A DNA stretch of 64,000 nucleotides from Vicinamibacterales bacterium. GTDB lineage: Bacteria > Acidobacteriota > Vicinamibacteria > Vicinamibacterales > 2-12-FULL-66-21. Position numbers and translations under genes: made by a program. Under the pieces are notes generated by a model, which was given only the letters and a program-made list of their open reading frames with translations, was not told where the DNA came from and made no database searches. Positions within the stretch are counted from its first letter, which is position 1. Every line of letters begins with the position of its first letter. The DNA lies in assembly GCA_035699745.1 (NCBI GenBank), contig DASSPH010000069.1, forward strand, positions 62,001 through 126,000, read 5' to 3'. Shown piece after piece: positions 1-64,000 of the stretch.

Positions 1-1
1 C

Positions 2-3000
2 GACCTCACGGCCTCGCTCTCCGGTTTCCGCGAACACAAGGAGACCGGGGTCAACGTGACGGCGGGCAATCCGGTCCGGGTGAACGTCAAGCTCGTGATC
101 GGCGCGCTCAGCGAAGTGGTGCAGGTCAAGAGCGAGCAGCTGCTGTTGCAGACCGACAAGGCGGATCTGCACACGGAACTGGGGCCGCAGGAGATCGTCA
201 ACCTGCCGCTCAACACGTATCGCAACTATCAGGCGCTGATGAACCTCGTGCCGGGCGCGACGCCGGTGCAGGAGCAGAACGCGACCATCGATACCCCGGG
301 CAAGTCGCTGCGGACGTGGGTCAACGGCACGCAGCCGAACTCCAACGCCACGCGCATCGACGGTGCGGTGTCGGTCAACATCTGGCTGCCCCACCACGTC
401 GGCTACATCCAGCCGGCCGAGACGATCGAGTCGGTGAACGTGTCGACCAACTCCTTCGACGCGGAGTACGGGATGGCCGCGGGCGCGGCGTCCACGGTCA
501 TCACCAAGTCGGGCACCAACAAGCTCAGGGGATCGGCGTTCCTCTTCCGCAACCAGGAGGAATTCAACGCCAACTCCTTCAACAACAACGCGTTCAACCT
601 GCCGAAGGATCCGCTGTCGCGCAACACCTACGGCGGCACGCTCGGCGGCCCGGTCATGAAGGACCGCCTGTTCTACTTCGGCTCGGTGGAGCGCTACGCG
701 GAACGCCGGCAGCTGCGGCAGAACCTCACGGTGCCGACGGCGAAGATGCGGCAGGGGGATTTCACCGAAGTCGCCGCGGCGTATCCGACCTTCCGGCTCT
801 ACAACCCGTTCACCGGCGGCGCCGGCGGCACGGGGCGCTCGGAATTCCCCAACTTCACCATTCCGTCGAACCTGATCGATCCGATTGCGCGCCAGATCCT
901 GTCCTACTACCCGGCGCCGGATCCGTCGCGCGACCTCAACTCGAACCAGATCTTCGACGACTTCACCCGGCAGGTGCCCTTCCGCATCGACCGCGACAAC
1001 TACGATGTCAAGCTCACCTTCCAGCGGAACACCGGTCACGCGCTGTGGGGCAAGTTCTCGCTGCTCGACGCGGCGGTGAACGACAACTTCATCCTCGGAT
1101 TCGACAAGGGCAGTCTCGGCGACACCAAGGTCTACGTCGCGACCGCCGGTCACACGTGGACGCTCAGCCCGACGCTGCTGCTCGACGGCAACTTCGGCGC
1201 GAACATCCAGAACCAGACCGTCACCGGGCCGGACTACGGCACCAACTACGGCCTGGATCTCGGCATCCGGGGCGTCAACCAGACGAACGACATCCGCGCC
1301 AGCGGACTGCCGACGTTCGAGAACGGCTACACGATCGGCAGCACCCCCAACTGGATGCCGCTGTTCCGCAAGGAGCGGAGCTTCACGTTCAGCTCGGCGG
1401 TCACCAAGGTGCTCCCCAAGCACGATGTCCGCGTCGGCGTGGACGTCGTTCACCACCGGCTGAACCATCGCCAGGCCGAGTTCGGCACCTACGGACTGAA
1501 GGGAGGCTTCGGCTTCAGCAACCTGACCACCGGCATCCCGGGCTACACGTCGCCCGGCTGGAACAACTTCGCCGGCTTCCTCCTCGGCCTGCCCTCGTCG
1601 TACTCGAAGGACGTGCAGCCGGAGGAGATGACGGGGCGCGAGTGGCAGACCGCGATGTACCTCCAGGATCGCTGGACGGTGAACAGCAAGATGACGGTCG
1701 CGGCGGGTCTGCGCGTCGAGCACTATCCGCTGATGCGCCGCGCCAACCGCGGCATCGAGCGCCTGGACTACGACACGTTCACGATGCTGCTCGGCGGCCT
1801 GGGCGACGTGCCCGACGACGTCGGGATCAATCTGAAGACGTGGTATCTCGCGCCGCGCGTCGGCACGATGTACCGCCTGTCGGAGAACCAGGTGCTGCGC
1901 GCCGGCTACGGCCGGACGATCAATCCGCTGCCCTGGTCGCGTCCGATGCGCGGCTCGTTCCCCTTCGACATCGCCCAGAACGCGTCCGCCGAGCAGTTCG
2001 GCTGGGTGGGAACGCTGGCGCAGGGGATTCCGACCGTCGTCGTTCCCGATCTCAGCTCGGGCCGCGTGAAGCTGCCGCAGGGGGTGTTCGTCCGCTCGCC
2101 CAATCCGAATGACGTCGATCGCGGCGTGATTCAGCAGTGGAACGTCGCCTACGAGTACCGCTGGCCGTGGCAGATCGCGACCGAGTTCGCGTATGTCGGC
2201 ACGCGTACGGACGGCGGCTACGCCGATCTGAACATCAACTACGGCACGCCGGGCGGCGGCAACGCCTCGCGCCAGTACTTCGCAGTCGCGGGGACGACGG
2301 CGATCAACGACTGGGCGGCGCGGACGAAGAGCCGGTACCACGGCCTGCAGGTCGCGATCAACCGGCCGTTCAGCGGCGGGCTGCTGTTGAAGGGGGCCTA
2401 CACCCTGAGCCGCTCGAGGAACATGGCCGACGAGGACGGCTGGGTCGGGCTCACCTGGAACACGCCGCTGATGTACGACCAGAACTATGCGCTCGCCGGG
2501 TTCGACCGCACGCACGTGTTCCAGATGGGCTTCGTCTACGAGCTGCCGTGGCTCCGCAACGCCCAGGGTGTCGCGGGCAACGTGCTCGGCGGCTGGCAGC
2601 TGAACGGCATCTTCGGCGCGTACTCGGGGACGCCGTTCTCCATCGGCGGCACGAACACGGCGCTGAACTGCCAGGGCTGCGGATCGATCTTCGTGAACGT
2701 CAGCGAGGATCCGAAGCCGACCGGCGAGGTGGGTTCGTCGAGCGATCCCTACTACCCGCTGAACATCTTCGCGCAGCCGTCTGGCGTTGGCGTGCAGGGC
2801 TTCGGCAACAGCGGCCGCAACCGCTTCCGCCGTCCTCCGGTCTGGAACCTGGATCTGTCGCTGTTCAAGACGTTCCAGGTCGGCAGAGTGCGGCCGGAGT
2901 TCCGGATCGAAGCCGTGAACGTCCTGAACCACACGAACTGGGGCGCACCGGTCACCACCGTCACCGCCAACAACTTCATGCGGTTCACGCCGGCCAATGC

Positions 3001-3064
3001 GGAGAGCGCCACCAACACGCCGGGCGCGCGCCGCATCCAGCTCGCGCTGCGGCTGCAGTTCTAG
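2..3064 (+). CDS. TonB-dependent receptor, Oar-like (5' truncated by window)
   Basis: Outer-membrane receptor/transporter for large or scarce substrates, energised by TonB; substrate unknown. The reading frame is open from base 2, so the start lies outside the window and about 1020 C-terminal residues are seen. The first visible residues look like the end of a carboxypeptidase-regulatory domain (GFREHKETGVNVTAG). A plug follows (NLPLNTYRNYQALMNLVPG, then RIDGA and an EYGMAAGA stretch) and then a long beta-barrel rich in alternating aromatic residues. The protein ends in Phe (LRLQF), as outer-membrane barrels usually do. Size and architecture match the roughly 1100-residue Oar-like receptors that are numerous in Acidobacteriota. 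Its stop is followed directly by a repeat hairpin. Confidence 0.9.
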   Translation, partial: DLTASLSGFREHKETGVNVTAGNPVRVNVKLVIGALSEVVQVKSEQLLLQTDKADLHTELGPQEIVNLPLNTYRNYQALMNLVPGATPVQEQNATIDTPGKSLRTWVNGTQPNSNATRIDGAVSVNIWLPHHVGYIQPAETIESVNVSTNSFDAEYGMAAGAASTVITKSGTNKLRGSAFLFRNQEEFNANSFNNNAFNLPKDPLSRNTYGGTLGGPVMKDRLFYFGSVERYAERRQLRQNLTVPTAKMRQGDFTEVAAAYPTFRLYNPFTGGAGGTGRSEFPNFTIPSNLIDPIARQILSYYPAPDPSRDLNSNQIFDDFTRQVPFRIDRDNYDVKLTFQRNTGHALWGKFSLLDAAVNDNFILGFDKGSLGDTKVYVATAGHTWTLSPTLLLDGNFGANIQNQTVTGPDYGTNYGLDLGIRGVNQTNDIRASGLPTFENGYTIGSTPNWMPLFRKERSFTFSSAVTKVLPKHDVRVGVDVVHHRLNHRQAEFGTYGLKGGFGFSNLTTGIPGYTSPGWNNFAGFLLGLPSSYSKDVQPEEMTGREWQTAMYLQDRWTVNSKMTVAAGLRVEHYPLMRRANRGIERLDYDTFTMLLGGLGDVPDDVGINLKTWYLAPRVGTMYRLSENQVLRAGYGRTINPLPWSRPMRGSFPFDIAQNASAEQFGWVGTLAQGIPTVVVPDLSSGRVKLPQGVFVRSPNPNDVDRGVIQQWNVAYEYRWPWQIATEFAYVGTRTDGGYADLNINYGTPGGGNASRQYFAVAGTTAINDWAARTKSRYHGLQVAINRPFSGGLLLKGAYTLSRSRNMADEDGWVGLTWNTPLMYDQNYALAGFDRTHVFQMGFVYELPWLRNAQGVAGNVLGGWQLNGIFGAYSGTPFSIGGTNTALNCQGCGSIFVNVSEDPKPTGEVGSSSDPYYPLNIFAQPSGVGVQGFGNSGRNRFRRPPVWNLDLSLFKTFQVGRVRPEFRIEAVNVLNHTNWGAPVTTVTANNFMRFTPANAESATNTPGARRIQLALRLQF

Positions 3065-3066
3065 AC

Positions 3067-3140
3067 ATCGGGTGATCGGGTGATCGGGTGATCGGGCGAT
3101 CGTCGATCGCCCGATCGCCAGATCGCCAGATCGCCCGATC
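3067..3140. repeat. Hairpin made of 8-bp tandem repeats
   Basis: Immediately after the receptor stop codon, octamers of the form GATCGGGT/GATCGGGC are repeated in tandem. After a GTC centre the complementary form GATCGCCC/GATCGCCA is repeated. The central GGGCGATC-GTC-GATCGCCC is a perfect inverted repeat and the outer units pair imperfectly, so the whole could fold into one long stem. No T-tract follows. It may stop transcription from the receptor or be a repetitive intergenic element. Confidence 0.75.
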
Positions 3141-3191
3141 AACGGCGGTCTGCTTGTCTTCGGCGGGCGCGCACGATGTACTATCTCGGGG

Positions 3192-4400
3192 TTGTCAGCG
3201 CGCCGCATTCCGTTTTACGTGCAGATACTGTCCGGCATCCTCCTCGGAATGGCTGCCGGCTTGTGGCTCGGACGCGAGGCCGCCCCCCTCGGGCAGATCG
3301 GCACCCTCGTCATCCAACTGGTCAAGCTGTTCGCCGTTCCGCTGCTGCTCTTCGCGATTCTCGACGCGTTCCTCGAAACCGATATCGGCGGGCGCGCCGC
3401 AGGGCGGATGATCGGCATCACCTCGATCAACACCGCCATCGCGCTGCTGATCGGTCTCGGTCTGTCGAACTGGCTCGAGCCGGGACGCCACCTGACGCTG
3501 CCGGCGATCACCGGCCCGACGCCGGCGCCACCGGGCCGGATCGAGTTCCTCAAGACGATCAGCGGCTACATCCCCAGCAACTTCGTCGATCCCTTCCGCG
3601 AGAACCTGGTCATCACCATCATCCTCCTCGCGGTGGCGGTCGGCCTGGCGCTGCGCGCGGTCAAGCGCGAGCAGATCGCGCGCGGCCAGACCCGCTACCG
3701 CGCCGTCGAGGACTTCGTCGCGTCGGCGTTCCGCGCCACGGAGATCGTGCTCGGCTGGGTAATCCGCCTGATCCCGTTCGCCGTGTTCGGCGTCGTCGCG
3801 AAGACGATCGGCGAGCAGGGCTTCGCGCCGCTGAAGGGACTGGCGGTGTACGTCGGCGTCGCGCTGCTCGGCCTCGCCGTGCACGTCTTCATCACCTATC
3901 AGGCCTGGATCGTCCTGGTCGCGCGCATGCCGCTGCGCCAGTTCTGGCGCGGCGCCCGCGATCCGGTGCTGTACGCGATGGGGGCGGCCAGCAGCCTCGC
4001 CACGCTGCCGGTGACGCTGAACGCGCTGAATCGAATGAAGGTCTCGCCCGAATCAGCGCGGCTCGCCGCCTGTGTCGGGACCAATCTCAACAACGACGGG
4101 ATCCTGCTCTACGAGGCGATGGCGGTGCTCTTCGTGGCGCAGGTGCACGGCCTCGATCTGACCGTCGGGCAGCAGCTCGTCGCGGCTTTCGGCTGCATCG
4201 TCGCCGGCGTCGGGATCTCCGGCATTCCGGACGCCGGGCTGATCTCGCTCTCGCTGGTCCTCACGACCGTGGGGCTGCCGGTCGAGATCGTGCCGCTGCT
4301 GTTCACGGTCGACTGGCTGATCGGTCGCACGCGGGCGATGACGAACGTTATCAGTGACATGCTCGTCGCCGTGCTGCTGGATAGAACCGCCTCCCGCTGA
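3192..4400 (+). CDS. Dicarboxylate/amino acid:cation symporter (DAACS/SDF family)
   Basis: Inner-membrane secondary transporter that imports C4-dicarboxylates or acidic amino acids with Na+ or H+. The protein is 402 aa, a normal length for the family, with repeated hydrophobic segments. It carries the family signatures: a serine-rich re-entrant loop followed by SLATLP (about residue 267), and NLNNDGILLYEAMAVLF (about 298-314), matching the conserved NMDG-type substrate/cation site. The chosen start is TTG at 3192. No ATG or GTG fits better, and the start remains somewhat uncertain. The gene stands alone, convergent with the UPF0182 gene. Exact substrate cannot be read from the sequence. Confidence 0.88.
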   Translation: MSARRIPFYVQILSGILLGMAAGLWLGREAAPLGQIGTLVIQLVKLFAVPLLLFAILDAFLETDIGGRAAGRMIGITSINTAIALLIGLGLSNWLEPGRHLTLPAITGPTPAPPGRIEFLKTISGYIPSNFVDPFRENLVITIILLAVAVGLALRAVKREQIARGQTRYRAVEDFVASAFRATEIVLGWVIRLIPFAVFGVVAKTIGEQGFAPLKGLAVYVGVALLGLAVHVFITYQAWIVLVARMPLRQFWRGARDPVLYAMGAASSLATLPVTLNALNRMKVSPESARLAACVGTNLNNDGILLYEAMAVLFVAQVHGLDLTVGQQLVAAFGCIVAGVGISGIPDAGLISLSLVLTTVGLPVEIVPLLFTVDWLIGRTRAMTNVISDMLVAVLLDRTASR

Positions 4401-4403
4401 GGT

Positions 4404-4418
4404 CCGGCCGGAGGCCGG
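4404..4418. terminator. Possible short terminator hairpin between convergent genes
   Basis: CCGGCC-GGA-GGCCGG, a 6-bp perfect stem with a 3-nt loop, lies in the 38-bp gap between the symporter stop and the UPF0182 stop. There is no T-tract on either strand, so this is only a candidate bidirectional terminator. Confidence 0.3.
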
Positions 4419-4438
4419 GAGAGATGCCGCCGCGGATC

Positions 4439-7156
4439 CTACTTCTCCCGCATGCGCCGGAGCACCTCGCCGAGCTTCTTGATCTCCTCTCCGTAGAGCG
4501 CCCAGTTTCCCTCGCGCTGCGCCTGCATCGCGCGCTCGTAGTGGGTCCGCGCCTGCTCCGCCAGTGACGTGATGGCGGTGGCCGTCGCCGGCGGCGTCTG
4601 CGCCGGCGTACCGGCCGGCGGCTGGCCCTCGGCCGCCGTCACGGCCGGCGGCGGCGCGCCCGCGCCGCGCGGGAAGATGCGCGCGAGCGCGGCGTCGAGC
4701 GTCTCCTCCATGACGATGTTGTTCTGGTAGGCGACGATGACGCGTTTCAGCTCGGGGATCTGGCCGCCGGCGGCGCGGAGGTACAGCGGCCGCACGTAGA
4801 TCAGCGACTCTTCGATGGGAATCACCAGCAGCGTGCCCTGGATGACTTCCGACCCCTGCTGGTTCCACAGCGTGATCTGCGGCGAGATGACCTGATCCTG
4901 GTTGATGCGGGCCGCGACCTGGCGCGGGCCGAAGATCACGGTCTGCTTCGGGAACTGGAACACCGCGAGCCTGCCGTAGTTGGCGCCGTCGCTGCGCGCC
5001 ACCATCCACGACGCCAGGTTGTCCTTGCCGCGCGGCGTGAACGGCAGCATCTGGATGTACTCCGCGCCGTTCTCCCCCGGCAGCTTCATGATCGTGTAGT
5101 AGGGATGCATCGGCGTGCGCTCGCCGCCGACGTCGAACGCCGGGATCTCCCACTGATCCTCGCGGTTGTAGAACACCGCCGGACTGGTCATGTGGAAGGT
5201 CGCGAACATCGCCGCCTGCATCGTGAAGATCTGCTGCGGGTAGCGCAGCCGCGTGCGCAGATCCTCCGGCATCGCGGACAGCGGCTTCAGCAGGTCCGGA
5301 AAGATCTTCCCGACCGTCTGCGCGATCGGATCGGCCGGATCGATGACGTGGAAGGTCGTGGTGCCGTCGTAGGCATCGATCGTCACCTTGATGGAGTTGC
5401 GGATGTAGTTCACGCCCCCCGCCGCGGTCGCATACGGATACCGGCGCGAGGTCGTGTAGACGTCCTGCATCCACACCAGGCGGCCGCCGGAGATCGCCAG
5501 GTACGGGTCCGGATCGTAGGTGAGAAACGGCGCGATGCGCTGCACGCGCTCGACGATGTTGCGGTACATCATCACGCGGCTGTCGGAGGTCAGGTTCGGG
5601 GAGAAGAACGTATCGGTGGAGCGGAACCGCATCGCGAACATCAGGCGCCGGAACACGTTCGAGAGCGGCACGCCGCCGGTGCCCCGGTAGTCGGCGAAGA
5701 CGTTGTCTTCGCCGCGCGGATAGTCGAACTCCTGCGTCTTGGTTTTGACGAACACGTGATCGTTCGGCATCTCGCCGAAGTAGATCGCCGGCTGCGTCAC
5801 CTGGAGCCCGGCCGTCGTCGCCAGCGGAAGGTCCTTGATGAAGAGCACCGGCAGGCCTTCCCGGGTCACTTCGTTGACCGGCCCGAGCGTGAGTCCGTAC
5901 CCGTGGGTGAAGGTCAGGCGCTCGTTGATCCACGTCCGGCTCGGCAGACTCCGCGGGTTGAGCTCGCGCGCCGACAGCATGATCTGCCGGTACTTGCCGT
6001 CGATGGTGTAGCGATCGTTGTCGACGGCGACGAAGTCGTAGTACGTGCGGATCTCCTGGATCTGGCTGAACGTGTCGAGCAGCGGCCGATCGTTCCAGAG
6101 CGGCACGTTGTCGATGGTGGCGGCATTGCGCTCCAGGTCGGCGCGGGTCAGCCGCGCCTCGCCGGAGAGCGGCCGCTCGATCGTGCCCTCGAGCCCGAAC
6201 GCGGTGCGCGTCGCCTGGATGTTGTGGACGATGAACGGGGTCTCGCGGACCTGTTCGTTGGGCGCGACGACGAACCGCTGAATGACCGCCGCATAGACGC
6301 TGCCGGCGAGCGACACGGCGATGTACAGCGCCGCTGCCGCGCCAATCGGCCAGAGCCGCCCGCCGCGGAACGCGAACACGGCCGCCAGCACGGCGCCGAT
6401 CGCGCCGGCGCCGGCGAGGGCCCAGAGAGCCGGGATCCGCGCGTGCACGTCGGCGTAGGTGGGCCCGGTCACCACCCCGGACGGCACCGCCATCATCTGC
6501 GGAATCTGCAGCCAGGCGCCGAAGGCGAGCGCGAGCAGCGCCGCCGCCGCCAGCAGTCCGAGGTGCCGGCCGGCGGTGGCGGAGATGAACACCTGCCTCG
6601 TCACGCCGAAGCCGATCTCTTCGCCGAACGCATATGCAGCGCCGGCGACGACCGCCATCAGGAACAGAACGAAGTACGCCATCCCCAGCAGCATCTCGAG
6701 CACCGGGAGGGTGAAGAGATAGAAGGCGATGTCGCGGCCGAGAATCGGATCCGTCCTGCCGAACGGCGTGGCGTTGAGGAAGTACAGCCAGGTCTCCCAT
6801 CGGTCGCCGGCGTAGTTGCCGATCAGCAGCGCGATCAGCACGACGGCGCCGAGCGCGATCGGACGGATGCCGGAAGGATCCATCATCACGACCTGCGGCC
6901 CGTTCGGCGTGGTGACGCGGAATGGCCGCGGCCGCAGCGCGCGCAGCGCCACCAGCAGGTTCGCCGCGAGCAGGGCGAGCGCGACCGCCCCCGAGAGGAT
7001 TCCGACCGTCGCCTGCGCGCCGAGCGCGCGCAGAAACACCGACTCGAAGCCGAGCTCGATGAACCACAGCCAGTCGGTGTAGAACCTCGCCGCCGCCGGA
7101 ACGATCGTACCGATGATCAGCAGCGCCGCGATGAGCGGAAACGTTCGCAGTCTCAT
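4439..7156 (-). CDS. UPF0182 family large membrane protein
   Basis: Conserved membrane protein of unknown function (UPF0182/COG1615), 905 aa, the usual length for the family. The first 300 or so residues hold about seven hydrophobic segments, starting with the N-terminal [18 protein letters not shown]. The rest is a large, probably extracytoplasmic region with typical conserved stretches (for example [17 protein letters not shown] and [14 protein letters not shown]). A charged helical tail of about 45 residues ends the protein. Its ATG overlaps the stop of the upstream deaminase gene as ATGA, so the two are probably translationally coupled. No enzymatic motif is visible. Confidence 0.9.
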
Positions 7157-7923
7157 AACCTCTTTCGGAGCAGCGACGCGGACTCGCGATCCAGGTGAAT
7201 CGTCGCGTGGGGATGCCGCTGCAGGATGGACGCGGGCACCATCGGATCGACCGGCCCCTCGATCGCCTCCCGCACCGCTTCCGCCTTCCGGCGGTCCGGC
7301 ACCACGCAGACGATGCCTCTGGCGCGCAGGATCTGCCGGATCGACATCGAGATCGCCGTCTGCGGCACGTCTTCCAGGCGCGCGAACCAGCCTTCGCCGA
7401 CCTGCTGCCGCCGGCAGCGTTCGTCGAGCTTCACGACCAGATACGGCTCCTCGGTCTCGAAATCCGCCGGCGGATCGTTGAACGCGAGATGGCCGTTCTC
7501 GCCGATGCCGACGAACGCGACGTCGACGGCTTCCTTGCGCAGCCGCGCGCCGACATGCCGGCAGACCTCCGCGGGATCGCGCTCGCCGTCGAGCAGATGG
7601 TAGCGGGCGATGCCGGCGGGCCGGATCAAACGTTCCAGCAGGTACTTGCGAAAGCTCGCGGGGTGATCGATCGGCAGGCCGACGTACTCGTCGAGATGGA
7701 ACATCTCGACGAGCAGCCAGTCGATGCCGGGCTCGCGCACCAGGCGGTCGAGGAAGGCGATCTGCGACGCGCCCGTGGCGGCGACGATGCGGGCGCGACC
7801 CCGGGTGACGATCGCCTCGCGGATGCGCGCGGCGGCGTCGCGCGACGCCGCGATCGCGAGCGCCGCCGCGTCATCGTGCGTTCGCAGCACGGCGCGCGAT
7901 CGGATCCCGCAAGAACGACACAT
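7153..7923 (-). CDS. nagB: Glucosamine-6-phosphate deaminase-like protein (NagB family)
   Basis: Probably converts glucosamine-6-phosphate to fructose-6-phosphate and ammonia in amino-sugar catabolism. The 256 aa match the family length. Visible motifs are the FHLDEYVG general-base region (about residues 75-82) and [13 protein letters not shown] (about 139-151), the NagB signature. The Asn in ENGH occupies the position of the E. coli catalytic-loop Asp, but Asn is also seen there in the Bacillus NagB, so it does not argue against activity. A start at ATG 7923 is used; the first 11 residues are unlike the family and a GTG at 7890 would begin at the first beta-strand. It lies 15 bp after apbE and overlaps the UPF0182 start by 4 bp. 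A related sugar-phosphate isomerase or lactonase role is possible. Confidence 0.82.
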
Positions 7924-7938
7924 TCCGGCCCATCTCGG

Positions 7939-8997
7939 TCACCTCGAGGCGGCGAAGCCGCCGACTGCGCGCCACCGGCGCGACTCGAACCTCCGCATCC
8001 CATCGCCCTCCCGCGCCTCGACGATCAGCGCCGCCGCCCGGGGCGTCGCGTCGACGAGACGGATGCCGCGCGTTCCCCCCAGCACGGACGCCGCGGTGGC
8101 CAGCGCGTCGGACGTCATCCCGTCCGGCGCCACCACGGTCACGCTGCTGCGTCCGCGGAGCGCGCGGCCGGTGCGCGGATCGAAGATATGCGAATAGCGC
8201 ACGCCGTCAACCACCATGAACTGCTCCGCGTCTCCCGACGTCGACACCGCCGCATCGCGGAGCGTCAGGTATCCGGACGGCGCCGCGTTCGGCCCGTCGA
8301 TCGACGCGACGGCGACCCGCCAGCCCGCCGTTCCCGGCGGGGCGTCCGTCACGACGATGTCTCCTCCGGCCGCGACCAGCGCGCTGCGGATGCCGCAGGC
8401 GCGGAGGACGGCCGCGGCTTCATCCGCGGCAAACCCCTTGGCGATCCCGCCGGCGTCGAGCTGCATGCCCTCGCGCCCGAGGCCGACGGTCCGGCGCGCA
8501 TGATCCAGTGCGAGCCTCGCGCTGCCGACCAGCGCCCGCGCCGCGGCGAGCCGGGCGGGATCCGGCAGCGTCTTCCGCCGCCGCGCCTCGCGCCAGACCA
8601 GACTCAGCGGACCGGCCGTCACGTCGAACGCCCCGCCGCTGGCCCGCGCGACACGCTGCCCGGCCTCGAGCACGCGGAACAGGTCCTCGCTCACCTCGAC
8701 CGCGCCGGCGCCGGCGCGGCGCGACACCTGATTCAGCTCGCTCGTCTCTCGATAATCGCTGAGTGTCTCGTCCAGCGCGCCGATGCGGCCGAAGGCCCGC
8801 GCCGCCGCAGCCTCCGCGGCGGACGCGTCCGCGGCATACAGCACCAGCCGCACCAGCGTGCCCATGTGCGGCGCGCTGAACTCGAACCGCTGCTCCGCCG
8901 CCGCCGAGCCGCCGAGCACGAGCAGGGCCGCGACCGCCACCGCCCCGAGGCCACGGATCACACGGACGACACGGATCACTTCGAGGTCAATACCCAT
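7939..8997 (-). CDS. apbE: FAD:protein FMN transferase (ApbE family)
   Basis: Exported flavin transferase that covalently attaches FMN to threonine residues of redox proteins such as RnfG/NqrC-type subunits. The protein is 352 aa. After a signal peptide (hydrophobic core AVAVAALLVLGG, then SAAA) come the family motifs MGTLVRL, GGAFDVTAGPL, the nucleotide/metal site DAGGIAKGFAAD (about residue 180), AAGGDIVV and TSDALATAASVLG near the C-terminus. The ATG at 8997 has a GAGG ribosome site at suitable distance. Residues 7-17, VIRVVRVIRGL, are encoded by the left arm of an inverted repeat. No obvious flavinylation target gene is adjacent. Confidence 0.88.
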   Translation of the reverse strand: MGIDLEVIRVVRVIRGLGAVAVAALLVLGGSAAAEQRFEFSAPHMGTLVRLVLYAADASAAEAAAARAFGRIGALDETLSDYRETSELNQVSRRAGAGAVEVSEDLFRVLEAGQRVARASGGAFDVTAGPLSLVWREARRRKTLPDPARLAAARALVGSARLALDHARRTVGLGREGMQLDAGGIAKGFAADEAAAVLRACGIRSALVAAGGDIVVTDAPPGTAGWRVAVASIDGPNAAPSGYLTLRDAAVSTSGDAEQFMVVDGVRYSHIFDPRTGRALRGRSSVTVVAPDGMTSDALATAASVLGGTRGIRLVDATPRAAALIVEAREGDGMRRFESRRWRAVGGFAASR

Positions 8998-9088
8998 TCC
9001 GACCTCGTCCCGTGGGGACCGGCTGTCCGTGCTATCCGTGAAATCCGTGGCCTCCTGCTGATCCGTGCCGTCCGTGTGATCCGTGGCC
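8949..9088. repeat. Inverted intergenic repeat with 9-bp internal period
   Basis: The left arm (8949-8978) and right arm (9059-9088) are 30-bp inverted repeats that match at 29 of 30 positions. A further partial copy lies at about 9021-9053. Each arm is built of 9-bp units of the form (A/G)TCCGTGNN, read on the right arm. The right arm starts exactly at the stop codon of the oxidoreductase gene, and the left arm lies inside the start of apbE, where the 9-bp period keeps the reading frame and encodes VIRVVRVIRGL. Confidence 0.85.
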
Positions 9089-10368
9089 TACGTCAGCTGC
9101 GTCTGGCCCGGCACCGCCACCGGCGGCGTCGGCAGCGGGCCGAGCGTCAGGTTGCGCGGCATCAACTCCTCCTTCGAGTTGAGCGCCTGGTCCCAGGTGA
9201 CGACCTTCCCCGTATACGCCGACATGCGGCCCATGATCGCCGTCAGCGTGCTCTCGGCGACGGTCTTCAGTTCGTTGTACGGCTTGCCGGCGCGGATCGC
9301 CGCGATGAAGTCCGTATGCTCCTGCACGTAGGGCCGGTTGTCCTTGTCGGCGAACGTCCACGCCTTCGGGCCGGTGATCGAGTACTTGCCGCTGTTGTCG
9401 AGCCGGACGGTGCCCCGCTCGCCGACGAGCGACTCGGTCACGTTGTTGGCGCAGCCCTGAATCTGCCGGCACTGGCTCGCCAGCGGCGTGCCGCCGGCGT
9501 ACTCGTAGTCGATCGCGAAGTGATCGAAGATGTGGCCGTACTCCGGACCGGTCCGCACCTGCCGGCCGCCCATCCCGTTCGCGCTCACCGGATGGCCGTC
9601 CATCGCCCAGTTCACCACGTCGATGTTGTGGACGTGCTGCTCGACGATGTGATCGCCGGAGAGCCAGGTGAAATAGAGCCAGTTGCGGATCTGCCACTCG
9701 GCGTCGGTCCAGTCCGGCTGGCGATCGCGCTTCCACAGCCCGCCCTGGTTCCAGTAGCACCGGGCCGACACGATCCGGCCGACGGCGCCGTCCTGGATCC
9801 GTTTCATCGCCTCGAGGTAGCCCGTCTGATGCCGCCGCTGCGTGCCGGCGGCGATGCCGAGTCCTTTGGCCTTCGCGGTCTCGTAGGCGGCGAGCACCGC
9901 CCGGATGCCGGGACCGTCCACGGCGACGGGCTTTTCGGTGAAGACGTTCTTGCCTGCGTCGATCGCCGCGGTGAGGTGAATCGGCCGGAAGCCGGGCGGC
10001 GTCGCCAGGATGATGTAGTTGACGTCGCTCGCGATCACCCGCTTGTACGCATCGACGCCGGTGAACGCGCGGTCGCCGACGTCGATCCTGGCGCCGAACT
10101 TCTCCGTCAGCTGGGCGCGGCTCGAGGTCAAGCGATCCTGGAACATGTCTCCCATCGCCACCAGCGTCACGCCGGGCGACGAACTGATCGCGTCGTCCAC
10201 GGCGCCGGTGCCGCGGCCGCCGCAGCCGATCAGGCCGATGCGAATGGCGTCGCTGCCGGCGGCGCGCTGGCCGGCGAAGACGGCGCCGGTGCCGGTGCCC
10301 TGAACCACGGCGCCGCCCAGCGCCGCCGTCGTTGCCGTCTTCAGGAAGTCTCGACGTGTTGTACTCAT
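9088..10368 (-). CDS. Gfo/Idh/MocA family oxidoreductase, Tat-exported
   Basis: Predicted periplasmic NAD(P)-dependent sugar or inositol oxidoreductase of 426 aa. The start is ATG 10368, preceded by GGAGAC, and gives a twin-arginine leader (TTRRDFLKTATTAALGG) at residues 3-19. A longer open frame upstream lacks any such signal. The Rossmann fold is shown by IGLIGCGGRGTGA (about 45-57) and the family signature TEKPVAVD. The C-terminal half has the usual substrate-domain motifs (HNIDVVNWAMDGHPV). It lies 17 bp downstream of the FGE-like gene and is probably the distal member of that operon. In Acidobacteriota and Planctomycetota such secreted oxidoreductases are common; the substrate is unknown. 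Confidence 0.87.
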   Translation of the reverse strand: MSTTRRDFLKTATTAALGGAVVQGTGTGAVFAGQRAAGSDAIRIGLIGCGGRGTGAVDDAISSSPGVTLVAMGDMFQDRLTSSRAQLTEKFGARIDVGDRAFTGVDAYKRVIASDVNYIILATPPGFRPIHLTAAIDAGKNVFTEKPVAVDGPGIRAVLAAYETAKAKGLGIAAGTQRRHQTGYLEAMKRIQDGAVGRIVSARCYWNQGGLWKRDRQPDWTDAEWQIRNWLYFTWLSGDHIVEQHVHNIDVVNWAMDGHPVSANGMGGRQVRTGPEYGHIFDHFAIDYEYAGGTPLASQCRQIQGCANNVTESLVGERGTVRLDNSGKYSITGPKAWTFADKDNRPYVQEHTDFIAAIRAGKPYNELKTVAESTLTAIMGRMSAYTGKVVTWDQALNSKEELMPRNLTLGPLPTPPVAVPGQTQLT

Positions 10369-10385
10369 GACCGTCTCCTCAGTCG

Positions 10386-11369
10386 CTACCGGCTCGACGT
10401 GGTGATGGCCGAGCGCAGTCCCTTCAAGTTCTCCTGCTCCTCGACGGCGCGGGCGATGCGGAAGCCGACGAACGTCGCGTCGGTGTGCCACCAGATGCTC
10501 TGCGGGCTCTGCGGATCGCGGCGGTTCCATTCCTCGCTCGACCCCCGCCGCGCCGCGCTTCGCAGCCTGGCCGCCGGATCATCCCACGATCCGCCGCGGA
10601 CCACGTAGGAATACCGCCGATGGGTGGGCAGCAGCACGGGGCCCGGCGCCCGCGCCGGCACCTGCGCGTAGAACGTCGGATCGTAGTGGTCCAGCACCCA
10701 TTCGGCGACGTTGCCGTGCATGTCGAACAATCCCCACGGGTTCGGCCCCTTCCGCGCCACCGGATGCGGGCGCCCGCTGGAGTTGCCGGCGTGCCACCCG
10801 AACTGGTCGAGCTTGGACGCGTCGTTCCCGAACGAATACGCGGTGGACGTGCCGGCGCGGGCCGCGTACTCCCACTCCGCTTCCGTCGCCAGTCGATAGG
10901 TCTTGCCGGTCCTCAGCGACAGCCAGCGGCAGTATTCCATCGCGGCGTGATACTGCACGTTGATCGCCGGCTGATTCCCCTTGCCGAAGCCGAATGACTC
11001 GTCTCCGTACGGCGGTGAAGGGCGCGTCACCGCGTCGGCGCCGCCGGGCGGCGGCGGCGACCCGCCCGGGCTCGTCCCCGGGACCGAGAACGCGAACGCA
11101 TCGTACTGGTCCCAGGTGATTTCCGTCCGCCCGATCCAGAGCGGCGCGATCCGCACCTGGTGCGCCGGCCCTTCATCCGCGCTGCGTCCGGCCTCCGCGT
11201 CCGGGCTGCCCATGGTGAAGGTCCCCCCCGGGATCGCGATCATGTCGATCTGGACCTTCGTCCCGGGGACCGGCTCGCTGTAGTTCTCGTGTCCGGCCGG
11301 CGCCTGCGGCGCCGCGCTGCCCAGCAACGATGCGGTTGCCACGAGTCCCGCGGCGACTCGTACGAGCAT
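10386..11369 (-). CDS. Formylglycine-generating-enzyme-like (SUMF1/FGE-sulfatase domain) exported protein
   Basis: Secreted protein of 327 aa with an FGE-sulfatase fold. ATG 11369 starts a signal peptide (VRVAAGLVATASLLGSAAPQA). The start lies 1 bp after the stop of the TonB receptor (TGA-C-ATG), so translation is coupled; a longer open frame upstream lacks a signal and overlaps the receptor. Fold motifs are IPGGTFTMGS (about residue 45), LPTEAEWEYAARAGT-like YRLATEAEWEYAARAGT, WGLFDMHGNVAEWV, and VVRGGSWDD. The only cysteine is in EYCRWL; the redox cysteines that true FGE carries after RGGS are absent. It is therefore probably not a sulfatase-activating oxidase but a binding or structural relative. 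Confidence 0.85.
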   Translation of the reverse strand: MLVRVAAGLVATASLLGSAAPQAPAGHENYSEPVPGTKVQIDMIAIPGGTFTMGSPDAEAGRSADEGPAHQVRIAPLWIGRTEITWDQYDAFAFSVPGTSPGGSPPPPGGADAVTRPSPPYGDESFGFGKGNQPAINVQYHAAMEYCRWLSLRTGKTYRLATEAEWEYAARAGTSTAYSFGNDASKLDQFGWHAGNSSGRPHPVARKGPNPWGLFDMHGNVAEWVLDHYDPTFYAQVPARAPGPVLLPTHRRYSYVVRGGSWDDPAARLRSAARRGSSEEWNRRDPQSPQSIWWHTDATFVGFRIARAVEEQENLKGLRSAITTSSR

Positions 11370-11370
11370 G

Positions 11371-13548
11371 TCAGAACCTGATGATGGCGCCGGCGCGCCC
11401 GATGCGCGGTGCTCCGACGGTGCGAATCGGCGTGCGGCCGGTGTCGATCTCCTCGTCGAGCGCGTTCTCGATCGCGCCGAACAGCTCGAGGCCGCGCGAC
11501 AGCCGCCAGCCGCCGCGCACGTCGACGAGCGCTCCGCGCGCAAGGCGGAATTCGTTGCGATCGTCGTCGAACTGCGCGCCGATGACGCGGACGGTGCCGG
11601 CGGCGGTGAAGGCGCGGACCTGCGCGCGCGCGCCGATCGACCCGGTTGCGCGCGGCACCTGCGGCACGCGCCGTCCGTCCAGCTCGCCCGAGGTGAACGT
11701 GGCGTCGTTGATCGCCCACGCCGTGGTCAGCGCGACGGCGCTCGTCGCCCGCCATTCCAGCTCCAGCTCCGAGCCGATCGTACGCGCGTCGCCGTTGCTG
11801 CGCTGGCGCGTAATCAAGGTCGGCGTCGAGGAGATCGTCCGGTTGTAGATCGCGCCGTCGAGACGCGTCACATAGCCGATGGCACGCGCCGTCCAGCGGT
11901 CGTGACGCACCGTGAACGCCACTTCCGGCCCCCAGGAGGTTTCCGGCTCCAGCGCGGCGTTCGCCAGCGTATTGGTGCTGCCCACGCGGAACCCGCGATA
12001 CAGCTCGTTCATCGTCGGCGTGCGGAACCCGGTGAGCCAGGCAACGCGCAGGGTGCGATCGGGAGTGATGTGAAACGAGACGCCGGCCCGCGGCGAGAAG
12101 AAGTTCAGCGTGTTGTCGCCGCTCGCGTCGTCCAGCTTCTCGAGCCGCCAGTGATCGGCGCGGGCTCCGGCGTCGACCACTATCCGCGGTGAGACCTCGA
12201 ACCTGCCCTGTGCGACGACGCCGGTGCCGAGCTGCTTCGCGCGCGTCCGCACCACCGGCCCGAGCACCCCGGCGAGCGAGAAGGCGGCTTCGTCCAGGTC
12301 GGCGCGCGCGCGGCGGCTGTTGACGGCGAACAGCATCTGCGCCCGTGCCGTCTCGCGCAGCCAGCTGACCGCGGCGCCGCCGCCGGACGACGCAACCCAC
12401 TGGAGGCTGGTGAGCCGCTCCGTGGCACGGCCGGCCGCCACGGCGGAGAACGTCTGCCGGTACCCGGTGGAGCTGACGTCGCCGCGGGCCTCCCACACCC
12501 CGCCGCCGGCGAACCCGTGCGCCGTCGCGCCGGTCCACCGCGTCACCGTCGCGTTCACCTGCGCCGGGGTTCCGTTGCCGCGATCCTCCTCGAAGTAGCC
12601 GCCGCGCACCGTCGCCTGCAGCGTGTTCCGCGTCCCGCCGAGCCACCCGAATGCCGAACTCGCGTCGGAGTCCGCGCGCACGTCCGCGGGCCCGCGCACT
12701 TCGGGCGCGACGACGCGATACCCGTTCGTCGTCAGCCGCTCGGCCGCGGCGCCGCCGGTCCAGGCGCCGCGCGACAAGCCGGCGTATCCCGAGGCGCGTC
12801 CGGTTCCCGACGATCCCGCATCGAGCCAGGCTTCCGCGCCGCGCGATGTCCGCGTCGTGAGGCGGATGACCCCGCCGAGCGCGTCGTTGCCGTGCACGTC
12901 GCCCGACGAGCCGCGCAGCACGTCGACGCGCTGCAGGGCGGCGACGGGAATGCGATCCCAGTACACCCACATGCCGAACGGATCGTTCAGCGGGACGTCG
13001 TCCGCGATGACGAGAGTGCGGCTGGCGCCCGACGCGGACAGCCCTCGCAGCGTCACGCCCTGGGTCGTCGGGTTGGCAACCGCTGACGACGTCCGGCGGA
13101 AGAGACTGAAGCCCGGCACGGACCGCAGCTGATCGTCGAGGCGCAGCGCCGGCGCCGTCGCGATGGTGGCGCGGTCGAGCGAGGTGACGCTGCTCTCGAT
13201 CGCGAGCCGGGCCGTGGCCGTATCGGCGGTGACGCTGATGGCTTCGGCAATCGCCGCCGGCCGGAGCTGAAAGCGGATGGAGCCCGGGGCGGGCAGCGTC
13301 ACCACCTGCACGGCGGGGGCAAAGCCCAGGGCGCTGACACGTATTTCGACGCTTCCCGAACCCGCCGGCGGGTCCGCCGACCACGAGCCGTCGGCGGCGG
13401 TGGTGACCGTGCGGGTGGCGCCGCCGCGCGTCAGCGTGACGGCGGCGCCGGGCACCGACGCCCCGGAGGCGTCGACCACGACGCCGGCGATCGTCTCCGC
13501 GGCGGGGGGCGACTGCGCGAGCGCGAGGACGAGCAGGATCGCGATCAT
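11371..13548 (-). CDS. TonB-dependent receptor with carboxypeptidase-regulatory N-domain
   Basis: Outer-membrane receptor of 725 aa, substrate unknown. A signal peptide (IAILLVLALAQSPPA) is followed by a beta-sandwich regulatory domain (about 19-95, TIAGVVVDASGASVPGA), a plug (about 100-230, with QGVTLRGLSASGASRTLVIADD and GNDALGGVIRL) and a barrel ending in Phe (GAIIRF). Its ATG overlaps the stop of the response regulator as ATGA, and the next gene starts 1 bp after its stop. This links it tightly to the two-component pair upstream, which probably controls it. The compact size and LRGLS plug resemble siderophore/vitamin-type receptors rather than the large Oar-like type. Confidence 0.9.
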   Translation of the reverse strand: MIAILLVLALAQSPPAAETIAGVVVDASGASVPGAAVTLTRGGATRTVTTAADGSWSADPPAGSGSVEIRVSALGFAPAVQVVTLPAPGSIRFQLRPAAIAEAISVTADTATARLAIESSVTSLDRATIATAPALRLDDQLRSVPGFSLFRRTSSAVANPTTQGVTLRGLSASGASRTLVIADDVPLNDPFGMWVYWDRIPVAALQRVDVLRGSSGDVHGNDALGGVIRLTTRTSRGAEAWLDAGSSGTGRASGYAGLSRGAWTGGAAAERLTTNGYRVVAPEVRGPADVRADSDASSAFGWLGGTRNTLQATVRGGYFEEDRGNGTPAQVNATVTRWTGATAHGFAGGGVWEARGDVSSTGYRQTFSAVAAGRATERLTSLQWVASSGGGAAVSWLRETARAQMLFAVNSRRARADLDEAAFSLAGVLGPVVRTRAKQLGTGVVAQGRFEVSPRIVVDAGARADHWRLEKLDDASGDNTLNFFSPRAGVSFHITPDRTLRVAWLTGFRTPTMNELYRGFRVGSTNTLANAALEPETSWGPEVAFTVRHDRWTARAIGYVTRLDGAIYNRTISSTPTLITRQRSNGDARTIGSELELEWRATSAVALTTAWAINDATFTSGELDGRRVPQVPRATGSIGARAQVRAFTAAGTVRVIGAQFDDDRNEFRLARGALVDVRGGWRLSRGLELFGAIENALDEEIDTGRTPIRTVGAPRIGRAGAIIRF

Positions 13549-14276
13549 GCGTCGGGGTTGGCGATGAAGCGGTAGCCCACGCCGCGCACCGTCAGCAGGT
13601 GCCGCGGGCGGCCGGGCTCCTTTTCGATATATCGACGAAGCCGCACGATGAAGTTGTCGATCGCGCGGGTGTCGGTGTCCTCGTGGAGACCCCAGACCTG
13701 TTCCAGCATAGTCTTTCTCGAGACGACCCTGCCCTCATGCTCGACGAGGTAGCGGAGCAGGTTCGCCTCCATCAGCGTCAACTGCAGCACGCGGTCCCCT
13801 ACCGCGAGTTCGAGGGTATCAAAGTCTATCGTCTTGCCGCTGAACGTGTAGCGGTCCTGCCTGGGCTCGGCGCGCGTGTCATCGCGATTCCAGGCGCTCC
13901 GCCGGAGCAGGCCGCCGACGCGGGCGAGCAGGATCGCCAGCTCCGCCGGCTTGGCCAGGTAGTCGTCGGCGCCGGCGGCGAATCCCTTCAAGACGTCCTC
14001 AGGCCGGCCGCGGGCGGTGAGCATCAGGATGGGGACGAAGTTCCGTTTCTGCCTGAGCTCGGTGGCGACGGCAAAGCCGTCGCGCCCCGGCAGCATGACG
14101 TCGAGCACCACCAGGTCGAACGGGTCGTCGGGATCCGACAGGCGTGCCAGCGCGCGCTCGCCGTCGTCGACGACTTCGGCGTGGAAGCCTTCCGCCTCCA
14201 GGTTGAAGCGCAGCCCCTCGGCGAGGTGGTGCTCGTCCTCGACGATCAGCACGCGCGGCGGGGTGTGGATGGTCAC
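13545..14276 (-). CDS. OmpR-family response regulator
   Basis: DNA-binding response regulator of 243 aa. The start is GTG 14276, which overlaps the stop of the kinase gene (GTGA). Receiver domain about 7-125: acidic pair in IVEDE, phospho-acceptor Asp59 in VVLDVMLPG, Lys109 in YLAKP. A winged-helix DNA-binding domain covers about 145-240, with LTLMEANLLRYLVEHEGRVV and VRGVGYRF. It overlaps the receptor gene downstream by 4 bp. The co-transcribed targets suggest control of outer-membrane uptake and its own operon, but no binding repeats could be identified by eye. Confidence 0.92.
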   Translation of the reverse strand: MTIHTPPRVLIVEDEHHLAEGLRFNLEAEGFHAEVVDDGERALARLSDPDDPFDLVVLDVMLPGRDGFAVATELRQKRNFVPILMLTARGRPEDVLKGFAAGADDYLAKPAELAILLARVGGLLRRSAWNRDDTRAEPRQDRYTFSGKTIDFDTLELAVGDRVLQLTLMEANLLRYLVEHEGRVVSRKTMLEQVWGLHEDTDTRAIDNFIVRLRRYIEKEPGRPRHLLTVRGVGYRFIANPDA

Positions 14277-15175
14277 GCGGATGCCGGCGCCGCGGGCAGC
14301 AGCAGCGTGAAGGTGCTGCCGTGTCCGTGTCCCGCGCTCTGCGCATAGGCGCGTCCGCCGTGTTTCCGCGCGACCGACCGGACGATGAACAGGCCGAGCC
14401 CGCTGCCCTTGGCGCGGACCGCGACGCTGGCGGGAATGCGGTAGAAGCGCTTGAAGATACGTTTCAGTTCGGCCGGGGAAATCCCGACGCCGTGGTCCGT
14501 CACGCGCACGGCGACGCGGTTGTTGTGCACCTCTTCGAGCTCGACGAGAATCCTCGGATCCCCCTGCGAATACTTGACCGCGTTGTCGATGAGGTTCCAC
14601 ACCGCGGCCTTCAGCTCCTCGGCGTCGCCGAGCACGATGGCGTGCGGCGAGTGCGCGACGTACTCGAGCGCCTCCGGTCCGAGATGAAACCGCGTGCGCG
14701 CCAGCTCGACGCACTCCCGCGCGATCTCCCCGAGATCGAGGCGCACCTTCGCGCCCCGGCGCAGGATGGACCCCATCGCGCCGGCCCGCAGCACCTGGTC
14801 GATGGTGTGCAGCAGCCGATCGCTGTCCTCGAGCATGATGCGGTAGAACTCGCGGCGCTTCGCTTCGTCCAGCTCGCGCGACTGCAGCGTCTCCAGGTAC
14901 AGCCGGATCGACGCGATCGGCGTCTTGAGTTCGTGGGTGACGGCGTTGATGAAGGAGTCGTGCTGCTCGTTCCGCCGGATCTCGCGGACGAGGAAGATGG
15001 TGTTGATGACGACGCCGGCGATGATGACGAGGAAGAAGATCGAGCCGAACACGATCAGCATCCCCTCGCGCCAGTTCAGCACGAGCCAGCTGACGTTCAG
15101 CGTCACCGCCGCGGCCACCAGGCAGATGCCGAGGACGGTGAAGGTGATTGCCTTGCGTTTCCGGCCGGAAATCAT
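14273..15175 (-). CDS. Sensor histidine kinase with minimal extracytoplasmic region
   Basis: Membrane histidine kinase of 300 aa that should phosphorylate the regulator encoded next. The start is ATG 15175 with GGAG six bases upstream. Two transmembrane helices (about 9-32 and 38-62) are joined by only a few residues, so there is no periplasmic sensor domain. The HisKA box has His at about 81 (AVTHELKTPIAS). The ATPase part has the N box NLIDNAVKYS, G1 DHGVGIS and G2 GSGLGLF. The pattern resembles intramembrane-sensing kinases, which detect membrane stress or a partner protein. The upstream region is shared with the divergent AAA ATPase gene. Confidence 0.92.
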   Translation of the reverse strand: MISGRKRKAITFTVLGICLVAAAVTLNVSWLVLNWREGMLIVFGSIFFLVIIAGVVINTIFLVREIRRNEQHDSFINAVTHELKTPIASIRLYLETLQSRELDEAKRREFYRIMLEDSDRLLHTIDQVLRAGAMGSILRRGAKVRLDLGEIARECVELARTRFHLGPEALEYVAHSPHAIVLGDAEELKAAVWNLIDNAVKYSQGDPRILVELEEVHNNRVAVRVTDHGVGISPAELKRIFKRFYRIPASVAVRAKGSGLGLFIVRSVARKHGGRAYAQSAGHGHGSTFTLLLPAAPASA

Positions 15176-15199
15176 CCGCTCCTTCAGGATACCGCTTCG

Positions 15200-15240
15200 C
15201 GGGGTGCCGGGGGGCGGGTGCCGGGGCGGGGTGCCGGGGG
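15200..15240. repeat. Three GC-rich direct repeats in a divergent promoter region
   Basis: Three near-identical copies of CGGG(G)TGCCGGGG lie in tandem at about 15200, 15215 and 15227, in the 116-bp gap between the divergent kinase and AAA ATPase starts. They could be regulator sites or simple slippage repeats. Confidence 0.5.
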
Positions 15241-15291
15241 CGCACGGCAGCCGGATTGCTCCGGGAGGGGCACACAGAGAGGCAGGCATCG

Positions 15292-16824
15292 ATGGCGCAG
15301 CAGTTCGTGTCCCAGGGCCGGTGTCAGTTTTGTCATAAGACCGCGGAAAACGTCGAACACATCATTGCCGGCGACTCCGGGTTCATCTGCAACGAGTGCG
15401 TCGCGGCCTGCTCGACGCTGCTGCAGCCGGCGGCGGCCGGGCCCGTTCGGGAGGAGCGGCGGGAGGGCTATGCGTTTCAGCGGCTCGCCCGGCACTTCGC
15501 GCCGCTCCGGCCGCAGGAGCTGCTCGCCACGTCGCGCTCGTATCCCCTGCGCCAGCAGGCGGATCTCCAGGCGGCGCTCGACGAGCTGTTCGGCGAGCGG
15601 ATCCTTCCTCGGAACTTCGTCGGCATCAGGGCGCAATACCGCCATGAGGTCACCGATTTCGCCAAGCTGCTGGAACAGAGCCACGGTGCGGTCGAAGTCG
15701 CCCCGGCGCAGTTCGAAGACATCGATGTCGGCGGCGGCGAAACCCGCCGCTGCCTGAAGAATGGGCTGTGGCTGCTGCGGGACGATCGCGGTCCGTATGC
15801 AATCGTGCTCTCGCAGCATACCGACTACGGGCACGGCGGCAGCTACCTGAATCTCGAGGTGGCGGCACCGCCCGGCGACTTCGGCGCGGAGGTGGCGTCG
15901 CGCCTGTTCGACGCGCTGGAGCGGCAGCTCTCACGCGGATCGTGCTACCGGGGGCGCGTGCTCTCGCTGGAGACCAGTCCGCACTGGACCGGCCACGCGG
16001 CGCGGATCAGGGTGCACCAGCTCGAACCGGTCGAGCGCGACGAGGTGATCCTCCCCGACGCGACGCTGCGCGCGGTCGAGCGCAACGTGCTGCGGTTCGC
16101 CGAACAGCGGCCGGCGCTCCGCGCCATGGGGCTGTCGACGCAGAAGGGGCTGCTGTTCCACGGCGCTCCGGGCACCGGCAAGACGCACTGCATTCGCTAC
16201 CTCGCCGGCAAGCTTCCCGGCCACACGACATTGCTGATCACGGCGGAGGAGATGGGCATCCTGCCCGAGTACATGGCGCTGGCGCGTCTGCTTCAGCCCG
16301 CGCTGGTCGTGATCGAGGACGCCGACCTGATCGCGCGCGATCGCTCCGAACGCGCCAGCGCGTGCGACGAAGTGATGCTCAATCGCCTCCTCAACGAACT
16401 CGACGGCCTTCGCGAGCGCGCCGACGTGTTTTTCGTCCTGACGACGAACCGGCCCGATACGCTGGAGCCCGCGCTCGCGAGCCGCCCGGGCCGGATCGAC
16501 CAGGCGATCGAGTTCCCCCTCCCGGATGAGCGTCTGCGCCGCCGGCTGGCCGCGCTGTATGCGAGAACGCTGACGCTGTCCCCGGAACTGATGGACGATG
16601 TGGCCCGCCGGACCGACGGCGCGAGTCCGGCGTTCATCAAGGAACTGCTCCGGCGCGTGGCGCAGCATCACCTCGACGCCGACGCGAAGGGAGCCGTGAG
16701 CAGCGCGACCGTGGAAGCGGCGTTGCACGAGATGCTGTTCTCCGGCGGGACGCTGAACGCGAGGCTGCTCGGCGGCGAAGCCGTGTCGGAAGAAGCGGCG
16801 AGCGGCGACGTGAGGATGGTGTAG
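15292..16824 (+). CDS. AAA+ ATPase with N-terminal ClpX-type zinc finger
   Basis: Cytoplasmic ATPase of 510 aa of unknown substrate. The ATG at 15292 was chosen because it starts just before the zinc finger: C11-x2-C14-x18-C33-x2-C36 with IIAGDSGFICNECVAAC, the same spacing and surrounding residues as the ClpX zinc-binding domain. A middle region of about 220 residues has no motif I recognise. The AAA core follows, with Walker A GAPGTGKT (291-298), Walker B VVIEDAD (about 339-345), sensor-1 TTNRP and an SRPGRID arginine-finger segment. This core is of the classical CDC48/FtsH/Bcs1 type, not the ClpX type. No protease gene is adjacent. An unfoldase or remodelling role is an inference. Confidence 0.85.
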   Translation: MAQQFVSQGRCQFCHKTAENVEHIIAGDSGFICNECVAACSTLLQPAAAGPVREERREGYAFQRLARHFAPLRPQELLATSRSYPLRQQADLQAALDELFGERILPRNFVGIRAQYRHEVTDFAKLLEQSHGAVEVAPAQFEDIDVGGGETRRCLKNGLWLLRDDRGPYAIVLSQHTDYGHGGSYLNLEVAAPPGDFGAEVASRLFDALERQLSRGSCYRGRVLSLETSPHWTGHAARIRVHQLEPVERDEVILPDATLRAVERNVLRFAEQRPALRAMGLSTQKGLLFHGAPGTGKTHCIRYLAGKLPGHTTLLITAEEMGILPEYMALARLLQPALVVIEDADLIARDRSERASACDEVMLNRLLNELDGLRERADVFFVLTTNRPDTLEPALASRPGRIDQAIEFPLPDERLRRRLAALYARTLTLSPELMDDVARRTDGASPAFIKELLRRVAQHHLDADAKGAVSSATVEAALHEMLFSGGTLNARLLGGEAVSEEAASGDVRMV

Positions 16825-16830
16825 CCCGCG

Positions 16831-19533
16831 CTATTCCTCGCGCAGCGCCTCCACCGGCTGCACCGCGAGCCCGCGGCGCGCCGGCGCCACCGCGGCAAGC
16901 AGGCCCACGAGCGTCATCACCGCCACGACACCGGGCAGCAGGAGCAGCGTCTTGCCGCCGGTGAGGGCCCCGCCGCCGAGCCAATCGAGCGCCGCCGCCA
17001 GCGTCACGCCCAGGGCGACGCCCGCAGCAAGCTGCCCCGCGGCACGGCGGAAGATGCCGGCGAGGATGCGGCGCGCATCGGCGCCGAGCGCGGCGCGGAT
17101 GCCGATTTCGCGGCGCCGCCGCGCGACGGTGAACGACATCATCGCGTAGATCCCCGCGGCCGACAGCAGCAGCACGCTGGTCATCACGATGATGATCGCG
17201 GTGGCGATCAGCCGCATGAACTTCTGGCCGTTGTTCCACGTCTCGACGACGCCCTCGACCGTTTCCAGGCCGAGGGCGGGGTGCACGGTCGCCGCGATCT
17301 GCCGCAGCCTCGGCGTCAGCTGTGGCGCAGGACTGCCACTGAGCCGGACGATCATCGTCGAGACGCGCCTCGCGCCGGGGCGGCCGGGGTGGAACACGCG
17401 CGGCGCCGGGGACGGCGCGCCCGGTCCGCTCGGGGTGAAGTCGGTGGAGAATGCCGGGACCACGCCGACGATCTCGTACCACGGACTGTTCGTGACGTCC
17501 CCTTCGTAGGAGGCGCGGTACCGTATCCGCCGCCCGAGGACGCTACCGCCAACCTTCTGCACAAAGGTGTCGTCGACGATGACGACCGTGGGTTCGGGAC
17601 GCGCGTCGGCGGGACTGAATCCGCGGCCGGCGATGACCGGGATCTCAAAGACGTCGAAGAGATTGATTGCGACTTCACTCCGGCGGGCCGGCACGACGGG
17701 ACCTTTCGCGGTCGACACCGCCGCGGTCGCCGTTGCCGCGTCTTCCACCTCGAACGATGCGAAGCCCTCCTCGCCGGGAAAGCTGTCGGTGAAGGTGACG
17801 GCCGCGATCTCCGGATCCGCCTCGAGACGCTGGGCGAGCGCGGTCGTCAGCTCCGGAAGCCGCGCATCGACGCCGCCGGCGCGCCCTTCACGCGAGAAGC
17901 CGATCGACGCGCGGACGAGCCCATTGGCGCCGACCGCCGGGCGCTTGGCCGCCTGGCTGAAGATCTGCGCGCCGTTGTACAGCGCCGGCGGCAGGAGCGC
18001 CACCGCGGCCGTGACCTGCAGGACGATCATCGCCGTCCACATCGGCCCGAGCTGCGCACCCGCGGCCCGCGTCCCGAAATACTGCAGGCCGCGCTGCACG
18101 CGCGACCCCGTCGCCTTGAGCGCCGGAATCACGCCGGCGATGACGGCGGCGAGGAGGGCGAGCCCGGTGACGTACAGGATGACCGCGGGCGTCAACGAGA
18201 AGTCCATCAGGACGAGGAGACGGCTGGCGCCGTCGCCTTCGCTGCCGACGGCATCGAGGATCCTGCCTATCGCCACCTTGGCGATCGCCAGGCCGATGAC
18301 TGCTGCGGCTACCGAGGGGACCAGCGCTTCGACGAACAACTGCACCACCACTCGGGAGCGGCTGGCGCCAAGCGCGGTGCGCACCGCGATCTCGCCCAGG
18401 CGCGTCGCCGTGCGCGCGTAGACCAGCACCGCGACGTTGATTGCGACGATCAGCAGCAGCACGCTGAGCCCGAACTGGAACGCGCGCATCGCCAGTTCCA
18501 TTTCCGGCCCCTGAATCCCGATGAAGGCGTGGGTGTAGCCGATGACGCGCGGCCGGCGTTCGCTCCGCCCCCCGGGCAGCGCGGCGGCCATGCGATCGCC
18601 GACCGCGGTCACTTCCGCCCGCGCGTCCTTCATCGAGAAGCCGTCGGCCAGCCGGCCGAAGACGAACAGACGATCGCTGCCGATGTCGGGGGACACGTAG
18701 AGCGGGACCCAGTACTTGTGATTGATCGGAAAGCCGAAACCCTGCGGCATCACCCCGACGATCGCGTAGACCGTGTCGTCCAGTCGAAGCGTCCGCTCCA
18801 GGATCCGCGGATCGCTGCCGAAGCGGCGCTGCCACTCCTCGAAGCCGACGACCACGACCGGCGGCGCCCCGGGACGCTCGTCTTCGTCGGTCAGCACCCG
18901 CCCCATCACGGGCGCGATGCGCGCGACACGGAAGCCGGAGGCGGTCATCGCGGCGACCTCGACCACGTCGATGCGTCCATCCGCCGCCAGGTTGCGCCGC
19001 TGGTCGCGGAAGGTCCCGAGATCGCGGACGGTCTTCAGCTCATCGCGCCACTGCAGGAACTCGGCGCCGGACGCGTTGTCCATACCGCCGCCGCCAACCT
19101 TGCGGATCGACACGATCCGCTCCCCTTCCGGCAGCGGGAGCGACGAGTCGAGCCAGGTGCCGAGGACGGTGAAGTAACCGGCGCCGATCGCGATCGCCAC
19201 CGACATGCCGATCACCGACACCAGGGACAGGCCGGGGTACTTGACGAACATGCGCAGTCCGAGCTTGACGTCGAGCCACGAGACCCGCCAGAAAGTGCGC
19301 CGCGCCTCGGTGGCGTGCTCGGCCGCGATCATCGGCGCGCACGCGTCGCGCACGCGCGCGGCGTCGCCGAACCGCTGTGCCGCCGCCTTGCGCGCGGACT
19401 CCGGGCTCAGTCCGCGATCGACGTAGTCGCGCGTGCGCTGATCCAGGTGAAAGCGAAGCTCCTCGTCCAGCTCTTCGCCCGGGTTCGGACGGACCGCCCA
19501 GCGCCACGGGCGCCACTCACGCGGCCGCTTCAT
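16831..19533 (-). CDS. ADOP-family ABC transporter permease with prefix domain
   Basis: Acidobacterial duplicated orphan permease, 900 aa, of the MacB/FtsX type. Residues about 16-75 form the cytoplasmic permease-prefix domain (DEELRFHLDQRTRDYVDRGL, then ARKAAAQRFGD). Residue 100 onward has the first transmembrane helix (LSLVSVIGMSVAIAIGAGYF), a large periplasmic MacB-like region (WRDELKTVRDLGTFRDQRR), three helices around 350-480, then the duplicated permease half with final helices and an ARRRREIGIRAALGA motif. The start overlaps the PadR gene by 4 bp (ATGA). No ATP-binding subunit is nearby, as is usual for orphan permeases. Probable role is efflux or lipoprotein/envelope transport; unproven. 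Confidence 0.88.
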   Translation of the reverse strand: MKRPREWRPWRWAVRPNPGEELDEELRFHLDQRTRDYVDRGLSPESARKAAAQRFGDAARVRDACAPMIAAEHATEARRTFWRVSWLDVKLGLRMFVKYPGLSLVSVIGMSVAIAIGAGYFTVLGTWLDSSLPLPEGERIVSIRKVGGGGMDNASGAEFLQWRDELKTVRDLGTFRDQRRNLAADGRIDVVEVAAMTASGFRVARIAPVMGRVLTDEDERPGAPPVVVVGFEEWQRRFGSDPRILERTLRLDDTVYAIVGVMPQGFGFPINHKYWVPLYVSPDIGSDRLFVFGRLADGFSMKDARAEVTAVGDRMAAALPGGRSERRPRVIGYTHAFIGIQGPEMELAMRAFQFGLSVLLLIVAINVAVLVYARTATRLGEIAVRTALGASRSRVVVQLFVEALVPSVAAAVIGLAIAKVAIGRILDAVGSEGDGASRLLVLMDFSLTPAVILYVTGLALLAAVIAGVIPALKATGSRVQRGLQYFGTRAAGAQLGPMWTAMIVLQVTAAVALLPPALYNGAQIFSQAAKRPAVGANGLVRASIGFSREGRAGGVDARLPELTTALAQRLEADPEIAAVTFTDSFPGEEGFASFEVEDAATATAAVSTAKGPVVPARRSEVAINLFDVFEIPVIAGRGFSPADARPEPTVVIVDDTFVQKVGGSVLGRRIRYRASYEGDVTNSPWYEIVGVVPAFSTDFTPSGPGAPSPAPRVFHPGRPGARRVSTMIVRLSGSPAPQLTPRLRQIAATVHPALGLETVEGVVETWNNGQKFMRLIATAIIIVMTSVLLLSAAGIYAMMSFTVARRRREIGIRAALGADARRILAGIFRRAAGQLAAGVALGVTLAAALDWLGGGALTGGKTLLLLPGVVAVMTLVGLLAAVAPARRGLAVQPVEALREE

Positions 19534-19916
19534 CGGCGCCCCCGCGAGGACGGCAGCTCGCCGGTGGTCACCGCGCGGCTGACGGCGTGGGAGAGACGCA
19601 GCCAGCCGCTCGCCTGCTGCTCGAATTCACGCTCGCCCGCCGGCGTGAGCCGATAGAACTTCGCGCGGCGATTGTGCTCGGAAATCCCCCACTCTCCCTT
19701 GATCCATCGCTTCTGCACCATGCGATAGAGCGCGGGGTACAACGATCCCTCTTCGACCCTCAGCACATCGTCGGTCGCGGTTTCGATCCAGCTGGCGATG
19801 CCGTAGCCGTGCATCGGCCCCTGGGACAGGCGCTTGAGGACGAGCAGTTCGATGGTGCCCTGGAGCACCGCGGCGTCTCTGGAGAACATCGGATGAATGG
19901 CCTTCCCTATTCCCAT
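19530..19916 (-). CDS. PadR-family transcriptional regulator
   Basis: Small winged-helix repressor of 128 aa. Family motifs are LQGTIELLVLKRLSQGPMHGYGI (about 18-40), VEEGSLYPALYRMVQKRWI (54-72) and KFYRLTPAGEREF. It precedes and overlaps the ADOP permease gene, the standard arrangement in Acidobacteriota, and probably controls that permease. ATG 19916 is used; Met10 is an alternative that starts closer to the conserved part. No Shine-Dalgarno sequence is visible. Confidence 0.9.
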   Translation of the reverse strand: MGIGKAIHPMFSRDAAVLQGTIELLVLKRLSQGPMHGYGIASWIETATDDVLRVEEGSLYPALYRMVQKRWIKGEWGISEHNRRAKFYRLTPAGEREFEQQASGWLRLSHAVSRAVTTGELPSSRGRR

Positions 19917-19935
19917 CTAGGGGAGTAGCAGGAGA

Positions 19936-19941
19936 AGTATA
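19936..19941 (-). promoter_or_regulatory. Possible -10 element for the padR-ADOP operon
   Basis: TATACT on the minus strand, about 20 bases before the padR ATG, in otherwise GC-rich DNA. No clear -35 box is visible. Confidence 0.3.
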
Positions 19942-19978
19942 CGCGGAGCGCGCAGGCGGTGTTCCGCGAACTGGCTGG

Positions 19979-22453
19979 CTAGTGCTGCCTCAGCAGTTCC
20001 GACGGCTGGACTCGGGTGCCGCGCCACGCCGGAAGCAGCGCCGCCAGACCGGCGACGAACACCAGCACCAGGGTTGACGCCAACAGCGTGGCGGGGTCCC
20101 GCGGCTCGAGGCCGTAAACGAGCGGCGCGATGAAGCGAGACAGCCACGACGCGGCAAGGATTCCCGCCAGCGCGCCCGCTGCGACGGATGCACCGATCCG
20201 GGCCAGCAGCGCGGCCAGGACGCGCGCCGGCTGTCCGCCCAGCGCGAGGCGGATGGCGATCTCCCGGCGCCCGCGCGACACCGCGAACGACGCGACGCCG
20301 AAGACTCCGATGGCCGACAGAAGCAGTGCGACCACGCCGAAGAAGCCTGCGAGGGTGGCGACGAGCCGTTCCCGCGTCAGCGAGGTCTGCACGTCACGAT
20401 CGAGAGCTCGGAAAGCCACCGTCACGGCAGGTTCGACCGAGCGCACGGTGTCGGTCAGGAGCGCGACCGCGCGTGAAGCATCCGCAGCGCCGCGGACGGC
20501 GATGCGGAACGGACGGTCCGGCGGTCCGAGGCCGGTGGATTGCGCGAACGGGACGTACACCGTGGGCGGCGGCTGATCGCGCAGCGACTGTCCGTATACC
20601 GCATCCTGGACGATGCCGGCGACGGTGCAGCCGGCTGCCGCGCAGGGACCAGCCTTGATCGTGGCGCCGACGCTCACGTTCTCACCGAGCCTGCGGCGGA
20701 GCGCTTCGTTGATGATCGCGACCCGCGGCGCTCCCGCGCTGTCGCCGCCGTCGAAGTCGCGGCCCGCCCGCAGCGCGGTGCCATACACGCCGAACCAGCC
20801 GGGGGTGACGAAGTTGAACGCGACTTGCGGCTGCGCGTCAGCCCGCCTGCCGCGCGCGTCGGTCAGCAGGCCGCCTGCACCAGTTCCGAATGGCGTCCAC
20901 GGCGATCCGGCGGCGCCGATGACGCCAGGCGCCGCGGCGATGGCCTCGAGCAGCCGTTCGTACACTCGCAGTCGCGCCGGGTCGTCGGCGGACACCCGGG
21001 AAGCGTTCACGGTCATCACGATCACACCGGCCGGATTGAACCCGAGCGGTACGTGCGCGAGCCTGTCGAGCGTGCGGCCGAACACTGCGGCCGCCGAGAC
21101 CAGCACGATCGACAGCGCGATCTGCGCCGCAATCATCGCGCCCGTCAACGAGCCGCTGCGCCCTCCTCCTCCTCCCGCTCGGTCGGCCGACAGCGCTTCC
21201 ACCGAGGGGACGCGCGCGGCGTACAGTGCGGGCGTCGTGGCGAACACGACAACCGCCGTGACGGTGGTCGCGCTGATGAACGCCAGCACCCGCCAATCGA
21301 TCGGCACGTCGAGAACGGCGAACCCCGTCGCGGCCGGCAGGCTGGCGACGAGCGCTCGACCCGCCCACACCGCGAAGATCGTGCCGGCCAGCGCGCTGAC
21401 GCCGCCGAGCGCCAGCCCCTCCACGAACAGCTGGCGCGCCAGCCGCCAGGGAGGCGCCCCGACCGCGAGCCGGATGCTGAGATCGCGGCGACGGGCGGCG
21501 GTGCGTACGACGAACAGCGTGCCGACGTTCACGCACACGATCACCAGCACCAGCGCCGACACGATCAGCAGCGTGACCAGGGGGCGCGCGTACAGCTGAC
21601 GGAGCTGCGATCGGTCGGTGATGCCGGTCGATGCCGGTGCGAGCACCATCGGCTCCTTCAACCACGGCGGAACTCCGGGGCCGACGATGTCGCTCTGCAT
21701 CGCGCGCAGCTTTGCCGTGGCGCCCGCGATGCCGTCTGCCGCTTTCACCCGCACCATCACGGTCAGCAGCATCGCGCGGCGGCTGTCGACCACCGAACGC
21801 GCGCCGAGCATCAGTGGTTCGTTCGCGAGCGGCATCGCGAGATCGAACGATCGGCCGACGTCCACCCCGCGGAATCCTCGCCGGGCGACGCCGACGATGG
21901 TGACCGGCCTGCCTTCAACCAGCAGCCGCGAACCGATCACGCCCGGCGTGCCATGGAAGCGGCGCTGCCACGCGTCATGACTGAGAACCGCTACCGGTCC
22001 ATCGGGGCCGCCGCCTCTCACGTCGTCGGCGGCGGTGAAGGGGCGGCCGAGGAGGGCGTGACTGCCAAGCGTATTGAAGAAGTCGCCGCTGGCGAACAGC
22101 GTGTCGAACGGCTGCGACTCGCCCGACTGCGCCGTCTCGAGGGGCTGCAGGATCCACGCGAATGCGCCATCGAAGGCGCCGCGGCGCTCCCGCAGCCGCT
22201 CCCACATGGCGAAGCTCCAGCCGGCGCCTCCGTGGAAGCCGAACCGAAGGGCCGTGTCGGACGTGATCGTGGCGAGCCGTTCCGGTTCGTCGACCGGCAG
22301 CGGGCGGAGCATCAGACCGTTGGCGACCGAGAACAGGGCGGTCGTCGCGCCGACGGCGAGCGCGAGCGTCAGCATCGCCGCCGCTGAGATCGCGCGCGAG
22401 GCGAGCAGCGCGCGGATCGCGGCGCGGATGTCGAGCCCGAGCTCCTTACCCAA
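19979..22453 (-). CDS. ADOP-family ABC transporter permease (no prefix domain)
   Basis: Second orphan permease, 824 aa, MacB/FtsX type. The first transmembrane helix is at about 20-45 (ISAAAMLTLALAVGATTALFS), followed by a periplasmic MacB-like domain with the typical DFFNTLGSHALLGRPFTAADD, three helices at about 280-400, a second periplasmic part and C-terminal helices with SRGRREIAIRLALGG. It lacks the N-terminal prefix seen in the neighbouring ADOP. The start is TTG 22453, supported by GGAGG at four-base spacing inside the end of the upstream gene, which it overlaps by 8 bp. It is the last gene of a padR operon. Confidence 0.88.
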   Translation of the reverse strand: MGKELGLDIRAAIRALLASRAISAAAMLTLALAVGATTALFSVANGLMLRPLPVDEPERLATITSDTALRFGFHGGAGWSFAMWERLRERRGAFDGAFAWILQPLETAQSGESQPFDTLFASGDFFNTLGSHALLGRPFTAADDVRGGGPDGPVAVLSHDAWQRRFHGTPGVIGSRLLVEGRPVTIVGVARRGFRGVDVGRSFDLAMPLANEPLMLGARSVVDSRRAMLLTVMVRVKAADGIAGATAKLRAMQSDIVGPGVPPWLKEPMVLAPASTGITDRSQLRQLYARPLVTLLIVSALVLVIVCVNVGTLFVVRTAARRRDLSIRLAVGAPPWRLARQLFVEGLALGGVSALAGTIFAVWAGRALVASLPAATGFAVLDVPIDWRVLAFISATTVTAVVVFATTPALYAARVPSVEALSADRAGGGGGRSGSLTGAMIAAQIALSIVLVSAAAVFGRTLDRLAHVPLGFNPAGVIVMTVNASRVSADDPARLRVYERLLEAIAAAPGVIGAAGSPWTPFGTGAGGLLTDARGRRADAQPQVAFNFVTPGWFGVYGTALRAGRDFDGGDSAGAPRVAIINEALRRRLGENVSVGATIKAGPCAAAGCTVAGIVQDAVYGQSLRDQPPPTVYVPFAQSTGLGPPDRPFRIAVRGAADASRAVALLTDTVRSVEPAVTVAFRALDRDVQTSLTRERLVATLAGFFGVVALLLSAIGVFGVASFAVSRGRREIAIRLALGGQPARVLAALLARIGASVAAGALAGILAASWLSRFIAPLVYGLEPRDPATLLASTLVLVFVAGLAALLPAWRGTRVQPSELLRQH

Positions 22454-22877
22454 CGCGCCTCCGGCGCATCACGATCATGACGACGCCGAGCACGAGTCCC
22501 GCGCCGGCGGCGGCGGCGATCAGCCACCACGCCGCGGGCATGAAGAAGGTCATCAGCACGACGAGCCCGATCAGCGTCAGCCCGCCCGCGCCGGCGACCG
22601 GACTGCCGGTCAGATTGACCGGCGCGCCGCCGAGCGTCAGCCGCCGTGTCCGGTCGATGGCGTCGCTCGGCTGCAGATCGACCAGCCGCAGCGGCCGGAT
22701 CTCGTCCGATCGCTCGAACCCGGCCGCCGCAATCGCGGTCAGCACTTCGCGCCAGACGCGGACGCGCGAGGGGCGCCGCCCGTACTCTTCGATGAGGTCG
22801 CCGGCCAGCGCAGCGCTGTCGGGCACGAGCCGCTCGAGGAGCGCGAGCGCGACTCGTGGAGGCTGCCGCGTGCTCAT
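22446..22877 (-). CDS. Small membrane protein resembling a detached ADOP prefix domain
   Basis: Protein of 143 aa between padR and the ADOP permease. ATG 22877 overlaps the padR stop (ATGA). The N-terminal part has LLERLVPDSAALAGDLIEEY, reminiscent of the permease prefix domains fused to other ADOPs. The C-terminal 60 residues form two hydrophobic helices (GGLTLIGLVVLMTFFMPAAW and LIAAAAGAGLVLGVVMIVM) ending in a basic tail. Its position and overlaps suggest that it works with the permease. Relation to the prefix domain is judged by eye only. Confidence 0.7.
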   Translation of the reverse strand: MSTRQPPRVALALLERLVPDSAALAGDLIEEYGRRPSRVRVWREVLTAIAAAGFERSDEIRPLRLVDLQPSDAIDRTRRLTLGGAPVNLTGSPVAGAGGLTLIGLVVLMTFFMPAAWWLIAAAAGAGLVLGVVMIVMRRRRVG

Positions 22878-23206
22878 GTCAGCTTCTCCTTCAGCTGAGG
22901 GACGCCGCGCCACATCGCGGCCAGCGCCCTCTGCGTGTCCTTCACCGAGCGCAGCCCGCGCGGGGTGACGCGGAAGAACCGGCGGGCGCGGCCGCCCCGT
23001 TCGGGTGTCGGGGTGCCGGTGTTCGAGGCGACCAGCCCGTTGTTCTCGAGCCGCTCCAGCGCGGCGTACGCGGCGCCGAGCAGCACCCGCCTCCCGGTTA
23101 TCGCCTCGATCTCCTGGGCGATCCGCACGCCGTAGGCGTCGTCGCCGACGCGCAGCACCGCCAGCATGATCATCAGCTCGAGGTCGGTGAGCAGGGTGCG
23201 CGGCAT
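22874..23206 (-). CDS. PadR-family transcriptional regulator
   Basis: Winged-helix regulator of 110 aa: TDLELMIMLAVLRVGDDAYGV (7-27), VLLGAAYAALERLENNGLV (about 41-59), RFFRVTPRGLRSV. First gene of a three-gene overlapping operon with the small membrane protein and the ADOP permease. A perfect 7+1+7 palindrome lies 3 bases before its ATG and is a likely autoregulatory operator. Confidence 0.9.
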   Translation of the reverse strand: MPRTLLTDLELMIMLAVLRVGDDAYGVRIAQEIEAITGRRVLLGAAYAALERLENNGLVASNTGTPTPERGGRARRFFRVTPRGLRSVKDTQRALAAMWRGVPQLKEKLT

Positions 23207-23209
23207 ATA

Positions 23210-23224
23210 TTCACAAATTGTGAA
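23210..23224. promoter_or_regulatory. Palindromic operator upstream of padR
   Basis: TTCACAA-A-TTGTGAA, a perfect dyad and the only AT-rich patch in this neighbourhood. It spans the place of the ribosome site or initial transcribed region of the padR gene at 23206. PadR proteins bind such dyads in their own promoters, so autorepression is likely. Confidence 0.6.
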
Positions 23225-23292
23225 CTAATGGCGGCGCGGCTGTCAACCGGACAGCGCGGGGCGGTGGGTTGTCAGCGGATCGCCGTCGGCCG

Positions 23293-26061
23293 CTACTGCG
23301 ACCCGAATGCCTTCCGCCACTGGTTCACCACCGCCTGCCGGGAACCTCCGGCTGCGGCATAGGCGTCGGCGTATCGCGTGAAGCGCGCCTTGTCGGCGTC
23401 GCGGGTCTCGATCGACCCGTTCGCCGCGCGCGTCTCGTACAAGGAGCGCAGCGCGAGAAACAGACCGTCGGCGTCCGCGGGGTGCGCGTCCAGGTACGGC
23501 AGCAGGATCTTCACTGCCTCGGCGTGCCTGCCCGATCGGACCAACGCGGTCGCCAGTCTGATGCCGACGTCGTCGTTGGCCGGCCACAGCGTGCGCGCCG
23601 CGGTCAGCACGTCGACGGCCTGCTCGGTGTCGCGCAGGCGAAGCAGCGCGTCGCCGAGGAGCGTGTAGACGAACGGCGCGTTCGACTCGGTGATGAGCGC
23701 GGTCTGCCACGCTGCGGCCGCGTCTCGATCGCGTCCCGCGGCGGCATGGCACGCGCCGAGATAGAACGCCGCCGGCAGGAACTCCGAATCCATCTTCAGC
23801 GCGGCGCTGAACCGCGCTTCGGCATTCTTCAGATCGCCGCTCGAGAGTGCGGCGAGGCCTCTCAGGAACACTGCCGCGAGTCGATCGTCGGCCGCGCCCT
23901 TCAACCCCTGCAGCGCCTCGTCCAGCCTGCCGGCGCGAGCGTGCTCAATCGCGGGTCGAAGCGGAACCGCGTCCGCCGCCGCACCGGCGCTGAATCGATC
24001 GAGAAAGAAGCTGAGCACCTGCGGCGTCAGCACCGCCGACTTGTCGAACACGTCGATGCGCGAGGCGAAGGCGATCGGCGGCGCGGGCTCGAGGGGTGAC
24101 GCGGCCGCGCCGCGCGCCGCGACGAGCGGCCCGGCACGGCTCACGCGGAACGGGCGGACGACTTGTCCGACCTTGCGGCCGCTGACGGAAATGACCGCGC
24201 GGACCACGTACTCGCCCGGAGGGAGCAGGCCGATCGGCACGCCCGCCTCCGCCGTACGCCGGCGCCCGCCCGCCATTTCCGCCGCCTGCAGCCGCGCGGG
24301 CGCGCTCTCGATCGCCTGGCCGGTCTCGGTCTTCGCCACTTCGAGGACGACGCTGGCGTTCGTGAGCTGCTCGGGTGCCTCGGAGAGCAGCTCGAAGTAG
24401 GTATGGAGCTCGTCTCCAGTGAGATCCGCGGCGACCGGCGGAGGCGCATCCCCCGCGTTCTGCGTCATGTTGTCGGCAAGCAGCAGGTCGGTCGCGTGCA
24501 GCTGGCCGAAGGCGCTCAATCGAGCGGTGATCGTGCGCTCGACGCTGCCACGACGGCCGCTGTCGTCCACCACCGCGACCTTGACGGTGTAGTTCCCCGG
24601 CGGCGCCACCGCGGCGCCAACCCACTGCTGCACCCGCCGCACCGCGTCGACCGGGTTGGGAACCGTCCGCTGCAGACGGCCGGCGCCCGGCTGCCCCATG
24701 TCGTCGAGCATGACGTATCCGAGGCTCACGTTCTCCCGCGGGTTCATCGAGCGATCGATCTCGACGGCGAGCAGGATCTTCAACCGCGACGACGCCGGGT
24801 CCTGGAACGTGTAGGTCGTGAGCTTGAGCGGAATGTCGGCGGCGAGGATCGGCGAGCGCAGCGCCTGGCGCACCAATTCGTCGGTGGTGAGCGCGACCGG
24901 CGGACCGACGGTGAACTCGCGCCGGGCGCGCAGCTCCACCTGCGGCCGGCGCACGTCGATCTTGATCCGGTGCGGCGTGCCGTCGCGGTCGCCGCTCTCC
25001 GGTTCGAAGCTGAGGAGGTAGTAGCCGGAGAGCTCGCGTCCGAGACGCTGGAACGCGAAGTCCGCGTCGCCGAAGATCCTGAACACCTCGCCGCGGGCGT
25101 TGAACGCCAGCTGGTCGAGGCCGTGCTTCAGGATGGTCTTGTCCGCCGTCTGCGACGAGGAGAGCCGCTGCGACGACGCGTCCGACTCCGAGCTGTCCAT
25201 CTGGAGCACGTAGAGAATGATGTGCGCGGCCGACGCGCGCGTGCCGATCCACGAGATGTCGGCCAGGTCGCGATCGAGCAGCATCCCTTCCGAGAGCAGC
25301 ACGATGGTCTTGGGGGTGTTGCCGGTGTCCATGCGGTCGAACAGCCCGCGCAGCGCGACCAGCGCGTTGCGCGAGCGCTCCCGCACCGACATCAGCAGCT
25401 GCCCGCCTTCGCCCTGCATCCGCTGCAGGCAGCTCTCGACGAGCGTCGGTCCGGGATCGGCGCCGCATTCGCGCGCGACGATGTCGCGGATCGCGGTGCG
25501 ATCGTTCCCCTGCAGCGCCAGCGCGTCGGAAAGCCCGATCCGCCGCGGTCCGAACTCCTCGGTGGCGCGGCCGACGACCTTCGCGAGCAGCGACTGCACC
25601 AGCGCGTGATTGGTCGTGAACTCGGTCTGAGGGCCGACGTTCGGCAGCACGACGAGCGCGACGCGGTCGGCCGGGTTCAGGGTGCCGACGAACCGGCGCG
25701 CCGCCTCGAACACCGTCTTGCCGCGGCCGATGCCGATGTTCTCGGCGTCGATCACGAGCATGATCAGCCGCCCGCCCGCAGCCCCGGCGTTCGTGCTGTA
25801 TTCGGCGGCCCTCGCCGGCGCGGCGGCGGCGGTGCCGGCGATCGAGATGAACTCCGCGGACGCGATCCGCCGCGGTTTGCCGTCGACCGACAGGGTGAAC
25901 TCCTGCGGGGTGAGGTCGGACACGGGCCGGCCGTTCTTGTCGACCACGCTGACGTCCACCGGCACCAGGTCGACGGTGGACTTGAAAGTCGGGCGCCGCG
26001 GCTGCGGCTCCTGCCGGGCCGCAAGCATCGCGAGCGACACTGCCACCGCCAGGACTTTCAT
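23293..26061 (-). CDS. VWFA-related acidobacterial-domain protein with TPR C-terminus
   Basis: Exported protein of 922 aa. Signal peptide 1-19 (KVLAVAVSLAMLAARQ). Residues about 25-330 carry the VWFA-related domain common in Acidobacteriota: VPVDVSVVDKNGRPVSDL, then LVIDAENIGIGRG in place of a strict MIDAS DxSxS, and TIVLLSEG. The middle part is beta-rich. The last 200 residues contain tetratricopeptide repeats (LKNAEARFSAALKMDSEFLPAAFYLGACHA, split over 20-residue units). Probable role is protein-protein interaction at the cell surface or periplasm; no enzymatic motif. The next gene downstream is on the same strand only after the padR operator region. Confidence 0.85.
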   Translation of the reverse strand: MKVLAVAVSLAMLAARQEPQPRRPTFKSTVDLVPVDVSVVDKNGRPVSDLTPQEFTLSVDGKPRRIASAEFISIAGTAAAAPARAAEYSTNAGAAGGRLIMLVIDAENIGIGRGKTVFEAARRFVGTLNPADRVALVVLPNVGPQTEFTTNHALVQSLLAKVVGRATEEFGPRRIGLSDALALQGNDRTAIRDIVARECGADPGPTLVESCLQRMQGEGGQLLMSVRERSRNALVALRGLFDRMDTGNTPKTIVLLSEGMLLDRDLADISWIGTRASAAHIILYVLQMDSSESDASSQRLSSSQTADKTILKHGLDQLAFNARGEVFRIFGDADFAFQRLGRELSGYYLLSFEPESGDRDGTPHRIKIDVRRPQVELRARREFTVGPPVALTTDELVRQALRSPILAADIPLKLTTYTFQDPASSRLKILLAVEIDRSMNPRENVSLGYVMLDDMGQPGAGRLQRTVPNPVDAVRRVQQWVGAAVAPPGNYTVKVAVVDDSGRRGSVERTITARLSAFGQLHATDLLLADNMTQNAGDAPPPVAADLTGDELHTYFELLSEAPEQLTNASVVLEVAKTETGQAIESAPARLQAAEMAGGRRRTAEAGVPIGLLPPGEYVVRAVISVSGRKVGQVVRPFRVSRAGPLVAARGAAASPLEPAPPIAFASRIDVFDKSAVLTPQVLSFFLDRFSAGAAADAVPLRPAIEHARAGRLDEALQGLKGAADDRLAAVFLRGLAALSSGDLKNAEARFSAALKMDSEFLPAAFYLGACHAAAGRDRDAAAAWQTALITESNAPFVYTLLGDALLRLRDTEQAVDVLTAARTLWPANDDVGIRLATALVRSGRHAEAVKILLPYLDAHPADADGLFLALRSLYETRAANGSIETRDADKARFTRYADAYAAAGGSRQAVVNQWRKAFGSQ

Positions 26062-26111
26062 GCGCCTGAGTCTACTGCGGATTCAGGCGCCCACGCCGGC
26101 GAAAGGGCGCG

Positions 26112-28007
26112 TCACACTCGCGCGCTGCGCGTGTCCTGCGGCGAGCGATCCCACAACGTGTTCACCACGTAGAGCAGCGTCAGGCCGCTGACCAGGAAGA
26201 TGGCGGTCTGGATCAGGGCGAGCGACGTGCGCCCGTAGAGGAAGTTGCCGATGGCGAAGAGCGACATCCAGATCGTCAGGCAGCCGGAAATCCACCCGAG
26301 CGTCGCCTTGCCGATGTGGTCGCCATGCCGCGCCGCCTCCGCCTCGCTGACGCCCGCGGCCTCGCGGATGACGCGCCACCCCGGACCGGCGGGATGCACC
26401 TTGCGGTAGAACTCGATCAGGCGCTCGCGGCTCGTCGGCGCGGTGACGTAGGCGGCGATCAGCCAGCAGATGGTCGTGAAGGCCACCGAGAAGAGCACGG
26501 TATACGCGAACGGAAAACCCTGCCCCGACTTGCGCATCGCGAAGAAGAACACCGACACCGCGAACGAGCTGACCATCGCGACCACTTCCGTCCAGGCGTT
26601 GATCCGCCACCAGAACCAGCGCAGCAGATAGAGCAGCCCGGTCCCGGCGCCGATCGAAATCAGGATCTCGAACGCGTCCTGCGCCGACTCCAGCATCGTG
26701 CTGAGCAGCGCCGCCACCACGTAGAGCAGCACCGTGCAGATGCGGCCGACCCCGACGTAATGCCGTTCGTCCGCGTCGGGCCGGATGAAGCGGCGGTAGA
26801 AGTCGTGGACCAGGTACGAGGCGCCCCAGTTCAAGTGCGTGAGGATCGTCGAGGAGTTCGCCGCGATGAGCCCGCCCATCATCAGGCCGGCGAACCCGAC
26901 CGGCAGGAACTTGAGCATCGCGGGAAACGCGCTGTCGTGTCCGATCAGGCGCGGATCGGCGCCGGGAAACGCCGCCTGGATGTCTTTCAGCTCCGGGAAC
27001 ACGACGATCGAGCAGAGCGCGGTGACGATCCACGGCCACGGGCGCAGCACGTAGTGCGCGAGGTTGAAGAACAGCGTCCCGCCGAGCGAGTCCTTTTCCG
27101 ATTTCGAGGCCAGCATGCGCTGGGCGATGTAGCTGCCCCCGCCCGGCTCCGCCCCCGGATACCAGTTCGCCCACCAGCCGATCGCGATCGGCACGATGAA
27201 GATCATCAGCGCCAGGTCGGTCATCGCGAAGTTCGGCATCATGTCGAGCAGCGGCTGGCCGCGGCCGTCGATCGGCGTCAGCACCGGCTGCGAGCCCGCC
27301 GCGAAGTTGACCTGCTGCCCGCCGAGGATCTCGACCAGCTGCCGCAGCCCGGCGGCGGCGCTCTCGCCCACGCCGGTCTGACGCGCCACCTGCTTCAGCG
27401 AGAAGTAGGCGGCGGCGATCACCGCCGTCATCTTGATGAAGAACTGCACCATGTCGATGACCAGCACGCCCCACAGCCCGGAATGCGCCGCGAACACGAC
27501 GTTGAGCACGCCGCAGATGACGATCGTCTGCCACGGCGGCAGGCCGAACAGGATGTTGGCGATCTTGCACGCCGCCAGCGTGACCATGCCCATGATGAAG
27601 CAGTTGAAGAACAGCCCGAGGTACACCGCGCGGAAGCCGCGGACGAGCGACGCCGCGCGCCCCGAGTAGCGCAGCTCGTAGAACTCGAGATCCGTCATCA
27701 CGCCCGACCGGCGCCACAGCCGCGCAAAGAAGAACACGGTCGCGACGCCGGTCAGCACCATCGCCCACCACTGCCAGTTGCCGGCGACGCCGTACTGCCG
27801 CACCTGCTGCGTCACCCAGTTCGGCGTGTCGCTGCTGAACGTCGTCGCCACCATCGACAGCCCGGCGAGCCACCACGGGACGGAGCGGCCGGAGGCGAAG
27901 AACTCCGAGGTGTTCCGGCCGGCGCGCTTGCCGAAGAACAGCGCCGGCACGAAGCAGATCAGGATCGTGGCGAGCACGATCAGCCAGTCGACGGTGACGA
28001 GTTTCAT
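26112..28007 (-). CDS. Sodium:solute symporter (SSS family)
   Basis: Inner-membrane Na+-coupled symporter of 631 aa with about 13-15 hydrophobic segments. Family features: first helix LIVLATILICFVPALFFGK, then the GR..P.W.AG.S motif region (SGRSVPWWLAGLSMVATTFS), the Na+-site region around NSSTILTHLNWGASYLVHDFYRRF (about 390-413), and a C-terminal cytoplasmic segment of about 50 residues. It resembles the galactose/proline-type branch, but the substrate cannot be assigned. Divergent from the phosphodiester glycosidase gene, with only 23 bp between starts, so the two promoters must overlap. Confidence 0.88.
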   Translation of the reverse strand: MKLVTVDWLIVLATILICFVPALFFGKRAGRNTSEFFASGRSVPWWLAGLSMVATTFSSDTPNWVTQQVRQYGVAGNWQWWAMVLTGVATVFFFARLWRRSGVMTDLEFYELRYSGRAASLVRGFRAVYLGLFFNCFIMGMVTLAACKIANILFGLPPWQTIVICGVLNVVFAAHSGLWGVLVIDMVQFFIKMTAVIAAAYFSLKQVARQTGVGESAAAGLRQLVEILGGQQVNFAAGSQPVLTPIDGRGQPLLDMMPNFAMTDLALMIFIVPIAIGWWANWYPGAEPGGGSYIAQRMLASKSEKDSLGGTLFFNLAHYVLRPWPWIVTALCSIVVFPELKDIQAAFPGADPRLIGHDSAFPAMLKFLPVGFAGLMMGGLIAANSSTILTHLNWGASYLVHDFYRRFIRPDADERHYVGVGRICTVLLYVVAALLSTMLESAQDAFEILISIGAGTGLLYLLRWFWWRINAWTEVVAMVSSFAVSVFFFAMRKSGQGFPFAYTVLFSVAFTTICWLIAAYVTAPTSRERLIEFYRKVHPAGPGWRVIREAAGVSEAEAARHGDHIGKATLGWISGCLTIWMSLFAIGNFLYGRTSLALIQTAIFLVSGLTLLYVVNTLWDRSPQDTRSARV

Positions 28008-28030
28008 GTGCAGGTCCCTTATGCCACAAA

Positions 28031-28906
28031 ATGGGGCGCATGCGTGGTGCCGCCGCCTGGCTGCTGCTGCTCGTCTGGACCCTGCCGGCGGGCCGGAATC
28101 CGCCGCAGCCCGCGGCGCCGCCGCCCAACGTCCAGCGGATCGCCGACGGTGTGGAGCTGCATCGGCTCCACGATCCGTCGCTGCTGAGCCCGGCGGGTCC
28201 GGTGGCGGTGCAGGCGCTGAGGCTCGATCCGCGCAGGGTCTCGCTCGAGATCGCCATCGCGAACGACCGCCTGCCGGCCCGCGAGACCGTCGCCGACATG
28301 GCGGCGCGAAAGAAGGGGATCGCCGCCGTCAACGCCGGCTTCTTCGCCGTCGACACGGGGGCGCCGGCGGGACTGCTGAAGGTCCGCGGACGCCTGCTTG
28401 GCGGGAACGCGCGCGCCCGCGGCGCCGTCGCCTTCCTCGACCGCCAGGGACGGACGCTGCTGCTCTTCGATCGGGTGAGCGCCGACCGCGGCCGCGGCAG
28501 CTACGCGCCGTCGCTCGGCTCGGCGGTGAGGGACTGGCAGACGGCGAAGGACGCCGTCGGCGGGGCCGGACTTCTGATGCTGAACGGGCGCGAGTTCGAC
28601 GAGTGGACGGAGGAACGGATTGCCGCGGGGTTCGACACCACGCGCCATCCCCGCACGATGATCGGCGAGGACGGCACGTCGATCTGGCTCGTGACCGTGG
28701 ACGGCCGCCAGCCGTGGCTCAGCCTCGGCATGTCGTTCACCGAGCTGCGCGGTCTGGCCAGACGCCTCGGATTGCGGTCGGCGCTGAATCTCGACGGCGG
28801 CGGCTCGACGACGATGGTGGTGCGCGGCGTCATCGTCAACAATCCCTCCGACGCCACCGGCCCGCGCCCGGTGAGCGACGCGATCGTGGTGAGGACGAGG
28901 CGGTAG
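28031..28906 (+). CDS. Phosphodiester glycosidase family protein (NAGPA/DUF2233-like)
   Basis: Secreted protein of 291 aa related to the catalytic domain of the N-acetylglucosamine-1-phosphodiester glycosidase (uncovering enzyme). Signal peptide at residues 4-21 (MRGAAAWLLLLVWTLPAG). Family motifs: IAAVNAGFFAVD (about 98-109), a central GLLMLNGRE, HPRTMIGED and ALNLDGGGSTTMVV (about 255-268). ATG 28031 and ATG 28040 are both possible. It is 9 bp before the kinase gene, so the two are likely co-transcribed. Bacterial members are thought to act on cell-surface glycans; substrate unknown. Confidence 0.85.
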   Translation: MGRMRGAAAWLLLLVWTLPAGRNPPQPAAPPPNVQRIADGVELHRLHDPSLLSPAGPVAVQALRLDPRRVSLEIAIANDRLPARETVADMAARKKGIAAVNAGFFAVDTGAPAGLLKVRGRLLGGNARARGAVAFLDRQGRTLLLFDRVSADRGRGSYAPSLGSAVRDWQTAKDAVGGAGLLMLNGREFDEWTEERIAAGFDTTRHPRTMIGEDGTSIWLVTVDGRQPWLSLGMSFTELRGLARRLGLRSALNLDGGGSTTMVVRGVIVNNPSDATGPRPVSDAIVVRTRR

Positions 28907-28915
28907 GCGCCGCGC

Positions 28916-31591
28916 ATGGACCAGGAACGCTGGCAGAAGCTGCGGCAGGTGTTTGCCGCCGCCGTCGCGGTCGATGGGCACGAGCGCGAGCGCCTGCTGG
29001 AGGAGCACGCGCGTGCGGATCCCGAGCTGGCGGCGCAGGCGCGTGCGCTGCTGAACGCGGACGCCCGGCCCGGCGTGATGGACGCGGCCGGGCCGCACTT
29101 CGTCTCGGTGGCGCGCATGCTCGCCGAGGCGACGCCGGATCGCATCGGCGCCTACCGCGTGGTCGGCGAACTCGGTCGCGGCGGGATGGGCGTGGTCTAT
29201 CTGGCGGAGCGCGCCGACGGCGAGTTCCAGCACCGCGTCGCGATCAAGCTGATCGACACCAGCGACGCCGACGATCCCCGGCATCAGCGGTTCCGGACCG
29301 AACGGCAGATCCTCGCCGGGCTGATTCACCCCAACATCGCGCGGCTGCTCGACGGCGGTCTCACCGAGGACGGCCGCCCGTATCTGGTCATGGAGTACGT
29401 CGACGGCGTGCCGATCACGACGTACTGCGACGACCAGCGGCTGGACGTGCGCGCCCGGCTGCGCCTGTTCGCCGACGTCTGCGCCGCGGTGCAGCACGCG
29501 CACCAGAATCTCGTCATCCATCGCGATCTGAAGCCGAGCAACATCCTCGTCTCGACGGATGGACGCGTGCATCTCCTCGATTTCGGCATCGCCAAACTGA
29601 TCGACCCCGCGCTCAGCGCGGCGGCCGCGCCGCAGACCCGGCTCGAGTCGCGGATGATGACGCCGGAATACGCGAGTCCGGAACAGGTACGCGCCGAATC
29701 TCTCACCACCGCGAGCGACATCTACTCCCTCGGCGTGCTGCTCTACGAACTCCTCTCGGGATACCGGCCGTATCGCCTGACCACGGCTTCGCCGGTGCAG
29801 ATCGCCGCTGCCGTGTGCGAGCAGGATCCCGAGCGGCCGAGCACCCGCGCGGCGGCCGCGCCCCGCGGCGACGGCGAGCTGGCGGCGGAGACTGCGGCGC
29901 AGCGGCGCGCCACGTCCCCGGATCGTCTCGCGCACCTGCTCGCCGGTGACCTCGACGGCATCGTCCTGATGGCGATGCGCAAGGAGCCGGGACGCCGCTA
30001 TGCCTCCGCCGACATGCTGCGCCAGGACATCGAACGCTTCCTCGCCGGACAGCCGGTGCTGGCGCACCGCGGCAGCCGCCGCTACCGGGCGCACATGTTC
30101 CTGCGCCGCCATCGCGTCGAAGCCGCCGCGCTGACGATCGTGGCGGTGGCGCTGCTCACGGGATTGAGCCTGGCGGTTACCCAGGGACGCCGCGCCACCC
30201 GCGAGCGCGATCGGGCCGAGCAGGCGCTCGTCGAATCCGACGAGGTGACGAATTTCCTGCTGGAGCTCTTTCGCACCGGATCGCCCGGCGACGCGCCGCC
30301 GGCGCATCTCTCCGCCCTCGACCTGCTGCAGCGCGGCGCGGCGCGCGCCGAGGAGCTCGCCGACCAGCCCGTCGTCTACGCCCGTCTGCTCGACGTCGTC
30401 GGTCAGATGGCGCTGCATCTCGGCCGTCTCGACGAAGCACAGCGCCGGCTGGAACAGGCGGTCGCGATCCGCCGGGCGGCGCTCGGAGGCACGTCGCTCG
30501 ACCTGGCGAGCAGCCTGATTCATCTGTCGTGGGTGCACCGCACACGCAATGAGTACGCGGCCGCGCAGAAGCTGGTAGCCGAAGCGCTCGACATCCGGCG
30601 GCGAATGCTCCCGGCCAGCCACCCGGACATCGCTGATGGGCTCTACGAATCCGGCTGGCTGACGTCCGGCGCCGACCAGGAGCGTCTCTACCGGCAGGCG
30701 CTCGCCATCCTGGCGGAAACGCCGGGCAACGCGGAGCGGCGCGTCACGCTGCTTCAGGGCCTGGCGACGAACCTCCGGCGGCAGGGCCGCCCCGCCGACG
30801 CGGTCGCCGCCGGTCGCGAGGGACTGCACGCCGCCGAGCGTTCATTCGGACCCGAGCATCATCTGACCGGCGCCGCGATGATTCACCTGGCCGATCATGT
30901 ATGGGAGGTCGAAGAGAACGTCGCGGCGGCGGAGCGGCTCTATCGCCGCGGCCTCGAGCTGATCACGAGGCAGTTCGGCGGCAACAGCATCCGGCTCATT
31001 CACGGTCTGAACAGTCTCGGCGAACTCCTGGGGCAGCGCGGCAGCGACGAGGCGGAGGTGCTCTATCGGCGAGCGCTGAACATCAGTCAGTCGGCGACGG
31101 GTCCCGAGCACCCTCGCGTCGCCGATCAGCTGCACCGGCTGGCGGGCGAGCTGGCCCGGCAGGGGCGCCTTGCCGAAGCGGAAACGCTCGCGAGGCAGGC
31201 GCTCGACCTCACGGTCCGTACGGTGGGTCCGCGTCATCAGGCAATAGCCACGAACCGCCTCCCGCTGCTCGCCAGCATCCTCGATCGCCGGCAACGCTAC
31301 GACGAAGCGGATCGGATCTTTGCGTCGGCGCTCGAACAGACGCCGCAGGGCGTCGTCGCCGGCCAGATGCGCCGCGACTACGGGTTGATGCTGATCCGCC
31401 GCGGAGACTACGTGCGCGCGGAGCAGCAGCTCCTGCAGTCCGTGTCGTTGCTCGAGGCGGCCTATCGCGGCGCCCCTCATCCGAACATCGACGAGAGCAA
31501 GCGCGCGCTGATGGACTTGTACGGCCGGCTGGGCAAGGCGGATGCGGTCGAGCGGTATCGCGTCCAGCCCGGCCGCTTCATCCCGCGTTGA
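28916..31591 (+). CDS. Membrane Ser/Thr protein kinase with TPR sensor region
   Basis: Hanks-type kinase of 891 aa. The N-terminal 75 residues are a helical prefix typical of acidobacterial kinases. The kinase domain is complete: glycine loop ELGRGGMGVVYLAE (85-98), Lys111 in AIKL, HRDLKPSNIL (202-211), DFG (222-224), and TPEYASPEQ in the activation segment. A transmembrane helix (AALTIVAVALLTGLSLAV) follows at about 400-418. The C-terminal 450 residues are tetratricopeptide repeats of the kinesin-light-chain-like type (LEQAVAIRRAALGG, AEALDIRRRML and similar). It is presumably an environmental sensor; targets unknown. Confidence 0.93.
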   Translation: MDQERWQKLRQVFAAAVAVDGHERERLLEEHARADPELAAQARALLNADARPGVMDAAGPHFVSVARMLAEATPDRIGAYRVVGELGRGGMGVVYLAERADGEFQHRVAIKLIDTSDADDPRHQRFRTERQILAGLIHPNIARLLDGGLTEDGRPYLVMEYVDGVPITTYCDDQRLDVRARLRLFADVCAAVQHAHQNLVIHRDLKPSNILVSTDGRVHLLDFGIAKLIDPALSAAAAPQTRLESRMMTPEYASPEQVRAESLTTASDIYSLGVLLYELLSGYRPYRLTTASPVQIAAAVCEQDPERPSTRAAAAPRGDGELAAETAAQRRATSPDRLAHLLAGDLDGIVLMAMRKEPGRRYASADMLRQDIERFLAGQPVLAHRGSRRYRAHMFLRRHRVEAAALTIVAVALLTGLSLAVTQGRRATRERDRAEQALVESDEVTNFLLELFRTGSPGDAPPAHLSALDLLQRGAARAEELADQPVVYARLLDVVGQMALHLGRLDEAQRRLEQAVAIRRAALGGTSLDLASSLIHLSWVHRTRNEYAAAQKLVAEALDIRRRMLPASHPDIADGLYESGWLTSGADQERLYRQALAILAETPGNAERRVTLLQGLATNLRRQGRPADAVAAGREGLHAAERSFGPEHHLTGAAMIHLADHVWEVEENVAAAERLYRRGLELITRQFGGNSIRLIHGLNSLGELLGQRGSDEAEVLYRRALNISQSATGPEHPRVADQLHRLAGELARQGRLAEAETLARQALDLTVRTVGPRHQAIATNRLPLLASILDRRQRYDEADRIFASALEQTPQGVVAGQMRRDYGLMLIRRGDYVRAEQQLLQSVSLLEAAYRGAPHPNIDESKRALMDLYGRLGKADAVERYRVQPGRFIPR

Positions 31592-31624
31592 CGGGCAGAT
31601 GGGCACACGACGCCCGACTGCCTT

Positions 31625-34480
31625 CTACAGCGCAGGCACCTCCAGCGGAAATCCCGGGAACGCGTGGCCCAGCTCGGGACTCGTGTCGACGAACGACATG
31701 CTCTGCGCGTACATCAACTCGAGCGACGGCGGGGGATAGATTGCGTTCACGTCCTCGCTGGACATCGCGTGAGAGGCCACGCGCGTCCGCGGGCGATAGT
31801 TCGCCTCTTTGGCGCTCGCCACGGCCGCCACCGCCTGCATCATCCCGTGATCCTCGTGCATCAGGATGTGGCAGTGGTTCACCCACATGCCCGTGTAATC
31901 GGCAAACCGCGAGCGGAACACGACGCGCCCGCCTCGAGGGATCGACACGGTGTCCATCCACTGCGGGGCGCCGAGAATGTTGTGGAAGCGTCCGTGCTCA
32001 TCGGGCACGTCGATGCGCGTCACCCAGCATGGGTTGACGTGGATGTGGAACGGATGATCGGCGCCTTTGGTCGTGATCTGGAATTCCGGATCGGCGGCAA
32101 AGCGCCGCTGTCCGTCGGCGCGGCCGATCGGATAGGCGCGGTAGTGAAGGCCGTACTGACCGGGCTGCTTGAACTTCGCCTTGTCGGTATGACTCCAGAG
32201 TGCGACCGAACAGTTGTACACCACCCACTCCTCGCTCGTCTCGACGAGCGCCCTCGGATGGCCGGAGTCGTGGTGCCCCATTTTCTGCGGCGGCGGCGGC
32301 GCCGGATGTGCCGCAAGATCGAACTCGCCGTTCACCGCCATCGTGCGGGAGAAGGGAGCGAGCAGCACCCTGGCTCCGCCGATCTCGTCCCACAGGCGTC
32401 CCTTGAGCTCGGGGTGCGCACGAGTAAACGCCTCCGGCACCTCGATCAGCGGAAAATCCGTGGGGCCATACCCGGAATAGCTGATCACGCGCGTCCGGAA
32501 GCTGCCCGCCGCCACGCCGCGGCGAGCCGCTTCCGCCGCGGGAACACGCAGTTCGGCATCTTCGATCGGCTGAAGCCACGTCGGTACCGGCGGCAGTTTG
32601 TCGCGCAGGCTCATCACGTCGAACTCCCCGCCGGCGACGGCGTCGCCCGTCACCTTGACGTAGCCGACGACGACGTCGGCCGGAGAGGGGTTGCCGGGAC
32701 TGAATCCCGAACGGCCGGTCGCGATGCCCACCTGGAGTCTCTGCTGGAAGTTGTCCGTCGGGAGCGGAAACTCCTGCGCGAACACCGTGTAGATCTTCCC
32801 GGCGGCATCGAGCGGCGCTTTGAAGAAGACGTCCGTCCGGTTTGCGTTCGTCAGAAACACCTGATTCGGCCGGACGAACAGGTTGCGCAGGCTGTCGCCG
32901 TCGCGATAGCAGTCCTCCACGTTCTTCAGCATGGCGCGGGTGCGATCCTCGCCGGGCGTGGGCTGGCGATCGAGGGGGTTGTGCGTTCCGGCATTCTGCC
33001 GTGACAAGTCGCGAATCGTGTGCCGCGCCCGCCCGTTCTCCACCTCGACGAGCGTGATCCCGTCGAGCGACAGCTGAAACAGCTGCCGTGTCGCGTCCGC
33101 CACGTCCTGCCGCGTAGCCGGCTCGAAGCGCCGGGGCGCGCCATCCTTCTCGCCGGGCAGCACCCGCCACAGCTGCCGGTCGGAGAACACGAACTGCCCT
33201 TCGAGCACCATGAAGGATTTGAATCCGCGGCCGTCGACGCTGCCGTTGAGGACGCGCCAGCGCTCGACAGCGCCCGGCCGCATGAACATCGTCGTCGGTG
33301 AGAAGCCGCCGTTGATCGCCGTCGGCGGCGCGATGCGCGCCTGGCCGCGTCGAGGACCGGCGTCGGCGTCGACCGAGAAGACCTCGACGCGCTGGATGAG
33401 CATCAGACGCTCGCGATAGTCGTACGGCCCCGTCTTGACGCAGGGGTCCGGACGTTCCGTGCCGGTCATCGCGCGGTTGATGGCGTCGTCGACATCTCCT
33501 TCGACGATCAGAAAGCCCGCGAGACCGCTCGCGACCTGATCCTGCGTGGAGCCGTGGGCGTGCGGGTGATACCAATGCGTGCCGGGCGGATGGGGCTGCG
33601 GCGGCGCACCAGCCTTGCGGCGGTTCCGCTGGACGTTGCCCAGCCGGTGCTCGTACTCCGCCTCGGCGACGCGCTCGTGCGGCGCCAGTCCGCGGCATCC
33701 CGGCTGCGACGAGGTCTTGCGCGTCTCGCTGTCCGCGCGTGGCAGCACGCGCAGGTAGGTGTTGTCCCCGAACGTGCCGTTCGGATTGACGCCGGGCTCG
33801 ACGTGCAGGCCGTGCGTGTGCAGGTTGGTCGTGTGCGACCCGTGAGGAACGTTCACGTGCCCCGATACGCAGCTCGTGTCTACCAGCTCGATCGGGCTGC
33901 CCTCGAAGAACTCGTGAAAGTGCCCGAAGACGGTTCGCGCGTTCGGCGGCGCGTCGCACGATCGGCCCGCCGCCTTCTGCATCCGGCAGAAGGCGGCCGC
34001 GAGCGCTTCGGGATGCACTTCGAACGGATCGGGGGCGGGTCCCTTCGGCACGCGGCTCAGGTTCGGGCCGAGGTGATTCCTGAGCGTCACGCGAAGGACT
34101 TCGTCCCCTCGCATGCGAATCGTCGGACCGGGGCTCGAGCCGTTGAAGCTGTAGAGAGGCGTAAAGCGGTTCCCCGGGGAGGTCGCCCGCGGTGGATGCG
34201 AGTTGCCCACGATGTTCAACGCCAGCGACCGGCCGGGCCACTCGGACGGGCGCCAGATCCACGGCTCCGTCCAGTCCTCGACCGGCACCGTGGTGACGTC
34301 GACGACGGCGTCGGTCGGCGGCGGCTGCGGCGGCTGTGCGCCTTGTCCGGATCCCGGCGTCTGTCCGTCTGTCGCCGCCGCACGCAACGCCGATGCGCCG
34401 AGAGCCGAAAAGCCGCCGATTCCGAATTGAAGCAGCTCCCGCCGCTTCAGACGGTACTCGCGGTTCGAACCGCTGGCCAT
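31625..34480 (-). CDS. Multicopper oxidase, unusually long, Tat-exported
   Basis: Copper-dependent oxidase of 951 aa, against about 450-600 for typical bacterial members. A twin-arginine leader (LKRRELLQFGIGGFSALGA) is at 11-29. All four copper-ligand motifs are present: HTHGLH (221-226), HWYHPHAHG (302-310), HPFHIH (809-814) and HCHILMHEDHGMM (869-881), giving the T1, T2 and T3 sites. The extra length lies mainly between the second and third motifs and within the first domain, where several cysteines and an RNRRK stretch occur. Divergent from a TonB receptor gene, 50 bp between starts. Possible roles are copper/iron handling or phenolic oxidation. Confidence 0.88.
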   Translation of the reverse strand: MASGSNREYRLKRRELLQFGIGGFSALGASALRAAATDGQTPGSGQGAQPPQPPPTDAVVDVTTVPVEDWTEPWIWRPSEWPGRSLALNIVGNSHPPRATSPGNRFTPLYSFNGSSPGPTIRMRGDEVLRVTLRNHLGPNLSRVPKGPAPDPFEVHPEALAAAFCRMQKAAGRSCDAPPNARTVFGHFHEFFEGSPIELVDTSCVSGHVNVPHGSHTTNLHTHGLHVEPGVNPNGTFGDNTYLRVLPRADSETRKTSSQPGCRGLAPHERVAEAEYEHRLGNVQRNRRKAGAPPQPHPPGTHWYHPHAHGSTQDQVASGLAGFLIVEGDVDDAINRAMTGTERPDPCVKTGPYDYRERLMLIQRVEVFSVDADAGPRRGQARIAPPTAINGGFSPTTMFMRPGAVERWRVLNGSVDGRGFKSFMVLEGQFVFSDRQLWRVLPGEKDGAPRRFEPATRQDVADATRQLFQLSLDGITLVEVENGRARHTIRDLSRQNAGTHNPLDRQPTPGEDRTRAMLKNVEDCYRDGDSLRNLFVRPNQVFLTNANRTDVFFKAPLDAAGKIYTVFAQEFPLPTDNFQQRLQVGIATGRSGFSPGNPSPADVVVGYVKVTGDAVAGGEFDVMSLRDKLPPVPTWLQPIEDAELRVPAAEAARRGVAAGSFRTRVISYSGYGPTDFPLIEVPEAFTRAHPELKGRLWDEIGGARVLLAPFSRTMAVNGEFDLAAHPAPPPPQKMGHHDSGHPRALVETSEEWVVYNCSVALWSHTDKAKFKQPGQYGLHYRAYPIGRADGQRRFAADPEFQITTKGADHPFHIHVNPCWVTRIDVPDEHGRFHNILGAPQWMDTVSIPRGGRVVFRSRFADYTGMWVNHCHILMHEDHGMMQAVAAVASAKEANYRPRTRVASHAMSSEDVNAIYPPPSLELMYAQSMSFVDTSPELGHAFPGFPLEVPAL

Positions 34481-34530
34481 GAATTGTTCCTCCGGATGCG
34501 GTGAACTGTAGCAGATATGCTAAGCGGCCG

Positions 34531-36717
34531 ATGCCCGCGATTTCGGTCCTGCTCGTTCTTGTCGCGCTTGCCGCCCGCCCAGGGCCGCCAATCCAAGGCC
34601 GTCTCGCCGACGCACGAACCGGAGCCGCGATCGTCGGCGCTCGGATCACGATCGTCGGAGAGCGCGGGTCGGTGACGACCGGCGACGCCGGGCGATTTCA
34701 ATGGCCGGCCGCTCCGCCGCTGCCGATCGTCATCGGCGTCGTGCTGCCGGATGGCCGTGTCGCCCGGCCGATCCGGCTCACGATTCTCGATCCCGCCCGA
34801 GAGCTCACGCTGACCATCGACGCGGCATTCACCGAATCGGTCACCGTCATCGGAACCGCCCCGACGATCGACGCCTCGCCGGCGGCATCCAGGACGCTGA
34901 TCACGAGCCGGGATCTCGAGATCCGTCATCCGGCCACGCTGCCCGAGGCCCTGAGTGAAGTCCCTGGCGTTGGTGCTCTGTCGGAGGGACAGGCCGCCGT
35001 GCCCGCCATTCGAGGGCTGGCGCGCGGGCGCACGTTGATCCTGGTGGACGGCAGCCGGGCCGCGACGGAGCGCCGGGCAGGCGCCAACGCGTCGTTCTTC
35101 GATCCGGCCACCGCGGGCACGATTGAAGTGGCCCGCGGTCCAGGCTCCGTCGCCTACGGGTCGGACGCCTTCGGCGGTGTCATCGCCGTACACACGCGGC
35201 GCGCCAATTACGCCAAGGGCGTGCGCGTGCGGTTCGCCGGAACGGCAGGCGCAGGCGTGCCCGAACAGCGCGGTGACCTGGAGGTCTCGGCCGGGTACGG
35301 ATCCGGAGCCGTGCTCGTCGCCGGGCGCGCGCGTCAGTTCGACGACTACGAATCGCCGGCCGGCGCCGTCCCCAACTCGCGCTGGCGCGATCGCGGCGGG
35401 CGGGTACGCTGGGAGCAGGCAACCGGGCGTGCCGTCTGGTTCATCGGGTGGCAGAGCGATCTGGGTCGCGCGCTCGGCCGTCCGCGCAGCGACAGCGACA
35501 GCGTCCTCGTGACCAGTCCGCTGGAAGATTCTCACCGGTTGTCGGCGGGATACGAACGTCCGACGCTCCGCGGATTTCGGAACATCCGTTTCCACGCACT
35601 GGCCGCGGCCGTGCGGCAACAGACGGAGCAGGATCGGCTGCCCGCCGCCGGACGGCCGAGAACCGTCGAACGGGCGGACGTTTCGTCGCGGGAGGTGCAG
35701 CTGCGACTCACTGCCGAGCGGCTGGTGCGCGGTGCGCGCGTGCACGTCGGCGCGGATCTGCAGGGACGGTACGGCCTCGAGGCGCTGGACACGACGCGGA
35801 CCCACAACGCCACCGGCGAGGCCGTATCCGAGACCACGGCCATCTCGATCAAATCGGCGCGGCGGACGGGCGTGGGCGTGTTCGCTGAGACGGACGCGCG
35901 GGTCGCGCCCCGGCTCCGCGTGTCAGGCGGGCTGCGCGTCGACGCGGTTCGCAATACGAACGACGGCGGATTCTTCGGCGATCGATCGATATCGAACGCG
36001 GCGCTCGCCGGACTCGCCGGCGCGACGTTGTCGCTCACCCATCGACTGACGATGACCGCCCAGGTGGCCCGCGGATTCCGTGACCCGCTCCTGTCGGACC
36101 GGTTCTATCGCGGCCCGGTGGGGCGCGGCTTCATCGAAGGGAATCCCGGCCTGAAACCAGAGACCAGCCTGCAGTTCGACGTGTCGGCGCTGTACGTGGC
36201 CGGGCCTCTCCGGCTTTCCGCAGCCGGCTACCATTACCGGATCACCGACCTGGTGGAGCGCTACGCCGCCACGCCGACCGTGTTCCTCTTCAGGAATCGC
36301 GGCCTCGCGGACGTCCGGGGCGCGGAGATCGAAGCGCAGGCGGCGTTGCGCCACGGGTTTGGGGTGTCTGTGACGGCAGAGACCTCCCGAGGTCGCGACG
36401 GCATGGACGGCACACCGCTCGACGACGTCGCGCCGGCTGCGGCGTCACTGGCGATCCGGCACGCCGCCGGCGCGCGCACGTCGTGGTTCGCCCGTGTCAA
36501 GGCTGTGGGGGCGCACCGCGCAGCCGGACCAAGCGAAGTGCCGACTCGGCGCTACACTTGGCTCGAGGCCGGCATCAGCCGGCGGGTGACACGGCACCTC
36601 GAGTTTCTCGGCACCGTGCGCAACGCCTTGAACGAGAGCTATCAGTCGAGCGCGGGCCCCCGCTGGGTATGGGCGCCCGGCCGGCATGGGTCGGTGACGA
36701 TGATCGTGGCGTTCTGA
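34531..36717 (+). CDS. TonB-dependent receptor
   Basis: Outer-membrane receptor of 728 aa. ATG 34531 starts a signal peptide (PAISVLLVLVALAARPG). A regulatory beta-domain (about 20-100, GRLADARTGAAIVGARITIV) is followed by the plug (about 105-225: AVPAIRGLARGRTLILVDGSR, YGSDAFGGVIAVHTRR) and a barrel ending in Phe (VTMIVAF). The IRGLARGRTLILVDG pattern is of the siderophore/metal/cobalamin-receptor type. Divergent from the multicopper oxidase gene, which suggests a metal-related substrate, by inference only. The pssA gene begins 1 bp after its stop. Confidence 0.9.
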   Translation: MPAISVLLVLVALAARPGPPIQGRLADARTGAAIVGARITIVGERGSVTTGDAGRFQWPAAPPLPIVIGVVLPDGRVARPIRLTILDPARELTLTIDAAFTESVTVIGTAPTIDASPAASRTLITSRDLEIRHPATLPEALSEVPGVGALSEGQAAVPAIRGLARGRTLILVDGSRAATERRAGANASFFDPATAGTIEVARGPGSVAYGSDAFGGVIAVHTRRANYAKGVRVRFAGTAGAGVPEQRGDLEVSAGYGSGAVLVAGRARQFDDYESPAGAVPNSRWRDRGGRVRWEQATGRAVWFIGWQSDLGRALGRPRSDSDSVLVTSPLEDSHRLSAGYERPTLRGFRNIRFHALAAAVRQQTEQDRLPAAGRPRTVERADVSSREVQLRLTAERLVRGARVHVGADLQGRYGLEALDTTRTHNATGEAVSETTAISIKSARRTGVGVFAETDARVAPRLRVSGGLRVDAVRNTNDGGFFGDRSISNAALAGLAGATLSLTHRLTMTAQVARGFRDPLLSDRFYRGPVGRGFIEGNPGLKPETSLQFDVSALYVAGPLRLSAAGYHYRITDLVERYAATPTVFLFRNRGLADVRGAEIEAQAALRHGFGVSVTAETSRGRDGMDGTPLDDVAPAAASLAIRHAAGARTSWFARVKAVGAHRAAGPSEVPTRRYTWLEAGISRRVTRHLEFLGTVRNALNESYQSSAGPRWVWAPGRHGSVTMIVAF

Positions 36718-36718
36718 C

Positions 36719-37357
36719 ATGCCCATTGACACGCCGCCCCGCCGACACATGTCGATGCTGCGGTCGTACACCGCCGCCGACGCGCTGACCATCGGCAACG
36801 CTGCCTGCGGAACGATCGCAATCTTTCTCTGCCTCGACTACCTGGCGACGGACAGCCGCCGCTTTCTATGGACGGCGTTCGTACTGCTCCCGCTTGCCCT
36901 CGCCTGTGACGTGCTCGACGGCTACGTCGCGCGGCTGAACAAAGGACGCCAGTCGGTGCTCGGCGCGGATCTCGATTCACTGGCCGACGTCATCTCGTTC
37001 GGCGTCGCGCCGGCGGTGCTCGGCTTCACGCTGGGGCTGCGCGGCGGGTGGGACATGCTGATCCTCACCTACTTCGTCGTCTGCGGCGTGAGCCGCCTGG
37101 CGCGGTTCAATGTCACCGCGGTGTCGCTCGCCGATGCGACCACGGGCAAGGTGAAGTACTTCGAGGGGACGCCCATCCCGACCAGCATCCTCATCGTCGC
37201 GCTGCTCGCCGCCGCGTTCTACCTGGGCCGGATCGACGACCGGCTCTGGCTCGGGGCATGGCAGGTCGGACCGGCGCTGCTGCATCCGCTGGCGCTGGTT
37301 TATGCGGCGAGCGGCAGCGCGATGATCAGCGCGACGCTGCGGATCCCGAAGCCGTAG
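36719..37357 (+). CDS. pssA: CDP-diacylglycerol--serine O-phosphatidyltransferase
   Basis: Membrane enzyme that makes phosphatidylserine from CDP-diacylglycerol and serine, the first step toward phosphatidylethanolamine. The 212 aa contain the complete CDP-alcohol phosphotransferase motif D-x2-D-G-x2-A-R-x8-G-x3-D-x3-D (DVLDGYVAR, then GADLDSLADVISFG, about residues 62-95), with about six hydrophobic helices. Family context (NIGNAACG near the N-terminus, SLADVISFGVAPA) points to PssA rather than PgsA. It starts 1 bp after the TonB receptor stop. Met11 is an alternative start. Its 3' end overlaps the convergent lipoprotein gene by 32 bp. Confidence 0.87.
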   Translation: MPIDTPPRRHMSMLRSYTAADALTIGNAACGTIAIFLCLDYLATDSRRFLWTAFVLLPLALACDVLDGYVARLNKGRQSVLGADLDSLADVISFGVAPAVLGFTLGLRGGWDMLILTYFVVCGVSRLARFNVTAVSLADATTGKVKYFEGTPIPTSILIVALLAAAFYLGRIDDRLWLGAWQVGPALLHPLALVYAASGSAMISATLRIPKP

Positions 37358-37994
37358 ACCCTCCGGCAGCCGATGGGATCGACGCGCGCGCGCGATCCTC
37401 CGGTCGCACCGGATCGGCAGGGGAGACGCGCTGGAAACGATGCCACTCCTCCGACTTGCCGGTCCATGGAATCACGACGACGACGCTGACGGTGCGGACG
37501 CGTTTCTTGACGATCAGGGAATCGGCCGCACGGTACAGCTCGATGGCTGCCGACTCCTTGCCGATCGCGAACAAGCCGTATGTCGGGCCGTTCCCGAACC
37601 AGCGAGCCCCCGCGCGCAGCACGAGCCGCCCCTTCTCACACGTGAAGTGCTGCGGCGGAAACGTCAGCGTCGCAAATGCGCCCTCGCTGCCATTGAGGCT
37701 GGCGCGCAATTCCCGCCCGGGCGACAGCGAGAGGGTGACGGTCTCCGGCGGCCGCCGGCGGATTGCGCCATCCGGCTCGACGAGCAGCATACTGAGCGAA
37801 GCAAACCCGGATGAATCCGAGGTTCCCTCGTCCCGGTAGGTCCCGGCGAGCTGGTCGCACGTCGAAAGTCTCTCGAGCGCGGGCCAGATCTTCGGATACG
37901 GGTGACGCGACCCGCAGCCGGCGGCGGCGAGGAGAGCGGCGACGAGTGCCGCTCGGAGAAGCGCGGGACGCTTGCGCGCGCGAATCGTCCACAT
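37326..37994 (-). CDS. Predicted lipoprotein, function unknown
   Basis: Protein of 222 aa with a basic N-terminus (TIRARKRPALLR), a hydrophobic stretch and a lipobox (LLAAAGC, Cys27), so it should be lipid-anchored. The remainder (about 45-200) has several short beta-strand-like segments (GAFATLTFPPQHFTCEKGRLVL and VSVVVVIPWTGKSEEW) and a low-complexity tail. I do not recognise the family. The gene converges on pssA and overlaps its last 32 bp. Codon use is like that of its neighbours. Confidence 0.7.
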   Translation of the reverse strand: MWTIRARKRPALLRAALVAALLAAAGCGSRHPYPKIWPALERLSTCDQLAGTYRDEGTSDSSGFASLSMLLVEPDGAIRRRPPETVTLSLSPGRELRASLNGSEGAFATLTFPPQHFTCEKGRLVLRAGARWFGNGPTYGLFAIGKESAAIELYRAADSLIVKKRVRTVSVVVVIPWTGKSEEWHRFQRVSPADPVRPEDRARASIPSAAGGSTASGSAASR

Positions 37995-38199
37995 CGGCCG
38001 TCACCCGTCGTCTGGGCAGCATAAGTCTTGCCGACGCTTCGCAGCGGCGCGCGCGGCTGTTCCGCGCCCGTGCCCGGCGGCACTGAACCGGAAATTCCCC
38101 ACGCGAGGCGGAATTCTCCCGGTGGCCCGGGGCACGTCAACAGAAGATGAACGCCGGTGTGCACACGTCCCACCTGGCAGCGAGCCGTACGATCCACGG

Positions 38200-39621
38200 C
38201 TACCTGGCGCGCGCCAGGCTCGTCACCACGTCCCAGTTGAACCGCACGAAGCGGTGCAGCTCGGTCTCCAGCAGGCGCTCTTGATCGCTGTGCGCGCCGA
38301 AGCCCTTCGGCCCGTCCTCGAAGTCGGTCGCCGGGCCGATGCCGAAGCACTGGATCCCCTTGCCGCGCAGCTGTGCCATGTCGGTCGCGCCGGTGCTCAT
38401 CGTCGGCACGGTGACGGTGTCGTAGACGCGCGTCATCGCCGCTTCGATCGCCTTGAACGCTTCCGAGTCCAGCCGCGCTTCCATTCCGCCCGGCCGCGTC
38501 GCCGCGACCGGGTACCTGACCTCCACGGCGGGATCGTTGACGATCTTCTTCACCTGCTCCAGGAACGCGGCCTGGTCCTCGTCTGGCAGCAGGCGCACGT
38601 CGATCGTCGCGGTCGCCTGCGACGGGATGACGTTGAAGCGGTAGCCGCCGGTGATGATGTTCGGCGACGCCGAGGTGCGCAGCATCGACGAGTGCCGCGG
38701 CTCGTGCTCGAACAGCCAGTCGTCTGCGGCCTTCTGCACGGCCGGATCGCTCGACAGCACGTCGCGATAGTACCTGGCGGTTTCCGGCGGTGAGATCTGC
38801 GCGAGCCGCTTGAAGTACGCGGCGGTCGTTTCGTTCAAGCGGATCGGCGGACGCCATTCGCCGATCCGCGCCACGGCGCCGGCGAGGTGCACGACGGGAT
38901 TGGTCTTCAGCGGAACCGAACCGTGCCCGGCGACGCCGCCGGCGACGAGCTCGATCCGGCGCGGCACCTTCTCGAGCGTCTGCACGGTCGCGAACGCCAC
39001 CTGGCCGCCCTTGCGCGTGACGCCGCCCCCCTCGGCGAGGCAGAACTCGGCGTCGACCTCGGCGAAGTATTCGCGGACGACGAAGTCGATGCCGACGCCG
39101 GTGCTGCCCTCTTCGCCGGCCTCGGCGAGGAAGACGACGTCGCGATCCAGCGGCACGTTGTGCTGCTTGAGGAGCAGCATGGTCATCAACGCGGCGGCGA
39201 GGTTGTCCTTGTCGTCGACGGCGCCGCGGCCGTAGATGTAGCCACCCTCGCGCGTCGCGCTGAACGGCGGATACGTCCACTTCTTCGGATCGACCGTCAC
39301 CACGTCGGTGTGGCCCATGATCAGGAGCGGCCGCTTGCGCCCGCTGCCCTTCAGGCGCGCGATGACGTTCGAGCGCGCCGGGTCCTTCGCGACGATGCGC
39401 GCCGGGATCCCCGCCTTGTCGAACACGCCCTTCAAGTACTGCGCGGCGAGGTCCTCGTTGCCCGGCGGGTTGCTCGTGTCCAGGCGCAGCAGCGCCTGAT
39501 AGTGACGCAGGGTCTCCTCTTCCACCGCCTTCCAGTCCGGCGCGGTGGTCTGCGCGTGCGCCGACGCGAGGATCCCGGCGAGCCCGAGCGCGGCGGCCAG
39601 CCCGGTGCGGCGTCCCATCAT
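38200..39621 (-). CDS. M20 family metallopeptidase (dipeptidase/carboxypeptidase-like), exported
   Basis: Zinc-dependent exopeptidase of 473 aa. The start ATG at 39621 overlaps the stop of the S9 peptidase gene (ATGATG with TGA inside), so the pair is translationally coupled. Signal peptide: GLAAALGLAGILASAHAQ. Metal-site motifs: MGHTDVVTVD (about 103), GRGAVDDKDN (about 130), AEAGEEGSTGV (about 165), and the late GAHSDQE. The dimerisation domain contains GHGSVP. The product probably finishes digestion of peptides released by the upstream S9 enzyme. A much longer open frame continues upstream inside the S9 gene and is not used. Confidence 0.9.
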   Translation of the reverse strand: MMGRRTGLAAALGLAGILASAHAQTTAPDWKAVEEETLRHYQALLRLDTSNPPGNEDLAAQYLKGVFDKAGIPARIVAKDPARSNVIARLKGSGRKRPLLIMGHTDVVTVDPKKWTYPPFSATREGGYIYGRGAVDDKDNLAAALMTMLLLKQHNVPLDRDVVFLAEAGEEGSTGVGIDFVVREYFAEVDAEFCLAEGGGVTRKGGQVAFATVQTLEKVPRRIELVAGGVAGHGSVPLKTNPVVHLAGAVARIGEWRPPIRLNETTAAYFKRLAQISPPETARYYRDVLSSDPAVQKAADDWLFEHEPRHSSMLRTSASPNIITGGYRFNVIPSQATATIDVRLLPDEDQAAFLEQVKKIVNDPAVEVRYPVAATRPGGMEARLDSEAFKAIEAAMTRVYDTVTVPTMSTGATDMAQLRGKGIQCFGIGPATDFEDGPKGFGAHSDQERLLETELHRFVRFNWDVVTSLARAR

Positions 39622-42600
39622 TTCGCGTCCTGCGGCTTGTCCTTGTCGAGGAACTTCACGCCTTCGCTCAGCCACTTCGGCGCCGGCGCTCCTTTGAGGT
39701 AGTGATCGAAGAACTCGAAGAAGCGGACGGTCAGGTCCTTGCGGTTGGCGACGCCGCGCAGCCCGTGCCCCTCGCCCGGATACGCGAGCAGCACCGCCTT
39801 CTTGTTGTTGTAGCGGAGCGCGTTGTACATCGCCAGGCCGTTGGTGAAGGGCACCGTCGGATCCGCCGCGCCGTGCATGATGAGGAACGGCGCGACCGCC
39901 TGCGGCGCGTGCGTCAGCGCCGACTCGAACATGTACATCTCGGGCTTGTCCCACGGCGAGACCCCCTCGCGCCCCTGGCTGTACAAGTAGTAGTCGAAGG
40001 CGTTGGCGCCGCTGCCGCCGGTCACGGTGTAGGACCAGCCCCAGTTCTGGTTGAAGTCGAAGAAGAGATCGGTGACGCCGGCGCCCATGCCGACGGCGGC
40101 GAACAGCTTCGAGCGCACGCCGATGAACGCCGCCCCTTCGCCGCCGTAGCTGTGCCCGGTCACGCCGATCCGCTTCGGATCGGCATAGCCCATCTCGATC
40201 ACCTTTCGCGTCGCCGCCTCGACGCACTCGAGCATGTCGCTGTGCGACGCGCCGGTGCGGAACTGGATGTCGGGCAGCATCGTGATGTAGCCGCGGCTAG
40301 TGGCCTCCATCGGCGACGAACCCATGCCGGTCAGGTACGACGGCGCGTTGTAGCGATGCAGGTTCTGCGAGTTCTTCTCGTAGAAGGTCACGATCATCGG
40401 CCGCTTCTCGCCCGGCTTGTAGTCGTCGGGCAGCGCCAGGATGCCCTGCAGCCGCACGCCATCCTTGTTCTTGAAGTCGAACAGGACGCGGCGTCCCCAC
40501 GCATACTCCTGCTGCTGCGGGTTGGCGTCGCTGATCTGCGTCGCGTCCTTCAGCGAGGGTCCGGAGACGCGCAGGTCCGGATACTGGACGAACGTCTGCC
40601 TGGTGAACAGGTATCGGTCCGCCTTCATCGCCTTGACCGGGTTGCTGAACGCCGCGTCGTCGTAGACCAGCTCCTTCAGCTGCCCGTTGGCCAGCTCGTA
40701 GAACCCGGCCTTCTTGGTGTATTCGCCGTAGGCGGAGAGCAGGATCGGCTTCGACACGTCGATCGTCGCGCGCGCCGCCGCGCCGCCGCCGCGCACGCCG
40801 GGGCCGAAGCTCGGCCCGGCCGGAGCGGCACCGCCGATGTTGCCGAGATTCGGCTCGAGCGGCTCGGCGCGCACGTAGCGGAAACGGATCTCTCCCTTCG
40901 CTCCCGCGCCGCCGGTCAGGTTCTTCGGAACCGAGCCGTCGAGCGGCACCTCCCACAGATCGTAGCGCTGCTGCACGATCACCGACTTCTTGTCCGCGGT
41001 GTAGCCGGTGACGCCGTAGGCCGGCTTCGGGCCCGGATGATCGAACTCGAGATCGACGAAGCTCACCGTGCCGTTGCCGAGCGGCCGCGCCGCCGTGGCG
41101 TCGAGGTCGTAGACGTGGAAGCGGTTGTCCTTCCAGTACAGGAAATGGCGGCCATCGGGCGCGATGCCGAACGTGTGGCTGCCGGTCGACGTGCTGGTGA
41201 TCTGCGCCTTCAACATCAGCGTGCGCTCGCCGGTCGTGGTGTTGACGCGATAGATGTCGGCAGCCGGGCGCTTGTAGTCGTGGATGAAGCCGCGGGTGTC
41301 GCGGCCGACCGCCCACCGGCCGTCCGGCGCCACATCGAGCTCGCGCATCGTGTCGTCGGCAAGCTTGACGAACTTCCCCGAGGCGACGTCGAAAGCCTGA
41401 CGGAAGGTGAAGTTGCGATCCTGTTCGGCGCGGATCATCTGCAGCGACTGGACCCGCTCGTCGGCGGTGTTCCACACGTCGACGTTCGCGAGCTCGTCGG
41501 TGCCGCGCCGCGGTGCGGTGTCGGGTGCGGGCACCTGCGGCTTGGCGCCGAAGAACACCCGCTTCCTGTCGTCGCTCCAGTCGAGCGCGGCGCGATCGCT
41601 GATCACCCAGTCTTTGGGAAAGCCGGCCGCCTTCCCGGCGTCGAGCACGGCCGGCGCGGCCTCGGGATCCGACAGCGCGGCCGGAACGTTCGCGAACGCC
41701 AGGATCACGTTGGCGCGCTCGCGCATCTTCTCCACGTCCGTGCCCTTCAGCACCGCCAGCGCCGTCCCGTCGTCGCTCCACGCCAGCCGGTTGTAGACCC
41801 GCGCGTCGTTGTCGAGCGTGACCATCCGGTTGGTCTTCAGCTCGACGACGAAGAGGCCGTTTCCGTCCTTGACGCTGGCGTCGACCGTGTAGGCGAGCAG
41901 ATCGCCGGCCTTGTTGAACGCGATGTCGCCGACGCTGCCCAACAGCTGGTCGCGGCCGGTCACGAGGTTGTGCAGGATGACGTCCGTCCCGCGCGGGCCG
42001 GTCGCTGCCGGCGCGCCGCCGCCGCGGCCGGTCCCTTCGCCGCCGCCGGGCGCCGGGGTGTCCCCGCCGCCCGCACCGCGTCCCGCCGCGCCGTTTGCCG
42101 CCGTCGCCGGCTTGCGCTTCAGAATGAGATGCGTCGCGGCGGGCGAGAACGCAAAGCCCTGAATGTCCTGCCACGACTTGATCGCTCCGGTCGCGAGGTT
42201 TCGCAGCTCCACGCGCGTCGGCTGCGCGGGCGGCGTCGCGCCGCGGCCCTGTGCCGCCGGCTGCGCACCCGGCGCTGGCTGGGACGGTGTCTGCGGCTGC
42301 GGTTGCGCCGGTGGAGTGGCCGGAGACGTCGCCGGCGGCTGCGCCGGTGTGGCGGGCGGCTGTGCCGGCGACGTCGGCGGATTCTGGCCGGGAGGCGTGG
42401 GGCCCTGCGCCGGATTCGCCGGCGGAGCCACACCCGGCGCTCCCGGCGGCACCGCGGTGTCGCCGCCTGGAGACGGCTCGGTGGCCGGCGCGTTCGCGCC
42501 GCGGCCGCGGCCGCCGCGTCCGCCCGTCGGATCGACCTGATACGCGATCCATTTCGAGTCCGGCGAGAACACGCCTCCGCTCCCGTTCGGCACTTCGGTG

Positions 42601-42875
42601 TGCTGGTTCGTCTCGACGCGGACGATGTGGAGCGCGGGACGGGATTCGGCGGCAACGGTGTTGGTCAGCGCCTGGCCGTAGCTGACCCAGTTGCCGTCGC
42701 CGGAGATCTCCTGGCCGCTGATGGTGCGCCACTTCGGGTAGTCGGCGACGCTCAGCACCTTCCTGGCCGGCGCCTGCGCCGACGGCAGGGCGTAGGCGGC
42801 AAGGGATGCGGCGAGTGCGAAGGCGAGCGTGGCGTGCGTGCCGCGGCGGCGGGCGATCGGGGGGTGGTGTTTCAC
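39618..42875 (-). CDS. S9 family prolyl-oligopeptidase-like peptidase, exported, with Pro-rich insert
   Basis: Serine peptidase of 1085 aa. GTG 42875 is chosen because AGGAG lies six bases upstream and the codons from there give a signal peptide (LAFALAASLAAYALPSAQA). A beta-propeller region (PDSKWIAYQVD, WSDDGTALAVLK and similar) precedes the C-terminal alpha/beta hydrolase domain with nucleophile GHSYGGEGA, acid in HGAADPTVP and catalytic His in GEGHGLR. Residues about 116-221 are a Pro/Ala/Gln-rich insert, with a second Gly-rich patch after it, both inside the propeller. The conserved FYEKNSQNLHRY supports the S9 family. First gene of a two-gene operon with the M20 peptidase. Confidence 0.9.
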   Translation of the reverse strand: MKHHPPIARRRGTHATLAFALAASLAAYALPSAQAPARKVLSVADYPKWRTISGQEISGDGNWVSYGQALTNTVAAESRPALHIVRVETNQHTEVPNGSGGVFSPDSKWIAYQVDPTGGRGGRGRGANAPATEPSPGGDTAVPPGAPGVAPPANPAQGPTPPGQNPPTSPAQPPATPAQPPATSPATPPAQPQPQTPSQPAPGAQPAAQGRGATPPAQPTRVELRNLATGAIKSWQDIQGFAFSPAATHLILKRKPATAANGAAGRGAGGGDTPAPGGGEGTGRGGGAPAATGPRGTDVILHNLVTGRDQLLGSVGDIAFNKAGDLLAYTVDASVKDGNGLFVVELKTNRMVTLDNDARVYNRLAWSDDGTALAVLKGTDVEKMRERANVILAFANVPAALSDPEAAPAVLDAGKAAGFPKDWVISDRAALDWSDDRKRVFFGAKPQVPAPDTAPRRGTDELANVDVWNTADERVQSLQMIRAEQDRNFTFRQAFDVASGKFVKLADDTMRELDVAPDGRWAVGRDTRGFIHDYKRPAADIYRVNTTTGERTLMLKAQITSTSTGSHTFGIAPDGRHFLYWKDNRFHVYDLDATAARPLGNGTVSFVDLEFDHPGPKPAYGVTGYTADKKSVIVQQRYDLWEVPLDGSVPKNLTGGAGAKGEIRFRYVRAEPLEPNLGNIGGAAPAGPSFGPGVRGGGAAARATIDVSKPILLSAYGEYTKKAGFYELANGQLKELVYDDAAFSNPVKAMKADRYLFTRQTFVQYPDLRVSGPSLKDATQISDANPQQQEYAWGRRVLFDFKNKDGVRLQGILALPDDYKPGEKRPMIVTFYEKNSQNLHRYNAPSYLTGMGSSPMEATSRGYITMLPDIQFRTGASHSDMLECVEAATRKVIEMGYADPKRIGVTGHSYGGEGAAFIGVRSKLFAAVGMGAGVTDLFFDFNQNWGWSYTVTGGSGANAFDYYLYSQGREGVSPWDKPEMYMFESALTHAPQAVAPFLIMHGAADPTVPFTNGLAMYNALRYNNKKAVLLAYPGEGHGLRGVANRKDLTVRFFEFFDHYLKGAPAPKWLSEGVKFLDKDKPQDAK

Positions 42876-42925
42876 GGAAACTCCTGTTAACGGGTGCACG
42901 GATATTACACAATGCCGGCGCGGGG

Positions 42926-43780
42926 ATGACAGCCGTACCGCAGACCAGTTCATGGACCTGTCCCACCTGCCGGAGGATGGTCGCGACTCCGTTCTGCCCG
43001 GAGTGCGGCGAGAGGCCGCTGTCGCCGCGCGAACTGACGCTCCACGGTCTCGCCTCGGAAGCCTTCGCCGCCATGACGGACATCGACGGACGGCTGCTGA
43101 ACAGCCTGCGCTGTCTCCTGCTGCGTCCCGGCGCGCTGACGGTGTCGTTCTTCGAGGGGCGGCGCAAGCCGTACATCGGGCCGATCGCGCTGTTCCTCGT
43201 CGCGAACGTGCTGTTCTTCGCGACCGAGTCGCTCACCGGCGGCCTGGTGTTCTCCACCACGCTGGATTCGCACCTGCACTCGCAGCCGTGGAGCGGCCTC
43301 GCCCAGCCGCTCGTGGCCCGCCGGCTCGCCGCCCTGGACCTCTCTCTGGAGGTCTACGCGCCGCGCTTCGACGGCGCGGTGGCGCTGCACGCGCGTTCGC
43401 TGGTGCTCGGCATGGCGGCCGTGTTCACGCTGCTCGTCGCGGTGGTGTTCCGCCGCAGCCGCCGGCCGTTCGCGGTGCACGCGGCGTTCTCGCTGCACCT
43501 TTACGCGTTCCTGCTGCTGATCATGTGCGCCGGCGTCGCGCTCCCGGCCGGCGGCCTGCCCTTCGGCTACGCGCGATCCACGTCGCCGGCCGTCGACGCC
43601 GTCCTGTCGGTGTCGCTGCTGATTGCCTGCGGCGCGTATCTGTTCGTGGCGATCGGAACCGTTTACCGCTCGCAAGGGTACACACGCCTCGTGACGGCGA
43701 TCGGACTCACCGCGGGTGCCGCCGCCATCGTGCTCGCCTACCGCTTCGGACTGATGCTTCTCACGTTGTACACGGCCTGA
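42926..43780 (+). CDS. DUF3667-like membrane protein with zinc ribbon
   Basis: Protein of 284 aa. ATG 42926 is used because the conserved part starts just after it. A zinc ribbon (CPTC, then CPEC, residues 12-29) is followed by a short conserved segment (LTLHGLASEAFAAMTDIDGRLLNSL) and by RRKPYIGPIALFLVANVLFF with about five further hydrophobic helices. This order matches the DUF3667 family. Function unknown. Divergent from the S9 peptidase gene, with about 50 bp between starts. Confidence 0.78.
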   Translation: MTAVPQTSSWTCPTCRRMVATPFCPECGERPLSPRELTLHGLASEAFAAMTDIDGRLLNSLRCLLLRPGALTVSFFEGRRKPYIGPIALFLVANVLFFATESLTGGLVFSTTLDSHLHSQPWSGLAQPLVARRLAALDLSLEVYAPRFDGAVALHARSLVLGMAAVFTLLVAVVFRRSRRPFAVHAAFSLHLYAFLLLIMCAGVALPAGGLPFGYARSTSPAVDAVLSVSLLIACGAYLFVAIGTVYRSQGYTRLVTAIGLTAGAAAIVLAYRFGLMLLTLYTA

Positions 43781-43866
43781 GTCCCGCCGGCGTCGGCGTT
43801 CCGGTCGCGAACGCGTTTAGCGGCAGGCCTGTGCGCGCGGCGGGAGGTGGTCTAGGATCGTCCGCC

Positions 43867-45024
43867 ATGAGCCACCCGCGATTCAGCGCTGTCACCGGAA
43901 CCACGATTGCTCTGTTCCTGCTGCTCGTCTTCCCGGGCGCCGGGCGGGCAACGCAGAGCGCGCACTACTTCCCGCCGGCAGGGACGTGGGCCGGCAAGAC
44001 TCCCGCGGAACTCGGGCTCGATCCCGCCAGGCTGACCGAGGCGATCGCGTATGCGACGTCGCACGAAACCAACCGGCCCGTCGATCTCTCGGATCAGGAG
44101 AAGATCTTCGGATCGCTGCTCGGCTCGATGCCGACCAGGCGCGCCGCCACCAACGGGGTCATCATCTACAAGGGGTTCGTCGCGGCGGAGTTCGGCGATA
44201 CGACGTGGGTCGATCCCACCTATTCCGTGGCGAAGAGCATGCTCTCGAGCGTCGCCGCGATTGCCGTCCGCGACGGCCGCATCGCCAGTCTCGACGCGCC
44301 CGTCGGCGCCTCCATCAAGGACGGCGGCTATGACTCGCCGCAGAACGCCCCGATCACCTGGAAGATGCACCTCCACCAGGAAAGCGAGTGGGAAGGGAGC
44401 ATGTGGGGCAAGGCGCACGATTTCGTCGGCGCCGCCGCCTTCGGCGATGGTCAGCGGAAGCCGCGTCCGCTCGACAAACCCGGCACGCGCTACGAATACA
44501 ACGACGTCCGCATCAACCGGTTCGCGCTGTCACTCCTGCGGACGTTCGCGAAGCCGGTGCCGGAAGTGTTTCGCGACGAGATCATGGATCCGATCGGCGG
44601 ATCCAACGCGTGGAAATGGATCCCGTACCACAACAGCTACGTGGAGATCGACGGACGCCGAATGCCGTCGGTCAGCGGCGGCACGCGGTGGGGCGGCGGG
44701 ATGTGGATCGACTCCTGGGACATGGCGCGCTTCGGCTACTTGTGGCTGCGCGGCGGAAAGTGGGGAGACCGGCAGATCCTCCCGCCGGCGTACGTGAAGG
44801 CGGCGCTCACTCCGAGCGCGCACGGCCCCGACTACGGCTACCTGTGGTGGCTGAACACGCAGGGGAAGAACTATCCAGGGCTGCCGGCGACGGTGTATGG
44901 CGCACGCGGCGCCGGCAGCAACACCATTCTCATCTCACCCGAGCACGACCTGGTCGTCGTCTGGCGGTGGCACGCGGGGAACGAGGCGGAGCTCGCCAGG
45001 CGGATCATCGCGGCGATCCGCTAG
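43867..45024 (+). CDS. Serine hydrolase, beta-lactamase/class C-like, exported
   Basis: Secreted penicillin-binding-protein-like hydrolase of 385 aa. ATG 43867 gives a signal peptide (TTIALFLLLVFPGAGRA). The SxxK nucleophile motif is YSVAKSMLSS (about residue 120), the second motif is in YEYNDVRIN (about 210), and the final segment GARGAGSNTILISPEHDLVVVWRWH corresponds to the third catalytic strand. Substrate unknown: peptide, ester or D-amino-acid bond. It stands alone on the plus strand; an upstream purine stretch is too far to be a clear ribosome site. Confidence 0.87.
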   Translation: MSHPRFSAVTGTTIALFLLLVFPGAGRATQSAHYFPPAGTWAGKTPAELGLDPARLTEAIAYATSHETNRPVDLSDQEKIFGSLLGSMPTRRAATNGVIIYKGFVAAEFGDTTWVDPTYSVAKSMLSSVAAIAVRDGRIASLDAPVGASIKDGGYDSPQNAPITWKMHLHQESEWEGSMWGKAHDFVGAAAFGDGQRKPRPLDKPGTRYEYNDVRINRFALSLLRTFAKPVPEVFRDEIMDPIGGSNAWKWIPYHNSYVEIDGRRMPSVSGGTRWGGGMWIDSWDMARFGYLWLRGGKWGDRQILPPAYVKAALTPSAHGPDYGYLWWLNTQGKNYPGLPATVYGARGAGSNTILISPEHDLVVVWRWHAGNEAELARRIIAAIR

Positions 45025-45082
45025 GAGCCTGACAGGCGGCAGGGCGCTCGCCACACCGCAACGCCGTCAGCGCGCCCGGCGT

Positions 45083-46372
45083 CTACTGCTTGCGGGACAG
45101 GTAGTCCACCAGCAGCAGACTCATCGTCTTGATGCCGACGGGGATCGCGCCGTCGTCGACCAGGAAGGTCGGCGTGTGGTGATCGCCGGTCGTGGTGCCG
45201 GGCTTGACCTGGCCGAGCCGGAAGTAGAAGCCCGGGACTTCGTTCGAGAAGAACGAGAAGTCCTCCGAGCCCATCGCCGGCGGAATCCGCGAGACGTTGC
45301 CCTTGCCCACCGCCCGCTCCAGCGACGGCACCGCATCCCGCGTCAGTTGCACGTGATTGATCGTGGCGGGCGCGCCGCGCTCGTACCGAACGACCTCGCC
45401 GGTCGCGCCGGCGGCTTCGGTGATCCCTTTGAGAATGGCGCGCAGCCGTGCTTCCGCGAGCTGGCTCATCTCCGATCGGAACGTACGGATCGTTCCCGAC
45501 AGCGTGACCTCGGCCGGAATGATGTTGTGCCGCTGGCCGCCGTGAATCGTTCCGACGGTGACGACGCCCGGCTCGTGCCCGGAGAACGTGCGCGAGCGGA
45601 TGGTCTGCAGCGCCTCCACGAACTGCGCGGCGACGACGATCGGATCGATCGACAGTTCGGGGCGGGCGCCGTGCGACTGGCGCCCGACGATCTTCACTTC
45701 CCAGGTGTCGGCGGCGGAAAGCGCCGGGCCTTCCGAGTAGCCGAGCTGCCCGACCTCCATCTCCGAGAAGGCGTGCAATCCGAAGATCGCCTGCGGACGC
45801 GGATTCTGCAGCACGCCTTCCTTCACCATGAGCGAGGCGCCGCCTTCTTCGCCGGGCGGCGGCCCTTCTTCGGCCGGCTGGAAGATGAACTTCACGGTTC
45901 CCGGCAGCGTCGCTTTCATCGCGTTCAGCACGCTGGCGACGCCGAGCTGCACGGCGGTGTGGATGTCGTGCCCGCAGGCGTGCATGACGCCCGTGTCCTG
46001 GCCCAGATAGGTGGCCCGCACCTTGGAGGCGTAGGGCAGGTTCGTGGCTTCCGTCACCGGCAGCGCGTCCATGTCGGCGCGGACGGCGACGACCGGTCCG
46101 GGCAGTCCCCCCTTCAGGAGCGCGACGACGCCGTGGCGGGCGACGCCGGTGCGCACCTCGAGTCCGAGCTTCTTCAGGTAGTCCGCGACCAGCGCCGCCG
46201 TCTTCTCCTCGCGGTTGGACAGCTCCGGGTATTGGTGCAGCTGGTGGCGGATCCCGGTGACCGCCGGGGTGACCCTGGCGGTTTCCTGCTCGATGCGCGC
46301 GAGCGGGTCCTGCGCCAGGAGCGCCGCACCGGACAGACAGGCGAGGAGGAGGGCGCACGTGGTGGTCTTCAT
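45083..46372 (-). CDS. M20D family amidohydrolase, exported
   Basis: Metal-dependent amidohydrolase of 429 aa of the hippurate/IAA-amino-acid hydrolase type. Signal peptide at the N-terminus (TTTCALLLACLSGAALLAQ). Motifs: HQYPELSNREEKT, ADMDALPVTE, HACGHDIHTA (about 140) and QPAEEGPP, with a late GSEDFSFF. The reaction is probably hydrolysis of N-acyl or amino-acid amide bonds. Start ATG 46372 is used: the strong signal peptide begins there and the open frame upstream is antisense to another gene. It is divergent from the VWFA gene at 46412. Confidence 0.9.
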   Translation of the reverse strand: MKTTTCALLLACLSGAALLAQDPLARIEQETARVTPAVTGIRHQLHQYPELSNREEKTAALVADYLKKLGLEVRTGVARHGVVALLKGGLPGPVVAVRADMDALPVTEATNLPYASKVRATYLGQDTGVMHACGHDIHTAVQLGVASVLNAMKATLPGTVKFIFQPAEEGPPPGEEGGASLMVKEGVLQNPRPQAIFGLHAFSEMEVGQLGYSEGPALSAADTWEVKIVGRQSHGARPELSIDPIVVAAQFVEALQTIRSRTFSGHEPGVVTVGTIHGGQRHNIIPAEVTLSGTIRTFRSEMSQLAEARLRAILKGITEAAGATGEVVRYERGAPATINHVQLTRDAVPSLERAVGKGNVSRIPPAMGSEDFSFFSNEVPGFYFRLGQVKPGTTTGDHHTPTFLVDDGAIPVGIKTMSLLLVDYLSRKQ

Positions 46373-46411
46373 CGCCGGGATTATACGGTCCGGCGGGCGT
46401 AGACTAGCCGC

Positions 46412-47350
46412 ATGATGCGCGCGTGCTCGTGGTCGCTGCTGCTGTGGCTCGGCGCGGTTGCCTCGCTCGTCGGTCAGGCGCCGGCCAGAACGCCGCCGGC
46501 CGCGACCGTCGTCCTCGAGGTGGTCGCGCACGATCGACGCGGCATGCCGGTGATGGATCTGAAGCCGGGCGAGGTGGAGGTGTGGATCGGGCATTTCCGC
46601 GTGCCGATCGAGACCTTCACGGTGGTCCAGCCGGGGGCGGACGAGCGCGCCGGACGGCTGTTCATCCTGATTCTCGACGACGTCTCGGTGCCGCTGCCGG
46701 TGATGCCGCGGGTGAAGGAAGCCGCGCACCACTTCGTCGCCGGCATGCGTCCCGGCGATCAGATGGCGGTGGTGATGCTCAGCGATCCCGCGCTCGAGAT
46801 GACGGGCGACGTGGCGAAGCTGCGGAGCGCGATCGATCGCTACACCGTCCGCGCGACCGGGCTGATGCGCGGCGACCAGCTGGGCGCGCAGGTGCTCAAC
46901 ACGATCGGTGGCGCGGCCCAGTCGCTGATCGAGGCGGGCGGCGGGCGCAAGACGATCGTCGGCATCGGGTCGGGCTGGCTGCTCGACCGGCCGATTCCGC
47001 CGCCGGGCAGCGGCTTCGATCTGCTGCAGGAATGGATCGGCGCGATGCGGGCGATGTCGCGGACCGGCAGCGTGTTCTACGCGATCGATCCCGGCGGGCT
47101 GGACATGCGGCGGCGCGCCGATGGCGGCGACACCGGCTTCGCGCGCGAGACCGGCGGGCTGGGATTCCTCGCGACGAACGATCTCAAGGGCGCGGCCGAC
47201 CGCATCCTGCGGGAGTCGGCCAGCTACTACTCGCTGCGCGTCGCGAGCCCGCCGGTGGGCGGCAGCGACGGCCTGCGCGAGGTGGAGCTGAAGGTGACCC
47301 GCCGCGACGTCACCGTCCGCGCCCGCCGCGCCGTCCACGCCGTCCAGTGA
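46412..47350 (+). CDS. VWFA-related acidobacterial-domain protein (short form)
   Basis: Exported protein of 312 aa with signal peptide (SWSLLLWLGAVASLVGQA). The VWFA-related domain covers most of it: VVLEVVAHDRRGMPVMDL (about 31-48), FILILDDVSVPLP (the first strand with its Asp pair), KTIVGIGSGWLL and YYSLRVASPP near the end. It lacks the TPR tail of the larger relative at 23293-26061. Start ATG 46412 (a second ATG follows directly). The gene is followed by a palindromic terminator at 47372. Confidence 0.82.
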   Translation: MMRACSWSLLLWLGAVASLVGQAPARTPPAATVVLEVVAHDRRGMPVMDLKPGEVEVWIGHFRVPIETFTVVQPGADERAGRLFILILDDVSVPLPVMPRVKEAAHHFVAGMRPGDQMAVVMLSDPALEMTGDVAKLRSAIDRYTVRATGLMRGDQLGAQVLNTIGGAAQSLIEAGGGRKTIVGIGSGWLLDRPIPPPGSGFDLLQEWIGAMRAMSRTGSVFYAIDPGGLDMRRRADGGDTGFARETGGLGFLATNDLKGAADRILRESASYYSLRVASPPVGGSDGLREVELKVTRRDVTVRARRAVHAVQ

Positions 47351-47371
47351 CGCTGTCTCCGCCCGTCGCCG

Positions 47372-47395
47372 AAAAATGGGGACAGTCCCCTTTTT
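47372..47395 (+). terminator. Rho-independent terminator with GGGGACAGTCCCC core
   Basis: GGGGAC-A-GTCCCC (47378-47390) followed by TTTTT, 20 bases after the VWFA gene stop, on the plus strand. The same palindrome recurs in opposite orientation at 47495-47517. Confidence 0.75.
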
Positions 47396-47494
47396 CGGGG
47401 GCGGCAATGTTGGCGGGCGGTGGGTGCGCGAGAGGCGCCTGGACTGAGCGAATCTCCGCCTCCGCGGCCGCTGAAGCGTCAACCGGGGTTGGCG

Positions 47495-47517
47495 GAAAAA
47501 AGGGGACTGTCCCCTTT
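47495..47517 (-). terminator. Rho-independent terminator, same palindrome, opposite orientation
   Basis: On the minus strand, GGGGAC-A-GTCCCC is followed by TTTTTT, starting at the stop codon (TAA) of the AhpD-like gene. Core at 47502-47514. It pairs with the copy at 47372-47395 as a convergent terminator pair flanking about 100 bp that hold no gene. Confidence 0.75.
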
Positions 47518-48109
47518 AGCGGGTGACGGCTTTGGGGACGCCGTCGGGATCCATCATCGGCGGCGGATGGATGTCGAAGGCGTCCGCCAGGCGCACGAAC
47601 ATCGCGAACAGCGCGCCGATGTACACCGCCTCGGCGATCTGCGGATCCGTCCACCCGGCGTCCCGCAGGCCCTGGACCTGCCCGTCGGTGATCTTGTACG
47701 CGTGTCTGGTCAGCGTCTCGATGAACTGCAGCAGGAGACGCTCCGCCGGCGTCACCGGCGCACGATCGAGGTCGCCGTCACGCAGCGCTTTCGCGGTTTC
47801 GCTGAACTGCTCGCCCTGCAACTGCAGGAACCATGCGTGGCTGCTCAGTCAATAGTGGCACTTGTTCAGCGCCGCGACGTACGACGCGATCATCTCGTGC
47901 TGCGCCCGGCTCAGCGCGCCGTCCGAGAAGTGCACGCGCGAGGCGTCCATGATCGCCGACAGCAAATCCGGCCGGTGCCCCATCGTCATCAGGATGTGCG
48001 GCACGAACTCGCGCTTGATGCCGCTGGCCGCGCCCGACCGCGCCAGCTCGAATACTCTGGCCGTCTCCCCCGTCGCGTCGGCTTCTTCGACCCACTTGAT
48101 ACGCGGCAT
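47516..48109 (-). CDS. AhpD-like (carboxymuconolactone decarboxylase fold) peroxidase-related protein, predicted selenoprotein
   Basis: Predicted redox enzyme of 197 aa in which TGA at 47849-47851 (residue 87) would be selenocysteine. Read through, the frame is continuous and both halves align with one AhpD-core fold: N-part MPRIKWVEEADATGETARVF, redox site NKCHY-U-LSSHAWF, and C-part PAERLLLQFIETLTRH and WTDPQIAEAVYIGALFAMF. The AhpD relay residues are all in place: Glu72, Cys84, Sec87 (CxxU) and His91, that is E-x11-C-x2-U-x3-H. A 5-bp hairpin with loop AGTT sits 25 bases after the TGA. ATG 48109 has GGAGG six bases upstream. It is the last gene of a three-gene operon. The alternative, a nonsense mutation splitting the gene, is less likely because everything else is intact. 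Confidence 0.82.
47815..47851 (-). promoter_or_regulatory. Candidate bacterial SECIS: UGA plus downstream hairpin
   Basis: On the minus strand the TGA (47849-47851) is followed after 20 bases by CCTGC-AGTT-GCAGG (47815-47828). It is a 5-bp stem with a 4-nt apical loop that has G in its second position, and the loop starts 26 bases after the TGA. This fits the published bacterial SECIS layout (loop 16-37 bases from UGA, G among the first two loop bases). The stem is short, so this is a candidate. Confidence 0.6.
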
Positions 48110-48121
48110 CCGTTCCTCCAG

Positions 48122-49906
48122 CTAGCGGACCGCAGCGGCAGCGATCTCGCGCGGACTCAGTTCAGCGGCGGTGATCCGGGCGCGCGGCATCAGAAACCCG
48201 CCGCGCCCGTCGTGAACGATGACTTCTCCCCGGAACATGCTGCCGGCGGTGCGCAGATCGCCGGCGCGGCGCAGCCCGGGAATGTAGAGGCGCTCGACGA
48301 ACGCCGCGTCGCTCGACGTGTTGAAGCCGTCGACGTCCACGATGGTGCGCGCGATCGGCGCCATCGCGCCGGCGAGCAGCGCGGGCAGCGCCGCCTCGCC
48401 GGCCGCGACCAGGGTGGCGCCCGGCGACCGACGCATGGCGGTGACGATGTCGAGCACGCGCTGGCTGGCGGCGGTTCGATTGTAGGTGTCGAAGTGGCGG
48501 ATCTTCGCCGCGGCGGCCTCGTCGAACGGCGTGAACGTCACCGGGCGCGCCTCGACGCCGCGGCTCCGCAACGCGGCCACCACCGCCGGGGACACATCGG
48601 CGACGACGGCGACGCGCCTGGACCGCCCGGCCGGTTCCGCGGGGCGGCGGAAATCACGTGTCGCCTCGTCCGCGTCCGCGCCAAATCCCAGCACGTGCCG
48701 CAGCGCGGAGCGCAGCTGCGCGTCGATCGACATCGCGCGGGGCGCGAGGGCGAGCTGCGCGGTTGCCGCCTCGATCCACTGCTCGACGATCCGGCCGGCG
48801 TTCAGCTCGTTCTCGGGGCGGGTGCGGCCGTAGAACACCAGCAGATCGGCGAGCGGATCGGGACTGAACGACTTCTCCGGGCGGGTGGCGCCGGCAGGCG
48901 CATTCTGGAGCCACCGCGCCATCCACGCGTACATCGCCTCGCGGCTGTCCTTGTTGTAGTTGTGCTCGGCTTCGAAGCGGACCGCGTGGACCTTCGATTC
49001 CGCGCCGAACAGCGCGTAGGCGCGCCGCATCGCGGGGAACTCGCGCTCGAGCGTCTCCTTCGTCCAGTCGCCGGTGGCCGAGACCATCAGCAGCGGACGC
49101 GGCGCAATCGTCGCGGCGATCTCGACGTTGTTCGTGTCGAGACGCAGGCCGGGCATGTTCTCGCACAGACACCCGCCCTGCATCTGCAGCGAGATCATGT
49201 TGACCGGCGCCGCCACCGCGACGCGGTCGTCCACCGCGCCGAGCAGAAACGTCTGCGTGCCGCCGCCGGATTCGCCGGTGACGCCGAATCCGTCGCGCCG
49301 CACGTAGGGCAGCGTCTCGAGAAAGTCGAGCGCACGGATCCCGTTCCACAGCTGCAGGCCGCCAAGCGAGAGACCCCACAGGCTCTCGCGCGGCCCGCCG
49401 AACGTGTGCGTCAGCTGACGGCTGTCGTTGTAGCCGATCATGTCGTGGGTGAACACGACGAACCCCTGCCGCGCGAGGCCGATCGCCCGCCCCGGACCCG
49501 AGTTGATCGCGGTGTGCTCGAGCCGCCCGTTGGTCCAGTGTCCATGCGGCGAGAGGACGGCCGGGAAGGGACCGGCGCCGACCGGCCGATACAGATTGCC
49601 GGTGACGAAGAAGCCGGGCAGGCTCTCGAAGTACACCCGCTCGACGATGTAGTCGGCGTGCCGCACGGCGCCGAACACGACAGGGTTCAGCGGCGTCCGC
49701 GCCGGCATCGGCAGCAGGCCCGCGGACGCGAGCACGTGCTCGCGGAGATATGTCGCGCGCGCCGCCCACGCCTCGCGCGACGCGAACGGCGGCGGATCGA
49801 ACCGGTCGTTCAGCGTTCGATACTGCGGGACGGCCTGCGGCGCCGCGGCAACGGTCGCCGCGAACACGATCGGCGCGATCGCCAGCCGCAGCGCTACCGC
49901 ACGCAT
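48122..49906 (-). CDS. Alpha/beta hydrolase (acetyl-xylan-esterase-like), exported
   Basis: Predicted secreted esterase or peptidase of 594 aa. ATG 49906 is chosen: GAGGA lies eight bases upstream, it starts a signal peptide (LRLAIAPIVFAATVAAAPQ), and it overlaps the upstream gene by 13 bp. Motifs: FFVTGNLYRPVGAGPFPAVL, the oxyanion-hole region SPHGHW, nucleophile elbow GVTGESGGGTQT (about 235), and a late AEHNYNKDS that may hold the catalytic His. The C-terminal 200 residues form an extra domain. It lies 12 bp before the AhpD-like gene. Substrate unknown. Confidence 0.83.
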   Translation of the reverse strand: MRAVALRLAIAPIVFAATVAAAPQAVPQYRTLNDRFDPPPFASREAWAARATYLREHVLASAGLLPMPARTPLNPVVFGAVRHADYIVERVYFESLPGFFVTGNLYRPVGAGPFPAVLSPHGHWTNGRLEHTAINSGPGRAIGLARQGFVVFTHDMIGYNDSRQLTHTFGGPRESLWGLSLGGLQLWNGIRALDFLETLPYVRRDGFGVTGESGGGTQTFLLGAVDDRVAVAAPVNMISLQMQGGCLCENMPGLRLDTNNVEIAATIAPRPLLMVSATGDWTKETLEREFPAMRRAYALFGAESKVHAVRFEAEHNYNKDSREAMYAWMARWLQNAPAGATRPEKSFSPDPLADLLVFYGRTRPENELNAGRIVEQWIEAATAQLALAPRAMSIDAQLRSALRHVLGFGADADEATRDFRRPAEPAGRSRRVAVVADVSPAVVAALRSRGVEARPVTFTPFDEAAAAKIRHFDTYNRTAASQRVLDIVTAMRRSPGATLVAAGEAALPALLAGAMAPIARTIVDVDGFNTSSDAAFVERLYIPGLRRAGDLRTAGSMFRGEVIVHDGRGGFLMPRARITAAELSPREIAAAAVR

Positions 49907-50205
49907 TCGTACCAGTCCTCGTGAAGCGAGAAGCCGCCGCAGCGGAGGCACGACGTCCACTTCCACTGGTGCGCGCAGCCCGGGCAGCGGCCCCTGGTGC
50001 TGAACGTATTCCACGTCGTCCCGCACCACTCGAACGGCGGCTCGGGCGTGCCTTCGGCGTAACAGCACCACCGCGAGGACGGGCCCGGCGTCCAGTCGCA
50101 GAGCGGACAGCGGATCCGCTCGGCCGCCTCGCCGTCATCGTCTTTCGGCGTGCTGAAGACCTTCTGTTCCCACAAGGGGGCTGGCCGCTTCAAGAGCGCA
50201 AGCAT
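49894..50205 (-). CDS. Small cysteine-rich protein with zinc-ribbon pairs
   Basis: Protein of 103 aa. Cysteine pairs: CPLC (33-36), then WCCY, WCGTTW, CPGC (about 74-77) and CLRCGG (about 86-91), with histidines between. This looks like two or three interleaved zinc ribbons, with conserved tryptophans (KWTSC and HEDWYE). No signal peptide, so cytoplasmic. It is the first gene of an operon with the hydrolase and the AhpD-like gene, and it is preceded by the terminator of the desaturase gene. The family is not one I can name. Confidence 0.72.
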   Translation of the reverse strand: MLALLKRPAPLWEQKVFSTPKDDDGEAAERIRCPLCDWTPGPSSRWCCYAEGTPEPPFEWCGTTWNTFSTRGRCPGCAHQWKWTSCLRCGGFSLHEDWYECVR

Positions 50206-50236
50206 GGGTTTCCCCCCACTCTAGCCAGACCCGCGT

Positions 50237-50277
50237 ACAAAGAAAAGAGGCGGCCGATCCCACAGGATCGCCGCCTC
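50237..50277 (-). terminator. Rho-independent terminator of the desaturase gene
   Basis: On the minus strand: a 13-14-bp stem (GAGGCGGCGATCC paired with GGATCGGCCGCCTC, one bulged base), loop TGTG, followed by TTTTCTTT. It lies about 45 bases after the desaturase stop and 32 bases before the next gene start. Confidence 0.85.
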
Positions 50278-50320
50278 GAACTGGACGCTGGCAGCCGGCC
50301 CCGGAAGCCGGCGGCCGCCG

Positions 50321-51184
50321 CTACGCCGCCTCTTCGACCGGCAGCGGCTGACGGACCTTCGCCACCTTCAGATCGCTGACGATGCCAGCCGCGCTCAGCA
50401 GCTTCAGCGTGATCCACGAGATGTCGAACTCGTACCACGCGAGACCGTGGCGCGCGGAAACCGGATGGGCGTGGTGGTTGTTGTGCCAGCCCTCGCCGAA
50501 GGTGAGAAGGGCGACCCACCAGCTGTTGCGCGAGTCGTCGCGGGTCTCGAACCGGCGCGAACCCCACATGTGCGTGGCGGAGTTCACCAGCCAGGTGGCG
50601 TGCAGCCCGACGACGACGCGCAGGAAGATGCCCCAGAGCACCATGCCCCAGCCGCCGACGGCCAGGAGAATGAAGCCGAGCGCCGTCAGCGGCACCCAGT
50701 GATACGTGTTCAGCCAGCGGTAGAACTGATCCCGGCCGAGGTCGGGCGCGTAGCGCCCCATCAGCTCCGTATTGTTGTGATGGGTATCGCCGAACAGGAT
50801 CCAGCCCATGTGGGCCCAGAACCCGCCGTCGCGGGGCGAGTGCGGATCCCCGGCATGGTCCGAGAGCTGGTGATGCTGCCGGTGCGTCGCGACCCAGAAG
50901 ATCGGCCCTCCCTCGAGCGTGAGCGTGCCGCACAGCGCGAGGAAGTACTCGAACGTCCGCGACGTCTTGAAGCCCCGGTGCGTGTGCAGCCGGTGATACC
51001 CCAGGCTGATGCCGAAGCCGACCGCGAACCAGTGCAGCGCGATCGCGACCAGCAGGTTCTGCCACGAGAAGAACCAGAACGCGGCGACGGCGAGGACGTG
51101 GAACGCCACCATGAACCCGGCGGTGATCCAGTTCACGTTGGTGAGGGTATAGGCGGACTTGACTGCGGCGCGAAGTGTCGTCAA
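50321..51184 (-). CDS. Delta-9-type fatty acid desaturase
   Basis: Membrane di-iron desaturase of 287 aa that introduces a double bond into acyl chains of lipids or acyl-CoA. Three histidine boxes are present: HRLHTHR (64-70), HRQHH (101-105) and EGWHNNHH (about 234-241), with hydrophobic pairs between them. The start is TTG 51184, with AGGAG five bases upstream. The longer upstream frame gives an unlikely extension that runs through the intergenic hairpin. It is followed by a clear terminator. It may help adapt membrane fluidity. Confidence 0.88.
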   Translation of the reverse strand: MTTLRAAVKSAYTLTNVNWITAGFMVAFHVLAVAAFWFFSWQNLLVAIALHWFAVGFGISLGYHRLHTHRGFKTSRTFEYFLALCGTLTLEGGPIFWVATHRQHHQLSDHAGDPHSPRDGGFWAHMGWILFGDTHHNNTELMGRYAPDLGRDQFYRWLNTYHWVPLTALGFILLAVGGWGMVLWGIFLRVVVGLHATWLVNSATHMWGSRRFETRDDSRNSWWVALLTFGEGWHNNHHAHPVSARHGLAWYEFDISWITLKLLSAAGIVSDLKVAKVRQPLPVEEAA

Positions 51185-51270
51185 CGGGGCTCCTGCAAGT
51201 AAGGTGAGCCCCCACGATAGCAAGAGGAAACCCCGCAGATTGTAAGACTTATGTACCGGCGGCGGGCGCA

Positions 51271-51302
51271 CACTTCCGGCGACGGATCTGTCGCCGGAAG
51301 TG
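51271..51302. repeat. Perfect 13-bp inverted repeat downstream of serC
   Basis: CACTTCCGGCGAC, loop GGATCT, then GTCGCCGGAAGTG: 13 bp perfect arms. It lies 26 bases after the serC stop, between serC and the desaturase, both on the minus strand. No T-tract follows. Possibly a transcript-stabilising or terminator-like hairpin, or an operator for the desaturase gene. Confidence 0.75.
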
Positions 51303-51328
51303 CAGATTTGGCGTGAAGATCCGCGCAC

Positions 51329-52429
51329 TCAGCCGTGCTTGCGCTCGAACTCCCGCATGAAGGCCACCAGGGCGTCGACGCCGGCCTCGGGGAACGCGTT
51401 GTAGATGGAGGCGCGCATGCCGCCGACCGACCGGTGACCCTTCAGGCCGTCGAGCCCGGCCGCAGCCGCCTCCTTGGCGAACGTCTTTTCCAGCTCCTCG
51501 CTGGGCAGCCGGAAGGTCACGTTCATCCGCGATCGGCAGTCGGCGTGGGCATGCCCGCGGTAAAAGCCGGTGCGATCGATTTCCGCGTAGAGCGTCGCCG
51601 CCTTGCGGTCGTTGGCGGCCCCCATCGCCTCGAGGCCGCCGTTCTTCAGCAGCCACGTCATCACCAGGCGCATCACATAGATCGGGAAGACCGGCGGCGT
51701 GTTGTAGAGCGACTGGTTCTCGGCGTGGACCTTGTAGCTGAGCATCGTGTGCAGCGTCGCCGCCGACCGCTCCAGCAGATCCTCGCGGATGATCGCCAGC
51801 GTGACGCCTGCGGGCGCGAGGTTCTTCTGCGCACCGGCATAGATGAGCCCGTGCTTCGCGACCTCGATCGGACGGCTGAAGATGTCCGACGACATGTCGG
51901 AGACGAGCGGCACGGCGCCGGTGTCCGGCAGCCAGTGGAACTCGGTCCCGAAGATCGTGTTGTTCGACGTCATGTGGACGTAGGCGGCGGAGGGATCGAG
52001 CGTCAACTCGTCCTGCCGCGGCAGCCGCGTGAAGTTCTCGGCCTCCGTCGACGCGGCAATCTTCACCGTGCCGACCTTCCTCGCTTCCTTGACCGCCTTC
52101 TGCCCCCACACCCCGGTGACGATGTAGTCCGCCGATCCGCCGGCGGGCATCAGATTCATCGGCACCATCGAGAACTGCAGGCTGGCGCCCCCCTGGAGGA
52201 AGAGGATCTTGTAGTTCGCCGGGATCTTCGCCAGGGTGCGCATGTCGGCCTCGCAGCCCTGGATGATGTCTTCGAACGTCCGCGAGCGATGCGAGATCTC
52301 GAGCACCGACATGCCGACGCCGGGCAGCGCCACGAGATCCCGCTGCGCCTGTTCGAGGACCTCGAGGGGCAGGACCGCCGGCCCTGCAGAAAAGTTGAAT
52401 ATCCGCGTGGTCGTAGAACTCGAGGCCAT
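51329..52429 (-). CDS. serC: Phosphoserine aminotransferase
   Basis: PLP enzyme of 366 aa that converts 3-phosphohydroxypyruvate and glutamate into phosphoserine. Motifs: FNFSAGPAVLP (10-20), SHRSRTFE (about 46), FLQGGASLQFS (phosphate/PLP contact), and the Schiff-base Lys in YAGAQKNLAPAGV (about 196). The C-terminal GGMRASIYNAFPE is typical. AAGGAC lies upstream of ATG 52429. It is 30 bp after serA, forming a serine-biosynthesis cluster with DUF1015. Confidence 0.95.
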   Translation of the reverse strand: MASSSTTTRIFNFSAGPAVLPLEVLEQAQRDLVALPGVGMSVLEISHRSRTFEDIIQGCEADMRTLAKIPANYKILFLQGGASLQFSMVPMNLMPAGGSADYIVTGVWGQKAVKEARKVGTVKIAASTEAENFTRLPRQDELTLDPSAAYVHMTSNNTIFGTEFHWLPDTGAVPLVSDMSSDIFSRPIEVAKHGLIYAGAQKNLAPAGVTLAIIREDLLERSAATLHTMLSYKVHAENQSLYNTPPVFPIYVMRLVMTWLLKNGGLEAMGAANDRKAATLYAEIDRTGFYRGHAHADCRSRMNVTFRLPSEELEKTFAKEAAAAGLDGLKGHRSVGGMRASIYNAFPEAGVDALVAFMREFERKHG

Positions 52430-52459
52430 GTGTTCACTGTCCTTTCACGAGGGTCTCGG

Positions 52460-53710
52460 CTAGAGCGTCACCAGCTGGAGATCCAGCACGTCGCTGTTCT
52501 CGCTCTTGATCTTGTCACACAGCGAGACCGGCGGCTCGCCGTCCAGATTGATCCGCGCGACGGCGGCGTGCGCCCCCTCGAAGACGATGTTCTCCGTTTC
52601 CTGCACGTTCAGGTTCCCCTGCCGCAGGTGGTGGAAGACGTGCGCGAGAACGCCCGGCCGGTCGCGGTGCCGCACGACGAGCATGTGCGTGGCGGGGGTG
52701 CGCCGCGCGAGATTGACCACGTTCGGCACGCGGCCGGTGTCCTTGTAGCTGCGGATGATCCGCACCGTCTCCGCGGCAATCGCCTCCTGCGCCTGATCGG
52801 TCGACGCGCCGATGTGATGGGTTCCGTAGACGCCCGGCAGATCGATCAGCGGATCGCTGAACGGCGCCGAGGCGGCCGCCGGTTCGTTGGCATAGACGTC
52901 GAGCCCGACGCGCAGCCCGCGCTCGCGCACCGCGTGCGCCAGCGCCGGGTAATCGACGACCTCGCCGCGCGCCGTGTTGACGAAGATGGCCTTCGGCTTC
53001 ATCCGCGAGAGCAGAGCGGCGTTCACCATCCCCCTGGTGTCGGGTGACAACGCGACGTGGACGCTGACGACGTCCGCGCCGGCGACCGCCTCGGCCGGCG
53101 TCGGCGCGAGCTGGATGGCAATCGATCGCAGCACGCTCTCGACGCCGAGCTCGCGCGCCTCGAGATCGGTCAGCGGGCGGCGCTCCCCGGCGAACCGCCG
53201 GCTCCAGATCACGACCGGCATTCCGAAGCCCGCCGCGCGCCGGATCATCTCCCGGCCGATGCTCCCGACGCCGAGGAGTGCCAGCGTCCGGCCGTAGAGA
53301 CCGTCCGCCCTGGAGAATTCCTTCTTGTTCCAGCGGCCGGCGCGCAGCTCCGCCACGTTCTCGGGGATGCGGCGGTCGAGCGCGAGGATCAGCGCGAACG
53401 CGAGCTCGGCGACGGCGATCGCGTTCCTGCCCGGACAGTTCGAGACGTAGATGCCGCGCGAAGACGCCGCCGCGAGATCGATCGTGTTGTAGCCGGCGCC
53501 GGCACGGACGACGAGCGACAGCCGTCCGGCATCCAGCATCTCCGCCGTCACCCTGGTGCCGCGCACGACGAGGACGCCGGCGCCGCTCGACCCGATCGCC
53601 GCGGTCAACGACGCGTCCTGCAAATCGGGCTCGTAGATGACGCGGCAGCCCGCGGCCGCCAGGCCGTCGAGGCCGCTCTTCTCGAATTTGTCGGCGACGA
53701 GCACGGTCAT
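52460..53710 (-). CDS. serA: D-3-phosphoglycerate dehydrogenase
   Basis: NAD-dependent enzyme of 416 aa that opens serine biosynthesis. Substrate/cofactor motifs: VVRAGAGYNTID (about 88-99), ALLGVGSIGREM (about 147-158, NAD fold), catalytic Arg in VNTARGEVVD, Glu in DVYANEPA, and His in THHIGAST. The C-terminal 75 residues form an ACT domain (HMLVVRHRDRPGVLAHVFHHL) for possible serine feedback. ATG 53710 is 7 bp after the DUF1015 stop, so the genes are one operon. Confidence 0.94.
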   Translation of the reverse strand: MTVLVADKFEKSGLDGLAAAGCRVIYEPDLQDASLTAAIGSSGAGVLVVRGTRVTAEMLDAGRLSLVVRAGAGYNTIDLAAASSRGIYVSNCPGRNAIAVAELAFALILALDRRIPENVAELRAGRWNKKEFSRADGLYGRTLALLGVGSIGREMIRRAAGFGMPVVIWSRRFAGERRPLTDLEARELGVESVLRSIAIQLAPTPAEAVAGADVVSVHVALSPDTRGMVNAALLSRMKPKAIFVNTARGEVVDYPALAHAVRERGLRVGLDVYANEPAAASAPFSDPLIDLPGVYGTHHIGASTDQAQEAIAAETVRIIRSYKDTGRVPNVVNLARRTPATHMLVVRHRDRPGVLAHVFHHLRQGNLNVQETENIVFEGAHAAVARINLDGEPPVSLCDKIKSENSDVLDLQLVTL

Positions 53711-53717
53711 CTTCGGC

Positions 53718-54935
53718 TCAGATCGTGTGAATCAGCAGCCCGTCGCGCAGCTTCGGCTCGAACCACGTGGACTTCGGCGGCATGATGCCTCCCTCGTCCG
53801 AGATCGACATCAGATCGTCGATCGTCACCGGATGCAACGAGAACGCGACCGCGGCCCGCCCGCCCGCCACCGCCTGTTCGAGCGCCGCCGTTCCGCGCGC
53901 GCCGCCGACGAAATCGATCCGCTTGTCCGTGCGCACGTCGCCGATCTTCAGGAGCGGTCCGAGCACGTGATGCTGCAGCTTCGCGACGTCGAGCGCCGCG
54001 GCCCGGGATCCGTCTTCCGGCGCCGCCTTCGAGAGATCGAGCGCGTACCACCTGCCCGCCAGGAACATCGAGACCTCTCCCTTGCCCGCCGGCCGCGCGA
54101 CACCGTCGCGCACCGGGACCACGCGGCGCAGCGCGTCCAGGAACCCGCCCGGCGTCTGTCCGGCGAGATCCCTGACGGTCCGGTTGTAGGGAAGGATCTG
54201 CATCTGCTCGTCGGGAAAGGCGACGGCGATGAAGGTGTCCGCCTGCCCGGCGTCGCCGCGGCCGTGCAGCTCCTGCCGGGCCCGCGCCGCGCTCGCCGCG
54301 CGATGGTGCCCATCGGCAATGTACAGCGCCGGAATCGCGGCAAAGGCATCCACCAGCGCAGTGGCCTCTTTCGCCGGCACGCGCCAGATGGTGTGATGGA
54401 CGTCGTCCTCGGCGCGGAAATCGTAGAGAGGCTCGCCTGCGGTGACGGCGCGCGCCAGCCGATCGACTGCGGGCGAGGCCTTGTAAGTGAGGAACACGAC
54501 GCCGGTCTGCGCCCGCAGCTCGATGATGTGACGCGTCCGATCGTCTTCCTTGTCGGGACGGGTGCGCTCGTGCTTCTTGATCGCGTCCTGCTCGTACTCG
54601 TCCACGGAAAAGCAGCCGGCGATCCCGGTCTGCTCGTGGCTGCCCATGCGAAGCCGGTAGAAATACAGCGACGGCTCATCCTCCTCGACGAGCGGCGCCG
54701 CGCGGCGCAGCGCCTCGAGATTCGCCTTCGCCCTCGCGTAGACTTCGGGCGCGTACGGATCGGCGCCGGCCGGCAGATCGATTTCGGAGCGGGTGACGTG
54801 CAGGAAGCTGAGCGGATTCCTCGAGGCGAGCGCTCGCGCCTCTTCGGTGCTCACGACGTCGTACGGAACGGATGACACGGCGGGCGCGGCGTTGCGCGCC
54901 GGCCGCAACGCCCGGAACGGATGCAGAGCAGACAC
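53718..54935 (-). CDS. DUF1015 family protein
   Basis: Conserved protein of 405 aa with unknown biochemical role. Signatures: ALRPA near the N-terminus, SVPYDVVSTEEARALASRN (21-39), KKHERTRPDKEDDR (about 119-132), IADGHHRAASA (about 209-219) and a late RTDKRIDFVGG. The start is GTG 54935, chosen because the conserved LHPFRALRP follows directly. It is the first gene of a DUF1015-serA-serC operon; the family often accompanies serine-biosynthesis genes. A possible leaderless promoter lies just upstream. No phosphoserine phosphatase (serB) gene is present in the window. Confidence 0.88.
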   Translation of the reverse strand: MSALHPFRALRPARNAAPAVSSVPYDVVSTEEARALASRNPLSFLHVTRSEIDLPAGADPYAPEVYARAKANLEALRRAAPLVEEDEPSLYFYRLRMGSHEQTGIAGCFSVDEYEQDAIKKHERTRPDKEDDRTRHIIELRAQTGVVFLTYKASPAVDRLARAVTAGEPLYDFRAEDDVHHTIWRVPAKEATALVDAFAAIPALYIADGHHRAASAARARQELHGRGDAGQADTFIAVAFPDEQMQILPYNRTVRDLAGQTPGGFLDALRRVVPVRDGVARPAGKGEVSMFLAGRWYALDLSKAAPEDGSRAAALDVAKLQHHVLGPLLKIGDVRTDKRIDFVGGARGTAALEQAVAGGRAAVAFSLHPVTIDDLMSISDEGGIMPPKSTWFEPKLRDGLLIHTI

Positions 54936-54941
54936 CCGACT

Positions 54942-54947
54942 ATTTTA
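54942..54947 (-). promoter_or_regulatory. Possible -10 box giving a leaderless serine-operon transcript
   Basis: TAAAAT on the minus strand, six bases before the GTG of the DUF1015 gene. No Shine-Dalgarno is visible, which would suit a leaderless message. No convincing -35 box. Confidence 0.35.
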
Positions 54948-54979
54948 TGAGATCGAGATGCGCGCCGTTCGCGCGGGGA

Positions 54980-56248
54980 TCAGCGTGCGGCTCGGACGAT
55001 GTCGGCCCTTGGCGCCGGAGAGGCGGCGGCGAGCAGGGTCGCGCGCATCCGCGCCAGCGCGTCCGCCCGCGACGCGGTGAACCGCGCGAGATGGGCGGCG
55101 GGAATCGGTTCGCCGGGCGCCTGGCGCGCATGAACGGACACCGGGTTCACGAACGCGCCGCCGCGCTTGAGACGGTAGTCGAGGTGCGGACCGGTGGCCG
55201 TGCCGGTGCTGCCGACGCGGCCGATCAGCTGTCCCTGCGAGACCCGCGCGCCGGCGCGGATTCCCGGACCGAAGGACGACAGGTGCAGGTAATAGGTCTC
55301 GAAGCCGCCGGGGTGCCGCAACTGGACGGTGTTGCCGCCCCCTCCCGAATAGCGCGCCGAGACGACGACGCCGTTGGCCACCGCGAGCACCGCCGACCCG
55401 GCCGGCGCGCCGTAATCGACCCCGAGATGCGCGCGATACACCTTGTCGACCGGATGGAAGCGGCGCATCGAGAACCGTGACGTGATGCGCGGCTCGAATT
55501 TCAGCGGCGACTTGAGGAAGAAGCGTTTGAGCGATCGGCCGTTCTCGTCGTAATACGCCGCCTTGCCGGTCGCCGGGTCGGTCCAGCGGAACGCCTGCAT
55601 CTCGCGGCCGTCCACGGTAATCGCCGCCGCCAGCAGCGCGCCGTAATTCGAGAACGCCCCGTCGCGCGTCGCCTTCTCGAACAGGAGCTTGAAGCTGTCG
55701 CCGGGCTGCAGGTCGTTGTTGAAATCGACCTGGCCGCCGAAAATGTCCGCGAGCTCGAGCGCGAGCGCAATCGTCTCGCCGGATTCGTTGATCGCCGCGA
55801 TCAGCGAGGTCGTCTCTCCCTCGAGCCGCGCGTCGATCGCCGCGATCGCCGTCTGCTTCTCGAACGGCACCACTTCCGCGGACGGCTTCTCGCGCTCGCC
55901 GCGGACGATGCGGAGGAAGCGATCGGTGTCGATCTCGTAGATGAACTCGCGCAGCAGGCCGTCGAGCGTGACCTCGATCCGGTACGGGCGTCCGGCGCGC
56001 ATGCGGCGCGGATCGAACACCGCGCGGGCCGCGGCCACGGCGTCGGTGACGAGGTCCTCCGAGATGTGGTGAGCGCGAAGCAGGCTGTCCAGCGTCGCGT
56101 GCCGCGGCATCAGGGCGTCGATGCGCTCGAACTCACGCGGAAGCTGAATGTCGCCGCGCGCGATCGGCGCCCGTACGGGATCCGGGCGGGCACACGACGC
56201 CAGCGCCAGCGCTCCGCCAACCAGCACGAACCTGCACGCCTTCAGCAA
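54980..56248 (-). CDS. M23 family metallopeptidase, lipoprotein (MepM-like)
   Basis: Predicted peptidoglycan endopeptidase of 422 aa. An N-terminal hydrophobic stretch ends in a lipobox (ALASC, Cys19). The middle region (about 40-260) resembles the OapA/LysM-like parts of MepM-type proteins. The LytM domain has HLGVDYGAPAGS (zinc His and Asp, about 295-306), YYLHLSSFG and HLDYRLKRGG (second zinc His). The enzyme should cleave cross-links during cell-wall growth. It is 44 bp upstream of the DUF1015 gene on the same strand. Confidence 0.88.
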   Translation of the reverse strand: MLKACRFVLVGGALALASCARPDPVRAPIARGDIQLPREFERIDALMPRHATLDSLLRAHHISEDLVTDAVAAARAVFDPRRMRAGRPYRIEVTLDGLLREFIYEIDTDRFLRIVRGEREKPSAEVVPFEKQTAIAAIDARLEGETTSLIAAINESGETIALALELADIFGGQVDFNNDLQPGDSFKLLFEKATRDGAFSNYGALLAAAITVDGREMQAFRWTDPATGKAAYYDENGRSLKRFFLKSPLKFEPRITSRFSMRRFHPVDKVYRAHLGVDYGAPAGSAVLAVANGVVVSARYSGGGGNTVQLRHPGGFETYYLHLSSFGPGIRAGARVSQGQLIGRVGSTGTATGPHLDYRLKRGGAFVNPVSVHARQAPGEPIPAAHLARFTASRADALARMRATLLAAASPAPRADIVRAAR

Positions 56249-56260
56249 GAGACGTGCAGT

Positions 56261-57484
56261 TTACCTGATAACGATGCGAAACAGCTCCCGCTCGAGCACG
56301 GGCTTGCGCGGTTCTTCACGGGGTTCGTGGCGAGTGGCCGCGGGACGGCGGCGCTTCGCCTTGGCCGGCGCCGGGTCGCGGGGCGGCGCGGCACGCGGCC
56401 CGCCGGCAACCGCGGGGACGACGCGCGGCGGCTCGCTCTCGCCGCCGGTCGCCACCGCCCGCACACCCGCTGGTGCGGGAGCGGCCGCGTCCTCGCGAGC
56501 CTGCGAGCCACCGGCGACGGACGGCGGCGTGGGCACGACAGGCGGGCTGTCGTGTCCCGACAACCCGACCTGCACCGTGTCGCGGGCAGGCGGCACAGGC
56601 GACGCGGACGACGACCGCCAGCCGAACGCAAACGCGGCGAGCAGAGCGACCGTCGCCGCCGCAGCGACCAGCGCCGCGCGAAGTGAATGATGCGACGGCG
56701 CGAGCGGGGCGGGAATTACCGCCAGGGCCCGCGGCCCGACCTTCACCAGCGCGGTGGTTGTCGTCACGGGACCCGCCGGGCTGGACGCGTTCTCGACGAT
56801 CATCGGCCACGCAACCGACAGCACGATGCCTTCGTCGAGCCCGGCGGCGCGCGCGTAGCGGATCACCTGCGCGCGGGCTTCCGCCGTCGCCGGCCAGTCC
56901 CGCATGTACCCCCACTCGAGGTCGCGCAGGCGCCGCGACGGCACTTCCGCGACGGTCGAGAGATAGCCGAGCGACATGCCGGTCGCGCGCCGCGCGCGGC
57001 GCACGTCCGAGATGGTCAGCGAAGCGCGCGGCGCCGCATTGAACGCGCCGGTCACACGCGCGCGCTCCCACGAGCTGAACAGTGCCTGCGCCACGTCGCG
57101 CACGTCTTCCGTCGCGAAGCGGGTGAGCGCCGCGCGGAATTCGTACAAGGACGGGTACGGCGGAAGATCGATCGACCCCAGCGCTCGGGCGATCACCAGA
57201 CGCAGCGGACCGCTGGCCCGGTACTCGGGCAGCGCATCGAAGCCGGGCAGCAGATTGGTCAGCAGCAGAGCCGCACGGGCGACCGCGTCGTCCCCGGTCG
57301 GGATCGGGCCTTCGACGACGAGATCTCCCTCGCGGGTTATGCGAATGATTCCGGGCGACGGGATTCCCGGGAGCACTCCTTCAATGTGTTGCGAGCAGAT
57401 CGCACAGACGAGCGCGACCGCTTCCGAGGGGCGCAGCTTGATGTCCGATTCAGCCAGCTCAGCCAGCGAAACACGGTTCGACAT
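56261..57484 (-). CDS. Membrane protein with degenerate kinase-like N-domain and HTH domain
   Basis: Protein of 407 aa, paralogous to the next gene upstream (57615-59150) over residues 1-150. The N-domain (VLPGIPSPGIIRITREGDLV, then LRLVIARALGSIDLPPYPSL) follows the order of a protein-kinase C-lobe but has lost HRD and DFG residues; this is inference. A RodZ/HTH-like domain follows (about 155-225, SDVRRARRATGMSLGYLSTVAEV). A transmembrane helix (LVAAAATVALLAAFAFGW) is at about 265-283, and a Pro/Arg-rich tail faces the periplasm. ATG 57484 gives the shared MSNRVSLAELA start. No ribosome site; a sigma-54-like box lies 17 bases upstream. Confidence 0.75.
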   Translation of the reverse strand: MSNRVSLAELAESDIKLRPSEAVALVCAICSQHIEGVLPGIPSPGIIRITREGDLVVEGPIPTGDDAVARAALLLTNLLPGFDALPEYRASGPLRLVIARALGSIDLPPYPSLYEFRAALTRFATEDVRDVAQALFSSWERARVTGAFNAAPRASLTISDVRRARRATGMSLGYLSTVAEVPSRRLRDLEWGYMRDWPATAEARAQVIRYARAAGLDEGIVLSVAWPMIVENASSPAGPVTTTTALVKVGPRALAVIPAPLAPSHHSLRAALVAAAATVALLAAFAFGWRSSSASPVPPARDTVQVGLSGHDSPPVVPTPPSVAGGSQAREDAAAPAPAGVRAVATGGESEPPRVVPAVAGGPRAAPPRDPAPAKAKRRRPAATRHEPREEPRKPVLERELFRIVIR

Positions 57485-57501
57485 AACGCAGTGACGAGCA
57501 C

Positions 57502-57517
57502 TGCCATTTTCCTGCCA
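57502..57517 (-). promoter_or_regulatory. Sigma-54-like (-24/-12) promoter candidate
   Basis: TGGCAGGAAAATGGCA on the minus strand, GG and GC separated by 10 bases; 10 of 12 defined positions of the TGGCACGNNNNTTGCA consensus. It is 17 bases before the ATG at 57484, so the transcript would be nearly leaderless, which agrees with the missing ribosome site. Confidence 0.5.
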
Positions 57518-57614
57518 CCGTTCGTGCGGGACTACCACGACCATGGATTTGTCTCGGGCAATGCCGTCCTCAGCAGCAATTACACGGCACCTTCATACAA
57601 GGAACGTGACGGAT

Positions 57615-59150
57615 TTACGGCTCCATTACCCACACGCTCCAGGCGCCGCTCCGGCGGCTGTGGAACGCGACGCGGCGGCCATCAGGGGACCATGTGAACT
57701 CCTCCGCCGTCGGATCAGGGAGGATGCGCTGCATCCGCCGCGTCTCCATATCCAACAGCCAGACGCCTTCGCGATACACCTGGAAAATGATCCGTCGGCC
57801 GTCCGGAGACACGGCGGGCGTTCGCACCAATCTGTTCGATACAGGGGACTTGTAGGACGTCGTCGCGCCGGAGTGCAGGTCGAGCACGATCAGCCGAGTT
57901 TCAACGCTGTACGCGATGCGTCGTCCATCAGGAAACCATGACGCACCCCAGGCCTGCCCGACACGGTGATGCGTCCGGCGCTGCAGCTGTGACCCGTCGG
58001 GCGCGGCCGTCCAGACGTTCCACACGTTCGACGCATTCGGCTCGGCCCGTACGAACGCCAGCCGCGTTCCGTCGGGCGACCAGCTCGGCACCGCGGCATA
58101 GCCGGTGCCGCTGATGCGGACCGCGCCGCTGCCGTCGGCCGCGGCAACGAACACCGCGCGCGTGCCGTCGCGATCGGAATCGAACGCCACCCGTGCCCCG
58201 TCGGGCGACGGACGCGGATGAAAGTTGAGCCCCCGATCGCCGCCGATGCTCACGACTTCGGTGATGTCGCCGCTGCCGGCGGTGTGGGCGACCTTGAGGA
58301 CGCTTGCGCCGTCGCGCTGTTCGTGAAAGTAGAGCGCCGCATTCGGACCGAACGCGGGGGAGTACGCGGATTCACGAATCACGCGCGGGGAACGGCCGAG
58401 GGCCGGCGCCGGAGAGAGCGGGTTCGCGCTCGTGCCGCGCGCGGGGTCAGGCGCCGGCTCCGGGATCGGCGCAGCCGCGGCCGGCGGGGACCCGTCCGGG
58501 ACCGCGACGGATGTTTCGACCGCGGCGGGAGCGCTCTGCTGGATCCGCTGCAGGCGCGAGTCGGCCCATTGCCAGCCGGCAAGCGCGGAGAGCACGAGCA
58601 GGGCTGCGGCGCTGAGCGCCCACAGCCACGGCCGTGGGGGCGCCGGCTGCGTGCCGGCCTCGAGCGCCGCCGCCATGAACACTGGTTCGGGGCGAGGGGC
58701 CGCCGCCTGGCGCGCCGCGGCGGTCGCATCTTCCCAGGTCCTGAACAGTGCCGCCGCCGTCTCGCGCGCGTCGAGCGTGGTGAATCGCGCGAGCGCGACG
58801 GTCAAGTCCTCGAGCGATTCGAACGGCGGGAGATCGAGCGTGCGGAGCGCCCGCGCGATCAGCAGCCGCAGCGCGCCGCTCGCGCGGAACTCGGGCGCGG
58901 CATCGAATCCGGGCAGCAGCGCGTTGAGCAGCGTCGCCGCGCCTGCGACGTCGTCGTGCGACGCGCGGACGGGTCCCTCGATCGCAATCCCGCCGTCACG
59001 CAGCAGGCGGATCACGCCGGGCGAGGGAATTCCCGGAAGCACGCGCGCGAGATTCTGGCGGCAGATCTCCGAGACGATCGCGACGGCCTCCGCCGGACGC
59101 AGACGGATTTGCGCGGAGGCGAGCTCCGCCAGGGACACTCGATTGGTCAT
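57615..59150 (-). CDS. Membrane protein with degenerate kinase-like N-domain and WD40-like (PD40/TolB) C-domain
   Basis: Protein of 511 aa. Residues 1-150 are paralogous to the N-domain of the downstream gene (shared LPGIPSPG, LLPGFDA, RASG, RALRTLDLPP motifs). A transmembrane helix (LWALSAAALLVLSALAGW) is at about 172-189. The exterior part (about 245-511) holds five to six TolB-like beta-propeller repeats (PRPSPDGARVAFDSDRDGTR, PSWSPDGTRLAFVRAE, PAVSPDGRRIIFQVYREG, FTWSPDGRRVAFHSRRSG). It may be a surface sensor or scaffold. ATG 59150 has no ribosome site. A sigma-54-like box lies 14 bases upstream. Confidence 0.82.
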   Translation of the reverse strand: MTNRVSLAELASAQIRLRPAEAVAIVSEICRQNLARVLPGIPSPGVIRLLRDGGIAIEGPVRASHDDVAGAATLLNALLPGFDAAPEFRASGALRLLIARALRTLDLPPFESLEDLTVALARFTTLDARETAAALFRTWEDATAAARQAAAPRPEPVFMAAALEAGTQPAPPRPWLWALSAAALLVLSALAGWQWADSRLQRIQQSAPAAVETSVAVPDGSPPAAAAPIPEPAPDPARGTSANPLSPAPALGRSPRVIRESAYSPAFGPNAALYFHEQRDGASVLKVAHTAGSGDITEVVSIGGDRGLNFHPRPSPDGARVAFDSDRDGTRAVFVAAADGSGAVRISGTGYAAVPSWSPDGTRLAFVRAEPNASNVWNVWTAAPDGSQLQRRTHHRVGQAWGASWFPDGRRIAYSVETRLIVLDLHSGATTSYKSPVSNRLVRTPAVSPDGRRIIFQVYREGVWLLDMETRRMQRILPDPTAEEFTWSPDGRRVAFHSRRSGAWSVWVMEP

Positions 59151-59164
59151 GTGCGGGTGTGCAG

Positions 59165-59180
59165 TGCGATATCCCTGCCA
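59165..59180 (-). promoter_or_regulatory. Sigma-54-like (-24/-12) promoter candidate
   Basis: TGGCAGGGATATCGCA on the minus strand, GG-N10-GC, 10 of 12 defined consensus positions. It is 14 bases before the ATG at 59150. The flanking GGTGGCAGG is shared with the box at 57502-57517, which could also reflect gene duplication. Confidence 0.5.
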
Positions 59181-59252
59181 CCCGCTGCGCCATGAGAATC
59201 GAGTGCGGCTGAGCCCCGAAGTGGACGCCGTGCCTGACGGGCTGTACCTGAA

Positions 59253-60173
59253 CTACGGCGTGTTACGGCTGACGTTAATCTGGATCAACTTCCGGTATTT
59301 CACCGGCTTGCCCGCCATCGTCGCCGCCTGATAGCGCCAGTCGCGCGCGGCGGACAGCAGCTCGGCGTCGAACATGGGATGGACGCTCGCGCGGATCGCC
59401 GCGTAGGCGACACGCCCCAATTCGTCGATCACCACCTCGATGACGCCGCGCTCCTTGGCCTGAAGCTTCATCGACGGCGTGAGCCGCGGCATCTCCTGCC
59501 GGACGATCGCGGGCGCCGTCACGTCGGGGTCGCTCATCGTGTAGATGCGGTTGGGATCGGGCTGCGGCACGGCCGGCGGCGGCGCGGCAACCGGCTTCGG
59601 CGGGGCGGGCGGCGGCGCCATCGCGGCGATCGCGAGATCGAGGAACCCGGCGGACAGCGTCCTGAGATCCGCGAGCCTGCCGCCCATGTCCGGATCGTCG
59701 AGCAGCGTGATGGTCTGCCGGAACTGCTGCACGGCGAGCGTGTGATCCTTGCGATCGAACGCCGCTTTCGCTTCGCTGTAGCGCGCGCTCGCCAGGTCGG
59801 GCAGCAGCCGGCGGCGGACGTCCGAGAACGCGGCGCGGACGCGCGGCGACGCTTCCGCCTCCCCCGGCAGATACGTGGGGTCGGCGGTCACGACCGCCGC
59901 AATCGCGCTCTCGGCTTCGCTGCCCCGGCCCAGCGCGAGCAGGCAAAGCGATCGGTACTGCTCGATCGCCTTGCGATCGACCACCGCCGCGGCGCCGTCG
60001 CTCGGCCGCAGCTCGTTGAGCACGGCGAGCGCTTCGTCGTAGCGGGCGGATGCATACAGGTCGCGGGCGGCGCCGACGACGTCGCGCCCGCCGGGAACCT
60101 GCCCGAGGGCGGATTGCGCGAACGAGGCGGCGAGCAGAAACGGGGCGATGAGTCGTCGTGCGGGTGCGGACAT
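59253..60173 (-). CDS. TPR protein with TonB C-terminal domain, exported
   Basis: Protein of 306 aa with signal peptide (LIAPFLLAASFAQSALG). The N-terminal 170 residues contain TPR-like repeats (ARDLYASARYDEALAVLNEL, RKDHTLAVQQFRQTITLL). A Pro-rich linker (PPPAPPKPVAAPPPAVPQPDP) leads to a TonB-type C-terminal domain (about 225-300: MPRLTPSMKLQAKERGVIEV and GRVAYAAIRASVHPMFD). It lacks the N-terminal anchor of true TonB, so it is an energy-transducer-like periplasmic protein rather than a classical TonB. AGGAG precedes ATG 60173. It lies 27 bp after the pseudokinase-PEGA gene. Confidence 0.83.
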   Translation of the reverse strand: MSAPARRLIAPFLLAASFAQSALGQVPGGRDVVGAARDLYASARYDEALAVLNELRPSDGAAAVVDRKAIEQYRSLCLLALGRGSEAESAIAAVVTADPTYLPGEAEASPRVRAAFSDVRRRLLPDLASARYSEAKAAFDRKDHTLAVQQFRQTITLLDDPDMGGRLADLRTLSAGFLDLAIAAMAPPPAPPKPVAAPPPAVPQPDPNRIYTMSDPDVTAPAIVRQEMPRLTPSMKLQAKERGVIEVVIDELGRVAYAAIRASVHPMFDAELLSAARDWRYQAATMAGKPVKYRKLIQINVSRNTP

Positions 60174-60200
60174 GGTATTGCTCCTGCGGAGTCGAGCCTC

Positions 60201-62453
60201 CTACTTCATATCCTGGCTGAGGCGCACCGGCGCCTTGAGCGTGACCGAGACGGCCTGGCGCTTTTCGCCAAGCTGCGGATGACGGAAGACGATTTCGTGG
60301 GGGCCGATCGAGATCGGCAGGTTGCCGATCGGCGTCTCGCCGGCGCGGCGGCCATCGATCCACACCTCGGCCCAGGGAGCGGCGTTGATGTTGATCACCC
60401 CCATCGGCATCTCGACGCTCACCGCCGCGGTCTTGCCCGGGGCGACCTGGATGACCCGCGTCGCGCTGTAGCCGAGCGTGTCGTTCGTGAGTTCGATCTC
60501 GTGGCGTCCGGCCGCCATCATGATGCGGTCGGAATCGGTCGTGCCGATCAGGCGGCCGTTCTGGCGGATCTCGATCGCCACCGGCGCCTTGACGGACAGC
60601 CAGCCGCTCACCGGTCCGGCCGAGGCGGTCGACACGGGCGCGAGCACCGACGAGGTGACACCGGCCTGAATGACGACGCGCTGCTTCACCGGCGCGCCGC
60701 CGTCCGCCTGGAGCACGACTTCGTGCTCGCCCGGCGCGAGGTCAGCGACGCTCACCGGCGCAACGCCGTGATCCACGCCGTCGACCGTCACGCGGGCGCC
60801 CGCCGGATCCGACTGCACCAGCAGGCTGCCGGACGACGGCGTCTCGGGCAGCTCGAGATACTGCGACGCTTCCGCTCCCGCGGTTACCGTCACCGGGATG
60901 ACGCGGGGCACGCCGCGGCCGCGCAGCTCCACGATGTGCGAGCCGGCCGAGAGCGACAGGCGCGCCGGCGTGTTGCCGCGCGACACGCCGTCCACGAACA
61001 CCGCGACGCCTGGAGGATTCGTCTGCACGGACAGCGTGCCCAGCGTCGGCGCCGCAGGCTGGCGGTACGCGCGCATCGCGATGACGCCGCCTTCCACCAT
61101 GGCGACGGCGATCAGACCGATCACGGCGATGCGGCGCCAGCCGGCGAAGCGCGTCCGCGCCGGCGGGAGCACCAGCTCCCTGTGCACTTCCGTCGACGGC
61201 GGCGGCTCGAAGTCCTTCAGGAGCTCGGTGATGTCCCGCGGCGGGGACGGCGGCGCCGGTGGCACGTACGGCGCGCGTGACGGCGCGGGCGCACGCACGG
61301 GCTCGGGTGCGCTCGAATCGAGCGCGAGCGGCACACGCGCCGGCGGCTCGCTCGCGGCCGGTATGACAGGCGCCGGCGGCGCGACGGACACTGGCGGCGC
61401 TGGCGGCGGCGGCGCCGGGGTGGCGGCAATGCGGACCGGTTCGGCGGCGGCAATCGGCTCCGGGGCGGGCGGGGCCGGCGGCTTCGGCGCGGCCGCGGGC
61501 GCCGGGATCGCAGGCGCGACCACGGCCGCGGCGACCGCCAGCGGCGCCGTCGGCTCGAGCATCGCCGCGATGTAACGCGACAGGAAGGTCTCGAGCGCCA
61601 CCGGCGCGGCGACGAACCCGGAGTCGTCCGACAGCGCGTCCTCGAGCGCGACCTGCGCTTCGGTCGCCGACATGAAGCCCTGTCGCGGATCGAGCTGCAG
61701 CGCGCGCGCGATCCAGGTGTGCAGCGCGGCGGGCAGCGGCTGATCGTCGGCGCCGGTCGAGCGCGCGCGGGCGTCGTTCAGCAACTGGCCGACGCGGTGC
61801 GGGTACTCGTCGGCTGCGATCGGCCGGCCGAGCACGAGCGCGAGCGCGACGAGGCCGATGGCGGTGACGTCGGCGCGATGATCGAAGCGGCAGGCGCCGA
61901 CCGTGGGCGGCATCGCCACCCGCAGCTCGCTCCACAACCGCTCGCGGTTGAACTGCAGCTGCTCGACCGCGGATCCGAGCACGTGCTCGACGACGACCAG
62001 GCGGGCCCGCGGCGTGACGATCAGACGTTCGGGGCTGATCAGACCGTGCGCCACGTCGCGCGCGTTCTCGTGCAGGAGCGCGAGCGAGGGCACGAGCTGC
62101 CGCAGCAGGCACAGCGCCGCGCTCAAGTCGAGCTGCAGCCGGCGCTCCTGCGCGACGCGGAGAATCTCCGAGAGGCGGACCCCCTCGACGTGATCCGAGA
62201 CGATCGCGAGCCCCGAGGGATGGCGGTCGATGCGGCGCACGCGTGCGTAGTAGGCGTGGCGGAAGTTCGCCAGCCGCGCGGCGCGCTCGCGGAGCGCGAA
62301 CTCGAACGACGGCACCGCGAGCAGCTGCGGCCGGATGCGCAGGATCTGCAACAGGTCGCCGGTCGCGGCATCCACCGCGACGACGCGGTCGCCGAGACCG
62401 TCGGAGAAGAGAGGCGCTTCGGGATGCTCGGCCGCCGCAGGGAGGGGTGTCAT
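60201..62453 (-). CDS. Pseudokinase with PEGA repeats
   Basis: Membrane protein of 750 aa. The N-terminal 280 residues have a protein-kinase fold without catalytic residues: HRDLKPxN is replaced by HGLISPERL (136-144) and DFG by the segment VVEHVLG (154-160), and no glycine loop or catalytic Lys is visible. A Pro/Ala-rich linker (about 300-415), a transmembrane helix (IAVIGLIAVAMVEGGVIA, about 435-452) and at least three PEGA domains follow (PGVAVFVDGVSRGNTPARL, PAGARVTVDGVDHGVAPVSV, WAEVWIDGRRAGETPIGNL). GAGGAG precedes ATG 62453. First gene of the operon with the TPR-TonB gene. Confidence 0.88.
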   Translation of the reverse strand: MTPLPAAAEHPEAPLFSDGLGDRVVAVDAATGDLLQILRIRPQLLAVPSFEFALRERAARLANFRHAYYARVRRIDRHPSGLAIVSDHVEGVRLSEILRVAQERRLQLDLSAALCLLRQLVPSLALLHENARDVAHGLISPERLIVTPRARLVVVEHVLGSAVEQLQFNRERLWSELRVAMPPTVGACRFDHRADVTAIGLVALALVLGRPIAADEYPHRVGQLLNDARARSTGADDQPLPAALHTWIARALQLDPRQGFMSATEAQVALEDALSDDSGFVAAPVALETFLSRYIAAMLEPTAPLAVAAAVVAPAIPAPAAAPKPPAPPAPEPIAAAEPVRIAATPAPPPPAPPVSVAPPAPVIPAASEPPARVPLALDSSAPEPVRAPAPSRAPYVPPAPPSPPRDITELLKDFEPPPSTEVHRELVLPPARTRFAGWRRIAVIGLIAVAMVEGGVIAMRAYRQPAAPTLGTLSVQTNPPGVAVFVDGVSRGNTPARLSLSAGSHIVELRGRGVPRVIPVTVTAGAEASQYLELPETPSSGSLLVQSDPAGARVTVDGVDHGVAPVSVADLAPGEHEVVLQADGGAPVKQRVVIQAGVTSSVLAPVSTASAGPVSGWLSVKAPVAIEIRQNGRLIGTTDSDRIMMAAGRHEIELTNDTLGYSATRVIQVAPGKTAAVSVEMPMGVININAAPWAEVWIDGRRAGETPIGNLPISIGPHEIVFRHPQLGEKRQAVSVTLKAPVRLSQDMK

Positions 62454-62491
62454 GGCTCCTCGATCCTTAGATCAATGGTCCATGGGCGTGC

Positions 62492-62507
62492 TGCAACCGC
62501 GGGACCA
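62492..62507 (-). promoter_or_regulatory. Weak sigma-54-like promoter candidate
   Basis: TGGTCCCGCGGTTGCA on the minus strand, GG-N10-GC with a perfect TTGCA -12 part but a poor -24 part (9 of 12 defined positions). It is 38 bases before the ATG at 62453. The remaining 150 bases to the divergent M28 gene show no other clear signal. Confidence 0.35.
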
Positions 62508-62662
62508 CGGCGCAAAGCCGTGCCAGATGCCCGCAACTCTCAGGAGGAATGGCGGTTGGCGGGCCGGCCAACGGATTGGCCGGAGGTCCGCCGTTTACAA
62601 CCTCGGTGGGTGCTTTGCGTTTCTGTAATCGAAGTTCCGATATGCTTTCGCGCGGAGGATTC

Positions 62663-64000
62663 ATGAGGAAAACCGTCATTGCTCTCGCGGTGTGCGCTGC
62701 CGCGGCGGCGCTCCCGCTCGGCGCCGCGGGCGAGAAAATCGATTACGAAGCGCTCGGCAAGATCAAGGCCCAGGGGCTCTCGCCGCAATCATCCCAGGTC
62801 ATGGAGATCTCCAGCTGGCTGACCGACGTGCACGGCCCGCGGCTCACCGGATCGCCCGCCATTCACAAGGCGGGTGAATGGGCGGCCGCCAGGCTGAAAG
62901 AGTGGGGGTTGACCAACGTCGCGCTGGAGCCGTGGGTGGATCGCAGCAGCTTCACCAATGGCTGGACCAACGACAAGTTCTACATGGCAGCCGTCAGCCC
63001 GCAGGCGTTTCCGATCCCCGGCACGCCGACCGCCTGGACGCCGGGCACCAGCGGACTGGTGCGCGGCGAGGTCGCGCTCGTCCCGGAAACGACGCCGGAG
63101 GACCTGAAGAAGCACGCCGGCCAGCTCAAGGGCAAGTGGATCCTGACGCAGGCGCCGCCCGACGTACCCGCATTCTGGACGCCGCAGGCGTCGCGCCAGA
63201 CGGCGGAAGAACTGCAGCGCCTCGAGCTCGCGACGAATCCGGGTCCCGAGTTCGGCCAGCCGAATCCGGCGGCGGCGGGGCGCGGGCAGTTCGGCGGCCG
63301 CGGCGGCGGTCAGGCCGGCGCGCCGTTCAACCGCAACGAGTGGTTCAAGACTGAAGGGGCGGCAGGCCTGCTGGCGACGGCGCCGCGCGGCCACGGCGTG
63401 TACACGATCGGCGGCGGCGATCGCAGTGCCGACGCGGCGACGCAGCTGCCGCGCATCACCATCCCGGCGGAGCAGTACGGCCGCCTGGCGCGCCTGGTGA
63501 TGAAGAACCTGCCGGTGACGATCGAGGTGGACGTCAAGAACACGTATCACCCCAATCCGCCGATGTTCAACGTCGTCGGCGAGATCCGCGGCACCGACAG
63601 GGCGGACGAAGTGGTGATGCTCGGCGCGCACTTCGACTCCTGGCATGCGTCCACCGGCGCCACCGACAACGCCGCCGGCTCGGCCGCGATGATGGAGGCG
63701 ATGCGGATCCTGAAGCAGAGCGGCGTCACGCTGCGCCGCACCGTGCGGATCGGGCTGTGGACGGGCGAGGAGCAGGGACTGATCGGCTCGCGTGATTACG
63801 TCCGCGCGCATTTCGGCAGCTGCAACGATCCAGTCGGCGGGCGCGGATCCGGCTCCGCTCCTGCCGGAGCTGCGGCGGCATCGCCCCCCGCGGGACAACG
63901 TGGCGCGGGCCGGGCGGACCAGGCGCCGGGAGCGCAGCCGCAAGCGGCCGCACCCCAGCGCGGCGGCGGGGGACGCGGCGGGTGCCAGACCGGCTACACG
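62663..64000 (+). CDS. M28 family zinc aminopeptidase, exported (3' truncated by window)
   Basis: First 446 residues of a secreted metallopeptidase that continues beyond the window. ATG 62663 follows GGAGGA, and a signal peptide is clear (KTVIALAVCAAAAALPLGAAG). Conserved elements are LTDVHGPRLTGSP (about 53-65), zinc-ligand motifs HFDSWHASTGATDNAAGSA (about 322-340), and TGEEQGLIGSRDYV (about 368-381) with the catalytic Glu. A PA-like insert lies between. A Gly/Ala/Pro-rich segment with RGSGSAPAG begins about 395 and runs to the window edge. Divergent from the pseudokinase gene. Confidence 0.9.
   Translation, partial: MRKTVIALAVCAAAAALPLGAAGEKIDYEALGKIKAQGLSPQSSQVMEISSWLTDVHGPRLTGSPAIHKAGEWAAARLKEWGLTNVALEPWVDRSSFTNGWTNDKFYMAAVSPQAFPIPGTPTAWTPGTSGLVRGEVALVPETTPEDLKKHAGQLKGKWILTQAPPDVPAFWTPQASRQTAEELQRLELATNPGPEFGQPNPAAAGRGQFGGRGGGQAGAPFNRNEWFKTEGAAGLLATAPRGHGVYTIGGGDRSADAATQLPRITIPAEQYGRLARLVMKNLPVTIEVDVKNTYHPNPPMFNVVGEIRGTDRADEVVMLGAHFDSWHASTGATDNAAGSAAMMEAMRILKQSGVTLRRTVRIGLWTGEEQGLIGSRDYVRAHFGSCNDPVGGRGSGSAPAGAAAASPPAGQRGAGRADQAPGAQPQAAAPQRGGGGRGGCQTGYT

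Follow-up and report, generated by a model that had tools for sequence, protein, structure and literature searches.

The window, the whole 64,000-nucleotide stretch of DNA that was analysed, almost certainly contains the gene for a functional AhpD-like, peroxidase-related selenoprotein (TIGR01926, Pfam CMD) with selenocysteine at an in-frame UGA, codon 87. The case rests on homology, on conservation of the TGA, on a family-wide SECIS comparison and on co-occurrence with selB, and together these support the initial annotation, which had read the gene as an AhpD-like CxxU selenoprotein. AhpD-like selenium enzymes have been known as a family since 2005, and this gene is a real further member of it, with nothing categorically new. 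The Sargasso Sea was the first source of the TIGR01926 CxxU family (PMC13188914, PMC1088965), with 27 sequences (PMC1088965); 299 plus 70 AhpD-like selenoproteins followed from the GOS data (PMC2398784), and a 2026 review lists TIGR01926 with CxxU in its table of prokaryotic selenoproteins (PMC13188914). The initial annotation was right that such proteins are in the literature, but calling them proposed understated a family that is tabulated in reviews and has an NCBIfam model.

Features of the selenoprotein locus in the window
Feature	Position	Strand	Details
AhpD-like (TIGR01926) selenoprotein gene (predicted)	47516..48109	-	197 residues, ATG (48109) to TAA (47518-47516), predicted Sec at codon 87
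TGA codon 87, in frame, predicted to be read as selenocysteine	47849..47851	-	last position of C84-H85-Y86-U87
SECIS-like hairpin UCCUGC-AGUU-GCAGGG	47814..47829	-	loop 47820-47823
Shine-Dalgarno-like GGAGGA	48114..48119	-	sequence
Alpha/beta-hydrolase, probable signal peptide	48122..49906	-	glucuronyl-esterase-like, 26.6 bits, just below the 27-bit cut-off
Cysteine-rich protein, 103 aa, no family match	49894..50205	-	overlaps the hydrolase start

The frame reads MPRIKWVEE...ALNKCHY-TGA-LSSHAWFLQ...AVTR-TAA, and the TGA is the sole interruption in its 197 codons. The single frame of 86 + 110 codons described in the initial annotation, which gave no strand, is thus present on the minus strand, and the strong ribosome site it mentioned precedes the start (CTGGAGGAACGG-ATG). 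Third-position GC is high on either side of the TGA (0.92 and 0.88). By itself the open frame says little, since a stop-free run of 110 codons has a chance of ~0.11 (about 1/9) at 70% GC. A gene caller without selenocysteine support would, as had been foreseen, list two frames here (48109-47849 and 47821-47516), and they could be taken for two genes, the first coding for an AhpD fragment of 86 residues and the second, downstream, beginning at an internal TTG. That division would split the catalytic CxxU site, and each relative with an uninterrupted frame is one protein of comparable length; we give it next to no probability.

The joined protein scores above the cut-offs of the NCBIfam model TIGR01926 'peroxidase-related enzyme' (89.5 bits; cut-off 81.8) and of Pfam CMD (44.9 bits; cut-off 23). 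It falls far below that of AhpD sensu stricto, TIGR00777 (18 bits; cut-off 192). The AhpD-related CFYUT selenoproteins (NF041238) share a related core and CxxU with it, but its score of 64 bits, where the cut-off is 175, puts it outside that family. By sequence, the best solved relatives are the AhpD-like structures 2prr, 3c1l, 6k40 and 2oyo, with 2prr at the top (3e-16). The AlphaFold model of the selenoprotein, at a pLDDT of 43, is poor, probably because its alignment had only four sequences.

The active site is recognizable in the sequence. The proton relay of Mycobacterium tuberculosis AhpD consists of Glu118, Cys130, His132, Cys133 and His137, and the site of PA0269 of Glu36, Cys48, Tyr50, Cys51 and His55 (PMC3141380). 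The spacing of E72, C84, Y86, residue 87 and H91 equals that of both, with Glu, CxxC (or CxxU) and His at offsets 0, 12, 15 and 19, and the E72-x11-C84-H-Y-[TGA87]-x3-H91 arrangement was found at every position where the initial annotation had placed it. When the sites are aligned, the TGA stands where the second cysteine of CxxC would be. With M. tuberculosis AhpD (1GU9) the window protein shares the E-x11-C-x2-C-x3-H spacing, but it has Tyr for His132 and, as predicted, Sec for Cys133; with PA0269 (2O4D) and the peroxidase-related 2PRR it shares the E/C/Y/C/H site including the Tyr, and differs in having a predicted Sec in place of their Cys.

The nearest orthologues, in one Acidobacteria MAG (G023) and two Chloroflexota MAGs, are 67-74% identical to the window protein. 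All three have the TGA at the same column (87) and are intact on both sides of it, the reverse of what the initial annotation had named as the sign of a pseudogene, stops and frameshifts elsewhere in close relatives. Over the four orthologues dN is 0.14-0.35 and dS 0.6-1.8, both before and after the TGA. Most matches in a wider set of 40 relatives contain a single in-frame TGA, at the same motif position in those that were read. The window gene shares with the Sargasso Sea and GOS AhpD-like proteins (TIGR01926 / COG2128) the family model, a CxxU motif in which Sec stands for the second cysteine, and an in-frame UGA followed by a SECIS (PMC1088965, PMC2398784, PMC13188914). It differs in that it forms a distinct branch with G023 and the two Chloroflexota MAGs, with the motif CHYULSSHxWFLQLQG (STH in one of them). 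In a maximum-likelihood tree, the window protein and its three orthologues are a clade (100/99), and next to this Sec clade stand six Cys proteins, all from genomes of the same phylum with no selB detected. Sec and Cys were exchanged at least four times in the tree sample.

Homologues with cysteine at position 87, which the initial annotation had suggested looking for, do exist: the nearest Cys forms have it in the aligned column and come from Acidobacteriota in which no selB was detected. At least one AhpD-like homologue with a TGA-interrupted frame was found in 86 of 396 genomes of the phylum, among the matches listed. The TGA form co-occurs with selB; among these same matches, and with same-genus genomes that are not independent of each other, selB was detected in 84 of the 86 genomes with the TGA form and in 5 of the 24 with uninterrupted forms only (Fisher p = 8e-15). 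The two genomes that have the TGA form but no detected selB are rated 72% and 75% complete.

One genome without detected selB has tandem AhpD-like genes (L004, L021 and L027; G021:C125:2589-6009), and one copy reads RTRYC, having lost the first Cys of CxxC while keeping a Cys at the Sec position. L023 and L024 (G037 and G027) are AhpD-like proteins with two domains, of which the first has lost CxxC and the second retains CRYC.

The AGTT-loop hairpin that the initial annotation placed at SECIS distance is present and SECIS-like, and there is synonymous-site conservation around it. Counted from the first base of the UGA, the loop (AGUU in the window) begins 28 nt downstream in the window clade, against ~20 nt in many of the relatives that were read. 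Each locus was scored by its best hairpin with a loop 13-36 nt past the UGA and a G in the first two loop positions. Such a hairpin, directly downstream of the UGA, was found in 41 of 41 Sec loci, with a mean score of 17.6 versus 10.9 in synonymous-codon shuffles, while 14 Cys loci scored 9.9 versus 9.3 in theirs. Stem pair types differ at every position across the Sec loci and the arms are still complementary, but because hairpins were chosen for pairing, the shuffle comparison, not the pair counts, is the test. Stem and loop of the window hairpin are nearly invariant over the four orthologues, and the first 13 codons past the TGA have a codon identity of 0.85 at conserved residues, versus 0.52 elsewhere (p = 0.0008). 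Taken singly, the window hairpin is not significant, either against synonymous shuffles (p = 0.14) or in folding energy against dinucleotide shuffles (z = -1.5 or weaker). The SECIS support is at the family level only, from comparison.

These observations bear on the possibility that the gene is a pseudogene, a Cys-type AhpD broken by a nonsense change from TGC to TGA. A TGC or TGT cysteine codon is a single base away from TGA, and Cys forms do exist in the family. A broken gene is nevertheless very improbable given that orthologues from two phyla retain the TGA and show purifying selection before and after it, that the TGA form co-occurs with selB, and that the Sec loci have SECIS-like hairpins.

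The host assembly (6.3 Mb in 110 contigs, with completeness rated at 100%) encodes the machinery for selenocysteine, and a check for selA, selB, selC and selD proposed in the initial annotation found all four. SelA (527 bits), SelB (352), SelD (347) and a tRNA-Sec with a UCA anticodon lie on four separate contigs; Rfam detected no tRNA at the selB locus, the tRNA-Sec being elsewhere. The selD gene is itself TGA-interrupted at its redox site, SACAGU (L045, G000:C71:25763-26695), this being the usual Sec of SelD. A peroxiredoxin-like protein (L083, G000:C30:59115-59504), whose redox site GGUTAEC has a TGA followed by a hairpin, is probably another selenoprotein encoded by the host. On a quick look, a second TGA-marked AhpC/TSA match (L086) was not readable as one.

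The UGA in the window gene is in frame and open, as it would also be under ordinary readthrough or a reassignment of UGA, for example to Trp. Either is extremely unlikely: the host has SelB and a tRNA-Sec with UCA, UGA terminates other genes here, such as the neighbour 46412-47350, and the aligned residue in selB-lacking relatives is Cys, as expected for Sec.

The upstream hydrolase gene stops 12 nt before the selenoprotein ATG, and the two are likely co-transcribed. The operon suggested in the initial annotation is thus plausible by spacing, but the link is not conserved, with no conserved gene neighbourhood at the orthologue loci (L078, L079 and L081). The hydrolase and the cysteine-rich protein are uninformative on function, since they are not common to the orthologues. 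A pair of REP-like palindromic repeats (AAAGGGGACWGTCCCCTTT) is found at 47368-47399 and 47492-47523, between the gene at 46412-47350 and the selenoprotein gene, and the second repeat overlaps the selenoprotein TAA stop. The pattern has 51 matches in the genome (24 forward and 27 reverse, some places being counted on both strands), and its reversed control has none.

Comparison supports the decoding of the UGA and the identity of the site; the chemistry, substrate and reductant we infer. SelB and tRNA-Sec would decode UGA 87 as selenocysteine, with insertion directed by the hairpin just past it, within the coding region. The product would be an AhpD-type helical oxidoreductase in which Sec replaces the second CxxC cysteine (Cys133 of M. 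tuberculosis AhpD), and its proton-relay site would consist of E72, C84, Y86, U87 and H91. Oxidation of the selenol may come from a peroxide or from a disulfide partner, and C84 would resolve it as a selenenylsulfide. With Sec in place of Cys133, the protein should be more reactive towards peroxides or disulfides. Judged by its family, the protein is likely a thiol/selenol oxidoreductase or an AhpD-type peroxidase; H2O2 reduction by PA0269 is only weak (PMC3141380).

In another difference from M. tuberculosis AhpD, PF10417 was not found in the host genome. This C-terminal domain is typical of AhpC, so a role as a classical AhpC partner is unsupported; other AhpC/TSA-type proteins are present. 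A wider evolutionary reading is offered tentatively, as possible but somewhat doubtful: a distinct Sec AhpD-like clade, present in MAGs of both Acidobacteria and Chloroflexota, would probably have passed between the two phyla along with its SECIS. Its sister clade would use Cys, in Acidobacteriota without detected selB, and the Sec clade itself would work on its own, with no classical AhpC, as a selenoperoxidase or a disulfide reductase.

Several lines of evidence converge here on a selenoprotein that a gene caller unaware of Sec would split in two. AhpD-like Sec proteins are common in the phylum (86 of the 396 genomes, among the matches listed), and the Sec and Cys sister clades would allow a test of what Sec contributes in an AhpD-like fold.
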